Part shown: positions 1 to 64,000 of the stretch, one piece after another | Layout of the letters: each line of letters begins with the position of its first letter | Numbering within the stretch: position 1 is the stretch's first letter | NCBI GenBank assembly: GCA_945876035.1 | Contig: CAMCMU010000003.1 | Span: 1 to 64,000 of the forward strand | Length of the DNA: 64,000 nt | Origin: Schlesneria paludicola DSM 18645 | GTDB lineage: Bacteria > Planctomycetota > Planctomycetia > Planctomycetales > Planctomycetaceae | Direction of reading: 5' to 3' | Made by a program: the position numbers and the translations under genes | Notes under the pieces: generated by a model | Seen by the model: only the letters and a program-made list of their open reading frames with translations | What the model was told of the DNA's origin: nothing | The model's database searches: none

Positions 1-2
1 AG

Positions 3-776
3 TCGGCGGCGTTCCAGGCGTTCGATTTTGCCGGTGGCACGGTGGTCCATGTGACGAGCGGTTTTTCGGCCCTCGTCTGTGCCGTCTTGCTGGGCAAAAG
101 ATTGGGGTTCGGTCATGAACCGATGCCACCTCACAATCTGACGTACACCGGCATCGGTGCCGCTTTGCTTTGGGTCGGTTGGTTTGGCTTCAATGCCGGA
201 AGTGCCGGTGCGGCCAACGCCGTGGCGGCGAATGCTTTCGTTGCGACGCACCTCGCAGCCGCAGCGGGGACGGTGGCGTGGGCAGTAATCGAGTGGATCC
301 TTCGCGGGAAGCCGAGTATTCTGGGTGCCTGTTCCGGTGCCGTTGCCGGGCTGGTCTGCATAACCCCCGCCAGCGGTTCTTGCACGCCAATTGCCGGAAT
401 CATTCTCGGACTGTCTGCGGGTGTTGTTTGCTATTATTTCTGCACAAAATTCAAAAACCGGTATGGGTATGACGACAGCCTTGATGCCTTTGGTATTCAT
501 GGTGTTGGGGGTGTTTTAGGAGCGTTGTTGACGGGGGTCTTCGCGTCCAAGTCGATCACAGGCGATGCCTCCAAATACGGATTACTGGAGGGAAACCCTG
601 AACAAGTGATGGAACAGGCTGTTGCCGTTGCCGCCTCAATCACACTGGCCGTCTTCGGTACGTTCATCATCCTAAAATTGGTTGACTCCGTGATGGGTCT
701 TCGCGTGAATCAAGCGGGTGAACTGCAGGGGTTGGACATCGATCAACATGGGGAAGAAGGTTACATCTTTTATTGA
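3..776 (+). CDS. amt: Ammonium transporter Amt, C-terminal part (5' end outside window)
   Basis: Integral membrane channel of the Amt/MEP/Rh family, which conducts ammonium/ammonia across the inner membrane. The reading frame is open from the first bases of the window, so only the last 257 residues are present. Family hallmarks are visible: the FDFAGGTVVHVTSG segment close to the start, GWFGFNAGSA, and further on DDSLDAFGIHGVGG, which contains the second conserved pore histidine. Several hydrophobic helices follow one another, and the protein ends in a short polar cytoplasmic tail (DIDQHGEEGY), the part that usually meets P-II proteins. A P-II gene begins 24 bases after the stop and a second one lies beyond it, the classic amt-P-II linkage. 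Family assignment is very sure; only the 5' end is missing. Confidence 0.96.
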   Translation, partial: SAAFQAFDFAGGTVVHVTSGFSALVCAVLLGKRLGFGHEPMPPHNLTYTGIGAALLWVGWFGFNAGSAGAANAVAANAFVATHLAAAAGTVAWAVIEWILRGKPSILGACSGAVAGLVCITPASGSCTPIAGIILGLSAGVVCYYFCTKFKNRYGYDDSLDAFGIHGVGGVLGALLTGVFASKSITGDASKYGLLEGNPEQVMEQAVAVAASITLAVFGTFIILKLVDSVMGLRVNQAGELQGLDIDQHGEEGYIFY

Positions 777-1139
<363 letters not shown>

Positions 1140-1158
1140 ATTGGGATCAACTCTTGAT

Positions 1159-1184
1159 AGACTCGCCCCCATTGGTGCGAGTCT
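1159..1184 (+). other. Hairpin between the two P-II genes
   Basis: A perfect 8-bp inverted repeat, AGACTCGC at 1159-1166 and GCGAGTCT at 1177-1184, with a 10-base loop, lies between the stop of the first P-II gene and the AAGGATC ribosome-binding site of the second. No T run follows, so it is not a standard intrinsic terminator. It may be an RNA-processing or mRNA-stability element, or a partial attenuator setting the ratio of the two P-II proteins. Confidence 0.5.
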
Positions 1185-1188
1185 CTGA

Positions 1189-1551
<363 letters not shown>

Positions 1552-1617
1552 ACGGCCAAGACTATTCAAACAAATTTCAAACAAGGCGGGGAATGGGGAC
1601 CGGCCGAGGAGGGGGCT

Positions 1618-4338
1618 GTGGTCCACGACTTTTCGGTAGTCGTTCCGCTGTGGGATTTGGCGACACGGAACGTCCGGATTGCCGGTTACAAGAGTCGCAT
1701 TGCGCAGATACTGGATCAAGTCCGCAAACGATTCCGTCTGGGTGCTACGGGTGCCCAGACCGCCGGCCTGCAATCGGAGCTGATCGATCAATTCGTAGTG
1801 TTGGTCTTGCTTGAAGCGTTACAGACGCTGGATGATTCGTCGAGACATGCCATCGAAACGCAGTCGCAGTTGATTGCGATTGGAGGAACTGGGCGAGCGG
1901 AAATGTGCCCCCACTCTGATCTCGACCTGCTGTTTCTCTCGACACCCGCAATTGCCGAAACGTATCAGTTCTTCGCCGCACAGGTGCAACGCGATCTGTG
2001 GGATTCCGGGTTGAAATTGGGTGCCAGCGTGAGAACCGTGGCCGAGGGGTTGCAATGGTCCAAACACGAACCACAATTTGCCACGTCGCTCGTCGATGCA
2101 CGCCCCTTATGGGGCAGTGCCACATTGGGTGAGAAATTGCTGTCTCGGTATCGTCAATTTGTTCGATCCAATTCTCACCAGTTCATTGCCAATACCGTCG
2201 CCGCTCGTGAAAAAGAACGAGCCGATCAATCGACGACGACACAACAGCTCGAGCCAGACGTCAAACGCTCACTCGGAGGACTCCGCGACATTCACCTCAT
2301 TCGCTGGATTGGATTTGCAGCCCATTCCGCAAGCAACTTCGACTCCCTGCGGATGAAGGGAGTCTTGAGCAAGGAAGAGGCTCGGCGACTGGTCCATGCA
2401 CACGAGTTTCTGACGACGCTGCGGATTGATCTGCATCTCGCGGCGGGCAGGGAGCAGGATGTTCTTTCTCGAGAGGAGCAGCTTCGGATCGCAGGTCAGC
2501 GTGGCATCACAGCAACGGGTGGTCAGGCACCTGTCGAACGATTCATGCAGCAATATTTTGAACACAGTACATCCGTTGCTGCCATTGCAAAACGGTTGGT
2601 AGCCACGACCAGAAAGATCACCTGGAGCGAACGGCTGTTTCACGGACTAACGGCTTACCGGATCGACGACATCTACTACGTCGGTTTTGAATTTTTGGAC
2701 ATCTCGCACAGGCATCGCCAGGCCGCATGCCGTTCCATCGAAGGTGTGCTGAATTTGTTCTTGGCAGCCGCTCGCTGCCGCGTGCGCGTCGCTCCCCATC
2801 TGGTAGAATTTATCAAATCCCAGCATTTGAGTCCTCCAGCACATCTGTCCGCGGACGCAGCCCGGACCTTTTTGGCGTTATTGAAAACTCACGGGATGCT
2901 GGGAGCGGCGCTGCGAGATCTTCATGACACCGGAGTTCTCGAAGCCGTTTTGCCCTGTTGGAAACATATTCGCTGCCTTCTGCAGTTCAATCAATATCAC
3001 CATTTCACCGTCGATGAACACACTCTTCGCGCGATTGAATCAGCCGAAAACTTCGAATCCGATCCAGGGCCTGTGGGCAAGGCCTATCGCGACATGCACC
3101 ATAAGGAGCTCTTGCATCTGGCATTGCTGCTGCATGATGCTGGCAAGGGCTTCGAAGAAGACCACAGCGAGGTTGGCCGTCGATTGGCGGCTGACAGTGC
3201 CGATCGACTTGGTTTACCCGAACATCAACGCGAGTTGGTCATGATGCTCGTGCATCGCCACCTGCAGATGGCTGACCTAGCTCTCCGCCGCGACATTGGA
3301 GACGCGACGCTGCTTCTCAAATTCAGCCACGATGTGGGCAGCCCTGATGCTCTGCGGATGCTGTTTGTCTTGACGGCGGCAGACATTTCGGCGGTCGGAC
3401 CCGGCACGTGGAATCAGTGGAAAGCAGACCTGACAGTGACCCTCTACGATCGCACGATGCTATGGCTTAGCGGAAAAAGCCATCTTTTTGACGAAGCAAC
3501 ACGTCTGAAACAAATCGAGCACTTAGTGATCGATTTGTTTCAGACGCAAACGAGAACGAACGCAGGAGCACGATTCCAGGCATTCGACATCAATTCACTT
3601 CAGGAGCGACTGCAACAATGTCCCGCGCATTACCTGCTTGAAACGCCTCCCGAGCGAATTGTCGAAGACTTCGTCATTGCCAACGCACGAACATTCCATG
3701 AAATTCACGTCACAGCCGCATACGATAAGGAGACAGAAACGGTCGAGTATCGGGTGATTTTGGACGAAAACATCGCATCCGGATGCTTTCACAAACTCGC
3801 GGGTGTTCTTGCGGCCAAACGACTGGAAATTCTGTCGGCGATGATTTGCACAACGCAAGGCGGGCTTATTATCGACGTTTTTCGAGTACGAGATTCGGAT
3901 CACTCTCACGAGATCCCCTCATTCCGAATCGACGAAATTGCGGCGGCGATTCGACGAGTGTTACGGGGAGAGACCGAGGTCGAAACACTTCTGAGGTCAC
4001 GTGGAAGATTTGCCGTCAGAGCCACGGTGGGACCTCATTCAGATCTTCCACTCCGAGTTGTTGTCGACAACGATTCGTCTGACCGTTGCACGATCATCGA
4101 CGTTTTCGCACATGATCGTCCAGGCCTGCTGTATGCCATTGGCAAGGTCCTGTTTGAGCTTGATCTCAGCGTCCTGCAAGCAAAAATCACCACCCATTTC
4201 GACCAAGTTCTCGATGTGTTTTTTGTGACCGATGGGGCCGGTTGCAAAATCCATGATGGAGCACGCCTGACGGCCATCCGGGAATGTCTGTCACAGCAGA
4301 TCAATACCTTTGAAAATGACGCACGCTCTGACTCTTGA
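1618..4338 (+). CDS. glnD: Bifunctional P-II uridylyltransferase / uridylyl-removing enzyme
   Basis: A 906-residue GlnD with the full domain set: a nucleotidyltransferase domain with the GGTGRAEMCPHSDLDLLF motif (metal-binding Asp101 and Asp103), a helical linker, an HD phosphohydrolase domain around residue 500 (LLLHDAGKG), and two C-terminal ACT domains (the last starting near IIDVFAHDRPGLL). It uridylylates P-II at Tyr51 when glutamine is low and removes UMP when glutamine is high. The GTG start at 1618 is supported by a strong GAGGAGGGGG ribosome-binding site at 1606-1615. Its substrates, the two P-II genes, lie directly upstream, so transporter, sensors and modifying enzyme form one cluster and probably one transcript. 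All key motifs are intact. Confidence 0.96.
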   Translation: MVHDFSVVVPLWDLATRNVRIAGYKSRIAQILDQVRKRFRLGATGAQTAGLQSELIDQFVVLVLLEALQTLDDSSRHAIETQSQLIAIGGTGRAEMCPHSDLDLLFLSTPAIAETYQFFAAQVQRDLWDSGLKLGASVRTVAEGLQWSKHEPQFATSLVDARPLWGSATLGEKLLSRYRQFVRSNSHQFIANTVAAREKERADQSTTTQQLEPDVKRSLGGLRDIHLIRWIGFAAHSASNFDSLRMKGVLSKEEARRLVHAHEFLTTLRIDLHLAAGREQDVLSREEQLRIAGQRGITATGGQAPVERFMQQYFEHSTSVAAIAKRLVATTRKITWSERLFHGLTAYRIDDIYYVGFEFLDISHRHRQAACRSIEGVLNLFLAAARCRVRVAPHLVEFIKSQHLSPPAHLSADAARTFLALLKTHGMLGAALRDLHDTGVLEAVLPCWKHIRCLLQFNQYHHFTVDEHTLRAIESAENFESDPGPVGKAYRDMHHKELLHLALLLHDAGKGFEEDHSEVGRRLAADSADRLGLPEHQRELVMMLVHRHLQMADLALRRDIGDATLLLKFSHDVGSPDALRMLFVLTAADISAVGPGTWNQWKADLTVTLYDRTMLWLSGKSHLFDEATRLKQIEHLVIDLFQTQTRTNAGARFQAFDINSLQERLQQCPAHYLLETPPERIVEDFVIANARTFHEIHVTAAYDKETETVEYRVILDENIASGCFHKLAGVLAAKRLEILSAMICTTQGGLIIDVFRVRDSDHSHEIPSFRIDEIAAAIRRVLRGETEVETLLRSRGRFAVRATVGPHSDLPLRVVVDNDSSDRCTIIDVFAHDRPGLLYAIGKVLFELDLSVLQAKITTHFDQVLDVFFVTDGAGCKIHDGARLTAIRECLSQQINTFENDARSDS

Positions 4339-5046
4339 ATACGAGACGCCGTCGGAATGTCCTTCAACACCACGGGTTCTAGTCCACGACTCGGCCGCCA
4401 GCCATGGCTTGACTCAAGGACCTCCATCTGAGGAGGTTCTTCTCTGCCAACCTTTTAGGCAGTGAAGAACGTTCTGCGGACAATGCGTCGCTGACCTTCT
4501 CGTTCAAAGTCTACCGACAAGACTTCGGCCCTATTTTTTCGCATTCCCTCTGCCGACGGTCGCTGACGAGTTTGGAGCGGCATTAGATTTTACCTTAGGG
4601 GGTAACGCCCCCTAAGCCCTCGTCCACATCGTGAAATACGGTGGACGTCTGATTCCTGCCAATGAGACCTCTGTTGCGACTCCACAACGACTGTCCTCTC
4701 CCGCAAGATCTGTTTCACAGGTGGCGATTGACCAACAGTCGTCTGTGAAACACCTGTTGCAAATCGCCTCGTCGATCGGCTGCAGACGTTTTATCGATTC
4801 GGGAATGTGGATCCCCCGTTTTCAATTTTCGAACAATCGCGAGGTTAAAAAGCGGATTCCCAATGGTTGCCAAGCCCTTTCATCAATTCAGGGGCTTTTG
4901 CTCGTGACGGATCACGCAAGCAGTTGCCCTCTATTGCCCTCATGAAAGTGACGTTGAAGCCGTTCCTCAGTAGAATACAGCTGTCGTCCCACGCACGTGA
5001 AACAGCCAATCGATCCACACCAAACGTTCTCAGGAAAGCCCGATTC
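4339..5046. other. 708-base intergenic region with several hairpins
   Basis: No convincing gene. It contains a 10-bp hairpin with one G-T pair (AAGGACCTCC 4416-4425 with GGAGGTTCTT 4432-4441), a candidate end for the glnD transcript; the 10-base palindrome AGAACGTTCT near 4467; a weak hairpin followed by six T at 4534-4539; and a perfect 9-bp hairpin at 4594-4616. Between 4711 and 4767 lie overlapping inverted repeats that could form alternative structures upstream of the next gene. Confidence 0.5.
4594..4616. repeat. Perfect 9-bp inverted repeat, 5-base loop
   Basis: CTTAGGGGG (4594-4602) and CCCCCTAAG (4608-4616) are exact reverse complements separated by TAACG. It is GC-rich and compact but not followed by T residues, so it reads as a hairpin of unknown role rather than a standard terminator. 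Confidence 0.6.
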
Positions 5047-5874
5047 ATGGCGGTTAAGATTTCGTATCACGGCAATTCATCGGTACCGGTCGAAATTGAG
5101 GGCCTCACCCCCGACTGGGCCTGCGACAAGTCTCTGACCGCCATCGAGCGATTTGAAATTTTCCACGGAAATCAAAAAATTCCACTGGCGGAGATGTTTT
5201 CGGTCACCGGTGATGCCGCCGACAAACGATTCGAAATCGAAGGGAATCTTGCCGGCGTTCATTGGATTGGTGCTCATATGGCCACAGGACACATTGTGAT
5301 TCATGGTCCAGCCGGGCGGCATGTTGGTAGTGAAATGCTCGGAGGAGAAATTCGTGTCGAGGGGGATGCGGGTGGGTGGTTAGGTGCGGAGATGAAGGGT
5401 GGGCGGATCCACGTCGCAGGGAACGCTGGACATCTTGTGGGTGGTTCCTATCGCGGGTCGGCAAAAGGCATGACAGGCGGATCGATACTGGTCCAAGGAA
5501 GTGCGGGCAACGAAATTGGATGCACGATGCGGAGGGGTCTGATTGCGATTGGCGGCGATGCCGGTGACATGGTCGGATTCAACATGATCGCGGGAACCGT
5601 CCTCGTTTTCGGACAATGCGGAATACGTCCCGGGGCTGGAATGCGTCGAGGCACCCTCGGCTTGTTCGGACCAAACCCTCCGCAATTACTACCCACGTTC
5701 AAGTATTCCTCTACGTTTCAGCCACAGATCGTCAGTGTCCTGCTGCGTCAATTAAACGACTCCGGATTCTCCTTTGACGGCTCATTGCTCGAGGCCCAAT
5801 TCGATCACTATCACGGGGATCTGGTCGCACTCGGTCGCGGTGAGATCTTGTTTCGTCACCAAACAACATTGTGA
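5047..5874 (+). CDS. fhcC: Formylmethanofuran dehydrogenase subunit C-like protein
   Basis: A 275-residue protein of the FmdC/FwdC/FhcC family, related to the GXGXG beta-helix domain of glutamate synthase. Glycine-rich turns repeat through the middle and the C-terminal half (GPAGRHVGSEMLGG, VEGDAGGWLGAEMKGG, VAGNAGHLVGG, VQGSAGNEIGC, IGGDAGDMVGF), as expected for a right-handed beta-helix. In methylotrophs and planctomycetes FhcC belongs to the formyltransferase/hydrolase complex that releases formate in methanopterin-linked C1 oxidation. The ATG at 5047 has AGGAA 10 bases upstream; the frame is open further upstream but that part looks non-coding. No other fhc or methanopterin gene is next to it, so it is detached from its usual partners here. 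Family confident, exact role inferred. Confidence 0.85.
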   Translation: MAVKISYHGNSSVPVEIEGLTPDWACDKSLTAIERFEIFHGNQKIPLAEMFSVTGDAADKRFEIEGNLAGVHWIGAHMATGHIVIHGPAGRHVGSEMLGGEIRVEGDAGGWLGAEMKGGRIHVAGNAGHLVGGSYRGSAKGMTGGSILVQGSAGNEIGCTMRRGLIAIGGDAGDMVGFNMIAGTVLVFGQCGIRPGAGMRRGTLGLFGPNPPQLLPTFKYSSTFQPQIVSVLLRQLNDSGFSFDGSLLEAQFDHYHGDLVALGRGEILFRHQTTL

Positions 5875-6048
5875 ACCAGGCCGGAGGAGTGGTTCTCACG
5901 TTCCGTTACTTACGACCTGACCCGCGTTCCTCGTGTTTTCGAATGGTGTAGCCTTCAGAACGTCTGCGGGGGGGGGCCCCAATCGTGATTGGCGATCGCC
6001 GTGAGGGTCAATCCCGAAATCCTCCGAATGCCATTGGGAAATCTCGTC

Positions 6049-7515
6049 ATGACGCCGCCATCTTTTTTCGGGAATCCTTCTTCTGACTTCCGCTCACGCC
6101 GCGATTTTTTACAGCGGGCTGGGAATGGGATGGGGGCCATCGCGCTTGCCGAGCTTTTGTCTCACGAGACGCGACTGTGCACTGCCGCGACGGATGCGGG
6201 TACCAATCCCCTGGCGGCTCATCCGGGGCATTTTTCGGGGACCGCTAAATCGGTGATCTGGCTCTTCATGAATGGCGGCCCCTCACAAGTGGACACTTGG
6301 GACTACAAGCCGGAACTGATAAAACGAAACGGTCAAGAGTTGAAGGGGTTTGATCAGGCCACCGGATTCTTTGCCGGAGGGAGCGGCCCCTTAATGAAGT
6401 CTCCGTTCCAATTCGCCCAACACGGTGAATGCGGAGCTTGGGTCAGCGAGATTTTTCCAAAACTGGCCGACCATGTCGACAAGATAGCCTTCGTCTACTC
6501 CTGCTGGACCGACTCGAACAACCACTCCCCGGCACTGTTCCGAATCAATACCGGAAACTCAAGACAGGGGTTTCCATGCACCGGGGCTTGGGTGACCTAT
6601 GGTCTGGGCAGCGAAAACCAAAACCTTCCGGCGTTTCTGGTGATGTATGACACGTTAGGACGCGGAATCCCCAAAGGTCACAGCCAAAACTGGGGTGCCG
6701 GTTTCATGCCTCATCTTTTTCAGGGGACAGCTCTCAAACCCCAGGGCGATCCGATCGAGAACTTGAATCGCTCGTCGGAATTGACGGATTCACAGCAGCG
6801 CGCACAGCTTGACTTGCTCAGAAAGCTCAATCGTTCGCACCTGAATGAACATCCCGAAGAAACCGATCTTGCCGCGCGAATCGAGTCGTTTGAACTCGCC
6901 TATCGAATGCAGTTGTCCGCACCGGAGGCGTTTGATTTGGGCACAGAGAGTCAGGCGACTCAGAAGCTGTATGGCATCGATAATCCTCGGTGCGTTCACT
7001 TCGCGAAACAATGCTTAATTGCGCGCCGGATGGTCGAACGCGGGGTACGATTCGTGCAAATTTATTCCGGCGGGATGGAAAACGAACGGAGCTGGGATGC
7101 CCACGCAAATATCTCCCGAAATCATTCCGGATTTGCAGCCGAGACCGACCAACCTATCGCCGGACTACTGACAGACCTCGCCGCGCGAGGAATGCTCGAT
7201 GAAACCCTGATCATTTGGGGGGGCGAGTTTGGCCGATTACCGCTGGTGCAAAAAGGGGGAACGGGGCGTGACCACAATCCGCATGCGTTTACAACATTGT
7301 TTGCCGGTGGGGGGGTGAAAGGTGGCACTCTCTATGGAGAAACTGACGAACTCGGTCACCGAGCGGTGATTGACCGGGTGAGCGTGAACGATCTGCATGC
7401 GACAATTCTCCATCAACTCGGCCTGAAACATGACCAGCTGACTTACCGCTACAACGGTCGCGACTTCCGGCTGACGGATGTCTCAGGACGCGTGGTGAAT
7501 GAAATCCTAAAATAG
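6049..7515 (+). CDS. DUF1501 family secreted protein (alkaline phosphatase superfamily-like)
   Basis: A 488-residue DUF1501 protein, a family hugely expanded in planctomycetes. The N terminus carries a twin-arginine signal (SRRDFLQRAGNGMGAIALAEL), so export in folded form is likely. Body motifs typical of the family are present: VIWLFMNGGPSQVDTWDYKP, ARRMVERGVRFVQIYSGG, SWDAHANI, TLIIWGGEFGRLP and GRDHNPHAFT, the last ones resembling metal-site regions of sulfatase/phosphatase-fold enzymes. No substrate is established. The start is uncertain: ATG at 6049 has GGGAAA about 9 bases upstream, while ATG at 6028 would add seven residues. Such genes usually pair with a DUF1549/DUF1553 cytochrome-type gene, but this one stands alone. 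Confidence 0.88.
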   Translation: MTPPSFFGNPSSDFRSRRDFLQRAGNGMGAIALAELLSHETRLCTAATDAGTNPLAAHPGHFSGTAKSVIWLFMNGGPSQVDTWDYKPELIKRNGQELKGFDQATGFFAGGSGPLMKSPFQFAQHGECGAWVSEIFPKLADHVDKIAFVYSCWTDSNNHSPALFRINTGNSRQGFPCTGAWVTYGLGSENQNLPAFLVMYDTLGRGIPKGHSQNWGAGFMPHLFQGTALKPQGDPIENLNRSSELTDSQQRAQLDLLRKLNRSHLNEHPEETDLAARIESFELAYRMQLSAPEAFDLGTESQATQKLYGIDNPRCVHFAKQCLIARRMVERGVRFVQIYSGGMENERSWDAHANISRNHSGFAAETDQPIAGLLTDLAARGMLDETLIIWGGEFGRLPLVQKGGTGRDHNPHAFTTLFAGGGVKGGTLYGETDELGHRAVIDRVSVNDLHATILHQLGLKHDQLTYRYNGRDFRLTDVSGRVVNEILK

Positions 7516-7870
7516 ATAAGAGCCGATTCCGTCGCCCGCTGCTGGTTGAGTTGATGGTGATCACGCACAGATGATTCGGACGCTCTTCACAAAACGATTG
7601 ACCAACGCGACTTTACTTTCGACGAAAGAGTTCGATCGAGACCCTCTGGTTCTTCTCACCCACGGTTCATTCCTTAGCCATCGATCTGCTATAAATCGGT
7701 GTGAGGATCTTCGATCTGTCCCGGATCTCGTCCTGCGATGAGTCCCTCCGCCAAGGGCCCTGCCATTTCGGGACAGCACTGCCGTGTGATCCCTCAAAAA
7801 CACGAGCGGTTCCGAGTAATCGGATCCTCTCAACACAGCCGTTTCGATTAATCGTCACGGGGAGAGCAAA
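7516..7870. other. 355-base leader region before the RodA/FtsW gene
   Basis: No gene seen. CTGTCCCG (7716-7723) and CGGGACAG (7769-7776) form a perfect 8-bp long-range pair enclosing a smaller CCCT/AGGG helix, and an imperfect 8-bp repeat (GGTTCCGA and TCGGATCC, 7809-7828) follows. This could be a structured 5' leader for the downstream gene. No clear promoter was recognised. Confidence 0.35.
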
Positions 7871-8995
7871 ATGGAATCGACGTTTTTTCTCCGTAATTTA
7901 CCTTGGGCCGTTGTGGGCTGCGCCACGTTACTGATTGCCCTGGGATTGTCGGGAATCGCACGTGCGGACGAATTGAACGAGGGCCGGAATCTGTTTTCGA
8001 AGCAAATTTTCTGGCTCATTGTGTCTTTGCCGGTTTTGGTCGCCACGGTCTCCATCCCCTACCGGTTTTGGAGACCCATCGGCTATTGGTTACTTGGGGG
8101 AACAATGCCTCTGCTGTTGGTGGTCCTCTTTCTCGAAAAGCATAATGGAGCCCGATGCTGGATTTCTCTCGGTATCTTCGACCTGCAGCCCTCCGAACTT
8201 GTCAAACTGACTTTCATTCTGGCGTTGGCGCAATACCTGATGTACAGCGAGAATCATCGCTATCTCTCCGGGTTGACGGTTCCCTTTTTGATCACCTTGG
8301 CACCCGTCGGACTGATCTTGATGGAACCCGATCTTGGGTCTGCCATGTTGTTCGTACCCGTTCTGTTCGCCATGTTGTTCGCTGCCGGAGCACGTTTTCG
8401 CCATCTGCTCTGTGTCTCCGTCTTGGGCATCGTGCTAAGTCCATTTTTTTGGGTGAAAATGACGGTCGAACAAAAGTCGCGTGTGACCGCACTGTTCACT
8501 CAAGTCGATGGTGGACCGAATCCCGGTGGTGACCGCTGGCATCAACATCAGTCAAAGTTTGTAATGTCTCTAGGAGGCCTTTGGGGAAGTGAATTGAGCG
8601 GAATGGCGTTTGAAGACCCCGATGCCTATCGATTGTATGCGGCTCAAACGGATTTCGTCTTTTGCATGATCGGAGAACGTTGGGGACTCGTCGGCGGCCT
8701 TGTGACACTGGCAACATATCTAGCCCTGTTTGCCAAGGGTCTCTTGATTGCTGGAGCAACCCGCGAACCTTTTGGTCGATTACTGGCCGTTGGCGTCGTG
8801 ACGCTCCTCGCAACACAAACCATTATCAATACGGGAATGACGGTCGGTTTGCTTCCAGTAGTCGGCATTACCTTGCCACTGATGAGCTACGGCGGCTCCA
8901 GTCTGCTCACGACGGTAATGGCCCTCGGTCTGCTGATGAATGTGGGAATGCGACCCGGTTACGAGATGTCTTCTGACCCCTTTCAGTTCCGCTAA
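7871..8995 (+). CDS. RodA/FtsW/SpoVE family peptidoglycan glycosyltransferase
   Basis: A 374-residue polytopic membrane protein of the SEDS family, which polymerises lipid II glycan strands. There are about ten hydrophobic segments, and the family signature LPVVGITLPLMSYGGSSLLTT lies near the C terminus, preceded by QTDFVFCMIGERWGLVGG. EPDLGSAML and GARCWISLGIFDLQPSELVKL are also conserved. The length fits RodA slightly better than FtsW, but the two cannot be separated here. The ATG at 7871 follows GGGGAGAGC. No penicillin-binding protein or mre gene is adjacent. Presence of a SEDS enzyme agrees with planctomycetes having peptidoglycan while lacking FtsZ. Confidence 0.92.
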   Translation: MESTFFLRNLPWAVVGCATLLIALGLSGIARADELNEGRNLFSKQIFWLIVSLPVLVATVSIPYRFWRPIGYWLLGGTMPLLLVVLFLEKHNGARCWISLGIFDLQPSELVKLTFILALAQYLMYSENHRYLSGLTVPFLITLAPVGLILMEPDLGSAMLFVPVLFAMLFAAGARFRHLLCVSVLGIVLSPFFWVKMTVEQKSRVTALFTQVDGGPNPGGDRWHQHQSKFVMSLGGLWGSELSGMAFEDPDAYRLYAAQTDFVFCMIGERWGLVGGLVTLATYLALFAKGLLIAGATREPFGRLLAVGVVTLLATQTIINTGMTVGLLPVVGITLPLMSYGGSSLLTTVMALGLLMNVGMRPGYEMSSDPFQFR

Positions 8996-9231
8996 ATACC
9001 CAGATCAGAGGGCCGATCTCTGAATCCACGTCAGCGATTTTTTGGCCCCTGTTGCATTCGCCCGGCCAGTCATTCAATCACAACGGCAGGATTTTGATGT
9101 CTGGTCACGCTCCCTCACGTCGTTGCACGTTTCGATTCCAATCGGCTACTCGACTTTCTCCCGAAACTTTTCGTTGGTTTCGCCATCGAGGGAATGGACC
9201 TCACCGCCAGTCGGAGCATGAATCGGCCGGG

Positions 9232-10416
9232 CTAACCGGCGACGGTGAATTGCTCCGTTCCTGTTGTCACGCGTTTCAAGGCGGCTTCATCGACAGAAAT
9301 TCCCAATCCGGGTCCGGTCAGAGCGGGCGCATAGCCGCCCCATCCGAACGTGACATCCTCCTCGGTCAGACGTTCACGGACGAGGAATCGATCATAACTC
9401 CCCTCCAGATAACGAATGTTCGCAATCGAAGCGGCAAACTGGCGACCTGCGGCGGACAAAATTCCCGTTTCTCCAACTTGGCAACCGAGTTGGTATCCCA
9501 ATCCCGCGTGCTGAGCCATGGCCGACAATTTCAGAGAATTCACCAAGCCGCCACACTTTGACAATCGGATATTAAATAAATCGCAGGTCCTGTGATCGAT
9601 GGCACGTTGCGCATCAATCTGGCTGCAAAGGGACTCATCGAGCATGAGTGGCACACCGATCTGCCCCCGGAACGCGGCCAGCCCATGGATTTCTTCATGG
9701 GGAACAGGTTGCTCCACGCACGTAATTCCGAACGGCAGCAGCGGTTTTATCTTTGAGTTCAGCGTTTGGCACGACCACGCTTCGTTGGCATCGATCCTCA
9801 AGTCGAAATTCGCTCCGACGATTTGTCGCAGCCGGCGCAGCTGGGCCATGTCATTGACGCCTTCGACGCCCGTCTTGACCTTCGCCTGATGAAATCGGAA
9901 CAGACGCAGTTTGATAGCACGCATGATTTGGCTGTACGGACTCATCGCCGTGAAGGCCGCTCCGTACCGCACACGTGGCGAGGACTTTCGAATCGGAAGC
10001 GTCTCCGGAATGAGTGCCACGACCGTTGAGAGTGGCACCTCATGAACGCGGCAGGCTGCGTCCAAAAGACTCAGCTCAATCGCACAGCGTACGGAGTTTC
10101 CATAGCATTCGCGTCCATCTTCTCGATGGGATGGCAACCGGAACTGCTGAACTCGGGCGAGGCTTTCGCCGAGCCCATGAATGTAACCCGCGAACTGACC
10201 CGCAAAATCAGTATGGCGAAGAAGATCCCATGCCGTGTCGATCGTTTCGCCCGTGACGTATTCGCGTGGGAGTCCCTCACCCCAACCCGTGATTCCGTCC
10301 GTCATCCGACAACGGACAACAATCGATTCCGTCTCGATTCGAGAGTGTGACGCGTGTCGAATCGGCTTAAGAAGCTCAATCCGAATTCGATACGCCGTGA
10401 AATCGGCGACTTGCAT
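9232..10416 (-). CDS. Enolase-superfamily enzyme, muconate-lactonizing subgroup
   Basis: A 394-residue member of the enolase superfamily (mandelate racemase/muconate cycloisomerase N and C domains). Counting from the chosen start, the catalytic KxK is Lys179-Val-Lys181, the three metal ligands are Asp209 (RIDANEAW), Glu235 (CVEQPVP) and Asp260 (MLDES), and the opposite-face lysine is Lys287 (IRLSKCGG). This pattern fits the MLE subgroup, which includes cycloisomerases, o-succinylbenzoate synthases and dipeptide epimerases; the substrate cannot be told. GGTGGAGG lies 11 bases before the ATG at 10416; a second ATG three codons upstream is also possible. It is transcribed away from the GH3-family gene across a 280-base region with palindromes. 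Confidence 0.85.
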   Translation of the reverse strand: MQVADFTAYRIRIELLKPIRHASHSRIETESIVVRCRMTDGITGWGEGLPREYVTGETIDTAWDLLRHTDFAGQFAGYIHGLGESLARVQQFRLPSHREDGRECYGNSVRCAIELSLLDAACRVHEVPLSTVVALIPETLPIRKSSPRVRYGAAFTAMSPYSQIMRAIKLRLFRFHQAKVKTGVEGVNDMAQLRRLRQIVGANFDLRIDANEAWSCQTLNSKIKPLLPFGITCVEQPVPHEEIHGLAAFRGQIGVPLMLDESLCSQIDAQRAIDHRTCDLFNIRLSKCGGLVNSLKLSAMAQHAGLGYQLGCQVGETGILSAAGRQFAASIANIRYLEGSYDRFLVRERLTEEDVTFGWGGYAPALTGPGLGISVDEAALKRVTTGTEQFTVAG

Positions 10417-10475
10417 TCCGCTCATATCCTCCACCTTCCATATCCAGATCACAACGTCTTGGTTGGATCAGACGC

Positions 10476-10487
10476 AATTGCGCAATT
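10476..10487. promoter_or_regulatory. 12-bp perfect palindrome, candidate operator
   Basis: AATTGCGCAATT is fully self-complementary and lies 60 bases upstream of the enolase-superfamily start, in the divergent region shared with the GH3-family gene. Position and symmetry suggest a site for a dimeric regulator, but no regulator gene is nearby. Confidence 0.4.
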
Positions 10488-10506
10488 CAAAAATGTTGTC
10501 CCGTCC

Positions 10507-10531
10507 AATTTCAGATTATCGGGCTGAAATT
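10507..10531. promoter_or_regulatory. 8-bp inverted repeat in the divergent promoter region
   Basis: AATTTCAG (10507-10514) and CTGAAATT (10524-10531) are exact reverse complements with a 9-base spacer. It could be an operator or a hairpin in the leader of either divergent transcript. Confidence 0.35.
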
Positions 10532-10699
10532 CACGGCAGCGGACAATAACGCTGAAGAGCTATCCTGAAACCTGTCGAAGATTGCTTGAGTCTGGTTGAT
10601 TGCCCGACGGGGTGCAGAGTACCAGATTTGCGGTCTTGATGGATCGACCGCCACCGCCAAAAGCGGTGATAAAAACAAGGTCACGACTGAGGAGCAGTC

Positions 10700-12406
10700 A
10701 TGCTGCGACAATTGCGTTTCGCTGGCGGATATTTCATTCGTCGCAAGCTTCGGCAAAAAGTGCTTTCGTTCCTCGCATCAGCCCAAAACTGTCAAACAGT
10801 CCAAGCCGCAACTCTTCAGCGGATTCTGCATCTCAACGCCGAGAGTGATTATAGCCGGCAACTCGGCTTGACCACATCTTTAAGCGTAGACGAATTTCGA
10901 CGGCGAGCGAAGATCTCCGATTTTGAAACCATTCGATCGCAAATCGAGCGGCTCAAGGCTGGAAACAGGTTAAGTTTGCTGGGCGCCAAAAACGCGTTGA
11001 TGATGTTCGCATTGAGCAGCGGAACGACGGCGGAATCGAAGTTCATTCCGATCACTTCGGAATTTGTGAAGGACTATCGTCGCGGCTGGAATCTGTGGGG
11101 AATCAGCGCCTTTGATGCTCATCCTTCACTGCATACCAGCGATATCGTTCAGCTGAGCAGTGACTACGAATTGTTTCAAACGGAAGGGGGGATTCCCTGT
11201 GGAAACATTAGCGGTCTGGTCAGCAAAATGCAGAGCGCTGTGGTACGTTTGATGTACACGGTTCCCTATGCGGTCTCCAAGATCAAGGACTCGCAGGCCA
11301 AGTTGTATACCGCGCTGCGTTTGTCGGTTGAGAATCCTCACGTCGGTTTGGTAATGACTGCCAACCCGAGTACGCTCGTCCAGATTGCCAAACTAGCCGA
11401 CCAAGAAAAGCAGGAGCTGATTCGTGACATCGCCGACGGAACGCTGTCATCGAAGATGACCGTCGACGAGGCCTCTCGCATCGCCCTGAATCGTCGTATT
11501 CGTCGGCCCAATCGAGCCAGAGCTCGGGAGCTCGATCGAATCGTTGCTGAATCAGGTCACTTGTATCCGCGAGATTTCTGGCCGCGACTGAACCTCGCTG
11601 CGGTGTGGACGGGCGGAAGCGCCTCGGCATACCTTGACACCATGCGTCGATTCTATGGAGATGTCGCTATCCGCGATCACGGATTGTCTGCCAGTGAAGG
11701 ACGGATGACAATTCCGTTTGCCGACGGAAGTTCCCTCGGTCTGTTGGACATTGAATCACACTTTTTTGAATTCATTCCCGAAGCGGAATACGACTCACCA
11801 CAGCGTACCGTGCTTCAAGCCCATGAATTGGAAGACGGTGGCAGCTATTACATTCTGCTGACGACGGTTTCGGGGCTGTATCGTTACGACATTCGTGATG
11901 TCGTCAAATGTCGAGGGTTCCAAGGGACGACGCCGCTGCTGGAATTTCTCCATAAAGGAGCCAGTATTTCAAACATCACCGGCGAAAAGTTGACGGAATC
12001 GCAGGCCGTGTCCGCGGTCACACACGGTGTACGGCACTCCGGAATCGAGTTGGATTTTTACACTCTGTCCCCCGTTTGGGGTGACCCACCACGCTACCGT
12101 TTGCACGTCGAGGAAACTTCGATCCCTCATCCCAAACTACTGATTCCGGTGGTGACGAGGATCGATGAACAACTGCAACAGATAAATTCCGAGTACCAAG
12201 ACAAACGCCAATCGGGTCGATTGGCACCACTCGAATTCCATCTTCTTCCGAGCGGGACATGGCATCGATTTGTCAGCCACCGTCAATCCCGTCGGGGGAG
12301 CAGCCTAGAACAGTACAAGCACCCTTGTCTGGTACCGTCACTGGAGTTTAGTGACCTGTTGTGTCGAGACTTCGCCAATCGAGATGCCGACAAGAATGCC
12401 GCGTGA
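10700..12406 (+). CDS. GH3 family protein (acyl-adenylate/amido synthetase fold)
   Basis: A 568-residue protein of the GH3 family, named after plant auxin-responsive proteins that adenylate carboxylic acids and couple them to amino acids. Bacterial members are widespread but mostly uncharacterised. The adenylation-type phosphate-binding signature is visible at residues 106-114 (SSGTTAESK) followed by FIPIT; downstream YILLTTVSGLYRYDIRDVVK and NITGEKLTESQ match the family's second and third motifs. The ATG at 10700 is preceded by GAGGAG. It stands alone, divergent from the enolase-superfamily gene. Its substrate is unknown; the plant function should not be carried over. Confidence 0.87.
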   Translation: MLRQLRFAGGYFIRRKLRQKVLSFLASAQNCQTVQAATLQRILHLNAESDYSRQLGLTTSLSVDEFRRRAKISDFETIRSQIERLKAGNRLSLLGAKNALMMFALSSGTTAESKFIPITSEFVKDYRRGWNLWGISAFDAHPSLHTSDIVQLSSDYELFQTEGGIPCGNISGLVSKMQSAVVRLMYTVPYAVSKIKDSQAKLYTALRLSVENPHVGLVMTANPSTLVQIAKLADQEKQELIRDIADGTLSSKMTVDEASRIALNRRIRRPNRARARELDRIVAESGHLYPRDFWPRLNLAAVWTGGSASAYLDTMRRFYGDVAIRDHGLSASEGRMTIPFADGSSLGLLDIESHFFEFIPEAEYDSPQRTVLQAHELEDGGSYYILLTTVSGLYRYDIRDVVKCRGFQGTTPLLEFLHKGASISNITGEKLTESQAVSAVTHGVRHSGIELDFYTLSPVWGDPPRYRLHVEETSIPHPKLLIPVVTRIDEQLQQINSEYQDKRQSGRLAPLEFHLLPSGTWHRFVSHRQSRRGSSLEQYKHPCLVPSLEFSDLLCRDFANRDADKNAA

Positions 12407-12661
12407 CGGCGGCTGCTGCAATTCTCTAAAAAGGGTGTTGCGCAATCGGTGGGCGTGCATCCAGAATCGGCTCGGCGACGAACAACACCGGAAGTCATGC
12501 CGGTAATTTTGGAAAGTGACTCGTTCTTTGTAGCCGATGCCGGAAGCGTGAGCGTTGAGAACAAGCAGAGAGCCGCAAATTTCCGCTGGCCTCCAACGCA
12601 AACCCATTCGGCAGAGTCTCTCGTGCCGAATGGCAAATCCGATTGCAGATCGTCCCCGGAC

Positions 12662-12682
12662 CCGCTCGACAAAGTCGAGCGG
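12662..12682. terminator. Strong hairpin between convergent genes
   Basis: CCGCTCGAC (12662-12670) and GTCGAGCGG (12674-12682) form a perfect 9-bp stem with an AAA loop, 11 bases beyond the stop of the minus-strand cytochrome gene and 256 bases beyond the GH3-family stop. There is no T run on either side, so it may end or protect transcripts by structure alone. Confidence 0.5.
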
Positions 12683-12693
12683 ATTCCAAAATC

Positions 12694-14577
12694 TCATTCG
12701 TCTCGGTAATAGTCGCCTGTCATCCACCGAACGAGCAAGTCGAGTTCGTCATCTGGCAAGCGGCCAACGTCAAATTCTGGCATGATGTTGTTTTCACCGT
12801 AGAAGTCGGCATGGCCTGGTTTTCGCAGGAAAGACTTCAACCAGTCGCGGCCAGCGTATCCGGTCAACGTCGGACCAGAAGCATTGCCGAGCAACTCGGT
12901 CTCACCTAGCGGTTTGATGGTGTGGCAGTCGGTGCAACTCGCTGACAATGTTCCAGACTTTAACGCTCCCCCTGTAAATATCTCTCTTCCCAGAGCCACG
13001 CGGTTGACGTCGATTCCCCCCAAATCTGTGCGACCTCCCTGGAGCACGAGGAACTCAACCAGCGCATCCAGACTCTCTTTATTCGCAGCATCCAAGAGCG
13101 TGGCTTTGTTCTCCCGACACCAATCGGCCATCTCTCCGTCAAGAAACCGCTGTCCTTTCTCCCCTGCGTTCTTCAATGGCGCGAACGTACTGTCATAGTC
13201 GGTCAGGACTTGCCGGACCCATTCTCGCGTGCCAAAGTGATGCAGATCCGCCGCTGTCGCAGGTTCTTGTTGCATCAGCAATTGGCCGTTCTTGTCGGTC
13301 ATCTGTTTTCCGTTCGCATCCAGTATTGGATCGAGGATCAACTGTCCTTTTCCATCGTGACCGTCAATACGGTGACAACCTGAACACTGGCGTGAAAACA
13401 ATCGCGGCCCCCGCGAGAACGGGTCAAGAACGAGAAGTTCGCGAGCTCCGTTCTGTGGAATTCCTTCTCGCTCAGCAAGTTCCACAACGCGATGAGCATC
13501 TCGTTCCGCAAACTTCAATTTGGCCTGAAACGAGGCATCGCTCCGGTCATGATCGACGGCCAACCACGTCAGCATGCCAATCCCCCCGAGCAAGGCGACG
13601 ATGATCAGTCGATTCAACTGATGGCCAATATTCGAATAACCGATGAAGGGCATCAGAGCGATCAGCGTCATCACGGCACCGGGAATGAAGATCGCACCGA
13701 AGGCCACACCTTGTTCGGCCACCTGCGGAATCTCGATGAATTTGAACAGGAACAGGAAGTACCATTCCGGCCGAGCGGGAAAGTCTTCGCCGGGGTCGGC
13801 GGGAGCGGTCAGCTCCGCACCTCCACGCGCCACGGTGAACCAAACCACGATTGCCAAGAGACCAAGACAACCGATCGCGTCATACAAAACCTGCTGCGGC
13901 CAGAATTTTCCAACTGGCTTTCCTTCGGCCGATTTCGGAACGGTGATTCCGTGTCGTCGGAAGACGTAAATGTGTAACGCCAGAAATCCAACGAGTAAAG
14001 CCGGCAACAATCCTGCATGGAGTGCGAAGAACCTCGTCAGCGTGTGATGCCCATAGCCCGATCCCCCCTGAGCAATCTGTTGCAACTGTTGGCCAATGAA
14101 CGGCATAGAACCGGCGATATTCGTGGCAACCTTGGTCGCGTAGTAACCCTTCTGGTCCCAAGGCAAAAGGTAGCCTGTCAGTGACAGGGCAATTACGATC
14201 TGCATCAAAACCAGGCCCAGCCAAAAATTGACTTCACGCGGTGCCCGATAAGCTCCATCCCACACCACCTGCAAGAAATGCAGCCCAAGGACAACCATCA
14301 TTGCCTGCGCCGCGAAGTGATGAATTCCACGCAACAACCATCCGTAAAACATCTCGTTCTGGATGTAGTACACGCTTTCCCAAGCGGTCTGAGTACTCGG
14401 TGAATAACTGCACCACAGAAAGAACCCGGTGATCGCCTGCACCACAAAACTGAATGTCAACATACTGCCTGTGATGTATCGCCAACGCGCTCCGCCAGGA
14501 ATGGGCTCGTCCAGTGCTTGGTGTACCAACGTCCGATAGCCGGTCCGAGCCTCGAACCAGTTGAGTAAGGCCTTCAT
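12694..14577 (-). CDS. Cytochrome b with two fused C-terminal c-type heme domains
   Basis: A 627-residue quinol-oxidising cytochrome b. The N-terminal half is cytochrome b/b6 (heme-ligating His pairs in LLRGIHHFAAQAMMVVLGLH and TRFFALHAGLLPALL...LALH, and the Q-site region LLPWDQKGYYAT); a subunit-IV-like part with PEWYF follows. The last ~230 residues carry two covalent heme sites, CSGCH at 398-402 and CTDCH at 548-552, with GPTLTG and IMPEF as likely distal-ligand regions. The protein therefore replaces a separate cytochrome c1. The Rieske gene lies immediately upstream on the same strand, 172 bases from this start. ATG 14577 (MKALLNW) was chosen because family members begin there; an upstream ATG at 14664 would add 29 polar residues. 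Confidence 0.93.
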   Translation of the reverse strand: MKALLNWFEARTGYRTLVHQALDEPIPGGARWRYITGSMLTFSFVVQAITGFFLWCSYSPSTQTAWESVYYIQNEMFYGWLLRGIHHFAAQAMMVVLGLHFLQVVWDGAYRAPREVNFWLGLVLMQIVIALSLTGYLLPWDQKGYYATKVATNIAGSMPFIGQQLQQIAQGGSGYGHHTLTRFFALHAGLLPALLVGFLALHIYVFRRHGITVPKSAEGKPVGKFWPQQVLYDAIGCLGLLAIVVWFTVARGGAELTAPADPGEDFPARPEWYFLFLFKFIEIPQVAEQGVAFGAIFIPGAVMTLIALMPFIGYSNIGHQLNRLIIVALLGGIGMLTWLAVDHDRSDASFQAKLKFAERDAHRVVELAEREGIPQNGARELLVLDPFSRGPRLFSRQCSGCHRIDGHDGKGQLILDPILDANGKQMTDKNGQLLMQQEPATAADLHHFGTREWVRQVLTDYDSTFAPLKNAGEKGQRFLDGEMADWCRENKATLLDAANKESLDALVEFLVLQGGRTDLGGIDVNRVALGREIFTGGALKSGTLSASCTDCHTIKPLGETELLGNASGPTLTGYAGRDWLKSFLRKPGHADFYGENNIMPEFDVGRLPDDELDLLVRWMTGDYYRDE

Positions 14578-14749
14578 GACGAATATTTCCGTGGGGAGCT
14601 GAAACGGTAGATCATGCACTTTTAAGAAACGATCGTGGACGGGATTCCACGCGTTGTTCGCCAAGACAAACAGTCCACCGATTTGCCTTTCGCCATTGAG
14701 CCACCAGAGTTTATCGGCCTTCGGACTTCCTGATTTTTTAACTAGCGGC

Positions 14750-15316
14750 TCATCCGATGGCCTGCTTTTGCGGATCTCCTGTCCTGAAATTTTGATACTT
14801 TACGTAGACCTTGTCACCCCGAATTTCGACCGTCAACGCGTCCAGATTGCGTGGCGGAGTCTTATTCTGCCGCGCACCATCGAGATTGAAGGAGCTTTGG
14901 TGACAAGGACAGAAGAAACGCTGCGTCGGCTCATGATAATCCACCTTGCAACCCAAATGGGGGCAGGTATCGTTGAAGGCGATCACCTGATCATTTATCT
15001 TTCTCAGGTAAATGCTCCCGATGACTCGACTGCGATACAGAGTCCATGCATCTCGGCTGTCGGTTCGCAACGTAAATCGCTCCGGGGTACCATCCGAGGG
15101 TAGATCCGAGACGTTCGCGGCTTTCAGGAAACCATCCGAAGCGGTTACCGAATTCCCACGTCTCAGAATCGGATCGAGAAAGCACAACAGACCACAGACA
15201 ACCGGAACGAAACTCGCCACGCCACCGATGACAATCGCCGCAGCCGCACACATAAATGTGCGGCGCGGAGTGGGTTCCATCAGGTTCGTCGACGAGACGG
15301 GTAATTTGCTATCCAT
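14750..15316 (-). CDS. Rieske iron-sulfur protein of the bc-type complex
   Basis: A 188-residue membrane-anchored [2Fe-2S] protein that takes electrons from quinol. After a short polar N terminus comes a twin-arginine-like region and a hydrophobic anchor (RRTFMCAAAAIVIGGVASFVPVVCGLL). The cluster-binding boxes are intact: CPHLGC at 118-123 and CPCHQSSF from 136, giving the Cys/His ligand pairs and the disulfide cysteines. It is directly upstream of the cytochrome b/cc gene, so the two encode a minimal bc-type complex. The start at 15316 is the best ATG but has no clear ribosome-binding site; ATG 15280 is an alternative that keeps the anchor. Confidence 0.93.
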   Translation of the reverse strand: MDSKLPVSSTNLMEPTPRRTFMCAAAAIVIGGVASFVPVVCGLLCFLDPILRRGNSVTASDGFLKAANVSDLPSDGTPERFTLRTDSRDAWTLYRSRVIGSIYLRKINDQVIAFNDTCPHLGCKVDYHEPTQRFFCPCHQSSFNLDGARQNKTPPRNLDALTVEIRGDKVYVKYQNFRTGDPQKQAIG

Positions 15317-15468
15317 GGGGGGGGGCTCAGAAATTGCGAACAACCCAAACTCAAAAGGCGTTGGATGATCCGTAGTGAAATGGGGGTGATTCAAACGATT
15401 GGTAGGGAGGATCACCAGCAGGTTATGGGCGGCACATTGGACATCACAACCGAATCACCCTCGTCACG

Positions 15469-16491
15469 TCAAGAGTCGGTGAGGGTATTCGCAACGGATC
15501 TCGCTCCCTCGACAGCCACCGTCATGGCTTGGAGAACCTTCACAAGGGAGTCCGAATAGGGACCGGACAAGGTTGCGCCGGCAGCCAATCGATGGCCACC
15601 ACCACCAAACTGCTCAGCAACGTGCGCAACGTCAACACTGCTGATCCGACTACGAAAACTGACTTTCACTTGGCGATTCTGCGTTTCAATAGCAATGAAT
15701 GCCGCTTTGGTTCCGGAAATTTTCAGACACTCATTGACCAGATCTTCCGTATCCGAGGAAACGGCCCCAAATTCCTGAAAGTCCGACAAAGGGATCATAG
15801 TGTAAGCTAGCTCGCCCGCACAGCAAACGACCATTCGACTGAACGCCCGCCCCGCGAGCTGCATTTTCGCCAACGAGGCTTGTTCATAGAGTGAACGAAA
15901 GACGTTAGAAGGTGAAGCACCGACATCCATCAGTTCGCCGATGATTCTCATCGTTCGACTCGTGACTGCTGGAAATCGAAACCATCCCGTGTCTGTCGCG
16001 ATCGCGGCGAACAGAGCCGTGGCCGCATCGGGGGGTAGTGTCACCCCCAGAAACTGTGACAGTTCAAAAATCAGTGATCCCGTTGCGGGGCTGTTCGTGT
16101 CCTTAAACTCGTGAGCACCAAGATCGTCGGAGCTGACATGGTGGTCAATCACGACTCGGCAAGCGACTGACTGGCGCATCGCCTTTCCGACATCCGACAA
16201 TTGGGTCCAAGAACTGGTATCGACAATAAAATGAACGTCTGCGGAAACAACGTCAGCGATGCTGGCACCAGTCCCCAATTGCTTCACTTCATGACTCGGG
16301 TCGAGAAATTGCAGGTTGGGAGGCGTGGGCGACGTATTGATAATCTGCACCGTCTTGCCGAGCATTTGTAAGACTCGCGCCAAACCAAGTTCCGAGCCGA
16401 TTGCATCCGCATCGGGGCGAACATGGCTCGAAATGACGAATCGCTGATTCTGCGCCAGAATTGGTCGCAGTGGTTCCCATCGGATTGTCAT
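15469..16491 (-). CDS. nrnA: DHH/DHHA1 family phosphoesterase (NrnA-like)
   Basis: A 340-residue cytosolic phosphoesterase of the DHH family, whose NrnA members degrade very short RNAs and dephosphorylate pAp. Motifs: HVRPDADAIGSE near residue 28, a conserved Asp in FIVDTSSW, the eponymous VVIDHHVSSDDLGA, and the C-terminal DHHA1 nucleotide-binding GGGGHRLAAGA. The start is ATG 16491 with GAGGT just upstream. It lies in a minus-strand series with the downstream Rieske and cytochrome b genes (152 bases away) and the repeat-motif protein upstream (116 bases), so co-transcription is possible but not shown. Family is sure; exact substrate range is inferred. Confidence 0.88.
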   Translation of the reverse strand: MTIRWEPLRPILAQNQRFVISSHVRPDADAIGSELGLARVLQMLGKTVQIINTSPTPPNLQFLDPSHEVKQLGTGASIADVVSADVHFIVDTSSWTQLSDVGKAMRQSVACRVVIDHHVSSDDLGAHEFKDTNSPATGSLIFELSQFLGVTLPPDAATALFAAIATDTGWFRFPAVTSRTMRIIGELMDVGASPSNVFRSLYEQASLAKMQLAGRAFSRMVVCCAGELAYTMIPLSDFQEFGAVSSDTEDLVNECLKISGTKAAFIAIETQNRQVKVSFRSRISSVDVAHVAEQFGGGGHRLAAGATLSGPYSDSLVKVLQAMTVAVEGARSVANTLTDS

Positions 16492-16607
16492 TCTGACCTC
16501 GTGAATAACAGCCAACAAATTTGTAAGGCGAGGGATCAAGGATCGGGTTCGTTCTCAACGTCCGATTCTATTGCCGTCAAGAGTAGGGACAGATGATGCT
16601 CGGTGAA

Positions 16608-17222
16608 TCACGACTTTTTCATAGCGCCTTGCTGCCGAATCAATTCCAGCTTGCTTAGCGGGCGACCGTCAGCACCGAGCGTTAACACGGCTGTTTTTTG
16701 CGTCGGCGAAACCGACGGCCGATTCACCTCGACCGGGGTTTTTTGTTCCGACAAAGTCACCGCAGTTGTCGCAATCGCAGATGTCACCGCGTTTGACTCC
16801 GCTTTGATGGCTCCCTGCTTTCGAATCAAATCAAGAGGCGATGGCTTCGCCCCGGCGGTGACCGGAACGCTTGTTCCTGACTTGGCGGCTTGCTGAGCAC
16901 GAATAGCGTCAAGAGGATTCTTGCCGGATCCAGATGCCGACTTGAGAACCGGAACCGGCTTGGTTGCCGGAGCTTTTGAAGACGGTGGTTGTTCCGCACG
17001 CTTCAGTGGTGCATCGACGACGGTTAAATAGGCGGGGTCAATGTCGTACCAGCTAATGTCAACCGGTCCGTCAAATTGGACTATCGCTCTGCAGTTCATG
17101 TTCACGGTCTTCACTCTGCCCGTCCAGTTGGCAAAACGCTTCAGTTCGGGGATCGACGGATCGACCAAAACGAACTTGTCGGTCAGAGTTTGCTTGAGCT
17201 TTTCGGCAAGATCAATCGACAT
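16608..17222 (-). CDS. Unrecognised protein with three copies of a PLDLIRKQGA-like motif
   Basis: I do not recognise a named family. The 204-residue product has a compact, probably folded N-terminal ~70 residues (with NWTGRVKTVNMNCRAIVQFDG and ISWYDIDPAYLTVV), then a Pro/Ala/Lys/Ser-rich, likely disordered tail. In the tail a short motif recurs three times: NPLDAIRAQQAAK at 102-114, SPLDLIRKQGAIK at 128-140 and SKLELIRQQGAMK at 190-202, the last ending the protein. Such spaced identical motifs usually are docking sites for one partner. No signal peptide or membrane segment is seen. ATG 17222 has GGAG 11 bases upstream; an in-frame TTG lies three codons earlier. Confidence 0.7.
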   Translation of the reverse strand: MSIDLAEKLKQTLTDKFVLVDPSIPELKRFANWTGRVKTVNMNCRAIVQFDGPVDISWYDIDPAYLTVVDAPLKRAEQPPSSKAPATKPVPVLKSASGSGKNPLDAIRAQQAAKSGTSVPVTAGAKPSPLDLIRKQGAIKAESNAVTSAIATTAVTLSEQKTPVEVNRPSVSPTQKTAVLTLGADGRPLSKLELIRQQGAMKKS

Positions 17223-17585
17223 CGAGTTCAATGCTCCACTGATTTTATAGTCCCAACGTCACTTCAATGCGTTGTTCATCAACAAACCCGTATTTTTTGA
17301 ACAAACAAGGAACACAAGTCATCGCCCGCCAACAAGTCCGCGACGAATCTTAAAAACGTGCCCGGATGTCGTCAGGCAATGCCTTTCGGAACACCCCACG
17401 ACAGTGTCTGTCGGATTCTGTGAAAAGAATCCGGCGAAATCAAGCGGACATGCGGTTTCTTGAACGACAATTCCGACCGGAGCGTGTCTCCGTGATTTTT
17501 TGCTGATTGACGCCAACCACGTTTGGTACGATGGCGGCCGTGAATTTGTTGTCCGGACACTGAGTGGGATGAGAACTGCGAAATC
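17223..17585. other. 363-base divergent intergenic region
   Basis: No gene seen. It separates the minus-strand repeat-motif protein from the plus-strand DUF1570 gene. It holds a perfect 8-bp hairpin (CGGATTCT 17412-17419 with AGAATCCG 17426-17433) and a small CGGAG/CTCCG hairpin (17478-17492) followed by six T at 17496-17501, which looks like a weak plus-strand terminator with no obvious gene in front of it. Confidence 0.4.
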
Positions 17586-19058
17586 ATGAGAAAGTCATTG
17601 GCGGTTGCTGTGGTTTGGATCGCCTTTGGCCCTGGCTTTGTGGCGTGTGGCGATACATTCACGGTCCGCGAGGATGATGGTCAGACGGTCACGATTGAAG
17701 CTCGGATGGTCGGCGAAGGGCGTGCGGGGATTGCGCTCGAACGATCTGATGGGCGTATTGAAGTTGTCCCACAGGGACAGATCCTCAATCGACATCCGGG
17801 GGCGGACCCATCGCCCAAGACCGGCGGCGAAATTCTGCAAGGCCTCGCCGAACGTTTCGGTACAGAAAACTTTCGCAGCTATTGTGAATCGCCTTATGCC
17901 ATCGGATTAATTCTCTCACAGCCGCTACCGAAACAGTACGAGCGTAGGGCAGACCTGTTTTTAAAAAAAGGGGCGGCATTTATGAAGACTGTTGAAAAGA
18001 CATTTGGACGATACGCGGACGACTTGAAGATCGGCATCAGCAATCCTCGTTATCCCCTTGTGATTCTGGTCTTTGAAACAGATGACGATTTCATGACCTA
18101 TGCTGCGAAGGAAACCGGCGGGAGTGGATTATCGTCCGGAAGGATTCTGGGGTTTTACAGTGGACTTTCGAATTACTTGGCCATTCGAATGAGTGAATGC
18201 CATACGTTTGAGACCCCGCTGCATGAGGCCATTCACCAACAAGTGTTCAATCGAGGCGTCTTGCAAAGATTGGCCCCCACTCCCGCATGGTTTAATGAGG
18301 GAATCGCGACTGGCTTTGAAGGGAACGGCGACAAAATAAACGGTGGACCGTTGCGGATCAGTCCGAGGTATTCCCAAGCGGCAAAAATGGCCCACAACGT
18401 CGACTGGGACGACGTTGTGGCCGACGACAAGGCTTTTCGAGGCGATGTTTTGGCGGGAGAAGCATACGCTCATGCTTGGTCTATTCATTGGTTTTTGGTC
18501 ACGAAATATAGAAGCCAATACGTGACGTATTTGGACGTCCTGCGACAGAAAACCCCGTTTGAAGAAGACGACGCGAAACGTCGGATCGCCGATTTTGAGA
18601 CCGCATTCGGAAAGTCTGTCGGACAGTTACAGGGAGAGTTCCCGCAGTGGCTTGAATCAGCCGCGAAAAAACAAAAAATTGCTTTGCTTGACACAAAACA
18701 ACCGGGTGACATTGTGACCCAATCCAACTTAGCGGAAGTCGAAATGAATGCTCAGAGTTCCGGCCTTGGCCCGATGGAATTCAGAGGCCGAATGAAAAAC
18801 ATCTCCCACATCCGGCCGATGTCATTCCACGTCACTGTCGAAACGGATGCGGGAACGTATGCGGAGTGGTTCCAACCGAATGTCCCACCGCTCAAGATCA
18901 TCCCACTCTCAAGACAATTGGCTCACAAGCGAATGCAGAATGGCCAGGGCGGACCGGCAACGACATTTCAAGTTCGAGTCCGTGCCGTGGTTCCGGACAG
19001 TGAGACTGGCCAAAAGTGGCAACGTGGCCTCCTTTCTGTCCCAATCTTCAGCGATTGA
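17586..19058 (+). CDS. Secreted DUF1570 protein, putative gluzincin-type metalloprotease
   Basis: A 490-residue exported protein with an N-terminal signal peptide (cleavage near residue 22). Residues ~24-68 resemble the small SHD1-like beta domain common in planctomycete secreted proteins (FTVREDDGQTVTIEARMVG...GRIEVVPQGQI). The DUF1570 region contains HEAIH at 213-217, which is the zincin HExxH pattern, followed by Glu238 in WFNEGIATGFEG, the spacing expected for a gluzincin zinc ligand. A C-terminal beta-rich part follows. Peptidase activity is inferred from these motifs only. It is a single-gene unit; the ribosome-binding site is weak. Confidence 0.82.
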   Translation: MRKSLAVAVVWIAFGPGFVACGDTFTVREDDGQTVTIEARMVGEGRAGIALERSDGRIEVVPQGQILNRHPGADPSPKTGGEILQGLAERFGTENFRSYCESPYAIGLILSQPLPKQYERRADLFLKKGAAFMKTVEKTFGRYADDLKIGISNPRYPLVILVFETDDDFMTYAAKETGGSGLSSGRILGFYSGLSNYLAIRMSECHTFETPLHEAIHQQVFNRGVLQRLAPTPAWFNEGIATGFEGNGDKINGGPLRISPRYSQAAKMAHNVDWDDVVADDKAFRGDVLAGEAYAHAWSIHWFLVTKYRSQYVTYLDVLRQKTPFEEDDAKRRIADFETAFGKSVGQLQGEFPQWLESAAKKQKIALLDTKQPGDIVTQSNLAEVEMNAQSSGLGPMEFRGRMKNISHIRPMSFHVTVETDAGTYAEWFQPNVPPLKIIPLSRQLAHKRMQNGQGGPATTFQVRVRAVVPDSETGQKWQRGLLSVPIFSD

Positions 19059-19876
19059 GCATTTGAAGTTTCGCACAGGCCCTCAATGAAATGAGGAGAC
19101 GGATGTAATCCCGAATTTTTTGGCCGAGCCTCCATCGCTGGAAGACGTCCTGTGCAACCGGCGGAATCCCTTTCAACACTGAGAATCCTCCAATCTTCGG
19201 ATCGACGGCCCGCGGTGGCTTGTCCATGTGTTGATTCCTAAGGCTGAGAAGATTACCGGTTTATCGAGCCGCCTCATTAAAAAATAGGGCCGAGGTCCCG
19301 CGGAACGGCTGACGTTAGGAATGTCGAATATGGATTGCGGCTCCGGGGGCGTTTTTCCCTCCCAGACAACCGTTGGCTCATCGGGACTCCGCCTTGAGGT
19401 CTTCCCGGAACGATCGCCTGAATTCGATCGCCCGCCATGGGCCTCGTTGAAACGCGATGCGGCGGACATCTTTCGTCGCGTTTTCGCAGAGGTTAACGAA
19501 AGCGGCCTGATGCCCCCCACCACACCGAATCACCCAGGTTCGCTGAACTCGCTGGCAAGATCTCTCGCACGTTTCACGACGTGGGCTGGCCATCAATCTC
19601 CGCAGCACACACCTCGTCAGTCGAGTCGAATGAATGTCACTCGTTGAAAATAGCACCACATCACGCATCGGTTTTTCGCCCCGCGCACGGTTTCCATTGT
19701 GTTTCATCGTATCGATCGTATTTTGTGGAGAGTTCGGCATTCGCAAGGAGTTGTGATTGTCGGTGTCGGCCTTTCCATTCAGCATCTGTTGTCTTAGATT
19801 TCGATAGTAGTCTGACGTTCTTGAATGACGAAGACATCCTAGCCTGTGCTTTTCCAACTTAAAAAGGATTGCCCCC
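19059..19876. other. 818-base intergenic region
   Basis: No convincing coding region on either strand; the open frames here are short or antisense to neighbours. A minus-strand sequence GACCTCGGCCCTATTTTTT (19297-19279) matches 18 of 19 bases of a plus-strand element at 4521-4539. The last bases hold the AAGGA ribosome-binding site of the MoxR gene (19864-19868). The length suggests a decayed gene or regulatory leader, but I cannot identify one. Confidence 0.4.
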
Positions 19877-20893
19877 TTGGCTGACAAGAAGCCGGACTTC
19901 GATGAGTTTCTCGAAAAATTCCGCAAACATCGCGAAGTGATGCTTGAGGAACTGCATAAGGTCATTATTGGCCAAGTCGATGTCATCGAGCAGATACTTG
20001 CCGCCATCTTCACGGGTGGCCACTGTCTGCTCGTTGGTGTTCCCGGACTCGCAAAGACTTTGATGGTTTCCACGATCTCACAAATTCTCGACGTGAATTT
20101 CAAACGAATTCAATTCACGCCGGATCTCATGCCTTCGGATATTACTGGCACCAACGTGCTCGATGAGAATGACGCCGGACGGCGCGAATTCCGATTTGTC
20201 GAAGGTCCTGTTTTTACAAACATTCTCTTGGCCGATGAGATCAATCGAACTCCTCCGAAAACGCAAGCCGCTCTGCTTCAGTCGATGCAAGAGCACGAAG
20301 TCACTGTCGGTCAAAAAACGTACCGTCTTCCAGAGCCATTTTTTGTGATCGCCACCCAGAACCCCATCGAGCAGGAGGGAACATATCCCCTCCCCGAGGC
20401 TCAACTGGATCGGTTCATGTTCAACGTGAAAGTGGATTATCCGAACCTGGCGGAAGAAGAAAAAATCTTGACGGCAGCGACGACTGGTGAACGAGTCGAA
20501 GTCCGAAAAGTTCTCTCCGCCAAGGCCATTCTGTATCTCCAAAAGCAGATCGATCTCGTGGAAGTGGGGCCACTCACGATCAATTACGTTGCCCGGTTGG
20601 TGCGAGCCACTCGTCCGAGTGACGAGGCGTCGCCAAAATTCATTCGTGAACTTGTCGATTGGGGCGCGGGTCCGCGTGCAGGAATGTTCCTCATTGCGGG
20701 AGGAAAGGCGATGGCCGCCATGGACGGACGGGCGGGCGTCTCACTGCAAGACATTCGCCGCGTCGCGATCCCTGTTCTGCGCCATCGCATCGCCACCAAC
20801 TTTCAGGCGCAAGCCGAGGGAATGTCGTCGGAGGCGGTGATTGCCCGGCTGCTGGATGAAATTCCAGAACCAAAAATTCCAAAATATGTGTGA
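19877..20893 (+). CDS. MoxR family AAA+ ATPase
   Basis: A 338-residue MoxR-type AAA+ ATPase, a chaperone-like family acting on metalloproteins and secreted or membrane complexes. Motifs: Walker A GVPGLAKT, Walker B LLADEINR, sensor 1 FFVIATQNPIEQEGTYPLPEAQLDRFMF, and a C-terminal lid. The start is TTG at 19877, eight bases after AAGGA, and gives the typical acidic/lysine-rich N terminus. MoxR genes are usually followed by DUF58, von Willebrand A and transglutaminase genes; here the next gene is convergent and unrelated, so the usual operon is absent. Confidence 0.93.
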   Translation: MADKKPDFDEFLEKFRKHREVMLEELHKVIIGQVDVIEQILAAIFTGGHCLLVGVPGLAKTLMVSTISQILDVNFKRIQFTPDLMPSDITGTNVLDENDAGRREFRFVEGPVFTNILLADEINRTPPKTQAALLQSMQEHEVTVGQKTYRLPEPFFVIATQNPIEQEGTYPLPEAQLDRFMFNVKVDYPNLAEEEKILTAATTGERVEVRKVLSAKAILYLQKQIDLVEVGPLTINYVARLVRATRPSDEASPKFIRELVDWGAGPRAGMFLIAGGKAMAAMDGRAGVSLQDIRRVAIPVLRHRIATNFQAQAEGMSSEAVIARLLDEIPEPKIPKYV

Positions 20894-20993
20894 TGTGCGA
20901 CGATCGATTGAGCCCCTCGAGACAGCGGCCCTACAAGGCCCACACCGACATTTTCCCAGCCACAAGCTCCTGTCTTCTCACGAGCTGAGACGG

Positions 20994-21575
20994 TCATCCA
21001 AACACGTCAGCTGTCAGATTGCTGCGCATGAATTCCATCCGGCGAACGTGCGATTCCTCAGCCAGAACCGGACTCAACTCCCCGATCGTGATTTCCGTTG
21101 GAAAATCGACCCAGCTTCGACAGCCTTCGAAATGGGGTGATTGCGGCATTCGCAAGAGCTCCGCTCGCTGATAGATTCGAGTCAGCAATACGAACAACCC
21201 AGGTCGCCGATAATGAAAGCGGTCGTGCACAGTCTGCTCGGACCAGACGTGAAGACCGCACAGACGGGACAGCAGTCTCTCCTCGTGTATTTCGATGACT
21301 TGTTCGACGACCGCATAGTTGCGGATCACCACTGAATCGGTGAGCGGGTCTTGTAATTTAACCTCGTTCAGCAGCGGTCGAGCGTCAGGGGCAACAACAT
21401 CCGATTCCTGGTGGAACTTCGTCGGGTACAGCCAGAACTCACGATGTTCGATCTGAAATCCTTCTTTTCCCTCGTGAATCCCTCCTTTGCGCAACAGAAG
21501 ACTTTGACGTCCGAGGTGGAGTGCTTGGCACACCACGGCCCATTCTTTCAATGCAAATCGGTTGGCAGATTTCAC
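20994..21575 (-). CDS. DUF1802 family protein
   Basis: A 193-residue protein matching the DUF1802 pattern: it opens with ALKEWAVVCQALHLGRQSLLLRKGGIHE and continues with FWLYPTKFHQ, a combination typical of this uncharacterised family found in cyanobacteria, deinococci and planctomycetes. No catalytic motif is known. The GTG at 21575 is chosen because GGAA sits 5 bases upstream and the conserved region begins a few residues later; the frame extends further upstream without protein-like character. It converges with the MoxR gene and has no obvious partner. Confidence 0.75.
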   Translation of the reverse strand: MKSANRFALKEWAVVCQALHLGRQSLLLRKGGIHEGKEGFQIEHREFWLYPTKFHQESDVVAPDARPLLNEVKLQDPLTDSVVIRNYAVVEQVIEIHEERLLSRLCGLHVWSEQTVHDRFHYRRPGLFVLLTRIYQRAELLRMPQSPHFEGCRSWVDFPTEITIGELSPVLAEESHVRRMEFMRSNLTADVFG

Positions 21576-22085
21576 AGGAATTCCGTTTGAATAGTGCCGT
21601 TGTATCGCTTCACGATTTTGACGCCAGAACCCGCGACAAGAGAGACGTTGGAAGTATCGCACCAAACAGCAATACGACACAACAGCACAGAAGGGCCGGC
21701 TCGCCGTCTGGGGTGTGGTTCTTTTTCATCAGAAGTCGCCTCTTTCTGTTCCAGACCAAAACATTCGACGTCCAACGGCGGTTCCTGCTGTGGGAAAACC
21801 CGAGCCGTCATGCCGACTCCGGCAAGTGCCGAGACCAGAACCAGGGAAGATCACCGATTCGATTCAATCCTGCCTCGGAAAGGCGGACGATCGATAGATG
21901 CCGACGTTCAATGGCAGCACAGGCCACACAGGCGAGGACGTCGCTGGCGGTCACTCTTCAGAGTGTCACTCCGAACGAGGCAAAATTCAGCAGAGACGTC
22001 AGCCAAGACCAATCGTGCCGACGTGACTCCCCCTCAAACGAGCTGACGGGTCAGGGCTCAGGCGGTCTCCGGCGTGACAACCCCG
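21576..22085. other. 510-base intergenic region downstream of uvrA
   Basis: Several short open frames exist on both strands but none shows protein-like composition or a supported start. A 6-bp CACTCT/AGAGTG hairpin lies near 21953-21966. Nothing else was recognised. Confidence 0.4.
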
Positions 22086-25000
22086 TCATACTATCCGCTG
22101 GCGGAGGAAGCTCTTCAACCCGGCAGCCGTAACCTGCCCGACGGTTGAAAATCGCACCTGCACCGTATCAAGGCCATTCTTGAATGCGGCGACTTCCTGC
22201 GACAGGCCAAAGCTGGCGATTTGGCCCAGTTGAACCGAACCGCTCGGAACATACAGGCTCAAGTCGACTCCGGCTGGGCGTTTTGTGACAATGCTCGCGA
22301 CGGGTTGCTTGTGGCGTGAGTAATTGACAACAATCTTCTGCGTCCAATCGACTTTGGCATCGGGCAGGAGTTCGTCCAGCAGTGACACCAATTTCTCGAG
22401 CACGGCCACGTCCCATTCGATCTGCCCCTGCAAGAAACCTTTTCGCATCAGATGCCACTTACGACCGAGTTTCTTCCACGGAGTGAGGTCTTCCAGATCG
22501 AATGCCTTGGGATTTGTGACCTCGAGAAATGATCGCTGCGCCTTAGCGAAGAAGGTTTCAAAAGCTGGTGTGTCCATGTCGCTGAACTGCAGCAGCACCA
22601 CGGTCACGTCTTCAAACGGCCCGTTCGCCGCCGGCCGGATACGGACCCGTGGTTGTCGATTATAGACGGGAATCTCATCGAGATCGTTGACTTCTTTTAA
22701 CTGTAGTTCTTCTGAAAGTGTTGCTTCCTCAAATGTTTTTTTTGCCACGCGGAACTTTAACGACAATAACCACTCATCGCCGGTATGAGCGTGCAGAAAC
22801 CAACCCGCCGTTTTCACTTTGCCGATCACTTCGATGGTACTGCGGTCGGCCCAGTTCGTCGGGGCGAAGTCGTCTGATGCTTCCAGCCGATCGATGACGT
22901 GAACCAGCATCCTACCGTTCCAGCGGCGCGGTTTGCCGTTGTTCGCCAGCCCCTCCGCTGTATGCCACTTGCGGCCGTCGACATCCCACGGCATTCTCGC
23001 ATCGCTGCCGATCGTCAGGGGATCCAGATCCCCTGACCTCTTTTTGCGAGCGTCCTCGGCATCGAATGATTCTCGTTCGCCATGTCGCCCCTCGGCCAGC
23101 ACGCGGGCGAGGATTTCGCCGGTGAGGGATCGATGCAGGGACTCAGAACGGGAAACAACTTCTGTGGCAAGTGACTTTCGCTGCGGGCTGCGCGTCGCGC
23201 GTTCCAGACTTTGTCTGGCGACGTTCTCCGGGGTCCCCTCGGCAACAATCCAACCTCCCTCAATCCCCGCTTGGGGCCCGAGGTCGATGATCCAATCCGC
23301 GGTCTTGATGACGTCGAGATTGTGTTCGATGACGACAACCGTGTTCCCTGAATCGACTAGACTGTTGAGGATCTTCAGCAACTTGCGAATGTCGTCGAAG
23401 TGCAGACCGGTGGTCGGTTCGTCGAGCAAATAGAGCGTCTTGCCCATCGAAGGCCTCGCCAATTCTGCGGCCAATTTCACACGCTGAGCCTCACCCCCGG
23501 AGAGCGTGGGCGCGGGCTGACCCAGAGTCAGGTAATCCAGTCCGATGGCGGCGAGGACACTCAGTGGGCCGCGGATCTTCGGTAGGTTGTCGAACAGTTC
23601 CAGAGCCTGACCGATCGACATGGCCAACACATCGGCGATGCTCTTACCACGGTACTGCACCGCCAGCGTCTCGACGTTGTACCGCTGACCTCGGCAGACA
23701 TCGCATTCCACCCATACATCGGGCAGAAAATGCATCTCGATCAGCTTCTGGCCGTTCCCCTCACACGCTTCACAACGCCCCCCCACACGGTTGAAGCTAA
23801 ATCGCGTCGAGTTATACCCACGGACTTTGGCGGCAGGCATCCGGGCAAACAGTTCGCGAATGTGCTCGAACACGCCGGTGTAGGTCGCTGGGTTCGATGC
23901 CGGTGTCGTCCCCAGCGATTGTTGATCGACTACAATCAGCTTATTCAGAAATTGCAGCCCGAGCAGTTCGTCATACGGCGCCGGTTGCGTCGAGGCACGA
24001 TGCAACTTCCTTGCCACCGCGCGCGCCAGCGTGTCCTCAATCAGCGAGCTCTTTCCTGAGCCACTCACGCCAGTAATCACCGTCAACGTTCCGAGTGGAA
24101 TCCGCAGATCGACATTCCGCAGGTTGTGCTGGCGGGCTCCGAGCAGTTCCAGCCAACCACCACCAGGGGGGACAACCACGACACTCGGTGCCTCGAGCGT
24201 GGAATGGGATATGGAACCTTTGGCGGTGGCTCTTTTTGTCTTTCGTTCTGCTTTTGGTTCCATCCTCCTCGTCACTGGTATCACAATCTCTTCGCGGCCG
24301 GAGAGGTACTTTCCGGTGAGCGACAGTTCGCTCTTGGACATCTCACGTGGTGTCCCCTGCGCGGTAATCGTGCCGCCGAATCGGCCGGCTCCAGGGCCGA
24401 AGTCGTACAGGCGATCGGCGGCCTGCAAGACCTCGCGGTCATGTTCCACCATGACGATCGTGTTGCCCAGATCTCGCAGTTTAGTGAGCGTCTTGAGCAG
24501 CCGTCCGTTGTCGCTCGGATGCAGTCCGATGGTCGGTTCGTCCAAGACGTACAAGACACCGGTCAGAGCGCGGCCGATCTGACCGGCAAGGCGGATGCGC
24601 TGTGTCTCACCTCCCGACAGCGTCGGCAGCGTGCGTGCCAACGTCAGGTAGTGCAGACCGACATCGACCAAGAACGACAATCGTCCGGTCGCCTCCTCGA
24701 GCAGGTCGCCCGCGATCTTCTGCTGCGACTTCGTCAGTGTGAGCCGGTTTAAGAACTCGAGGGCCTCGCGCAGCGGCAGGTCGCAGAGTTGGCGGATTGT
24801 CTTGTCACCGAGCTTCACCGCCGCCGCATCTGCGCGAACTCTGCTGCCGTGGCAGGACGAGCAGGGACAATCGCCGATCAAGCTAAACAACTTCATGCGA
24901 TATTCGTAAGAGAGGCTCGCCGCCTGTTCGATGGCGGGATAGAGGCCCTTATATTGAAAACGCAGCAGAGGGGAACTCGGACTACGGAGCGACGCACTGG

Positions 25001-28000
25001 CCGCTGCGGAAACCGACTTCTTGACTTTTCGTGGCGCATTCCGAGTCCCCAATCCCCCACCGTCCAACGAAATCCACACGGCTCCCGTCCCGAATAGCAC
25101 CGCGCGTTGCTGGGTCGGATCCAACTGAGAAAACGATACATCCAGCGGGATGTCACACTCTTTCGCCATTGCTGCCAGCATCCGCTGAAAGAGTGGCGAC
25201 GTGGCCGGATCCGGCCACGCCGTGACCGCTCCTTGTGACAAGGTACGTGTCTGATCCGAGACGAGTGCACCGAGGTTCGTTCCCTGCTGTGTCCCGATAC
25301 CCTCACAGGTTTCACACCAACCCAGCGGACTATTGAACGAGAAGTTGTGCGGCGCCAACTCCTCAAAACTACAACCACATTGTTCACACGAGCGGAAAAG
25401 ACTGAACGGATAAACCTTCCACTTCTTCTCCTCGCGTTCGTCATCGACGACGGCGACCCGGATCACTCCCTTGCCAAGATCGAATGCGAGCTCTACCGAC
25501 TCGGCCAGACGGGACCGAAGTGCAGAACTCGAGGATGCTGCGTCCGATGGACGGCCTGCTGAGTCCTCGCAATCCGCGGAGGTGATCGACGATACCGCGT
25601 TGCCGCTGGCCTTCCGTGCCCTGCTTTCCGCTCCGCGTTCCACGTTTTCCAACGTCACTCGATCGACGACGATCTCCACGTTGTGCTTGCGTTTGCGGTC
25701 AATCTCGGGGACTTGGTCCAAAGTCTGCGTCACACCGTTGATGCGGACTCGGCGGTAGCCTTGTTCTCGCAACCGCTCCCACAATTTTTCGTACTGCTGT
25801 CCGACGGTGACTTCCTGCGGGGCCAAGATCAGGAGGCGCGTCGGCGGCGCGGGCACCCGGGACACGGGGAGCGACACAGAGGCCCCCTTCCTGACCCTCT
25901 TTTTCTCAGCACCAATCACCAACCCTAACCCGTCTATTCCTCCCATCAGCTTATCGACCACAACATCCACCGTTTGCGACTGGACTGGTATTCCACAGTC
26001 GGGACAGTGCTGCGTTCCCAGCCGGGCGAATAGGATCCGTAAGTAGTCATAGATCTCCGTCACAGTTCCCACCGTGGACCGCGGCGTGTTGCCGACGTTT
26101 TTTTGCTCGATGGCGATCGACGGTTGCAGACCGTGAATGTGCTCGACCCTCGGCTTAGGCATCTGGCCGAGAAACTGACGGGCGTAGGACGACAGAGATT
26201 CGACGTAGCGGCGTTGTCCCTCGGCGTAGAGCGTGTCCATGGCCAGTGAACTCTTGCCGGAGCCGCTCGGTCCGCAGAAGACGCTCATCATGTCGCGTGG
26301 GATTTTCAGGTCGAGACGCTGCAAGTTGTGCTGAGATGCGCCACGCACCACGATTGATGTGTCGGCCCCATCGATGGTCGCGTTCAGAGCCAGCTGCGAC
26401 TGCCAGCGAGGGGCGGCAGACACGCTGCGGCGTGATTTTTTTCGATTCGTACGTTCCGCTCCGGATGCCAAGCCCAGCACCCTTGCCAACGCCTGCCCTG
26501 TGTACGAATCCTCACACGTCAGAATCTCTTCGGGAGTCCCCGTCGCGAGGATGCGGCCGCCGCCCGAGCCACCTTCTGGACCGATGTCGATCACCCAGTC
26601 GGCTGTCTTAATCACGTCGAGATTGTGTTCCACGACGATCACTGTGTTCCCCGCATGGACAAAACCGTGCAGCACCCGCAACAGATGCTCGATGTCGACA
26701 AAGTGTAGTCCCGTGGTCGGCTCGTCGAGGATGTAAACCGTTTTGCCTGTCGAACGCTTGCTCAATTCCTTCGCCAGCTTGACGCGTTGGGCTTCTCCGC
26801 CCGAGAGCGTCGGCGAGGGTTGCCCCAGCTTGAGGTAGTCCAGACCCACGTCATGCAGCGTCTGAATCGACCGCTTCAGTTTCGGATGATTCTCAAAATG
26901 ATCGAGCGCCTGCTGCACGTCCATGTTCAGCACATCCGTGATATTCTTTCCCTTAAAGCGGACTTCGAGTGTCTCCTTGTTAAATCTTTTTCCCTGACAG
27001 ACGGGACAGGTAACCCAGATATCGGCGAGAAAATCCATCTCCAGTTTGTTCGAGCCATTTCCTTCGCACGCCTCGCATCGTCCGCCTGGCACGTTAAATG
27101 AGAAGCGTCCTGGTTTGAAGCCGCGGACCTTCGATTCTGGAAGCTGTGTGTAAAGGTCTCGGATCAGATCGGCAAGCTTGACATAAGTTGCCGGGTTCGA
27201 GCGAGGTGTCCGGCCGATCGGACTTTGGTCGATGTCAATGGCCTTGTCGATATGCTCCAGCCCAGTGATCTTGGTGTGCGCACCCGGGTTGCCCAAGCCT
27301 GCGTTGACATCACGGTTGAGGACTTCCCAGAGGATGTCGTTCACCAGTGAACTCTTGCCCGAGCCGCTGACTCCGGTGACACAGATAAACTTTCCCAGCG
27401 GGAAGCTGGCGGAAACGTCTTTCAGATTGTGATGCGTCGCACCGTGAATCTCGATCGAATGCCCACTTCCCACGCGACGTTCCTGCGGAATCGCGATCGT
27501 TCGACTGCCCGACAAGAACGCGCCGGTGAGACTTCGTACGGACTTCATCACATCCGCGACCGAGCCTTCAACGACGACCTCGCCCCCGCGAACTCCCGGC
27601 CCGGGCCCAAAGTCAACGATGTGATCGGCGGCTCTCATTGTCTCTTCGTCATGCTCAACCACGATGACTGTGTTCCCCTGATCTCGCAAATCTTTGAGGC
27701 TGTCGAGCAACATGACGTTGTCGCGCGGATGCAACCCAATCGAAGGCTCGTCGAGAATGTAGACCACTCCCACCAGACCGCAGCCAATCTGCCCGGCCAG
27801 TTTGATCCGCTGGCTCTCGCCACCAGAGAGCGTCGGCGCAGTCCGGTCCAGCGTCAGGTAATCCAGCCCACACCGCAACAGAAAACCGAGCCGACCGCGG
27901 ATCTCTTTCAAGACCTCCGCCGCGATCAACTGCCCCGTGTCGGACAGCTCCAGTGCTCCAAAGAACTCCCACGCATCAAGAGTGCTCAGCTGGCAAACCT

Positions 28001-29585
28001 CCGGCAGCGACAGCACCGATCGCGGCACAGGGACCGCCACATCCACAGAACGGCTGGAACGCGTCTTTGGCTTTGGCGGCACAGATTCCGTTCCGAGTTC
28101 CTTGATCTTCGAGGTGATCTTGTAACTTGCCGCCTGCACGTTCAACCGGCTGCCACCGCACGTGGAACAGCCCGCTTCACACATGTACTTTTCGAGTTGC
28201 ATACGGCGCATCGGGTTTCGCGTCTTGCGGTACTCGTCGAGTAATTCAGGAATGAATCCGGCATACCTGCCACCTCGTTTCCACATCCCGCGGCCCTGCC
28301 GAAACGCAAACGTAATGTTCTTTTGTCCCAGTCCGTACAAGAAGAGTTGCTTCGCGGCATCCGGCAATCCGGACCACCTCGTCTTGAAGAACGAGTCCTC
28401 GCTCATCCCCAATTCGATTTCAATGGCACGACCGACTCCTTTGAGAATGCTCTTCCGCCACTTGCCAATCGAACGAAAATTACCCAAAACGGTGATGGCC
28501 CCCTTGGCGATCGTCAGCGAATCGTCAGGGACCAGCCGCTCGATCTTGAAATCGAACCGAACGCCCAGCCCCGTACAGTCGCCACACATTCCCTGCGGAC
28601 TATTGAAGCTGAAGAGTTGCGGCGAGGGTTGCTCGTAGCTGATGCCACAGGCTAGGCAGGCGTAGTCGCAGGAGTAGAGCTGATCGATAGTTGAAGGCTG
28701 AAGTGTGCAGGGCAGAGGAGCGTTATCTGCCGACGTAACACTGGTCGGCAGAGTCGACGCCCCCCGCGTTTTCGGCGTCCGCCTTCGGAGCATCTGATGC
28801 CTCGAAGTCTTGACATCGGCGGCACCCCTGACCTCTCCGTCGAGCATCACGTCTGGACCATCTACCGCTTCGATCGAGATCAACAGCTTTCCCTTGGCCA
28901 AGTTCAACGCGGCCTCAATCGCCTCTGCCACTCGCCCGCGTGGCGTCTGTCCGGCAACAAGGCGGTCGATGACGACATCGATCGTGTGTTTCATCTGCTT
29001 GTCGAGCTTCAGGTCCTCTGTCAGTTGTACGAGGGTTCCATCAACTCTGGCGCGCAAGAATCCGCGTTTCAACAGATCGTCGAACAGGTCTTTATACTCA
29101 CCCTTCTGACGTTGGATTAGCGGTGCGAGGACCTGAAACTTTGTCCCTTGGGGCAGACGCAGGACGCTATCGAGAATGTGCTCTCGAGTTTGCGCAGTAA
29201 TCGGTTGGCCGCATTGATAGCAACTCGGAGTACCGACGCGAGCGAAGAGGACTCGCAGGTAATCGTAGATCTCCGTGATCGTCCCCACTGTGGAACGCGG
29301 GTTCCGGCCGCTCGACTTCTGCTGAATCGCGATCGACGGTGCCAAGCCTGTGATCGAATCAACGTCGGGCTTGGGCATTTGACCCAAAAACTGACGAGCA
29401 TACGACGAGAGGGACTCGACGTAGCGTCGCTGTCCTTCCGCGTAGAGCGTATCAAACGCAAGGCTACTCTTTCCTGAACCACTGACACCCGTCATCACGA
29501 TCAATTGGCCGCGAGGAAGTGTCACAGAAACGTCGCGCAGGTTATGTTCTCGAGCACCACGAATGATGATATTTAGGGAGGGCAT
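22086..29585 (-). CDS. uvrA: Double-length excinuclease UvrA (tandem UvrA fusion) with C-terminal extension
   Basis: A 2499-residue protein made of two complete UvrA units plus an extra C-terminal region. UvrA finds DNA damage for nucleotide excision repair and normally works as a dimer of ~940-residue chains. Unit 1 spans about 1-1040 and unit 2 about 1075-2100; both contain the UvrB-interaction region ([24 protein letters not shown]). Walker A motifs fall near 33, 738, 1105 and 1838, and each ATPase has LSGGE and LDEP signatures. Zinc Cys pairs are kept (CYQCG, CEACEG...CPVCQG in unit 1). The last ~400 residues are not UvrA and contain two related modules (from ~2199 and ~2369). Tandem UvrA is known from chlamydiae and other PVC bacteria. 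No uvrB or uvrC is adjacent. Confidence 0.95.
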
Positions 29586-29674
29586 GGGAAATGGAACACT
29601 CGATCAAAGAGGGACTGAAAACTAGGCTCGCAATTCGCATGGGAATGACATAGGTTGCTGGAGTATAGAATGCC

Positions 29675-29716
29675 GACTCGGCGTAGCAATCAGCAGGTCG
29701 ATTGCTACACCGAGTC
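29675..29716. repeat. 17-bp near-perfect inverted repeat in the uvrA-mobA promoter region
   Basis: GACTCGGCGTAGCAATC (29675-29691) and GATTGCTACACCGAGTC (29700-29716) are reverse complements at 16 of 17 positions, with an 8-base spacer. The repeat lies 90 bases upstream of uvrA and 120 bases upstream of mobA, between divergent genes. It may be a large operator, a leader hairpin or the trace of a small mobile element. Confidence 0.65.
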
Positions 29717-29836
29717 TCGAAAGCCCGATTGGTCATGCTGTCTTCCGCGTCGTGGTGATCAAAGGCAATCCGGCGGAGTACTTTCCGCGGATTCTGTCAC
29801 ACCGCGAGAACGTTGCCAGTGCAGAAAGCGAATGTC

Positions 29837-30454
29837 ATGAAAATGGGTGCCGTCGTCCTCTGTGGAGGGAAATCCAGTCGGATGGGACGCGACAAGGCGA
29901 CGCTCCCTTTTGGTTCGGAAACATTGCTTCAACGGGTGGTGCGTCTGCTGGGCGAGGTCATCGATTGCGGAAATATTGTTGTCGTTGCGTCATCCGCTCA
30001 GTCGCTGCCTCGACTCCCTCAGGACGTGGTTGTGGCCTACGATGTGAGAAGTCATCGCGGCCCGTTGGAAGGCTTAGCAATCGGCCTACGGACGCTGAGC
30101 GACCGCGTCGACGCGGTCTATGCCACCAGTTGCGACGTGCCACTTCTGGTGCCTGGATTTGTCCGACAGATGTTTGAACTTTTGGGCAACCACGAAATCG
30201 CCGTGCCGCGAGATGGTCAGCATCATCATCCGCTCGCCGCCGTTTACCGAGTGACGGTTCTGAATCGCGTTCAAGCGTTGCTGGACACCGATCGGCTTCG
30301 GCCGCGTTTCTTATTCGACGAAGTCGATACGCGGGACATTGTGGTCCAAGAGATGTGCTCCGTTGATCCTCAATTGGCAACTCTCGTTAATCTAAATCAT
30401 CCGCAAGACTACAGAGCGGCATTGATTCAAGCAGGATTTCCTAGCGATCCATGA
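29837..30454 (+). CDS. mobA: Molybdenum cofactor guanylyltransferase
   Basis: A 205-residue nucleotidyltransferase that attaches GMP to molybdopterin to make the guanine dinucleotide cofactor. The N-terminal signature LCGGKSSRMGRDKATLPFG is textbook MobA (nucleotide-binding GG and the essential Lys), and ATSCDVPLL supplies the metal-binding Asp. Length is normal. ATG 29837 is chosen; a second ATG lies two codons later and an upstream TTG at 29813 is unlikely. The ribosome-binding site is weak. It diverges from uvrA; no other molybdenum-cofactor gene is in the window. Confidence 0.92.
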   Translation: MKMGAVVLCGGKSSRMGRDKATLPFGSETLLQRVVRLLGEVIDCGNIVVVASSAQSLPRLPQDVVVAYDVRSHRGPLEGLAIGLRTLSDRVDAVYATSCDVPLLVPGFVRQMFELLGNHEIAVPRDGQHHHPLAAVYRVTVLNRVQALLDTDRLRPRFLFDEVDTRDIVVQEMCSVDPQLATLVNLNHPQDYRAALIQAGFPSDP

Positions 30455-30553
30455 CGTCGCTTGTCTCGGCAGATTGCAGACACAGCGCTGGGGTGCATCA
30501 GAACCGACCTACAATCGTTGCTTGTCCTGCAGACACAACATGAGGCATGTCTG

Positions 30554-32359
30554 TTACTCGTCCCCACCGGTGTCCAGAACCGCCAAAAACGCCTTTTGAG
30601 GAATCTCCACCGAACCAAACTGCTTCATCCGCTTTTTGCCGTCCTTTTGCTTTTCGAGCAACTTCCGCTTGCGGCTGATGTCACCACCGTAGCATTTGGC
30701 GGTCACATCCTTTCGCACAGCTGAGATTGTTTCTCGGGCAATAATGCGAGAGTTGAGCGCCGCTTGTATCGGGATTTCAAACTGATGACGAGAAATCTGT
30801 TCCTTGAGTTTCTTGCACAATTGGCGGCCTCGACGCTCCGCCTGCGAGCGGTGAACGATGCAGGCCAGTGCATCAACCTTTTCACCCTTAACCAGAACGT
30901 CCATTTTCACCAAGTCGGCTGTTCGAAAGCCAATCACTTCGTAGTCCATGGTGCCGTAGCCGGCCGTGATGCTTTTCAGTTTGTCATACATGTCGAACAC
31001 AATTTCGGCGAGCGGCAGTTCGTAGACGAGTTGCGCTCGGTTGGGACCGAGATAGTCTGTGGTTTTGTAGATCCCGCGTCGGTCGGCACTCAGTTGCATG
31101 ATCGCACCGATACGATCGGTGGGCAGGATGAAATTGACCTTCGCGATCGGTTCACGAAACTCATCGATTTGTCCCGTGTCTGGGACGTCCTGCGGACTGT
31201 CGATCCGGACAACTTCACCAGTGTTTTTAAGCAATTCGTAGGTCACGTTCGGCGCCGTCTGAATCAGATCAACATTGGCTTCCTGCTCCAATCGCTGTTG
31301 CAGGATCTCCATGTGCAGCATTCCGAGAAATCCGCAACGGAATCCGAAGCCTAAGGCTTCCGATGTGTCCGGTTCAAACGAAAAACTAGCGTCATTGAGG
31401 CTCATTCTCTGGAGTTCTTCTCGCAGATTTTCGAAGTCGGTGGCATCAAGTGGATACATACCACAGAAGACCATTTGCTGAGGCACATCATAACCCGGCA
31501 AGGGGGATGGAGCGCGGTTGTGAAAGTCGGTCACCGTGTCGCCGACATGCACGTTCCCAAGCACTTTGATGCCGCTGATAATGTAGCCGACCTGACCTGG
31601 ACCGAGGTTGTCACAGGGGACCATTTCAGGCCGGAACTGGCCGAGCTCCAAAATTTCATGAGCTGTCCCGGCCTTCATGAAGTACACCTTTTGTCCTTTT
31701 CGAACGGTCCCTTCCTTGACGCGCACGTAGGTGATCACACCGCGGTAATGATCGTATTTACTGTCAAAAACGAGCGCCCGTAAGGGATCGTCTGGCTTCC
31801 CTTTCGGGGCAGGGACCCGCGCGATGATCGCTTTGAAAACGTCTTCAATTCCCAAGCCGGATTTCCCACTGACTCGCAGACAATCCGTGGTGTCCAACCC
31901 GACGACAGTTTCGATCTCCTCCAGAACTTCGTCCACGCGAATGATTGGCAAATCGATCTTATTGAGAACCGGAATGACCTCCAAGTTTCCCGCAATCGCG
32001 GCATAGGCATTCGCGACCGTCTGAGCCTGAACGCCCTGAAAGGCATCGACGAGCAGTAAGGCTCCCTCACACGCGGCAAGACTGCGTGAGACTTCGTAAT
32101 GAAAATCGACGTGACCGGGAGTATCGATCAAATTCAGCTCGTACTCTTGGCCTTCGAGAGTGTAGTTAATCGCAACGGCGCGCGCCTTGACCGTGATGCC
32201 ACGTTCACGCTCGACGGCAAGATCGTCGAGAATCTGCTCGCGAAATTCTCGCAGCGTGATCGCACCGCTCTTTAAGAGCAGTTGATCGGCGAGAGTGCTC
32301 TTGCCGTGATCGATGTGAGCGATAATCGAAAAGTTACGGATGTAGCGTTGGTCAAACAT
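30554..32359 (-). CDS. lepA: Translation elongation factor 4 (back-translocase LepA)
   Basis: A 601-residue translational GTPase of normal LepA length. G motifs: AHIDHGKSTLADQ (P loop), ERGITVKARA (switch I), DTPGHVDF (G3), NKIDLP (G4) and SGKSGLG region (G5). Later come domain II, the EF-G-like domains III and V, and the LepA-specific C-terminal domain ending in CYGGDISRKRKLLEKQKDGKKRMKQ, which is diagnostic. The ATG at 32359 gives the canonical MFDQRYIRNFSIIAHIDHG start. It acts on ribosomes under ionic or other stress and in initiation. The genes on either side are not translational. Confidence 0.97.
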   Translation of the reverse strand: MFDQRYIRNFSIIAHIDHGKSTLADQLLLKSGAITLREFREQILDDLAVERERGITVKARAVAINYTLEGQEYELNLIDTPGHVDFHYEVSRSLAACEGALLLVDAFQGVQAQTVANAYAAIAGNLEVIPVLNKIDLPIIRVDEVLEEIETVVGLDTTDCLRVSGKSGLGIEDVFKAIIARVPAPKGKPDDPLRALVFDSKYDHYRGVITYVRVKEGTVRKGQKVYFMKAGTAHEILELGQFRPEMVPCDNLGPGQVGYIISGIKVLGNVHVGDTVTDFHNRAPSPLPGYDVPQQMVFCGMYPLDATDFENLREELQRMSLNDASFSFEPDTSEALGFGFRCGFLGMLHMEILQQRLEQEANVDLIQTAPNVTYELLKNTGEVVRIDSPQDVPDTGQIDEFREPIAKVNFILPTDRIGAIMQLSADRRGIYKTTDYLGPNRAQLVYELPLAEIVFDMYDKLKSITAGYGTMDYEVIGFRTADLVKMDVLVKGEKVDALACIVHRSQAERRGRQLCKKLKEQISRHQFEIPIQAALNSRIIARETISAVRKDVTAKCYGGDISRKRKLLEKQKDGKKRMKQFGSVEIPQKAFLAVLDTGGDE

Positions 32360-32645
32360 GGAGTAATCAGGGCGAAAGCCAATTGGAGGGCAAGGGGCGG
32401 CCGATCCGTGTCACCTCCGTGAACCCGGGAGCCTTTAAACGAAACGGAAGTCTATAGGGAAGCCGCGCAAGTCGAAAGAGAGAACCCATTGATCCTCGAA
32501 AGTCACGCCTTTCTGCCTCCGAAACATCGCCGATCTGACAGCGAATTTTCGACCGTTGGCTCCGATGCAAAACATGAACTGAACTTCGTACCCATGGACG
32601 TTTGAAATTTTGTGGTGGACGGATCGTCGCTGGATGTTCTGCCCT

Positions 32646-34520
<1,875 letters not shown>

Positions 34521-34682
34521 TAGTTAACATTTACTCTTAAGAATTGCGGCGGGTTAGATCCTAATTACAGAAGACAAATCCTCACGGAAGCCTTTGCTCC
34601 AATGGGGTTCCGATTGCAGAATTCTCGAGTCTGATGGGTGGCGTTCCGAATGTTGAATCGAGTCCAAGGAGGGACATTGAAC

Positions 34683-35510
34683 TCAATCCATCGGAGGCCG
34701 CCAATCGCCCCAGTGTGAGAGGTAGTGTGAGTACACCGGCAGGCTGGCGCTGCGTTCTTCAAGCCATTGTTTTGTTGAGGCGACAAGTTCTCGTTCGGCA
34801 TCAATGGTCAGCTTGCCAAGCAGCACGCGTGTCCGCAGAAAAACGAAGTAGGTGTCAAGTACATCGCAGCGACAATAATCGTTGATCGCTGAGCACTCAT
34901 TTCGCTCAAACATGCCCTGAACCTGCGATCCATCAACTCCAACCTTGCCCGGCTTTCCAATCATATTTGCCAGCAGGTTGAGACCGCCGCTCAGTCGAGC
35001 CGCTCCAAAGTTAGACAGCAGATCAAATAAATCCAAATGCGCTTCGATATTATAACGGTTTCGCGTCTGCTCATAACTCCGCGCTTCCACATTGAACCAT
35101 GCTGGAACGGACAGACCATAGCGGTAGGCGGCCAGTTCCAGCACCGGTAGATCGTAGCCACGCCCGTTAAAACTGACGAGTGTCGGTCGGCCGTAATGAT
35201 TCCATCCCTGCCAGAAATACCTCGCAATGACATGCGGCCGAAACTGTGGTGAATCCAAAACCGTCAGGTCGAGAAGCCGGTAATCGGCATCGACTTTCGC
35301 CACAGCAACGGAAATGGGCAGCATGAATGTCACAGGAAACACATCACGACCGGTTTCCGCGAGAAGAGTCGCGCGGTAGCGAGCGATCGCTTCTTCAGGC
35401 AACAATCCCTCGTTCGGAAAACGAATCTTGGCAACGAGATCGCCATCCGCGATGGTCTCAATGTCGAAGATCAGATACTCCACCTTGGGATTGCGATCGG
35501 CGTTTGTCAT
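34683..35510 (-). CDS. Predicted 3'-5' exonuclease related to the PolB exonuclease domain
   Basis: A 275-residue RNase H-fold exonuclease of the PF10108-like group. The DEDD-type acidic motifs are present: [11 protein letters not shown] (motif I), [17 protein letters not shown] (motif II), DLFDLLSNF and the late [15 protein letters not shown] (motif III with Tyr and Asp). No polymerase or helicase domain is attached, so it is a free-standing nuclease. It lies between the UbiD-family gene (same strand, 162 bases apart) and the divergent S4 gene. Substrate (DNA or RNA) unknown. Confidence 0.85.
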
Positions 35511-35714
35511 GAAAACCTTTCCGCAGAGGGGTCGAGCAGATTAGGCAACACAGAAGCTGTCGGATAAGATAACCCACAAGGGTTGAGCGGCATACGATGA
35601 ATGATCAAATTCCGCGAGACAGTGTTTGCCCGATCGACGATCCCGTGTGGAGTGATCAGCGGCGGTCGTAACGCCTATCTTCGAACGCCTAAAATCGTCT
35701 GGAAAGAACCGCTC

Positions 35715-35936
35715 GTGACATCCTCGGGAAACTATAAATTCACACTCGACAAATTTCTGAAGCGAGTCGGGGTCGTGGATAGTGGCGGACAAGCCAAGAT
35801 TGCGATTCAGGACGGGTATGTGATGGTCAACGGAGTGCTCGAAACACGGCGTGGACGCCAACTCTTACCTGGAGACGTGGTCCTCATCGACGGCCAACAT
35901 CAATTTGTGGTACCGGCCCCGAACGAACAGATTTGA
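35715..35936 (+). CDS. Small S4-domain RNA-binding protein
   Basis: A 73-residue protein consisting of almost nothing but an S4 domain: FTLDKFLKRVGVVDSGGQAKIAIQDGYVMVNGVLETRRGRQLLPGDVVLI. This is the YbcJ/YaaA-like single-domain form, expected to bind structured RNA such as rRNA. The GTG at 35715 is supported by GGAAAG eight bases upstream and by the domain starting right afterwards; the longer frame from 35601 would add 38 residues without S4 character. Divergent from the exonuclease gene. Confidence 0.8.
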   Translation: MTSSGNYKFTLDKFLKRVGVVDSGGQAKIAIQDGYVMVNGVLETRRGRQLLPGDVVLIDGQHQFVVPAPNEQI

Positions 35937-36389
35937 ATTGGATTCTTAGGAGCACGGCTGACGGTCTCAGAAACCCTGATCCGGAGACGGAGGTAATCAG
36001 ATTCGGACGCGTTGCCGCGTTCGGTGATTGTGGTAAGAATCCAACGGGGGCCCGCCGATCTCTGCCGCCGCAACTCATACGGCGTCAAGAAAACGTGTTC
36101 CCACCGATGGAGACAAACCTCTCCGCGGCAACTCCCGGGAATCAATCGCTCCGCCCGACTGGAATGCTGATCGCGTGTGATGAATCGTTCCGAAGTCAAC
36201 GGACTGGTGCTCGCAAACATCGACGCCAAGGATGTTGAACAACTGTTTCACGGAGGAACCCTAGAACCATGGAAACATTGCAGATCATCAATCGCTCACG
36301 AAATGCGCCGCCATGTCGTCCCGAGTGCCTCATCAAAAGGGCTGCAGACCACCCACAAAATATCCGACACCGTCGATTGCCGTATGACG
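35937..36389. other. 453-base convergent intergenic region
   Basis: No gene I can support. One small frame (36269-36442) has GGAGG 12 bases before its ATG but overlaps the end of the opposite gene and shows no recognisable protein features. No clear terminator was found for either converging gene. Confidence 0.4.
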
Positions 36390-38177
36390 TCACTGGATCC
36401 ACTCCGGCAACCCTGTTTCAAATGTCATTCGCTGACGGGTGAGGGGATGCGTGAAGCTGAGACGGTGCGCAAGAAGGCGTAGCGGCGGTGCAGTCACCTC
36501 GCACGTCTGTGTCTCTCCAAGTCGCCCTCCGGACAAATAGGTCGGATCATTCACAATGGGAATCCCATAGTCCCACAGGTGAACACGAATCTGATTCGTT
36601 CTTCCGGTGAACGGAATGACTTCCAAAAGCGTGGTCTGATCGGAAAAACGATTCAGAACTCGAAAATCGGTTCGTGAGGGAAGTCCGTTCAATTCATCGA
36701 TCGCGCGTGAACCGAGATCTGCCGATTTCACACTGATGGGCGCCGTCGAGCAGAATGTCTCTTCCTGCGGATGGCCTTGAACTCGAGCCAAGTAGACTTT
36801 CGCAATTTCTCCTCGTTCAAATTGTGGCTGGAGCATTCCCGCCACGTGTTTGGTTCGAGAAAAGAGCACGATTCCGCTGGTGTTTGCATCCAGTCGATGA
36901 GCCGCTTTGGGGTTATGCGGGCGGTAGACCTGACTCAGAATGTGCTGCAACGTATTGCGGTTGAATCGTCCGCACGGATGCATGGGCAGTGGTGCGGGCT
37001 TCTGTAACACGATGATGGCCTCGTCTTCGTACAAGATTTGAATGTCAACGTTGACGTCCGGCTCAATCGTTCCAGGCTGTCGCTGCAAATAACGCTCGCC
37101 CGTTCGGACGCGATGCCTCGGACCGACCGGTTGATACGCCGAATTCAACAGCCAATTTTTTTCAAATCGGATCAACCATTCTTGGCGCGAGATGTGATCG
37201 AAGATGCCTGCCAAACAATCAAGAATTGTCTGTCCGTCGAATGTGGAAGGAATCGTCACGGGACGATGGTTTTCGTACGACTGACTACCCGGCAGCGGCG
37301 TGGTTGCGGAGCGTATGGCCTCCTGCCGCGCCGCAATCGCACGCGTTGCCTGTTCTTCCGTGCTCATATAACAATAGGCACAGGACTTTCCCGGAACGTA
37401 TCTCGGGTCTCGCAGTTCCTCTGGCTGGAGAGGCGTCAAGCAGGCGAAGCATTGATTACTGGACGTTTCCTGCAGAGTCGGATCAACGCCCACGCGTTGG
37501 TCAAACACAAAGCATTCGCCCTCGTAGTGCGCGCTACCACACTCTTCGAAGTACTTCAGAATCCCGCCGTCAAGCTGAAAAATTTTTTCGAAGCCCTCGC
37601 GTTCCATGAAGGGCCCGGCTTTTTCGCACCGGATACCACCCGTGCAAAACATGACGATCGGCTGTTGCTTCATCTCTGTCGACAGGTGTTGCACCGCTGC
37701 GGGAAACTTGCGGAATTGATCGATGCCGAGCGAGATCGAATTCTTGAACGTTCCGAGTTTGACTTCATAGTCGTTGCGGGTGTCCAGCAGTGTGATCGGA
37801 CGGCCCTCGTCCAGCCATCGCTTCAATTCGCGCGGGGCCAACTTCGGTGACGGGTATCGCGCGGGATCGATCCCCTCGACGCCAAAGGCAATAATCTCCC
37901 GTTTGATCTTTACGAGCATCCGGCTGAAGGGTTGATGATCGCTCTCGCTCACCTTGACTTGCAGACTCTCTAACCCCGACTGACTCCGCAATTCCATCAG
38001 CAGCAAGTCGATCTCTGTTTGCAGTCCTGCGACGAACAGATTGATCCCTTCGGTACTCAGTAAGATTGTTCCTTTGAGCCCGCTTTTTTTGCAATGTGCC
38101 AGCAACTGCTCTCGGAACGGCTTGAGATTCGTCAATGCGGCAAATTTGTAGGCGGCGATGTTGGTAATGGTGAGCAT
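36390..38177 (-). CDS. Fusion of tRNA uridine-34 hydroxylase (TrhO) and RluA-type pseudouridine synthase
   Basis: A 595-residue protein joining two RNA-modification enzymes. Residues ~1-280 are TrhO/YceA: an N-terminal ferredoxin-like part (KGTILLSTEGINLFVAG), a rhodanese domain with the active-site loop FCTGGIRC (Cys178), and the family's Cys pairs (CFAC 243-246, CAYC 266-269). TrhO makes 5-hydroxyuridine at the tRNA wobble position. Residues ~310-595 are an RluA-family synthase: an S4-like start (TILDCLAGIF...RGTGERY-like) and the catalytic AAHRLDANTSGIVLF with Asp430, then FTGRTNQIRVHL. The start was placed at ATG 38177, where TrhO proteins normally begin; ATG 38222 is in frame. Both active sites look intact. 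Confidence 0.92.
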   Translation of the reverse strand: MLTITNIAAYKFAALTNLKPFREQLLAHCKKSGLKGTILLSTEGINLFVAGLQTEIDLLLMELRSQSGLESLQVKVSESDHQPFSRMLVKIKREIIAFGVEGIDPARYPSPKLAPRELKRWLDEGRPITLLDTRNDYEVKLGTFKNSISLGIDQFRKFPAAVQHLSTEMKQQPIVMFCTGGIRCEKAGPFMEREGFEKIFQLDGGILKYFEECGSAHYEGECFVFDQRVGVDPTLQETSSNQCFACLTPLQPEELRDPRYVPGKSCAYCYMSTEEQATRAIAARQEAIRSATTPLPGSQSYENHRPVTIPSTFDGQTILDCLAGIFDHISRQEWLIRFEKNWLLNSAYQPVGPRHRVRTGERYLQRQPGTIEPDVNVDIQILYEDEAIIVLQKPAPLPMHPCGRFNRNTLQHILSQVYRPHNPKAAHRLDANTSGIVLFSRTKHVAGMLQPQFERGEIAKVYLARVQGHPQEETFCSTAPISVKSADLGSRAIDELNGLPSRTDFRVLNRFSDQTTLLEVIPFTGRTNQIRVHLWDYGIPIVNDPTYLSGGRLGETQTCEVTAPPLRLLAHRLSFTHPLTRQRMTFETGLPEWIQ

Positions 38178-38388
38178 CTTCAAGGGCAGGGCCCATTCAT
38201 CGAGGATCGTGAAAGTCAGCATTGCGTGCCCCCACAATACCCATTATGGACTCATCCGTGAACAGAACACGGAATATCGTGGCCCTCCATGCCTGGGAGT
38301 ACGAAATCAACCATTCCGGCGGAACGCGTCTGAAAATTCCGCAAATCGCCTTCAGGACACGATTGTCGCGAGGGAGCAAGTGGTCCCT

Positions 38389-39372
38389 TCACAGATCAGC
38401 AATAGCGACCGATGTCTGAGACTGTGCCGATCGAAGAATCGCTTGTGTTAGGTCGAAAACGGGCAAGGCGGCGGATGGCGGAGAAATCACGGGGGCACCG
38501 TTTAAAATCGAATCCAGCAGGCTGGTGACCGGATTCGATTCCGGCTGATTGATGTCGAGGCGTTTGAGGCAACCCTCGTGACCGAGCCATAATTCGCCAT
38601 GACGCACAAGCAAATCCGCGTGTTCACAGTGAATACCGAGATCTTCACCGAGGTACTGCGCATTTCCGATGAAATCAAGCGTCAGAGTCACTTCGTTTGT
38701 CAGTAGTGCCGTCGCGCTGGTGACAATTTCGACCCGACTACCCCACGTTTGACTGCGTGCAAAGGCTTCGACTGGGTCAAGGCCGGTCACGTAGAAAATG
38801 GAATCGAGTTTATGGCTCCCCGCATCGATGAGAAAACCGCCAAAATTTTGGTCCGGATCATCGCGCCACGTCCCGCCGATTGTGGGTTGCCAGTTCTCCA
38901 CATTGTGGGAAACCACAGCGCGGACATTTCCCCACGCCCCTGAAAGAACCTCGCGCCGAAGCGTTTTGTAAATGGCAGCGTGACGTCGCTGATAGCCTAG
39001 AGAAAAAACAATGTTCCTTGCGCGGGCCTTTTCAACTCGTCCGATCAGTCCGAGAATCTGGTCCCGATTTGAAGCCAGCGGTTTTTCACAGAGCACATGC
39101 CAGCCGCGATCAAGGCACTGACTTGCTTGAGTAAAATGCTCCGCGGTGGGAGTACAGAGAATGGCAGCATCAATCGTATCGCTGCACATAAGTTCCGTGA
39201 CATTTTTGTAGAGACGGGATCGGGGCCAGAGATCCTGCTGCAAACGCAGAGCCATTTCCGGCAGCACGTCCAGCAACGCAACAACTTCGCCTCGGCCATC
39301 CTCGCGCAAACGTTCACTGTGGTGTCGTCCCATCCGACCACAGCCTAGAATGGCGAAACGCAGGGGCTGCAT
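38389..39372 (-). CDS. Gfo/Idh/MocA family NAD(P)-dependent oxidoreductase
   Basis: A 327-residue two-domain dehydrogenase. The N-terminal Rossmann fold begins FAILGCGRMGRHHSERL and continues with CTPTAEHF and the EKPLA motif (LCEKPLASN), both diagnostic; the substrate domain contains GGFLIDAGSHKLDSIFYVTG, with the His expected in the active site. Sugars or cyclitols are the usual substrates, but this one cannot be named. The ATG at 39372 has GGAG nine bases upstream; the frame extends further 5' without fold character. It diverges from the HAD phosphatase gene. Confidence 0.9.
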   Translation of the reverse strand: MQPLRFAILGCGRMGRHHSERLREDGRGEVVALLDVLPEMALRLQQDLWPRSRLYKNVTELMCSDTIDAAILCTPTAEHFTQASQCLDRGWHVLCEKPLASNRDQILGLIGRVEKARARNIVFSLGYQRRHAAIYKTLRREVLSGAWGNVRAVVSHNVENWQPTIGGTWRDDPDQNFGGFLIDAGSHKLDSIFYVTGLDPVEAFARSQTWGSRVEIVTSATALLTNEVTLTLDFIGNAQYLGEDLGIHCEHADLLVRHGELWLGHEGCLKRLDINQPESNPVTSLLDSILNGAPVISPPSAALPVFDLTQAILRSAQSQTSVAIADL

Positions 39373-39590
39373 CGGCTGTCGCTCCACGACTGATACACTT
39401 TCAGAAAATTGCGGGAGAAATCCGGTCCAAGATCGTTCAAGGCGGTCTACCATTCCCACCACAATCAGCGAGGGTTGAACCCCGAGTACGATAACTTGAA
39501 CGGCTGACAAACAAAAGAATGCGTCATACGGACGACACCTTCTTTTTTGGACATTTTTTTGAGAACGATGACTTCTGATCGGATCACTTC

Positions 39591-40262
39591 ATGAACGTCT
39601 TACTGTTCGACATTGATGGCACACTGATTGACGCGGGAGGAGCTGGCCAGGCTGCCATGGAATCCGCATTGGCGCGTGAGTTCCATGCGACTCGACCTGT
39701 ACAAGGAATTCCGACCGCCGGCCGGACAGATCGTGCCATCGGACGTGATTTATTTCGCTATTACGCGATACCCACGACGGAATCGAACTGGTCGCGATAC
39801 CGAGAGGCCTACTTCTCGCTGCTTCCCCATTCGCTCCAGGAACGAGGGGGCCAGATTCTCCCTGGAGTCACGCACCTCATGAACCGATTAAGACACCAAG
39901 AGAATGTGTTCCTCGGTCTTTTAACCGGTAACTTTGAGGAAGGAGCGCGGCTGAAGCTGCAACATTACCGACTTGATTCTCATTTTAAGATGGGGGGCTT
40001 CGGAGACCATGATTTGGAACGCGACGACGTTGCTCGGGCAGTGTTCTCGAGGTTACGAACCGATCTGCCGGATATTGATCCGGCTGACATCTGGGTCATT
40101 GGCGACACTCCCAGTGACGTGAAATGTGGTCGAGCCATTGGAGCCAAGACACTGGCCGTGGCGACCGGGGTCTTTGACATGGATCAACTGGCCTTATCCC
40201 AAGCGGACGTTCTGTTGAGCGATCTGACTCAGGCGGATGACTGGCTTTGCCAGTTTCTTTAA
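39591..40262 (+). CDS. HAD-superfamily hydrolase, phosphoglycolate phosphatase-like
   Basis: A 223-residue HAD phosphatase. Motif I is LLFDIDGTLIDAGG (nucleophile and acid Asp), motif II is LLTGN, and motif IV is WVIGDTPSDVKCG. A helical cap lies between motifs I and II, as in phosphoglycolate phosphatases. Small phosphorylated metabolites are the likely substrates. It is a single-gene unit converging on lptB, with a strong hairpin 44 bases after its stop. Confidence 0.87.
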   Translation: MNVLLFDIDGTLIDAGGAGQAAMESALAREFHATRPVQGIPTAGRTDRAIGRDLFRYYAIPTTESNWSRYREAYFSLLPHSLQERGGQILPGVTHLMNRLRHQENVFLGLLTGNFEEGARLKLQHYRLDSHFKMGGFGDHDLERDDVARAVFSRLRTDLPDIDPADIWVIGDTPSDVKCGRAIGAKTLAVATGVFDMDQLALSQADVLLSDLTQADDWLCQFL

Positions 40263-40305
40263 CGATCAACCAAGAGCGACGATGCCGACTGGGCTCGCCC
40301 TGTCC

Positions 40306-40338
40306 TGTCAGACTGACACCGGTTTTGTCAGTCTGACA
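40306..40338. terminator. 13-bp perfect inverted repeat between convergent genes (bidirectional terminator candidate)
   Basis: TGTCAGACTGACA (40306-40318) and TGTCAGTCTGACA (40326-40338) are exact reverse complements with a 7-base spacer. The right arm touches the lptB stop codon on the minus strand and the left arm is 44 bases past the HAD stop. Each arm is also a palindrome by itself, centred on one base, and the two centres are 20 bp apart. Position favours a transcript-end hairpin; a pair of operator sites is the alternative. No long T run follows. Confidence 0.65.
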
Positions 40339-41142
40339 TCAGGCCGCAGCATTGATGGGCATGTCACGGTTCTCGGAGGCGCGGTTCCCCTGAAAGGCAT
40401 CTCTACTGCGAAGAATCGAATCGATGTCGAATCGTGTGCCAAAGTAATGCCGGCGCGCCTGTTCGTCACCCAACACCGTTTCGGCATCGCCGTTTGCCAA
40501 AATTCGCCCGCCGCACACAATATAATTCCGATCCGTGATTGTCAGCGTTTCCGTTTCGCGGTGATCCGTCAGCAGGATGGCAATACCCTGACGCCGCAGA
40601 TCGGCGATCATGTCTTGAATGCTGTGGATCGTCACCGGATCGATTCCGGGAAAGGGCTCGTCGAGTAAAATCAGTTTCGGGTCGCTGGCAAGGCAACGGG
40701 CGAGTTCCAATCGACGACGTTCGCCTCCGGAGAGGGTGCTCGACAATTGTTTTCGTTTGCTCAATAGACCGAAGCGATCAAGGAGTTCGTCAGCGCGGGC
40801 CATTCGATCTCGATAGGACATGGGCTGAAACTCCAGCACCGCATACAAATTCTGCTCCGCAGACAGCTTGCCGAAAATGCTGTCTTTCTGAGGGAGATAA
40901 CCCATGCCATGTTGAGCACGTTTGTAAAGCGGCCAACGCGTGACATCGACGCCGTTGAAGAAAACTCGCCCCTCCGTAGGCGTGACCAACCCGACAGCCA
41001 TGCTGAAACTTGTTGATTTTCCAGCTCCATTGGGGCCGAGCAATCCAACAATTTCCCCAGGTTCCACATGAAAGCTAACCCCATCAACGGCACGCTTTGA
41101 CGGATACTGCTTGACCAAATTGACGCATTCCAAAAGCGACAT
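40339..41142 (-). CDS. lptB: LPS export ABC transporter ATPase
   Basis: A 267-residue ATPase of the LptB type, which powers lipopolysaccharide extraction from the inner membrane. Walker A is GPNGAGKST, the Q loop region GYLPQKDSIFGKLSAEQNLYAVLEF is characteristic of LptB, then LSGGERRRLELARCLASDPKLILLDEPFPGIDP. A ~25-residue tail follows the usual end. The ATG at 41142 is sound. It lies 67 bases downstream of signal peptidase I on the same strand and is probably co-transcribed; both serve the cell envelope. LptF/G permeases are not in the window. Confidence 0.9.
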   Translation of the reverse strand: MSLLECVNLVKQYPSKRAVDGVSFHVEPGEIVGLLGPNGAGKSTSFSMAVGLVTPTEGRVFFNGVDVTRWPLYKRAQHGMGYLPQKDSIFGKLSAEQNLYAVLEFQPMSYRDRMARADELLDRFGLLSKRKQLSSTLSGGERRRLELARCLASDPKLILLDEPFPGIDPVTIHSIQDMIADLRRQGIAILLTDHRETETLTITDRNYIVCGGRILANGDAETVLGDEQARRHYFGTRFDIDSILRSRDAFQGNRASENRDMPINAAA

Positions 41143-41209
41143 GATCTGTCCTCCCTGACAAAAACAGCACTCGTATCAAACCTCTGTGACTCGCACAATC
41201 TGCCTCTCA

Positions 41210-43120
41210 CTAGCGAATTCTCTTCCATCTCCACCATTGCGGATAAAATGGCGCCACATATTTCGGATAATTGGCGGCAGCCAATTGTTCTTCCGCCACT
41301 TGCTTGCGAACCCAATCGGGTGAGTTTTTGTCGATAAACTGAGGGGCGGGACTGTGTCCCTTGAGCATAAAACCTCTGCCACCGTTCAGGAACGGGATTC
41401 CGTGTGGCCAATACACAAAAAACGCCTTGCCAATTAATGCTTGTCGGCTGACGGCGTGGCGGTTGACCGCATGTCGGATCTGATTCGGCCACAATCGACT
41501 GTCCTGACTGCGGGGACTATTGTCGCCCATGACAAAAAATTCGTCGGGGCCAAGTTGCGTGAAATCTGCCGGCTTGGATTTGGATTGATACATTTCCCCC
41601 CAAACTTGGGGGTTGTCCAAGTAGTCATGCAATGGCACACGTTCATCAACTTCGCTTCCGTGTCCGGTGAACGTCCCCGCATTGTTGGTAACACTGTCCG
41701 CGCGGTAATAAATGTCGCGTTCGATTTGCAGGTCGGAGATCTGCAATGAGACACCTTGCGCAGCGATGCCGGCGGGAGTCAAATCCACATCTTGAGGGTT
41801 ACGATTCGCCGGAGGCTCGAATTCAGCACCGTCTCCAAAGGGTATCAGGCCGCTTCTCCACCAACTGTCATTGACCCACAAGCACAACCGGTCATCAACA
41901 TTGGCGAATTTTAACGTATATGTCCCCGAGCCGGTGATCGACGTTGCGGCTCGTGCCAACACAATGTCCGTAGCCGTCTCAGGATCGGCGGCAAGGTCAT
42001 CGTTGCGGGTCAACGTGGCCTGTCCGCTGGGCAAATCGATTCGACAACGATAGCGACGAACACCCTCAACCAATTCCAGAAGAATAAACGATTGGCTGCC
42101 GGTAAACGCTCCGATTGTGGCCTTGCATGACATTGTCAGGTCGCCGACCCAATACCGGTCATCGTCAGTCCCCGAAGAGCGACCTCCGGTGTAGGTGTTG
42201 TAGCCACAAAAATCGGCAATCAACTGGGGACGGGGATTGGCGGTGGGGGGGGTATTGTTTTCGACCGCACCCCAATCGGCCTCTGTCGGCACAAAATGTT
42301 GATAGCGAATCCATTTAAGTTTTTCCGAAGACTGCAGTTCCAACCGGCGCGTCTTCAACTGGCGAGACCAGCCATTGGGGTCGATCGTCCAACCATCGAC
42401 CCCGGCAGCAGTGCCGGTTTTCTCGACAGACCGCCATGACTCAGGCCAGCCATGCTCGATCAGATTCAGGGGCGGATGACGATCATCAAACACCATTTGC
42501 TGCAACAATTTCTGCTTATCGGGATCCTGTTTGCGAGTGATCTGAAACGGGTCCTTGTCGCTCCGACGAGAATAAACGTCACCACGTTCAATTCGGAGCG
42601 ATTCGTGAGGCAGGCCGACCAGCCTTTTGATGTAGTTTTTTTGAGTGTCCTCGGGGTATCGAAAAACGATCACGTCCCAACGACTTGGCTGCCCAAATTG
42701 ATACGCAGACTTATTCACCAGAATCCGGTCACCGGTAAACACGTTGAGCGGTTTCACATCATGTAAATTCCGGCAGTTCTCACACAGAGAGGCATCGATC
42801 CGGCGCGAGCCAACCAAATATGTTCCCGTGTCTTCATCGAGTTCGTCGCTGGCACCGATCTTGTACTGATGCCCACAGGTGGGACAAGTCACGTCTTTAT
42901 TGCGACCCAGCAATGTTGGTGCCATTGATCCGGTGGGAATGACAAACGCCTCGGCCGCGAAAGTCCGGAAGAGTAGGGCGAGAACAAACGCAAATGCAAT
43001 CGACTCGCATGTTTCGCGTGAGGCTCCTTGCGGCGGGCCTTTTTTGGCATCGGTCACTCCGACCGCTGGCGTCCCCGCGTCATGAAGGACGGATGGTGAC
43101 GGTGGCTGTTTTTTCGACAT
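41210..43120 (-). CDS. lepB: Signal peptidase I, large planctomycete form with insertions
   Basis: A 636-residue type I signal peptidase, about twice the normal size. After a disordered N terminus and one membrane anchor (FAFVLALLFRTFAAEAFVI) comes the catalytic serine box IPTGSMAPTLLG. An insertion with two Cys pairs (CPTCGHQ and CENC) follows at once, suggesting a zinc ribbon. The lysine box is YIKRLVGLPHE. Then about 300 residues of beta-rich insertion resemble a LamG/concanavalin-type sandwich (YTLKFANVDDRLCLWVNDS), before the conserved FFVMGDNSPRSQDSR. The catalytic dyad is intact, so activity is likely. ATG 43120 is the probable start; an earlier one would add a hydrophobic stretch. Confidence 0.9.
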   Translation of the reverse strand: MSKKQPPSPSVLHDAGTPAVGVTDAKKGPPQGASRETCESIAFAFVLALLFRTFAAEAFVIPTGSMAPTLLGRNKDVTCPTCGHQYKIGASDELDEDTGTYLVGSRRIDASLCENCRNLHDVKPLNVFTGDRILVNKSAYQFGQPSRWDVIVFRYPEDTQKNYIKRLVGLPHESLRIERGDVYSRRSDKDPFQITRKQDPDKQKLLQQMVFDDRHPPLNLIEHGWPESWRSVEKTGTAAGVDGWTIDPNGWSRQLKTRRLELQSSEKLKWIRYQHFVPTEADWGAVENNTPPTANPRPQLIADFCGYNTYTGGRSSGTDDDRYWVGDLTMSCKATIGAFTGSQSFILLELVEGVRRYRCRIDLPSGQATLTRNDDLAADPETATDIVLARAATSITGSGTYTLKFANVDDRLCLWVNDSWWRSGLIPFGDGAEFEPPANRNPQDVDLTPAGIAAQGVSLQISDLQIERDIYYRADSVTNNAGTFTGHGSEVDERVPLHDYLDNPQVWGEMYQSKSKPADFTQLGPDEFFVMGDNSPRSQDSRLWPNQIRHAVNRHAVSRQALIGKAFFVYWPHGIPFLNGGRGFMLKGHSPAPQFIDKNSPDWVRKQVAEEQLAAANYPKYVAPFYPQWWRWKRIR

Positions 43121-43388
43121 CGGTGACTCAATTCCAAGAAGCAAAACTAAGAACGCTCCGGCTAAACTCAACACGATAACGGCCGCTCAATTTAATCCAT
43201 ACCACATCTGTTGCAGACTATAACGAATCAAACTCGGCGAGAAAATGCGGATTTCGGAGAAGGCTAACGCCTCTAGCCAACACGGTCATCCGAGCAAAAC
43301 TTTTCGGACTGCTTGTCGGGCCTCCGTTGTGGTGGCAGAATCGAGCTTCAGCTCCCCCTCCGGATTTCCACCCTATGGAAAACGTGCA

Positions 43389-44762
43389 ATGCTTCAGACG
43401 GCGAAGTTTCCTTTGATCCTTTTTCCAATGATTCTTCTGCAACTGGGACATTCGGTCCTCGCCGATGATTGGCCCCAATGGATGGGCCCCGGACGCGATG
43501 GTATTTGGCGAGAGGCGGGTATTGTGGATGTTTTTCCCGTGGGCGGCCCGTCCGTTCGGTGGCGAACCAAGATCGGCGGCGGATATTCCGGGCCCGCAGT
43601 GGTCGGCGATCGTGTTTTTGTCACCGACAAATTGTTGCCGGACGGGGTCACAGATCCAAGTAATCCTTTTGAGCGAGGGGAAGTTCAGTCGACGGAACGA
43701 GTCCTTTGTCTAAATGACGCCGACGGCTCGATTCTATGGAAGCACGAGTATCCCTGTCCGTATACGGTCAGTTACCCGGCCGGTCCCAGAACGACTCCTC
43801 TCGTCAAGGAAGGACAAGTCTATACCCTAGGTTCCGAGGGGGATCTACTCTGCCTCAATGCCGAAAACGGCGAAGTGGTCTGGTCCAGAAATTTCAAGAC
43901 GGAGTACGGTCGTGGGACATCGCCCGTCTGGGGCTATTCGTCTAACCCTCTGCTCGACGGTGACCGACTGATTTGCCTGATCGGCGGCAACGGAACAACA
44001 GTGGTGGCTTTTGACAAATCGACTGGTCGCGAACTGTGGCGCGCGCTCGATTCCTCAGATCGCCATGGTGCGGGTTATGGCTCACCGGTCATCGTGGAGA
44101 CGGGTGGCGTCCGGCAATTGATTGTCTGGCATCCCTCGGCCATCAGTTCCCTTGATCCGGTCACAGGCAACGTCCACTGGAATCAATCGTTTGAGGTCAA
44201 AGAAGGACTGACGGTCGCCACTCCACGACTCAGTCAGGACAATCAATTTCTCTTCGTCAGCGCATTCTATAACGGGTCTCTCTTATTGCGACTTGACCCC
44301 AACAGGCCGGAAGCATCCGTCGTCTGGCAGCGAGCGGGTCAGAGCGAACGACTCACCGATTCGTTGCACTCCCTGCTGAGTACGCCCGTGATTGAGAACG
44401 GTTATCTTTATGGGGTGTGCAGTTTCGGTGAACTTCGATGTCTTGAATTAGCAACCGGTGACCGCAAATGGTCCACTTTCGAGCCGACGAGCGGTGAATC
44501 GATGCGATGGGGTACGGCTTTCCTTGTCAAGCATCAAAACCGATACTTCCTGTTCAATGAGAAAGGGGATCTCATCATCGCCCGCCTGACTCCGGAGGCC
44601 TATACCGAGATCAGCCGAGCGCATGTACTCGAGCCCACTGGACCGGCTCAACGGCGCCATGTCGTGTGGACCAATCCGGCCTACGCTAACCGCTCCGCCT
44701 ATGTCAGAAATGACCGGGAAATTGTCAGCGTCTCACTTGCCAAACAAGGGATCGTTCCCTGA
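43389..44762 (+). CDS. Secreted PQQ-type beta-propeller protein
   Basis: A 457-residue exported protein with a signal peptide (LQTAKFPLILFPMILLQLGHSVLA, as read at residues 2-25) and a repeat structure of the PQQ/BamB propeller kind: DDWPQWMGPGRDGIW, GGGYSGPAVVGDRVFVTD, VLCLNDADGSILWKHEY, LLCLNAENGEVVWSRNF, VVAFDKSTGRELWRALD and more. Such proteins abound in planctomycetes and most bind no PQQ; neither catalytic residues nor a partner are evident. ATG 43389 is preceded by GGAAAA; upstream in-frame sequence lacks signal-peptide character. Divergent from signal peptidase I. Confidence 0.88.
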   Translation: MLQTAKFPLILFPMILLQLGHSVLADDWPQWMGPGRDGIWREAGIVDVFPVGGPSVRWRTKIGGGYSGPAVVGDRVFVTDKLLPDGVTDPSNPFERGEVQSTERVLCLNDADGSILWKHEYPCPYTVSYPAGPRTTPLVKEGQVYTLGSEGDLLCLNAENGEVVWSRNFKTEYGRGTSPVWGYSSNPLLDGDRLICLIGGNGTTVVAFDKSTGRELWRALDSSDRHGAGYGSPVIVETGGVRQLIVWHPSAISSLDPVTGNVHWNQSFEVKEGLTVATPRLSQDNQFLFVSAFYNGSLLLRLDPNRPEASVVWQRAGQSERLTDSLHSLLSTPVIENGYLYGVCSFGELRCLELATGDRKWSTFEPTSGESMRWGTAFLVKHQNRYFLFNEKGDLIIARLTPEAYTEISRAHVLEPTGPAQRRHVVWTNPAYANRSAYVRNDREIVSVSLAKQGIVP

Positions 44763-44767
44763 ATCAA

Positions 44768-44815
44768 CTGTTTCCCCCCCTGTGATTCGAGGGGGACAGA
44801 TTCCTTTCGGGAATC
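44768..44815 (+). terminator. Two adjacent hairpins after the propeller gene
   Basis: Directly after the stop, CTGT-TT-CCCCC can pair with GGGGG-ACAG (about 44768-44799), and a second 6-bp hairpin GATTCC/GGAATC (44799-44815) overlaps its last base. No strong T run follows. They probably mark the transcript end, but a role in the leader of the next gene is possible. Confidence 0.4.
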
Positions 44816-44941
44816 AGCAGGGACAATTTGTGATTAATTTTTCACCAGACAGAACGTCGTTCCAAGTAAAAACACATCACGATTCGGTCACAATGTTTCA
44901 CAGCAACGCACATTCTCGACAGACACGAGGGCGAGGTTCAA

Positions 44942-46525
44942 TTGAGCAAGGTTCTGATTCGTTTTCAGGCTGTGACCAAACGTTTTGATGCGGTGACCGC
45001 GTTAGATCACGTGAGCTTTGACGTGAGAGCCGGGGAATTTCTCGCGCTTTGCGGAGAAAATGGGGCGGGAAAGAGTACCCTCGTAAAGATTCTGTCGGGA
45101 GTCATTACCGACTTCGAAGGACAGATTGTGCTGGACGACAAACCGCTTTCTCTGAACGGGACACGCGACGCTCAAGAACATGGAATTTGCATAATTCACC
45201 AGGAACTCAATCTTGTCGGTGACTTGTCTGTCGCGGCAAACATTTTTCTCGGTCGAGAACTTCGAAATCGGCTGGGCTTGCTCGACAACCGCGGGATGTC
45301 CCGGAAAACCGCTGAAATTTTCGAGTCGCTCGAATGCCAAATCGACCCTCAAGCGTTGGTGCGTTCTCTACGGATTGGCGATCAACAACTGGTGGAGATT
45401 GCAAAAGCATTGAGTGTGGAACACGGACCGGGGAATGCCAAAACGTCGGCAGACCGTCTATGTGGGGAGTCTCCTTCGAGAACACCACACTCGCGAGTCA
45501 TCATCATGGATGAACCGACGAGCGCCTTAACCGAACCGGAAGTGGCACGACTGTTCCGCATTATTCAGCGACTGCGTGATCGGGGAGTGACCATTATTTA
45601 TATTTCCCATAAAATGCAGGAGATCTTTCGAAATGCGGATCGGATCACGGTCCTTCGTGACGGAGGAGTGGTCCAGACGCTTGAGCGAACGTGTACCACG
45701 CCTCGGGAAATCTCGCATCTGATGGTTGGCCGGGATCTCGGGACGACCGAATATCGAGCGAATCGGCAGAAGGGTGAGACTCTCTTACAGGTGAGCGCCC
45801 TCCAACTTCCTTGGCGTAATCACGCACGGAAATGGCGGCTGAAGAACATTTCATTCTCCGTTCGACGGGGAGAGGTACTCGGAATCGCCGGGCTGATGGG
45901 GGCAGGCCGAACCGAGTTGCTCGAGTCTCTTTATGGAGCCGGTCTCGAACAACCACTGGGAAAGATCGAGTTGGAAGGTCGATCGGTCGCGTTCGATCAT
46001 CCTGCGGACGCTCTCCGCGCGGGGGTCGCCTACGTCACGGAAGATCGCAAGCAATGCGGCTTGTTTTCATCCATGAACGTGCGTGAACACCTGACACTGT
46101 CTTCGTTGGCTGATCTCACCACGAGAGGAATTTTGAATCAAAAAAAAGAGAGTCAGGTCGCGGAATCGTTGATCCACAATCTCCGGATTAAGACCGCTAG
46201 TTCGGAGGCTCCCATATCCAGTCTGAGCGGGGGCAATCAACAAAAATGTGTCATTGGCCGGGCCTTGCACACACAACCCAAACTGCTGCTGCTCGATGAT
46301 CCGACTCGAGGCATTGACGTCGGAGCCAAGTCCGAAATTTATCAGTTAATTGACCGGCTTTGCCAAGAGGGCCTGGCGATCCTCATCACATCCAGCGAAT
46401 TGCCCGAACTGATGGCCATCTGCGATCGAATCATCGTGCTCTGCGAGGGACGATTAACGGGTCAATTCTCTCGAGGCGAATTCACCGAACAGAGCCTCAT
46501 GGAGGCCGCGACAAAAATCGCATGA
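44942..46525 (+). CDS. Sugar-type ABC transporter ATPase with two ATPase domains (RbsA/MglA-like)
   Basis: A 527-residue duplicated ABC ATPase of the ribose/galactose import class. Domain 1 has Walker A CGENGAGKSTLVK, a signature region LRIGDQQLVEIAKAL and Walker B VIIMDEPTSALTEPE; domain 2 has a degenerate Walker A (GLMGAGRTEL), signature LSGGNQQKCVIGRAL and DDPTRGIDVGAK. This asymmetric pattern is normal for RbsA. A ~20-residue insertion (GPGNAKTSADRLCGESPSRTP region) separates signature and Walker B of domain 1. The start is TTG with GAGG just upstream. No permease or binding-protein gene adjoins it, so its partners are elsewhere or it has another role. Confidence 0.9.
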   Translation: MSKVLIRFQAVTKRFDAVTALDHVSFDVRAGEFLALCGENGAGKSTLVKILSGVITDFEGQIVLDDKPLSLNGTRDAQEHGICIIHQELNLVGDLSVAANIFLGRELRNRLGLLDNRGMSRKTAEIFESLECQIDPQALVRSLRIGDQQLVEIAKALSVEHGPGNAKTSADRLCGESPSRTPHSRVIIMDEPTSALTEPEVARLFRIIQRLRDRGVTIIYISHKMQEIFRNADRITVLRDGGVVQTLERTCTTPREISHLMVGRDLGTTEYRANRQKGETLLQVSALQLPWRNHARKWRLKNISFSVRRGEVLGIAGLMGAGRTELLESLYGAGLEQPLGKIELEGRSVAFDHPADALRAGVAYVTEDRKQCGLFSSMNVREHLTLSSLADLTTRGILNQKKESQVAESLIHNLRIKTASSEAPISSLSGGNQQKCVIGRALHTQPKLLLLDDPTRGIDVGAKSEIYQLIDRLCQEGLAILITSSELPELMAICDRIIVLCEGRLTGQFSRGEFTEQSLMEAATKIA

Positions 46526-46983
46526 GACAACCCCCGTGCACGTCCATAATTCGTTCGGGTTGAAGACTCTTGGCCGCTCGCCGTGTTTGCGAAACAACGT
46601 TTTTTTCACAGAGCCCACTGGGAAAGAACGTTGCTGAGATCGACGCAGAACGTGTGACCTCTGCGATCTTCGGCCGAGTGACTGATGATTTGCGTACTGG
46701 CTGCGGGGGTTGTCGACGCACGCGCTGATTCCTTCTACGACCCAGCCGAATTTTTTGATCATGAGGTTGTTTTAGAGCCACATCACACCGATTCGTGTGG
46801 CTTTTAGACAGCGCGAACTCTGAGTCTAAAACTCCCCAAAATCAAAAAACATCATTTTTTATAGCGATTTATATGAATTCTGGATTTCGCTGACCGCGAC
46901 GGCCCAGCCTTTGCAATTTGAACGCTTCTGTTCCACGTGAGGTGCACCTGAGCAACGATGATTCAGAATGAAGGGCTTCCAAC
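46526..46983. other. 458-base intergenic region before the STAS gene
   Basis: Besides the terminator at 46582-46606, two further inverted repeats occur: AGCCACA/TGTGGCT (46776-46802) followed by a short T run, and TTTTAGAC/GTCTAAAA (46802-46831), perfect 8 bp. The stretch 46801-46885 is unusually AT-rich and probably contains the promoter of the STAS gene. No gene seen. Confidence 0.45.
46582..46606 (+). terminator. Intrinsic terminator of the ABC ATPase gene
   Basis: A 7-bp stem with one bulged A and a three-base loop (CGTGTTTGCGAAACAACG, 46582-46599) is followed by seven T (46600-46606). It lies 57 bases past the ABC ATPase stop, in the right orientation. Confidence 0.65.
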
Positions 46984-47403
46984 ATGATGCTCCAACGAAA
47001 CTTCAAACGAATGTTGATTAACGTCAATGATGGTGTCCATCTCCTGCATATTGGCACGATGGAAATCTGGGACGGAGCCGATCTCAGTTTGTTGCGTGAC
47101 GGCCTTTTTCAGTTGATTGAGAAGGAGAAATGCCGCGCCATTGCCATCGACATGTCTTATGTGAAATATATCCCCAGTGGTTTTTTTGGCATGCTGATCG
47201 ATTGGCAAGAGAAGCGATCGGCTTGGATCGCGTTGACAACTCCACAGCCGAACGTTCAAAATATGCTCTGGTTTCGCCGCTTCTTCAAACTCCACGCAGA
47301 CGGCATGTACGAACTCAGAAACGATCTCCAAGAGCCGATGGCTGCCTCGATCAACGATTCCGGTGTCGTCTCCGAGCGTGCACTCGTTTCTTCCGCGTTC
47401 TGA
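46984..47403 (+). CDS. STAS-domain protein (anti-sigma factor antagonist-like)
   Basis: A 139-residue protein whose first ~100 residues fit a STAS domain: LLHIGTMEIWDGADLSLLRDGLFQLIEKEKCRAIAIDMSYVKYIPSGFFGMLIDW. The loop Y-I-P-S-G aligns with the phosphorylatable D-S-S-G segment of SpoIIAA-type antagonists, so Ser in that loop could be the regulatory site. No anti-sigma kinase or sigma gene is next to it. AAGGG precedes the ATG. A ~35-residue tail without clear features follows the domain. Family is likely; function inferred. Confidence 0.7.
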   Translation: MMLQRNFKRMLINVNDGVHLLHIGTMEIWDGADLSLLRDGLFQLIEKEKCRAIAIDMSYVKYIPSGFFGMLIDWQEKRSAWIALTTPQPNVQNMLWFRRFFKLHADGMYELRNDLQEPMAASINDSGVVSERALVSSAF

Positions 47404-47852
47404 ACGGTTGTTGTGATTTTCGAACGTTTGACTCAAGGCGACGGAACAGCGCGATTTCAGGCTGGCCATGGCCATACGAAACGACATCCGAACCGATATC
47501 TGCTGCGATCCACAATCGCAGCAGAGGCTGCTTTTCGGGCTCAAGACTTCGAAGATCACTCCGTTCCAATCACGAGGCAAAGCACGGTCTTCGGAATCAG
47601 TTCGGAGTATCCTCGTCGTTGATCCCCGAATCATCCGACGGGCAAGAGTTCGTGACTTGCTAACGTCGATTGACTGCAGCCAAGACAATCGATTGCGTTG
47701 CAGCCCTACTCTTCAAGACCGCTTCGCGGATCTGATTCACTTCTGGGCATCCGTCGGGAGGTTTTCGGACGGTTGCCTCCCCTTTTTTTGTGGGCCACGT
47801 GCAGAAACTCACTCCCCTGGATCCGCATTCCGGCGAAATGGAAATAGCGTGG
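47404..47852. other. 449-base region between convergent genes, probable long 3' UTR
   Basis: No gene that I can support. A perfect 10-bp hairpin (CTGCTGCGAT 47500-47509, ATCGCAGCAG 47515-47524) and a terminator-like hairpin at 47756-47789 lie on the plus strand. If the STAS transcript ends at the latter, it has a structured 3' UTR of nearly 390 bases. Confidence 0.4.
47756..47789 (+). terminator. Intrinsic terminator, plus strand
   Basis: GGGAGG (47756-47761) pairs with CCTCCC (47776-47781), and seven T follow at 47783-47789. CCGTC and GACGG just upstream and inside give an alternative pairing. The only upstream plus-strand gene is the STAS gene, 350 bases away. Confidence 0.55.
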
Positions 47853-49625
47853 CTACGATTGGAGCTGTTTTGCTGCCCAGACTGCCAGTTTTTCGCGGAA
47901 GATCTTGGAATTGTGCCTGACATCAACTGGGAATGAGTCATGGTACAGGATCGTTCGAACCGCTTGTGTTTGCCGGAATCGTGCACCCAATTCCAAGAGT
48001 TCACGGGTCAGTTCTTCGATGGCCGCTAGTGGATACCCGGACTCTCGTTCAACACACAACGCCAGTCTGACTTTGCCGGCTCGCCTGACACCGACGAGCG
48101 CGGTACGAAAAATCCGTGGATGCGAATTGAATATCCCTTCGATCGGTTCTGTGAAATACGTTCCTTCGGCGGTGATCACCCGCTGCGACTTTCGGCCACA
48201 GAACCAAAGTCGGCCCGACGGATCGAAGTACCCGACATCACCCATGCGATGCCTCGAAACCCCTGCGACCGGGTCGGGAATCTTCGCCAACGCGGTCAGA
48301 TCCGGGCGGCGAAAATATTCCTGCGTGACTTGCGGCCCCCTGACGACAATCTCGCCAATCTCTCCTTCGGGCAACAACAGGGAATCATTCCACTCAGCAA
48401 TCGGCTGGTCACTGATGTGGATGATAGAAACGAGGGTCCCTGCGACCGGCCTGCCGACACAGGTCCCTGCGCCCTGCGCTGTTTGGTGCCTGGTTTCTTC
48501 AAGAATTTCTCGACTGCTGATCACGGCAACGGGAAGCGACTCGGTCGCGCCATAGGGTGTATAGACCTGTGTTCCTGGAGCCAGCATGAGTTGAAGACGA
48601 TCGAGAATATCGGCCGATACTGGTGCGCCGGCAGAAATAACACGACGCACCGACGGGAGTGAACAATTCGGCGATTCACCACCGACTCGCATGGGGTATC
48701 GACTGATTGTGTTCAGTAACGCCGGAGAGCCAAAAAGATTGGTCACGCCGAATTCGTGAACGGGCCGAATCACTTCCCGTGGGTCTACTTGCGCCGGTCG
48801 CGTGAAATTCATTCGCGGTACGACGGCGGTCATTCCGAGAGCGGGCGCAAACAAAGCAAACAAGGGAAAGGTACACAGATCGATCTCACCGGGAGTGATC
48901 TGAAAAATGTCCTTGAGAAGTTCAATCTGTTGGGCAAAGGTTCCGTGCGAATACACAACTCCCTTGGGGACTCCGGTACTACCGCTCGTAAAAAGAATGG
49001 CGGCCTGATCCGACGCGTTGGTTTCGGCGATCGGCGAGCACCTCCTTTCGGCGTGGCTGACGGTGGAACGGTCGGCAGGATGCGTTTCGTATTTCGAATC
49101 GTGAGGCATCTCTGACAACGTGCTACGGGAACCATAGGCAACGAGGTCACCCAGAGTCATGAATCGGTGATTGATTCGAACGACTCTTGATCGCCGCGTT
49201 CGAAGTGAAACGAATTTCCGAAGAGTGGCCTTTCCCCATCCCAAAATCCAACGGGCGACATGCGCTTGCGTGACTCCAATGAATGCTTCCGGCTCGGCTT
49301 CGGCGAGGCAACGACCGAGGTTGCGGAATCCCATGCCCGGATCAACGAGAACGGGAACGGCACCGACCTTAAACAGGGCAAACGTCAGTGAAAAAAACTC
49401 GAGTGAAGGCGGCACCATCAAAACGGTCCGGACTCCACGGCCGATACCCATCGCGCGCAATCCGGTCGCGATAAAATCACTCCGCTGATCGAGCTCCCGA
49501 TAACTGTCGCTTAAGTACAAATTTCGCCCGTCTAAATCGCGCGAAACCGGATAGAGGATCGCCCGCTGCTCAGGCCGTTGCTGAGCCATATTCTTCAAAT
49601 GTGTGGCGATATTGACAATGGACAT
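47853..49625 (-). CDS. oleC: OleC-like olefin beta-lactone synthetase (AMP-forming ligase family)
   Basis: A 590-residue adenylate-forming enzyme closest in pattern to OleC, which converts beta-hydroxy acids made by OleA/OleD into beta-lactones on the way to long-chain olefins. The diagnostic stretch VLMVPPSLEFFSLTFALFKVGAVPVLVDPGMG, then LAEAEPEAFIGV and ARWILGWGKATLR, is typical of OleC rather than of ordinary acyl-CoA ligases. The phosphate-binding loop is ILFTSGSTGVPKGVVYSHG, and YTPYGATESLPVA and GDVGYFDPSGRLWFCGRKSQR follow. No oleA, oleB or oleD is in the window, so the pathway is scattered or the enzyme serves another route. ATG 49625 is the likely start. Confidence 0.82.
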   Translation of the reverse strand: MSIVNIATHLKNMAQQRPEQRAILYPVSRDLDGRNLYLSDSYRELDQRSDFIATGLRAMGIGRGVRTVLMVPPSLEFFSLTFALFKVGAVPVLVDPGMGFRNLGRCLAEAEPEAFIGVTQAHVARWILGWGKATLRKFVSLRTRRSRVVRINHRFMTLGDLVAYGSRSTLSEMPHDSKYETHPADRSTVSHAERRCSPIAETNASDQAAILFTSGSTGVPKGVVYSHGTFAQQIELLKDIFQITPGEIDLCTFPLFALFAPALGMTAVVPRMNFTRPAQVDPREVIRPVHEFGVTNLFGSPALLNTISRYPMRVGGESPNCSLPSVRRVISAGAPVSADILDRLQLMLAPGTQVYTPYGATESLPVAVISSREILEETRHQTAQGAGTCVGRPVAGTLVSIIHISDQPIAEWNDSLLLPEGEIGEIVVRGPQVTQEYFRRPDLTALAKIPDPVAGVSRHRMGDVGYFDPSGRLWFCGRKSQRVITAEGTYFTEPIEGIFNSHPRIFRTALVGVRRAGKVRLALCVERESGYPLAAIEELTRELLELGARFRQTQAVRTILYHDSFPVDVRHNSKIFREKLAVWAAKQLQS

Positions 49626-49839
49626 GGTTCAGCACCAGAGAGGAATGACACCACCACACTCGAAAACAACAGGAGTGGGAATCCGCCACCGAGATCGAGG
49701 ATTTCCAAAGCCGATCGAAAGGGACGGGGACTCCCCTTAGAAAACTTGAGGCCTGAAGCGGACGGATGTGTCGCCAGCCCAAAACAGCCCCGGCCTTCTG
49801 GTGCCACTTTCGATTGTCGTCCCCTCATCGAAAAACGAT

Positions 49840-49867
49840 TTGACACCATCAGAAGCCGACCTATATT
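49840..49867 (+). promoter_or_regulatory. Sigma70-type promoter of a predicted small RNA
   Basis: TTGACA (49840-49845, perfect -35) and TATATT (49862-49867, five of six at -10) are separated by 16 bases. Transcription should begin near 49873-49876. No gene follows on this strand; instead there is a terminator 100 bases on. Confidence 0.65.
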
Positions 49868-49874
49868 CCTAGTC

Positions 49875-50012
49875 AGCGGGGAACACCCCCGCCGACCATA
49901 AAACTTATTCAAAGAGACCGATATACGAGTCAGCTTCGCTCAGGGGAGTCGGCAATTTGAACGCGGCAAGGAGGAACAGGGAGTTCCGAGGGGACCTTGC
50001 CGCGTTTTTTCT
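49875..50012 (+). ncRNA. Predicted structured small RNA, about 138 nt
   Basis: The segment between the promoter at 49840-49867 and the terminator at 49960-50016 has no convincing reading frame; the one frame that enters it ends at 49901. It starts with a GC-rich hairpin (GCGGGG 49876-49881 with CCCCGC 49887-49892), then has an A-rich single-stranded part (ATAAAACTTATTCAAAGAGA), and ends in a long terminator stem that encloses a second hairpin (GGAAC/GTTCC 49973-49987). It lies between two minus-strand genes and is antisense to neither coding region. It does not resemble 4.5S, 6S, tmRNA or RNase P RNA to me. The alternative is that the hairpin serves the minus-strand gene, but the T run is on the plus side. 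Confidence 0.55.
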
Positions 50013-50016
50013 TTTT
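49960..50016 (+). terminator. Strong intrinsic terminator
   Basis: ACGCGGCAAGG (49961-49971) and CCTTGCCGCGT (49995-50005) form a perfect 11-bp stem, extendable by one A-T pair, enclosing an inner 5-bp hairpin. Six T, a C and five T follow (50005-50016). The T tract faces the plus strand, where no protein gene precedes it. Confidence 0.85.
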
Positions 50017-50045
50017 CTGTCACGCGAAAACAAAAAACTTTGAAT

Positions 50046-53000
50046 TCAGGGTTTCCCAAAAGGGATTCCTTCCTCCACGTATCGCCAGTTCTTCAGAAAC
50101 AGGATCAAATCCGTCATTTGTTCCACGGAAATCATTTTCTCCAGACCGACCGGCATGAGCGACATACCGGTCGAGCGGATTTCCTCGATCTCGGCTTTCA
50201 AAATCGACTCCTCCTTGCCTCCTGGCAGACCGATCGTCAGTGACGATGTGGTTTCGAAGGGCACAGTCCCCAGATAATTCTTCCGATCTCTTGTCCGAAT
50301 TTTGTAGCCAAAATAATTGGCGTTCACATCTCGATTCGGATCAAGAATGCTGATCAAAAGGGACTCTGTTGTCCGGCAGACGGAGTCGGCGAGATCGGGA
50401 CCAACATTGACACCGATCCCCGCGACTCGATGACAAGAAGCACAGTTTTTCTCGAATAGCAGACGGCCGCGAGCGATGTCACCCGTCCTCTCCAATGCCG
50501 GTCGATAAGTCTTGACGATTGTCGCTCGAGCGGAGGAATCCTCGGTCTCAAAGATCTTTTTGGTACGGCGACGATACGCCGGATTTTTGTCCATTGTTAA
50601 TCGAATTTCGTGAATGGAATCGATCTCGTTCGTCTGAATCGTCCCCTTTTCGAGTTCCTCCAGCAGCATCCCCGTCGTCGTTTCATCCGCGAGTAAGACG
50701 TCAATGATTGCCCTCCGCAACGGGTGCATCTGTGTATTGAAATGTTTGAGCAGACTCGGACCGATCGATGCATCCCGGAGTGTCGCAAGACCCTCGAGAG
50801 CCGCCAGACGCACAGGAGTCGGTTCTGATGAAGTGGCCAGTTCCAGCAATGACTGGACGATTTCGGGGCGATTGACGAGGTGCAGCGTGTTGATGGCAAC
50901 CAGTCGGAGTGATTCGGTTTGGCTCGTAGAACTGGCTGTTTTCTGCACAGATCTCAGGAGTTCGTTAAACAACCGACGTTCGGACTCCTCAAGGAGTTCC
51001 AGATGAGTCTCAATCGACTGACCTTGGCGAGAGAGCCCGTTGGCAAGCCCTCGGATCGCCGCCATTTGGACATCTGTCGCTGCTTCTTGACTCCAAAGCG
51101 GAGGTGCAAAGTTCAAGACCCGTTTAAAAATAGGGGGCGATGAGTCCACTTTGATCTGTTGTCCAAGGACAACAGTCAACACTTCCACCAATTCAACGGC
51201 TGCTTTCACCGGCTGCGTCAATGTACTCCAATCAGCCAGCAAATCTAGGAGCAATTCCTCAGGAGGCGAAGCATTGAGCGAACCGACTGCGAGACGCATC
51301 CAAGGATCGCTGGCCCCCTTGCGAAGCAAACGAACAAGAGCAGCACGCGCTGCCGGAGCATCAGCGCTGCGACTGGTCAAGTCGAGTATCAGACGAAAAC
51401 GAACCCGCTCGTCGGTCTCTTCTGTCACCAAGTCATCCGTCTCATTCGACAACAGTTCTTCGAGGTTGTCGCCGATCGCAACGACGACTTGCTCGCGAAC
51501 ACGGGGATCCCGATTTTCGGTTTCCGACCACGCCAGAACAGCAGGAGTCAGACGCGGGTCCAGCAATTTCATTAGCCACAAAATGTGCAATCGACTCCTT
51601 GTCAGACGGTTGTTTTTCCAATTGTGCTTGAGGGCGGCAAGAACTTCGTCAGGAGGCCGTTCGAGCAACAATCGGGAGGCCGTCTCGCGGTGCCATGCAT
51701 TGCGATGTTCCAGAAGTTCAATCAAGTCTCGGGTTGGCATGTTGTCCAATAAGTCGTGAGGGCGTTCTTGAAGTGCAGGAGGCTCAACAGACGTAATACG
51801 CCAGATCCGACCGCGATCGGTTGCTTCATGGAGGTTCTGGCGAATAGTCCATTCGGGCGGCATTTGATTCCGGTGATCGATCACGGGGCGGTACATGTCG
51901 ACCACGTAAAGCCCGCCATCGGGACCATTGGCAAGATTCACCGGCCGGAACCAACTGTCCGTCGATGCCAGAAATTCTTGCCCGTGCTCGCCAGGATGGC
52001 CGACGAATGTTGATCCCGCCGGAGCCAAGACTTCCCGATGCACGAGATTCGCCGTCGGCTCACAAGTAAATGCGTTCCCCTTGTATTCCGGCGGCAGTGC
52101 ATCTCCACGATAAATCTGAACACCGCGGGCCGCCGCGAAATGAACATACTGCTGCAGCGAGGAGGCCGCATGTTGACTGAGGCGGTAGAGTTTTGAACGC
52201 TCTCCAAAAGCGGCCACGTCCTGAATGGTTGTCTGCACCGGAAGGAATGGATTTCGCTTGATGACCTCGTTTTCCAAGACCACGTGTTGTACCGGATTGC
52301 GGTTCGAGCAGACAAACCGATTTCCAAAGTCATCAAAGCACAAACCGAATTGACCGTTTCCTGAAGCGACACCGTATTCCCCAGAAAGCGGATTGAATCG
52401 AAAGTCGAACCCCTCGATGGGCACCTGCTGCCCCCTCAATTTCCATTCCGGCTTTGTGGCAACAACGATTCCACCGCAATGGCCACTGGCGACATAGATC
52501 CAACCGTCTGGACCAAGTGTCGGATGGCTGACGAGTTGCTGCGGATTCACCCCGAGAAATCCGGAAAACCAGCTTTCTTTGAAATCTGCTTTTCCGTCGC
52601 CATTGCGATCGGCCAGAAAAGAAATCTCGCCTGCCTGCGTCACGATCACGCCATCTCTCCACGGCGTGAGTCCCGTGACAAATAACAGTTCGTCCGCAAA
52701 GACCGTGACAGACTCGTAACGACCGTCTCGATTCAAATCGAAAAGTCGTTTAATCCGCGATCTGGGTCTGCCATTCGAACCGTGTTTTGGCCCTAGCGGT
52801 AAGTCACGCATTTCGGCGACCCACATCACGAGGTCCGCACCGAAGGCGATGGCCACGGGATCAATCACATCCGGCTCGCTGACAACCAATTCAATTTTGA
52901 TATCGGATGACGCAAGCAAAAAACTCTTCCGGGCGTTGTCTACAGACAATGGACCGGCCAGGACCGTAGGCTTCTGCACGTCTGTTGCGGTCACTACCGC

Positions 53001-53126
53001 GGAGGGGGAACGGTTTCCCTCATCAGCAAACGAGTTGTGTTCCATGGCGGAACGTGCCACAAAGGGCGGAGTACCGAACCACACGAGTCCAAGCGTCCCT
53101 AGTAGAATGCGACTGGAATGAGTCAT
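50046..53126 (-). CDS. Secreted PVC-type dehydrogenase/HEAT-repeat/cytochrome c protein
   Basis: A 1026-residue exported protein of a class expanded in planctomycetes. After a signal peptide (ILLGTLGLVWFGTPPFVA) comes a six-bladed propeller of the glucose/sorbosone-dehydrogenase-like membrane-bound dehydrogenase type (VDPVAIAFGADLVMWVAEMRD, LTPWRDGVIVTQAGEISFLAD, GPDGWIYVASGHCGG, GPDGGLYVVDMYRPVIDH). A HEAT-like helical region spans ~480-840. A single c-type heme motif CASCH at about residue 890 lies in the C-terminal cytochrome c domain. The substrate is unknown, but complex polysaccharide breakdown is often proposed. Single-gene unit; upstream lie several symmetric DNA sites. Confidence 0.9.
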   Translation of the reverse strand: MTHSSRILLGTLGLVWFGTPPFVARSAMEHNSFADEGNRSPSAVVTATDVQKPTVLAGPLSVDNARKSFLLASSDIKIELVVSEPDVIDPVAIAFGADLVMWVAEMRDLPLGPKHGSNGRPRSRIKRLFDLNRDGRYESVTVFADELLFVTGLTPWRDGVIVTQAGEISFLADRNGDGKADFKESWFSGFLGVNPQQLVSHPTLGPDGWIYVASGHCGGIVVATKPEWKLRGQQVPIEGFDFRFNPLSGEYGVASGNGQFGLCFDDFGNRFVCSNRNPVQHVVLENEVIKRNPFLPVQTTIQDVAAFGERSKLYRLSQHAASSLQQYVHFAAARGVQIYRGDALPPEYKGNAFTCEPTANLVHREVLAPAGSTFVGHPGEHGQEFLASTDSWFRPVNLANGPDGGLYVVDMYRPVIDHRNQMPPEWTIRQNLHEATDRGRIWRITSVEPPALQERPHDLLDNMPTRDLIELLEHRNAWHRETASRLLLERPPDEVLAALKHNWKNNRLTRSRLHILWLMKLLDPRLTPAVLAWSETENRDPRVREQVVVAIGDNLEELLSNETDDLVTEETDERVRFRLILDLTSRSADAPAARAALVRLLRKGASDPWMRLAVGSLNASPPEELLLDLLADWSTLTQPVKAAVELVEVLTVVLGQQIKVDSSPPIFKRVLNFAPPLWSQEAATDVQMAAIRGLANGLSRQGQSIETHLELLEESERRLFNELLRSVQKTASSTSQTESLRLVAINTLHLVNRPEIVQSLLELATSSEPTPVRLAALEGLATLRDASIGPSLLKHFNTQMHPLRRAIIDVLLADETTTGMLLEELEKGTIQTNEIDSIHEIRLTMDKNPAYRRRTKKIFETEDSSARATIVKTYRPALERTGDIARGRLLFEKNCASCHRVAGIGVNVGPDLADSVCRTTESLLISILDPNRDVNANYFGYKIRTRDRKNYLGTVPFETTSSLTIGLPGGKEESILKAEIEEIRSTGMSLMPVGLEKMISVEQMTDLILFLKNWRYVEEGIPFGKP

Positions 53127-53497
53127 GGATTGATCGCTCTGAAACGTCAGGAAGTTTGTGACTTGAAACGATCGAAGGCAACCACTGGCGTTGCCGCATT
53201 ACCAACAATGGCGGGGTTGGGGGATCTTCAACAAACGAAATTATGGTCTCCTCGCCGAGGCCGCTTCAATCAACGTTGATGGTTCTCGAAAAAAAACAAA
53301 GTGAAGTTTCACACCACGTGGTTTCTTCTGAGGAAATTTTCCGTCGCTGGGAAGAGGCTCGGTGACATCACTATTGGCCAACAACATGCACCCTGACCAA
53401 CAACCTGCACCCACAACGCGATGCCGCACGTTCGAAATATTGTACATTGAAGCCGCTTGAACTTTGGATATCATAAACTGCTTTTTTGAGGAATCCT
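53127..53497. promoter_or_regulatory. Divergent promoter region with symmetric sites and a tandem repeat
   Basis: This 371-base region separates the cytochrome c protein (minus) from a small membrane protein (plus). It contains the perfect palindromes ATCAACGTTGAT (53269-53280) and ACCACGTGGT (53313-53322), and a tandem 16-base repeat differing at one position (53378-53393 and 53397-53412, 19-bp period). These could be operator sites, but neither a regulator nor a promoter could be assigned. Confidence 0.4.
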
Positions 53498-53959
53498 ATG
53501 TCGCGGAGTGCGTTGTTTATCGCTCGGTTCTGTTCGTCCGCTTGGATTGGTGCCGCCGTACTGTTTGTCGTCGTGGGTATCCGAGAGATTACACTGGGAG
53601 ACTTTGACGCAACGATTGAAGACCGGTTGGTTGCTCTCCGCTTTCCAGCGTTCTATTTCACCGGAGTAACCCTCGTTGCGCTGAGTTGGCTTGGTGCTTT
53701 TTGGGCTGGGCAAGAGACAGAACTCACTCAGCGACGACGCCTCATCGCACTTGGCGCGTTGCTTGCCGTCTCGATCGTCATGGCTCTCGACTATTTCTGG
53801 ATTTATGTCCCGCTCTCCGGAATGATGGTGCCTCCAGGCCAACGCAAACCCGTGTCGTTCACTCGATTTCACGAAGCCGCAAAGTACGTCAATCTTCTCG
53901 GCTTGACACTCTGCTTTGCCGCCAGTGTCGCATTGAATTGGCCGAATTCTAAGACGTAG
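53498..53959 (+). CDS. Small integral membrane protein of unknown function
   Basis: A 153-residue protein I do not recognise. It has four hydrophobic segments, roughly 9-26 (WIGAAVLFVVVGI), 48-70 (YFTGVTLVALSWLGAFWAG), 82-105 (LIALGALLAVSIVMALDYFWIYV) and 130-148 (LLGLTLCFAASVAL), with an acidic loop after the first and a polar loop before the last. The pattern resembles DUF4149-like membrane proteins, but only loosely. ATG 53498 follows GAGGAA closely; a TTG four codons upstream is in frame. No neighbour suggests a role. Confidence 0.6.
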   Translation: MSRSALFIARFCSSAWIGAAVLFVVVGIREITLGDFDATIEDRLVALRFPAFYFTGVTLVALSWLGAFWAGQETELTQRRRLIALGALLAVSIVMALDYFWIYVPLSGMMVPPGQRKPVSFTRFHEAAKYVNLLGLTLCFAASVALNWPNSKT

Positions 53960-54482
53960 TCGCTCTGGCCAACGCTCCAAACAGGGCTCTGCACCCACGA
54001 AATCGAGTCTCACCGCCACCGCTTCCACGTCGTGAGCCGATGTCGGAAAAACAGCGTCGCTAGGATCGGCTGGAGTCGACAGGCCCTCACTTGTTTGGCG
54101 TGGCGAGTTTCGCCACCGAGGGCCAGCCGACTCACAGACCGTCAAATCGCATCGAATTCTCGTTCCACGTCTTCGAGTCTGTTGTGGATGCCTAACTCCA
54201 CTGCAGACGGCCGCTACGACGATCGTCCGTTCGATAAACACAACAGAACCGGCGGCATTCGGGATCGAGGTGGTGAGGCGCGAACTCAGGGCCACGGTTC
54301 CCCGTGGCCGAGCACTGGTCTAAGGCGGTAAGCGTTTTTCTTAAATTCTTCGACGGGGCCTGATTGACAGGTCCGGCTGAAAACGCAATAAGGCCGGTCG
54401 CTAACAAGCGGAATGAACGCTTCCTCGGCAGGCCGTTTAGAACGGGCGAACTCGATTCGTAATGGAACAAGGAGTGATTTCA
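53960..54482. other. 523-base intergenic region with structured elements
   Basis: No reliable gene. It holds a three-helix hairpin at 54073-54133, an 8-bp perfect hairpin GGCCACGG/CCGTGGCC (54290-54309) and, 25 bases on, five T (54335-54339). A 99-codon open frame (54032-54331) covers these but reads as non-protein. The region ends with the AAGGAG site of the next gene. Confidence 0.45.
54073..54133. repeat. 61-base composite hairpin, three stacked perfect helices
   Basis: GAGTCG (54073-54078) pairs with CGACTC (54128-54133); after a symmetric 3x3 internal loop GGCCCTC (54082-54088) pairs with GAGGGCC (54118-54124); after an asymmetric loop GTGGCGA (54100-54106) pairs with TCGCCAC (54110-54116) around GTT. 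In total 20 perfect pairs in one nested structure, which suggests a structured RNA or a repeat element. Confidence 0.55.
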
Positions 54483-55532
54483 ATGAACGTTGTTATTCAT
54501 GGGATAGGATCAATATCCGTCGGTCGATCGGCGGACTTATTACGATCGCAGGAGGTTTGGGTTGCGTTGTGGTTGGTATTCGTCATGACCTTTTTACGGG
54601 CAGATGCTCAGGAGCCTCGTGTGAACGTGACGTTTGCGATTGCCATTCATGGAGGTGCGGGTGACGAATTGGCTCAGATCACGGGAGAGGAGCGGGACGC
54701 CCATCACAAGTCCTTGGCGGCAGCGATTGATGTCGGTCGAAAAATCCTTGCCGAAGGAGGCCAGGCGATTGATGCCGTGGAACAAACAATCCGAGTTTTG
54801 GAAGACGATCCATTATTCAATGCCGGTCGTGGCGCAGTCTTCACCTCGATCGGGACTCACGAATTGGATGCGAGTGTTATGGATGGTCGTACGGGGCTCG
54901 GAGGTGCAGTTGCCGGTGTGACGACGGTCAAGAACCCCATTTCATTGGCTCGCCTCGTCATGACCGAGACTCGGCATGTCTTACTCATGGGTACGGGCGC
55001 AGAAAAGTTTGCCGATGCGATGCGGGATCGGACACAAATCGAGCGTGTGGAGAACAGTTACTTCAGCACAGAACTTCGCCGCCAAGAATTCATTCAGGAA
55101 CAGAAAAAACAAGCCGCGAAGTCCCATCGAGGCACCGTCGGCTGTGTGGTCCGTGACAGCCACGGAAATCTGGCTGCGGGAACATCAACGGGTGGTTTGA
55201 CGAATAAAATGATGGGGCGCGTCGGTGATTCACCGATACTCGGTGCGGGAACCTATGCCAACAACCAAACGTGCGCCGTGAGTTGTACAGGGACGGGCGA
55301 GTACTACATCCGCAACAGCATTGCCTTTCATGTTTCCGCGTTGATGGCCTATAAAGAGTTGTCTCTCGATGAGGCGACAAAGTACGTCATAGAAAAGGTC
55401 CTGCCCGATGACGTTGGCGGATTGATTGCCGTTGATCGACAAGGACAGATCTCGATGCACTTCAACACTTCCGGAATGGCACGAGCCGCGACGGACTCCA
55501 GTGGACAACTACGGATTCAATTGGGAAAGTGA
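54483..55532 (+). CDS. Isoaspartyl peptidase / L-asparaginase, exported
   Basis: A 349-residue Ntn-hydrolase of the plant-type asparaginase family, which removes isoaspartyl residues from peptides or hydrolyses asparagine. The N terminus has a hydrophobic signal (VWVALWLVFVMTFLRA, ending near residue 40). IAIHGGAGD starts the catalytic fold; NAGRGAVF and ELDASVMDG follow; the autocleavage site is HRGTVGCVV with nucleophile Thr218, and GTGEYYIRN lies in the beta chain. The ATG at 54483 has AAGGAG eight bases upstream; an earlier in-frame ATG at 54462 is unlikely. It is self-cleaving by family knowledge. Single-gene unit. Confidence 0.9.
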   Translation: MNVVIHGIGSISVGRSADLLRSQEVWVALWLVFVMTFLRADAQEPRVNVTFAIAIHGGAGDELAQITGEERDAHHKSLAAAIDVGRKILAEGGQAIDAVEQTIRVLEDDPLFNAGRGAVFTSIGTHELDASVMDGRTGLGGAVAGVTTVKNPISLARLVMTETRHVLLMGTGAEKFADAMRDRTQIERVENSYFSTELRRQEFIQEQKKQAAKSHRGTVGCVVRDSHGNLAAGTSTGGLTNKMMGRVGDSPILGAGTYANNQTCAVSCTGTGEYYIRNSIAFHVSALMAYKELSLDEATKYVIEKVLPDDVGGLIAVDRQGQISMHFNTSGMARAATDSSGQLRIQLGK

Positions 55533-56023
55533 ACCCGCGAACGTTACTTTCTTGCCGCTCCAACCGATGCTCGAACAATTTCTGCACGGTTTCCGCTGGA
55601 GTTGTCGACCAGAAACGGGTCCCTCAATTCGTCACCCCGTAGCATTTAAAACGTTGCCTTGTGGACGGGATGACGTCCACGCCCGTTCTATGAGGGCAAG
55701 GGTGTGTCCCAATGCATGGGATATGAGAACCAACGGTCCCGTCATGGCCATTTCTGCCGATCGGCAATTGTTCGACTGCTGAAATGATCCTCGCCTGGAA
55801 GTTTGCCGACCACATCGACGGAAACGACGTCAAGTCGTATTGACCCGATTTAGGGACGGACATACCTTGAGGACCTTCTCCCCCTAAAAGTTCAATTCGT
55901 TGCTTGACTGACTCACCTCGACGCTGGTGCCACAGTACGGAAACTGTGTTCCAACAGCTCTCAGGAGCGTGAGTCGTCTGGTGCAGTCCGCTTGCGTCGG
56001 TGGCGCGAAAGGAGTCGTTGGCC
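55533..56023. other. 491-base intergenic region with hairpins
   Basis: No gene seen. A perfect 7-bp hairpin GTGGACG/CGTCCAC (55661-55680, loop GGATGA) is followed by weaker GCCC/GGGC and TCCCA/TGGGA stems, and a long-range TTTAGGG/CCCTAAA pair (55849-55888) lies further on. The last bases carry AAGGAG, the ribosome-binding site of the FlgI-like gene. Confidence 0.4.
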
Positions 56024-58027
56024 ATGCCTGCTCTACGCCCCTTGATGGGGTGCCTAATCGTTGGCATCTGTCTCGCTGTTATTCCGTCACTCGTGGCCCG
56101 CGACTCCAAGACACAGCAAAAGTCTTACGCGGCATTCGAGGACGACGACGAGGACAACGCGGAGGCAAAGCGATTCGCGACAAAACTCGAAACAAAATTT
56201 GTTGGCGATTACACATCTTACGCAGGTCTTGAGCCTGTTGTCCTTGAGGGCGTTGGGCTGGTGGTGGGGCTGAACGGCACGGGCGGCGAACCCGCTCCCT
56301 CATCGTTTCGCACGGCATTGATGGAAGAACTGAAAAAAAATGGGCTACCCAATCCGAATGCCGTCCTGAAGAGTCCGAATACGGCACTCGTCCTCGTTCG
56401 GGCCAAATTGCCGGCCTTGCTGGGCAAAGGTGAGAAGATCGATGTCGAGGTCAGAGTTCCGGATAGTGCAGAAGCAACCAGCCTCGCGGGGGGATGGTTG
56501 ATGGAAGTCTATTTGACGGAGCAGGCGTTTGTGCCAGGCCGCGGTATTCTCAAAGGACACGCTTACGCCAAAGCCGAAGGAGCGGTGCTGACCTCCGCCG
56601 TTGGAAGTGATGCCACCAAAACTCCGGCATTGCTCAAGCGCGGGCGTGTTCTGGGGGGTGCCACCGTTCTGAAAGAACGCGAGTTGGCTCTGTATCTGCG
56701 TCACGATTTTCGCAGCATCCGAAACACAACGCGAATTGCGGAGGAAATCGGGCGACGATTTCATCATTTCGACCGTCAGGGAATCAAAAAGCCAATGGCT
56801 GAGGCAAAAACGGATCAAAAGATCGTTTTGTCTGTCCATCCAAAATATAAAGACAACTACCCCCGTTATCTCCAGGTTCTTCGACACATGGCATTCGAAG
56901 AAAAGAATGTTGCAACCCGAGTGCGAATTCAGAAACTGCAAGAGGAACTGTTTGTTCCGGAGAAGGCCGATGAAACGGCGTTGCAACTCGAAGCCATCGG
57001 TGTTGATGCCGTGCCTATCTTGAAGCACGGCCTCACCTCACCGCTGATTGAATGCCGCTTTCACTCCGCAATCGCCTTGGCGTATCTGGGAAATTCGGAA
57101 GGTCTGCCGACGCTTGTCGAAGCCGCTCGTGACGAACGATCTTTTCGCGTTTTTGCTTTGGCAGCCATCTCTACCCTCGAGGACGCCGAAGCCCATCTGG
57201 CCCTGCGTGGGCTGATGAACGAAGCTACGAGCGAAACTCGATACGGAGCGTTTCGCGCGCTGTGGACGCTCGATAAACAAGACCCGTTTATTCGTGGTGA
57301 AACACTGGGCATGCCGAAAGATTCTGACCAGAGATCGAAACGAAATTTGGGAGAGTACAAACTACATACGCTGGAGTCACTCGGTGAACCAATGGTCCAT
57401 GTGACACTTCGGACACGGCCAGAAGTTGTGGTTTTTGGCTCCGATCAGGAGCTTCGACCTCCCCTGTTTCTGGCTGCCGGACGCAACATTATGGTCACCG
57501 CCCAACCGGGCGCAACAAGTATCTCTTTAGCCAAATTCGCAGTCGGTCAGGCGGATGAACGACGCGAGGTCTCTCTGCGGTTAGCGGATGTGATTCGGGC
57601 GGCCGATGAGATGGGAGCGACCTATCCCGATGTCGTTCAAATGTTAGCGGATGCCTCGAAACAGAAAAATCTCGCGACACGATTGGCGGCCGACGAGCTT
57701 CCGGAAAGTGGCCGCGTCTACTATCGCCCCGACGGCGAATCCTCGAAGCCCGGTTCCAAGAAAGGAACGAAGGTCGGCCGAGACAACAACGCTCCGAACT
57801 TATTCCCCGAGCCGGAAAAAGACGATTCTGACATGCGCCTCGCCCGTGAAAAGAGCGATCAGCAGACATCGTCGGAGACAGGAAACATGGCCAATGTTCC
57901 GCAGGATGCGGACGCTGAGGACCACACCAAAACAAAATCGAACTCCCCCAAAACAGCAATAACAAAAAAAGAGGCGGGGACGAAAACAAAACGCAACTTT
58001 TCTTGGGTTGGTGGTGTAAAGAAATAA
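56024..58027 (+). CDS. Exported FlgI-like (P-ring domain) protein with HEAT repeats
   Basis: A 667-residue exported protein (signal LMGCLIVGICLAVIPSLVA). Residues ~45-290 match the flagellar P-ring protein FlgI: VVLEGVGLVVGLNGTG corresponds to the family's start motif, followed by NAVLKSPNTALVLVRAKLP, IDVEVRVPDSAEATSLAGGWLMEVYL and GRGILKGHAYAKAEGAV. The normal FlgI C terminus is absent; instead there are HEAT-like helices at about 310-420 (LIECRFHSAIALAYLGNSEGLPTLVEAA), a beta-rich part, and a Lys/Glu/Asp-rich disordered tail. No flagellar gene is nearby. It may form a ring-like envelope structure unrelated to motility; that is inference. ATG 56024 has AAGGAG nine bases upstream. Confidence 0.82.
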   Translation: MPALRPLMGCLIVGICLAVIPSLVARDSKTQQKSYAAFEDDDEDNAEAKRFATKLETKFVGDYTSYAGLEPVVLEGVGLVVGLNGTGGEPAPSSFRTALMEELKKNGLPNPNAVLKSPNTALVLVRAKLPALLGKGEKIDVEVRVPDSAEATSLAGGWLMEVYLTEQAFVPGRGILKGHAYAKAEGAVLTSAVGSDATKTPALLKRGRVLGGATVLKERELALYLRHDFRSIRNTTRIAEEIGRRFHHFDRQGIKKPMAEAKTDQKIVLSVHPKYKDNYPRYLQVLRHMAFEEKNVATRVRIQKLQEELFVPEKADETALQLEAIGVDAVPILKHGLTSPLIECRFHSAIALAYLGNSEGLPTLVEAARDERSFRVFALAAISTLEDAEAHLALRGLMNEATSETRYGAFRALWTLDKQDPFIRGETLGMPKDSDQRSKRNLGEYKLHTLESLGEPMVHVTLRTRPEVVVFGSDQELRPPLFLAAGRNIMVTAQPGATSISLAKFAVGQADERREVSLRLADVIRAADEMGATYPDVVQMLADASKQKNLATRLAADELPESGRVYYRPDGESSKPGSKKGTKVGRDNNAPNLFPEPEKDDSDMRLAREKSDQQTSSETGNMANVPQDADAEDHTKTKSNSPKTAITKKEAGTKTKRNFSWVGGVKK

Positions 58028-58084
58028 CTATCGTCTGAAACGTTGTGACAATTGCAGACATTACACGAATACTGATTCGCCCCC

Positions 58085-61000
58085 ATGCTCAAGTCCCTCG
58101 AATTGTTCGGTTTCAAGAGCTTTGCCGACCGCACTCGGTTTGACTTTTCGACCGGCATCACCAGCGTCGTCGGGCCGAATGGCAGCGGCAAGAGTAACGT
58201 CGTTGACGCGATGAAGTGGATTTTGGGCGACCAATCGGCCAAAAGCCTGCGTGGCAAAGAGATGACGGATGTCATCTTTAACGGCTCGACGAGCCGAAAG
58301 CCAAGTGCCTATGCGGAAGCAACAATCACCCTCGATAATACCTCGGGTTGGCTCCCCTCCGACGCCCAGGAAATTCAGATCGGCCGCAGAATATGGCGTA
58401 ATGGAGATGCCGAGTATTTGTTAAACAGGGCGGCCACTCGACTCAAAGACATCAAAGATCTGTTCCTCGGGACCGGTGCTGGGACTTCGGCCTACAGCAT
58501 CATTGAACAGGGCCGAGTCGATCAGATCCTGCAAGCCAATCCGGCTAGCCGCCGCGCCGTATTTGAAGAGGCGGCAGGCATCAGCCGCTTCAAGGCGAGG
58601 AAAGTCGAAGCTCAGCGAAAACTCGAACGTGTTGCCCAAAATCTCGAGCGGCTGACTGACATCGTGGATGAAGTCGAGGCCCAGTTGAATTCCACACGAA
58701 GTCAGGCGGCAAAAGCCGCCAAATACCGTGAGGTTTCGGTCGGCTTGAAGCTCTGGTGGCTGGGCCTCGCCGCCGATGACTTTCGACATTTAACAACAGA
58801 AAAAAAATTAATCGAAGCAGACCTGACCTCATCGAACGGACGGCTCGAAGCACTGACTCAGCAGCAACAACAGATCGAAACTCGGGAAACGGCGTTCGAT
58901 GCCGATCTCGCCAAACTAGATGACCTGCTGCGTGAAGTGGAACGTCGCGGCGCTGCTGAACGCGAGGGAATTGCCGGAAACGAATCAACCATCCAATTTC
59001 AAACGGCGCGCCTCTGTGAGATTGATGGTGAAATGAGTCGCCTACAAAAACAGCAACTGATGCTCAGCAAACGCCTGCTCGAAACGAGGCAAGACATCGC
59101 TGTGCAGCAACAACGATTGACTCAGTTCGAAACCGACTTTGATCAGAATCAACATCGCACGGCGGCGCACGACGATCAGCTTCAACAGACGGTGCAAATG
59201 CTCTCCGAACGACGCGAAGCTCTGGAGTTGGATCGCGCACGCCGACTGGAACTGACGAAGGCGGAATCAGCGACATCGAGCCTCTTGGCGACACTCAGAG
59301 CCACTCTGTCTGCCGTGCTGAACACACAGGTCAAATTAAAGTCACAACAAGACCTGCTTCATGGAGCACTGGCAGAGCAGGAACTCGAGCGAACCCACAG
59401 GCTCACCCGATTGGACCAGGCGACCCACATGCAATCTGCTGCGCAGCTGGCTCTGCGTGCCACTCAAGCAAAACGGACTCGTTTGCTGGAAGCTCAGGAC
59501 GAATCCAAGCAGCGAGTCGCGGAACAACGTGAACGGCGGAGTGCCTCTGTAGCACGCAAAAATTTGCTGGAAGATTTGGAATTGCGACAAGAGGGCCTGG
59601 GCATCGGCGTGAAAGACATTCTCAATCGCGCACGTCACTCAGCACATCCGCCGTGGAATTCTGTCGTAGGGACCGTGGCAGACCTGCTTGAGGTGGAACT
59701 CGAACACGCAGCATTGTTGGAGGTTGCACTCGGTGCGCGGGCCCAGTTGATCGTCCTGCGAGAGTATCAGGCGTTGCTGGATTACTTGAATCGAGGGACC
59801 GTTCTTCTCGCCAACCGCGTTGGTTTCATCGCTGTTCCTGATCGCGCCTTGAATCAGCCAATGCCGTTGTCACTGAATCAATCGCGTTTCGTTCACATGC
59901 AACTCGATCCCGCCGAACTTCCAGACTTGACCGGCGAACCGGGTGTGGTGATGCGGGCCGATGCACTTGCGTTTTCGGATCGCGGCATTACGGGGCTCGC
60001 GACCACTGTTCTTGCCGATACTTGGATCGTCCGCACCATCGATGATGCCGTGCAACTCGCACGGGGACACCGAGAGCCGCCAACAGGCGACGGACAATCC
60101 GAAACGACTTCGGTTCTCGGTAGCGATTCGCCAACCGCTGAGCGTCCGACGACCCATGGTCCCCGAAGATATTTGGGACTGCGTTTTGTGACCCTGCAGG
60201 GAGAGTTACTGGAGTCAAATGGGACTTTGTACGTGGGGACCATTCGTAGCGAGACCGCGTTGCTTTCGAGACGCAGCGAGCTGAGGGGAATCAAGAATGA
60301 TCTGACTCGCTTGACCCACGAAATCGACGCCGAAGAGACGTCCATGCAGGTGGTCGACCAATCGTTGACGGGCGCCGACTCAGAGCTTGAGGCGGTTGCC
60401 GCGGAGCTTGACCATGCAAACCAACGACTGGCCGACTTAAAGGCAGACCTCGCGGCGCAAGACCAGACTTTAATTCGTTTGCGGCGGGAAGAATTGCTGA
60501 TTTCAGACCAGTTGCAATCGTCTGCCTCCGAATTCTCGCTCCGGCAACTGGAACTGACTGCGGCCGAGCTTCAGGCGACTGAATCCGAGCGGGAGCTTTC
60601 TGATTTGGAAGACCATCTCGCCGAATCCGCCGAAAAACTGCTCGGGATTGAACAACACTCTCAGCTACTAGAACACCAGAAGACGACAAATCAGCTCGAT
60701 CTCGTCAAGCAAGGGGAGCAATTGCAATCCTTGCGACTCTCCGTCCACCGCCTGTTCGATGAGCTTCAACAGCGAACCTCACAACACGACGAAGCGGAGC
60801 GCAGGAGTGCCTCTTCGCTGGCGAAGCGTCAGCAAATAACACTGCACATCCTTAACACACGAGCGACTCGCGACGAGAGACTTCTTGCCTCCGAAGAAAT
60901 CGCCGCGCAGGTGACACGGCTTCACGGAAACAAGATGACCCTTCGCGTCGAACGCAGCGAGATTGTCGAGCAGGAATTGGCGATCCGCAAAGAACGCCGC

Positions 61001-61990
61001 GCGTTGGCCGAACGCTGTCATGCCAGCGAAATTCGCATTCGAGACATGACGCATTCTTTGAAAACACTCGACGAACGCCTCGAAGAGGAATATCAACTGA
61101 AACTCACCGATGTGGTTGGGTCAGGCGGATCAGCCTATCGGCTTCTCTTAGAAGAAAGAAACGAGACAAACTCGAACGGGCGAGGAACCAAAGGGCGAAT
61201 CGAAGAAACACATTCCACGCCCTCCGATGACACAAAGAATCCCTCCCCCGTGGAACCACTCGGAATCGATGTTCAACCGTCCTATATCGAACTCCGACCC
61301 GAACTCGAATCGCGTGTCAATCGGCTTCGAAAACAACTCAAATTGATGGGCAACGTCAACACCGACAGTCTCGATGATCTCGAAATGCTGGAGACTCGTT
61401 TTGAGCAATTGTCGGCCCAGTTACAAGATCTTGTGGAAGCGAAAAACACCCTCGATGATATCATTCGCAAAATCAATTCTGAAAGTCGCAGGTTATTCAC
61501 GGAAACATTCACGACGATCCGGATGAACTTTCAACAGCTATTCCGGCAGGTCTTCGGAGGCGGGGAAGGGGACATTATTCTGGAAGATCCCAACGACGTT
61601 CTTGAATGCGGTATCGACATCGCCGCACGTCCACCCGGCAAAGAACTCCGCACGATTTCCTTATTGAGCGGCGGCGAGAAAACGATGACGGCCATCGCGC
61701 TGATCATGGCGATCTTCCAGAGCAAGCCTAGCCCTTTTTGCATTCTCGATGAGGTCGATGCGGCGCTCGATGAGGCCAATGTGGAACGATTCACGGCCGT
61801 TGTCAAAGCCTTTCAGCAGTCGACCCAATTCATCGTCATCACGCATCACAAACGAACGATGACTGTCGCCGATGTGCTCTACGGCGTGACGATGGAAGAA
61901 TCGGGTGTCTCCAAGCGAATGAGCGTTCGCTTTGAAGACGTCAGCGAAGATGGCAATATCCGTTCCACAGCGCAGTCCTCCGCCGCCTGA
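58085..61990 (+). CDS. smc: Chromosome segregation ATPase SMC
   Basis: A 1301-residue SMC protein, about 100 residues longer than most. The N-terminal head has Walker [21 protein letters not shown]; long coiled coils rich in Gln/Glu/Leu follow; a hinge lies near residues 500-660 ([32 protein letters not shown]...[16 protein letters not shown]); the C-terminal head has [16 protein letters not shown] and Walker [17 protein letters not shown]. It condenses and segregates the chromosome with ScpA and ScpB, which are not in the window. The extra length includes a linker before the second head (near 1050-1090, [19 protein letters not shown]). ATG 58085 gives the canonical [14 protein letters not shown] start. 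Confidence 0.96.
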
Positions 61991-62228
61991 GACCGACGAA
62001 CGGTATACGACACCTGTGCTGGGCGTTCTAGGAGGTATTCATACTCCCACGTGCTCGTTTGGCGCGAGGGTGTTTCGTCGGTGACGACAGCGACTCTTTC
62101 GGTGTCCCCGGCCTTAACATTTAGGTCCGCTTGACCGTATCGCGAGTGATCACGGTTCTGTTTGGTCGACCGGACGAATAGAATCTCAACAGACAGGAAC
62201 CGGACCGTTCAAGGGAGTGGGTGCAGTG

Positions 62229-64000
62229 ATGATGACTTCTGATGGGGGAAGTGTGCCCGCAGATGATTTGACGGGTTCTCAGCGGGCCGCCGTCGAACAT
62301 TTTGAGGGGCCGTTGCTTGTCTTGGCCGGACCGGGATCCGGCAAGACGCGGGTCATCACTCGGAGAATCGCTCGATTGATCGAGCGGGGAGTTAAGCCTT
62401 GGGAAATTCTGGCGATCACCTTCACAAACAAGGCCGCTCGCGCGATGAGCGAGCGGGTTCACACGCTGCTTCCCGGTTCGCGGATCTGGGTCAGTACGTT
62501 TCACCGCTTTTGTGCAAAACTTCTACGAGAGCATGGCCGCGCTGTGGGATTGAATCCCAATTTTTCGATCTACGACACCGGCGACCAACAGCAGTTGATC
62601 AGGCAGTTGCTGCATGATCTGAACTTCGATTCCGCGCACTTTCCTGCGAACAAGATCAACGCACGAATCAGTCAGGCCAAAAACGAACTCCTCTCGCCGG
62701 AAAAATACATAACACGATACGGCGAAGGGATCGGAACGCATCTCGAAGCGGTCGTGGCCAAAGTCTATCCTGCCTATCAGAAACGGTTACTTGAGGCGAA
62801 CGCCGTCGATTTTGACGACCTCCTAGTCCACGTGGCGATGCTACTCGCCGAGCAGGATCCGCTGCGTGTGGAACTCGATCAACGCTACCGCTTCATTCTC
62901 GTCGATGAGTATCAGGACACCAATCAGGCGCAATATCAGATCGTCACCGCCTTGTCGCAAATCGAGCCAAACTTGTGCGCCACTGGCGATCCCGATCAGT
63001 CAATCTATGGCTGGCGCGGAGCGAGAATTGAAAACATCCTACGATTTGAGCATGACTTTCCCGCTGTGACGATGATCCGTTTGGAAGAAAACTTTCGCAG
63101 CACGCCTGAGATTTTGAAGACTGCCGACAGGCTGATCGGATACAACATCCATCGCAAAGCCAAGCGACTGAAGACCGACAACGTCAGCGGAGAAGCGGTC
63201 GAACTGCGACTGTATCGCGACGGGCAGCATGAGGCCAACAGCATCGCCAACGAAATCGCAGCTCTGATTGAATCCGGTGAGCGGCGGTGGAAGGACTTTG
63301 CCGTTTTCTATCGCGTCAACGCGTTATCGCGGTCGCTGGAAACGGCCTTCTCACGCCAGAGAATTCCTTATCAGATGGCCGGCGGCGTGGCGTTCTATGA
63401 GAGAGTCGAAATCAAAGACTTGCTGGCCTACTTACGACTGATCGAGAACCCGCAGGATCGCATCGCCTTCCTCAGAGTCGTGAATACACCGACGCGAGGA
63501 ATCGGAAAACGATCGCTGGAAAAGCTCGTCCAATGGGCCGACGGGATCGGATGGAATCTGATCGATGCCTCGAGACAACGTGTGCCGATTCCCGCTCTGC
63601 CCAAAAGGGCCGCCGTTCAACTGCGAACATTCGCTGCCATGGTCGATGAGTTAAGTCAGGCAAACTGTGGGACTGTTGAAGCTCTTTTGCAACTGATTCT
63701 TAAGCGAACGGGATATCTTCAGCAGTTGGAAGCATCGCCTGACGAAATGGACTCACAGCGGGTTGGCAACATCGAAGAACTGATTAGTGCCGCACGGCAG
63801 TACGATGAACAGGAGCACGAAAACGATCACGCCTCATCGCTCACGGGCTTCCTAGAAACGGCGACCCTGACTCAGGACATCGATTCGCTCGACGAATCGA
63901 CCGGCACAGTGACGTTGATGACACTTCACGCCGCTAAGGGCTTGGAATTTCCATGCGTCTACCTGCTTGCCGTCGAACAGAATATTCTCCCCCACGAACG
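62229..64000 (+). CDS. pcrA: UvrD/PcrA-type superfamily 1 DNA helicase, N-terminal part (3' end outside window)
   Basis: The first 590 residues of an ATP-dependent 3'-5' helicase of the UvrD/Rep/PcrA family, open to the window edge. Motifs read directly: Q-motif region LTGSQRAAVEHFEGPLLVLAG, Walker A GPGSGKTRVITRR, Ia ITFTNKAARAMSERV, Ib STFHRFCAKLLRE, II FILVDEYQDTNQAQY, III GDPDQSIYGWRGA, IV LEENFRSTPEIL, then the 2B domain and motif V TLMTLHAAKGLEFPCVYL at the very end. All catalytic motifs present are intact. The start is ATG 62229 or the GTG three bases earlier; GGGAG lies upstream. It follows smc by 238 bases. UvrD or PcrA by role cannot be decided. Confidence 0.95.
   Translation, partial: MMTSDGGSVPADDLTGSQRAAVEHFEGPLLVLAGPGSGKTRVITRRIARLIERGVKPWEILAITFTNKAARAMSERVHTLLPGSRIWVSTFHRFCAKLLREHGRAVGLNPNFSIYDTGDQQQLIRQLLHDLNFDSAHFPANKINARISQAKNELLSPEKYITRYGEGIGTHLEAVVAKVYPAYQKRLLEANAVDFDDLLVHVAMLLAEQDPLRVELDQRYRFILVDEYQDTNQAQYQIVTALSQIEPNLCATGDPDQSIYGWRGARIENILRFEHDFPAVTMIRLEENFRSTPEILKTADRLIGYNIHRKAKRLKTDNVSGEAVELRLYRDGQHEANSIANEIAALIESGERRWKDFAVFYRVNALSRSLETAFSRQRIPYQMAGGVAFYERVEIKDLLAYLRLIENPQDRIAFLRVVNTPTRGIGKRSLEKLVQWADGIGWNLIDASRQRVPIPALPKRAAVQLRTFAAMVDELSQANCGTVEALLQLILKRTGYLQQLEASPDEMDSQRVGNIEELISAARQYDEQEHENDHASSLTGFLETATLTQDIDSLDESTGTVTLMTLHAAKGLEFPCVYLLAVEQNILPHE

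What the first reader, a model, noticed from the sequence alone, without database searches (positions are those of the whole stretch)
49840..50016. Orphan small RNA with its own promoter and terminator
The sequence shows a perfect -35 (TTGACA), 16-base spacer and TATATT -10, then about 138 bases without a coding frame, ending in a perfect 11-bp stem with an inner hairpin and a TTTTTTCTTTTT tract. Promoter and terminator face the same way, opposite to both flanking genes. It does not fit the standard housekeeping RNAs that I know. This is the clearest sign in the window of an undescribed element.
Basis: partly seen in the sequence, partly recalled or inferred. Interest (0 to 1): 0.62.

Follow-up and report, generated by a model that had tools for sequence, protein, structure and literature searches.

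The report
Conserved planctomycete small RNA with G-rich loops
The stretch has the marks of a real small-RNA gene with its own promoter and terminator; it is conserved, mostly as a single copy, across one class of planctomycete bacteria and matches no RNA family we could search, and its G-rich loops look like landing sites for the RNA-binding protein CsrA, which remains to be tested.

Summary
By the criteria the window has one promoter of this quality and one such hairpin with T-tract. A model of the 3' hairpin (R1) hits 154 of 397 genomes of the class, 150 of them once. Across 146 loci a TTGAC-N16/17-TAnnnT promoter lies upstream in 135, against 2 of 130 control stretches. Stems change by paired substitutions while unpaired stretches barely change: apical NNGGA (61 of 63), GAGGGGAC (60 of 63) and, outside the window's family, GGGGA in the 5' part (19 of 20). 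No Rfam family matches; 6S RNA is elsewhere. In relatives the next gene is usually co-directional (112 of 140), often type II secretion/type IV pilus-like; in the window it is convergent, so there the RNA must act alone.

Best mechanism, inferred: a CsrA-binding RNA working like RsmX/Y/Z. CsrA is in 80 of 80 genomes tested, at least two matches each; Hfq is in 0 of 40. Rivals: a base-pairing RNA with a G-rich seed, or a regulated leader of the secretion operon. No expression or binding data were available.

The parts
49840..49845 (+). -35 box TTGACA
   Evidence: TTGAC-type box upstream of the hairpin in 135 of 146 loci
49862..49867 (+). -10 box TATATT, spacer 16
   Evidence: spacer is 16 in 132 and 17 in 3 of the 135 loci with a promoter
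49874..50012 (+). inferred transcript, about 139 nt (start placed 7 nt after the -10 box by rule of thumb; 3' end within the T tract)
   Evidence: inference from promoter and terminator; no RNA data
49872..49896 (+). 5' hairpin (GTCAGCGGGG / CCCCGCCGAC)
   Evidence: sequence differs in relatives
49927..49953 (+). middle hairpin, variable in sequence; holds a GGGGA
   Evidence: consensus fold of 21 relatives: 6 pairs, each with some double changes and 2-5 broken rows; the window's own pairing here is poor in the R2 alignment; GGGGA in this part is unusual in the window's family, 3 of 38 loci
49960..50006 (+). conserved 3' hairpin: 12-bp outer stem 49960-49971 with 49995-50006
   Evidence: 100% of cells paired, 6 of 17 pairs with double changes
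49973..49987 (+). inner hairpin GGAAC-AGGGA-GTTCC; GGA in the apical loop
   Evidence: apical GGA kept in 61 of 63 loci not collected by a pattern that fixes it
49988..49995 (+). GAGGGGAC: 7-nt unpaired 3' side of the internal loop plus the first C of the right arm
   Evidence: 60 of 63 loci
50005..50016 (+). T tract of the intrinsic terminator

Best explanation
A small-RNA gene, transcribed on the plus strand from a sigma-70-type promoter and ended by its own terminator, belonging to a family conserved in the planctomycete class of the window (SHOWN by sequence: conserved promoter, covarying stems, near-invariant loops, mostly one copy per genome; transcription is inferred). Its terminator hairpin presents GGA in an apical loop and a GGGGA bulge; relatives outside the window's family add a further GGGGA in a 5' loop. 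MOST LIKELY (inferred): these loops bind CsrA dimers, so that the RNA takes CsrA off mRNAs, as RsmX/Y/Z and CsrB do. The RNA often lies just before type II secretion/type IV pilus-like operons in relatives, which suggests those genes as part of what it controls. In the window it lacks that neighbour and would act only in trans. My odds: about 0.95 that this is a real conserved RNA gene; the confidence given below is for the CsrA mechanism.
For: Family: R1 hits 154 of 397 class genomes, 112 of the 124 same-family genomes in the table; 4 of the 154 have two matches. R2 hits 36 of 392 genomes drawn from the phylum, with only three marginal hits outside the class. Structure: all 351 pair cells standard in 22 sequences (21 distinct), 6 pairs with double changes against 1.5 in shuffles; in 41 short-form members 17 of 22 pairs with double changes against 10.2. 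Loops: apical GGA in 61 of 63 while the base before it varies (G 50, A 6, T 5), GAGGGGAC in 60 of 63; GGGGA in the 5' part of 19 of 20 loci outside the window's family. Promoter in 135 of 146 loci, 2 of 130 in control stretches. Partner: CsrA in 80 of 80 genomes, 2-17 matches each, 6 in this genome, with the RNA-binding face conserved by eye in one protein of this genome and some relatives (key residues recalled); Hfq in 0 of 40, controls positive in 5 of 14. Accessible GGA: mean 2.39 per transcript against 1.07 in dinucleotide shuffles, at least 2 in 51 of 51 sampled of 140 (these share the conserved hairpin, so are not independent). CsrA recognises GGA, best as A(N)GGA in hairpins (PMC10729762, passages); RsmX/Y/Z are just over 100 nt and act as decoys (PMC9037510, passages).
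Against: No binding or expression data. The preferred A two bases before GGA is rare: 3 of 61 apical loops (the window is one of them). Accessible GGA sites are few, and in the window itself barely above shuffles (2 against 1.5). In the window's family only 3 of 38 loci have the extra GGGGA in the 5' part. GAGGGGAC is conserved over more positions than a GGA site needs. CsrA occurs in all 80 genomes tested, with or without a hit to the RNA, so co-occurrence proves nothing. L072 and L079 lack the apical GGA. No Rfam Csr/Rsm model matches at E up to 10.
Confidence: 0.42

Rival explanations
1. A trans-acting base-pairing RNA whose near-invariant GAGGGGAC (and GGGGA loops) is a seed that pairs with C-rich sites (GUCCCCUC) near start codons.
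For: GAGGGGAC is kept in 60 of 63 loci while the stems change; G-rich unpaired loops are exposed; it has an intrinsic terminator with U tail.
Against: No Hfq in 40 of 40 genomes. Complement sites are not enriched within 400 bases downstream of the RNA in 116 co-directional loci, a few of them duplicates (GTCCCCTC in 1 against 1.25 in mononucleotide shuffles, TCCCCTC in 2 against 4.35). The base before the apical GGA varies. No genome-wide target search was done.
Confidence: 0.27
2. A regulated leader: in many relatives the RNA is the 5' leader of a secretion/pilus operon, and a factor binding the loops sets read-through of the terminator; the free RNA is the terminated product.
For: Downstream gene on the same strand in 112 of 140 loci, upstream gene in 70 of 128; 54 of 140 have a first gene from a prepilin-, secretin- or PilM-like cluster. 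In some, such as Blastopirellula marina (L179), the prepilin motif begins 48 nt after the hairpin match, leaving no room for another promoter.
Against: 28 of 140 loci, the window among them, have a convergent neighbour. Length and sequence between promoter and hairpin vary widely (predicted transcripts of 74-239 nt), and no conserved antiterminator was seen, though none was searched for specifically. Some co-directional neighbours carry promoter-like boxes of their own in the printed sequence (L074, L076, L077, L080, by eye).
Confidence: 0.2
3. A structured RNA that binds another, unknown protein or the ribosome (the 5' loop GGGGAGG can mimic a Shine-Dalgarno sequence).
For: Conservation beyond GGA; GGGGAG in the 5' part of 19 of 20 loci outside the window's family.
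Against: GGGGAG is in the 5' part of only 1 of 38 window-family loci, the window itself.
Confidence: 0.1

Closest known systems
RsmX/RsmY/RsmZ and CsrB/CsrC (CsrA/RsmA decoy RNAs)
   Same: Similar length to RsmX/Y/Z in many members, intrinsic terminator, GGA in hairpin loops at more than one place, host has CsrA.
   Different: Different phylum, no Rfam match, few accessible GGA sites (mean 2.39), A at -2 mostly missing, one site built into the terminator hairpin as an asymmetric bulge, near-invariant GAGGGGAC.
Hfq-dependent base-pairing sRNAs
   Same: Stand-alone gene, intrinsic terminator with U tail, short near-invariant unpaired stretch.
   Different: No Hfq found in 40 of 40 genomes; no complementary sites enriched next door.
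Terminator-type leaders (attenuators)
   Same: Promoter, structured RNA and terminator before an operon in many relatives.
   Different: Not before a co-directional gene in the window; no antiterminator seen.
6S RNA (RF00013)
   Same: Single-copy RNA of the same genomes.
   Different: The 6S match of this genome is on another contig (G000:C45).
Rhodopirellula-1 motif (Weinberg et al. 2010, PMC2864571)
   Same: A candidate RNA reported partly from planctomycetes; its table row shows no Rfam number (passage).
   Different: Its row marks it 'y' in what I take to be the cis-regulatory column and gives Proteobacteria and Planctomycetes. 

Membership tests
CsrB/RsmZ-type CsrA decoy | GGA motifs in unpaired loops | tested here: met
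   apical GGA 61 of 63, GAGGGGAC 60 of 63; 5'-part GGGGA in 19 of 20 loci outside the window's family but 3 of 38 inside it
CsrB/RsmZ-type CsrA decoy | preferred A(N)GGA context | tested here: not met
   A at -2 of the apical GGA in 3 of 61; the window's AGGGA is one
CsrB/RsmZ-type CsrA decoy | many repeated sites (CsrB 22 GGA; the weaker sponge McaS 4; PMC10729762, passages) | tested here: not met
   mean 3.88 GGA, 2.39 accessible in 51 sampled transcripts: far from CsrB, near McaS
CsrB/RsmZ-type CsrA decoy | match to a described CsrB/CsrC/Rsm model | tested here: not met
   no such match at E up to 10 in window 49700-50100; no match of any family at gathering in the window or in 20 loci
CsrB/RsmZ-type CsrA decoy | CsrA in the host | tested here: met
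   80 of 80 genomes
CsrB/RsmZ-type CsrA decoy | binds and titrates CsrA | not testable with these tools
   needs gel shift or CLIP
Hfq-dependent base-pairing sRNA | Hfq in the host | tested here: not met
   0 of 40
Hfq-dependent base-pairing sRNA | complementary mRNA targets | tested here: inconclusive
   only stretches downstream of the RNA were tested; no enrichment
cis-acting terminator leader | co-directional gene downstream | tested here: not met
   not met in the window; met in 112 of 140 loci
cis-acting terminator leader | alternative antiterminator pairing | tested here: inconclusive
   none in the consensus fold; not searched for specifically
6S RNA | match to RF00013 | tested here: not met
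   6S match of this genome is on contig C45
Rhodopirellula-1 | its consensus sequence and structure | not testable with these tools
   only its table row was visible

The most novel reading that the evidence does not exclude
A class-wide planctomycete counterpart of the Csr/Rsm decoy RNAs, evolved independently in bacteria without detectable Hfq and with two or more CsrA genes, with the CsrA sites built into the transcription terminator, so that one RNA can both titrate CsrA in trans and, where it still precedes a secretion/pilus operon, sense CsrA in cis through read-through.
Probability: 0.2. Interest if true: 0.82.

Novelty: new variant of a known kind. Interest (0 to 1): 0.62.

Why it matters
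The listings of my text searches showed no study of small RNAs in planctomycetes (only the top 25 of 3,287, 15 of 6,609, none, and 12 of 5,175 hits were listed, so this is weak). A mostly single-copy RNA kept through most of a family and in over a dozen further families of the class, with a ready covariance model and near-invariant loops, gives a direct entry. In hosts with no detectable Hfq and two or more CsrA matches, it lets one ask whether CsrA is the main partner of small RNAs there. The recurrent link to secretion/pilus operons gives a testable phenotype.

Tried and rejected
6S RNA: rejected, found elsewhere. Any Rfam family: none at gathering in the window or in 20 loci, 19 of them outside the window's family; at E up to 10 only two minus-strand hits of 13 bits, far below their gathering scores. 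Terminator of the minus-strand cytochrome gene: rejected, no U run on that strand. Small protein: not supported; the stretch between promoter and hairpin varies in length from locus to locus, though two of the three frames of the window's inferred RNA have at most one stop or none, without a methionine codon in the printed translations. Neighbours as clue; distant DUF7133-type homologues of the cytochrome gene are next to the RNA in L084 and L190 and one lies in L183, nothing closer. Complement of GAGGGGAC just upstream of the window promoter (49819-49826): one occurrence, not in the RNA or downstream of its promoter, set aside as chance. Pairing of the RNA with its downstream genes: no enrichment. 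A weak R2 hit in G049 is an ordinary terminator without GAGGGGAC. Family f2: none of its 13 genomes searched reached E 0.001 (best 0.0099).

Selections and drops. A first count of 151 loci still held 5 duplicates; counts on 146 replace it where they overlap, but searches used the larger set. The 118 stretches were collected with a pattern that fixes parts of loop and bulge, so loop conservation is quoted from 63 other loci (22, one truncated locus L019 dropped; 41 from the 40 stretches I chose). These too were found by likeness to the hairpin, so its conservation is partly built in. Of the 118, 112 were confirmed by R1 and 6 dropped as chance. The 41 rows of A4 were picked from short-form loci, leaving out 13 locus names, among them L082 (outside the family, 5' part without GGGGA) and L204; the '41 of 41' invariance of the 5' loop in A4 is therefore partly chosen, and the fair figure is 19 of 20. 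CsrA and Hfq were sought in chosen sets of 80 and 40 handles.

Full report
OBSERVATION. The promoter TTGACA-16-TATATT is the only site with 11 or more of 12 matches on either strand of the window, and the stem with T tract is the only perfect one of 11 bp or more with so T-rich a tail (within the spacer and loop limits of that script). One search gives 4 promoter-like sites in 4 kb against 1.4 expected, this being the best (11 of 12, the others 9). The outer stem is 12 bp. The two neighbours are on the minus strand: an AMP-binding enzyme of the fatty acid CoA ligase family, with high but sub-cut-off scores to olefin beta-lactone synthetases, and a DUF7133/HEAT/cytochrome c protein. The RNA folds better than shuffles (z -3.0).

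RELATIVES. A DNA search of 59 genomes found 23 with a match (the window's own included), one match each; apart from the own genome the matches cover only the 3' hairpin. Read upstream, relatives also carry the -35 and -10 boxes. A covariance model of the hairpin (R1) hits 154 of 397 class genomes, 146 of the 339 of good quality, and 112 of the 124 same-family genomes shown; four of the 154 have two matches. A model of the short form (R2) hits 36 of 392 genomes drawn from the phylum, and outside the class only three with E of 1.8e-4 to 5.6e-4, which I take as chance. Most confirmed records are labelled as planctomycetes: Schlesneria, Gimesia, Thalassoglobus, Planctomicrobium, Fuerstiella, Blastopirellula marina, Aeoliella, a Thermoguttaceae and a Gemmatales bin among them. 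Confirmed L125 and L130 bear labels of other phyla; L125 is weak (33 bits) and has no promoter, and I take both as misassigned contigs.

ANATOMY. In the window the RNA has a 5' hairpin, a middle hairpin of variable sequence and the conserved terminator hairpin. Predicted lengths run from 74 to 239 nt over the 140 entries with a promoter in the undeduplicated set. In 19 of the 20 loci fetched from other families it is 74-86 nt (L077 has 130): a 5' hairpin, then the same terminator hairpin. In 22 sequences (21 distinct) of the terminator hairpin all 351 pair cells are standard, and 6 of 17 pairs show changes on both sides (shuffles 1.5; sliding the partner by 1 to 3 columns leaves 33-52% paired). 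In 41 chosen short-form sequences 91.9% of cells pair and 17 of 22 pairs show double changes (shuffles 10.2; slid versions 4-12). GGGGA is in the 5' part of 19 of the 20 other-family loci but of only 3 of 38 window-family loci. Among 63 loci the apical loop keeps GGA in 61 and GAGGGGAC is kept in 60. Exceptions: L072 and L079 have lost the apical GGA; L082, L099 and L102 have an altered bulge stretch. In two contigs the RNA is tandemly duplicated; in L161 the two terminator hairpins are the same and the upstream parts differ, so the terminator hairpin appears to be the functional core.

PROMOTER. A TTGAC...TAnnnT promoter precedes the hairpin in 135 of 146 loci, with spacer 16 in 132 and 17 in 3; three of the 11 misses lie near contig ends. 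The same expression occurs in 2 of 130 stretches 460-700 bases upstream. The 6S RNA genes of eight relatives do not show this promoter in the 60 bases printed upstream (by eye).

CONTEXT. The AMP-binding gene has no homologue beside a confirmed copy of the RNA elsewhere; the cytochrome gene has only distant homologues (25-30% identity) in L084, L183 and L190 (L162 is the same contig as L084; flanks of the closest relatives were 1.5 kb). Among 146 loci the next gene downstream is on the RNA's strand in 112 of 140 with a called gene, the upstream gene in 70 of 128 (loci are related and genes were called by a simple script, so the nominal P of 4e-13 overstates the case). 54 of the 140 downstream genes fall in clusters whose tested members are prepilin-like (29 and 6), secretin-like (16) or PilM-like (3); of the prepilin-like members tested some are above the Pfam cut-off (L063, L083, L170), some below (L014, L023, L079) and L010 matched nothing. 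In 28 loci the upstream gene clusters with a nadC protein. Elsewhere the neighbour is a cytochrome P450 (L088), a GGDEF protein (L022) or another gene. So the RNA is an independent unit that has often stayed next to a secretion/pilus operon. The window's genome is one of those where it has not; the prepilin-type genes found in this genome are on contigs other than the window's.

PARTNERS. CsrA is present in all 80 genomes tested, 2-17 matches each, 6 in this genome, and the pattern around the RNA-binding face looks conserved in the few proteins printed (by eye; the residues that matter are recalled). Hfq was not detected in 40 of 40 genomes carrying the RNA, while the control search found it in 5 of 14 known genomes. 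CsrA was equally present in genomes without a hit to the RNA, so this is permission, not proof.

MECHANISM. Shown by sequence: an independent, covarying, mostly single-copy RNA gene with conserved promoter and terminator and near-invariant G-rich unpaired stretches. Inferred: transcription, and that those stretches are binding sites. I rank CsrA binding first because GGA in loops is its signature (PMC10729762, passages), because accessible GGA exceed shuffles on average (2.39 against 1.07 in 51 sampled transcripts, though only 2 against 1.5 in the window itself), because the base before the apical GGA is free to vary, and because Hfq was not detected. Against it: the preferred A is mostly missing, sites are few, and GAGGGGAC is kept over more bases than CsrA needs. 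The last point favours a base-pairing seed; a small test for complementary sites next to the RNA was negative, but targets elsewhere were not sought. A leader role is plausible in relatives whose operon begins just past the terminator but cannot apply in the window.

NOVELTY. No Rfam family matches. Text searches (open-access PMC only, long hit lists seen only at the top) gave no description that I recognised in the listings. I read only passages of PMC9029176, PMC10729762, PMC9037510 and PMC2864571. The one published candidate that might overlap, Rhodopirellula-1, could not be compared. That the known Csr decoy RNAs come from Proteobacteria is recalled, not searched to a conclusion.

Noticed in passing
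80 genomes: Planctomycete genomes carry many CsrA matches (2-17 each; 17 in G059, 6 in the window's genome). One match lies in a 525-codon open frame (G064).
   Followed up: partly
L101 (3001-3063 and 3558-3620), L161 (74-136 and 496-558): Tandem copies of the RNA gene a few hundred bases apart, each with its own promoter; in L161 the terminator hairpins are the same and the upstream parts differ, in L101 the apical loops differ too.
   Followed up: partly
28 loci such as L067: A gene of the nadC cluster upstream of and co-directional with the RNA.
   Followed up: no
L125, L130, L115, L195: The RNA on contigs labelled Harrisonbacteria, Nealsonbacteria or Kuenenia: probably misassigned contigs in bins.
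   Followed up: no
families f2, f3, f4: f2 has no match at E 0.001 in 13 of 13 genomes although its members tested have CsrA; among the 154 hits two are of f3 and none of f4.
   Followed up: partly
L074, L076, L077, L080, just after the RNA: Further TTGACA-type promoter-like boxes before the next co-directional gene (by eye).
   Followed up: no
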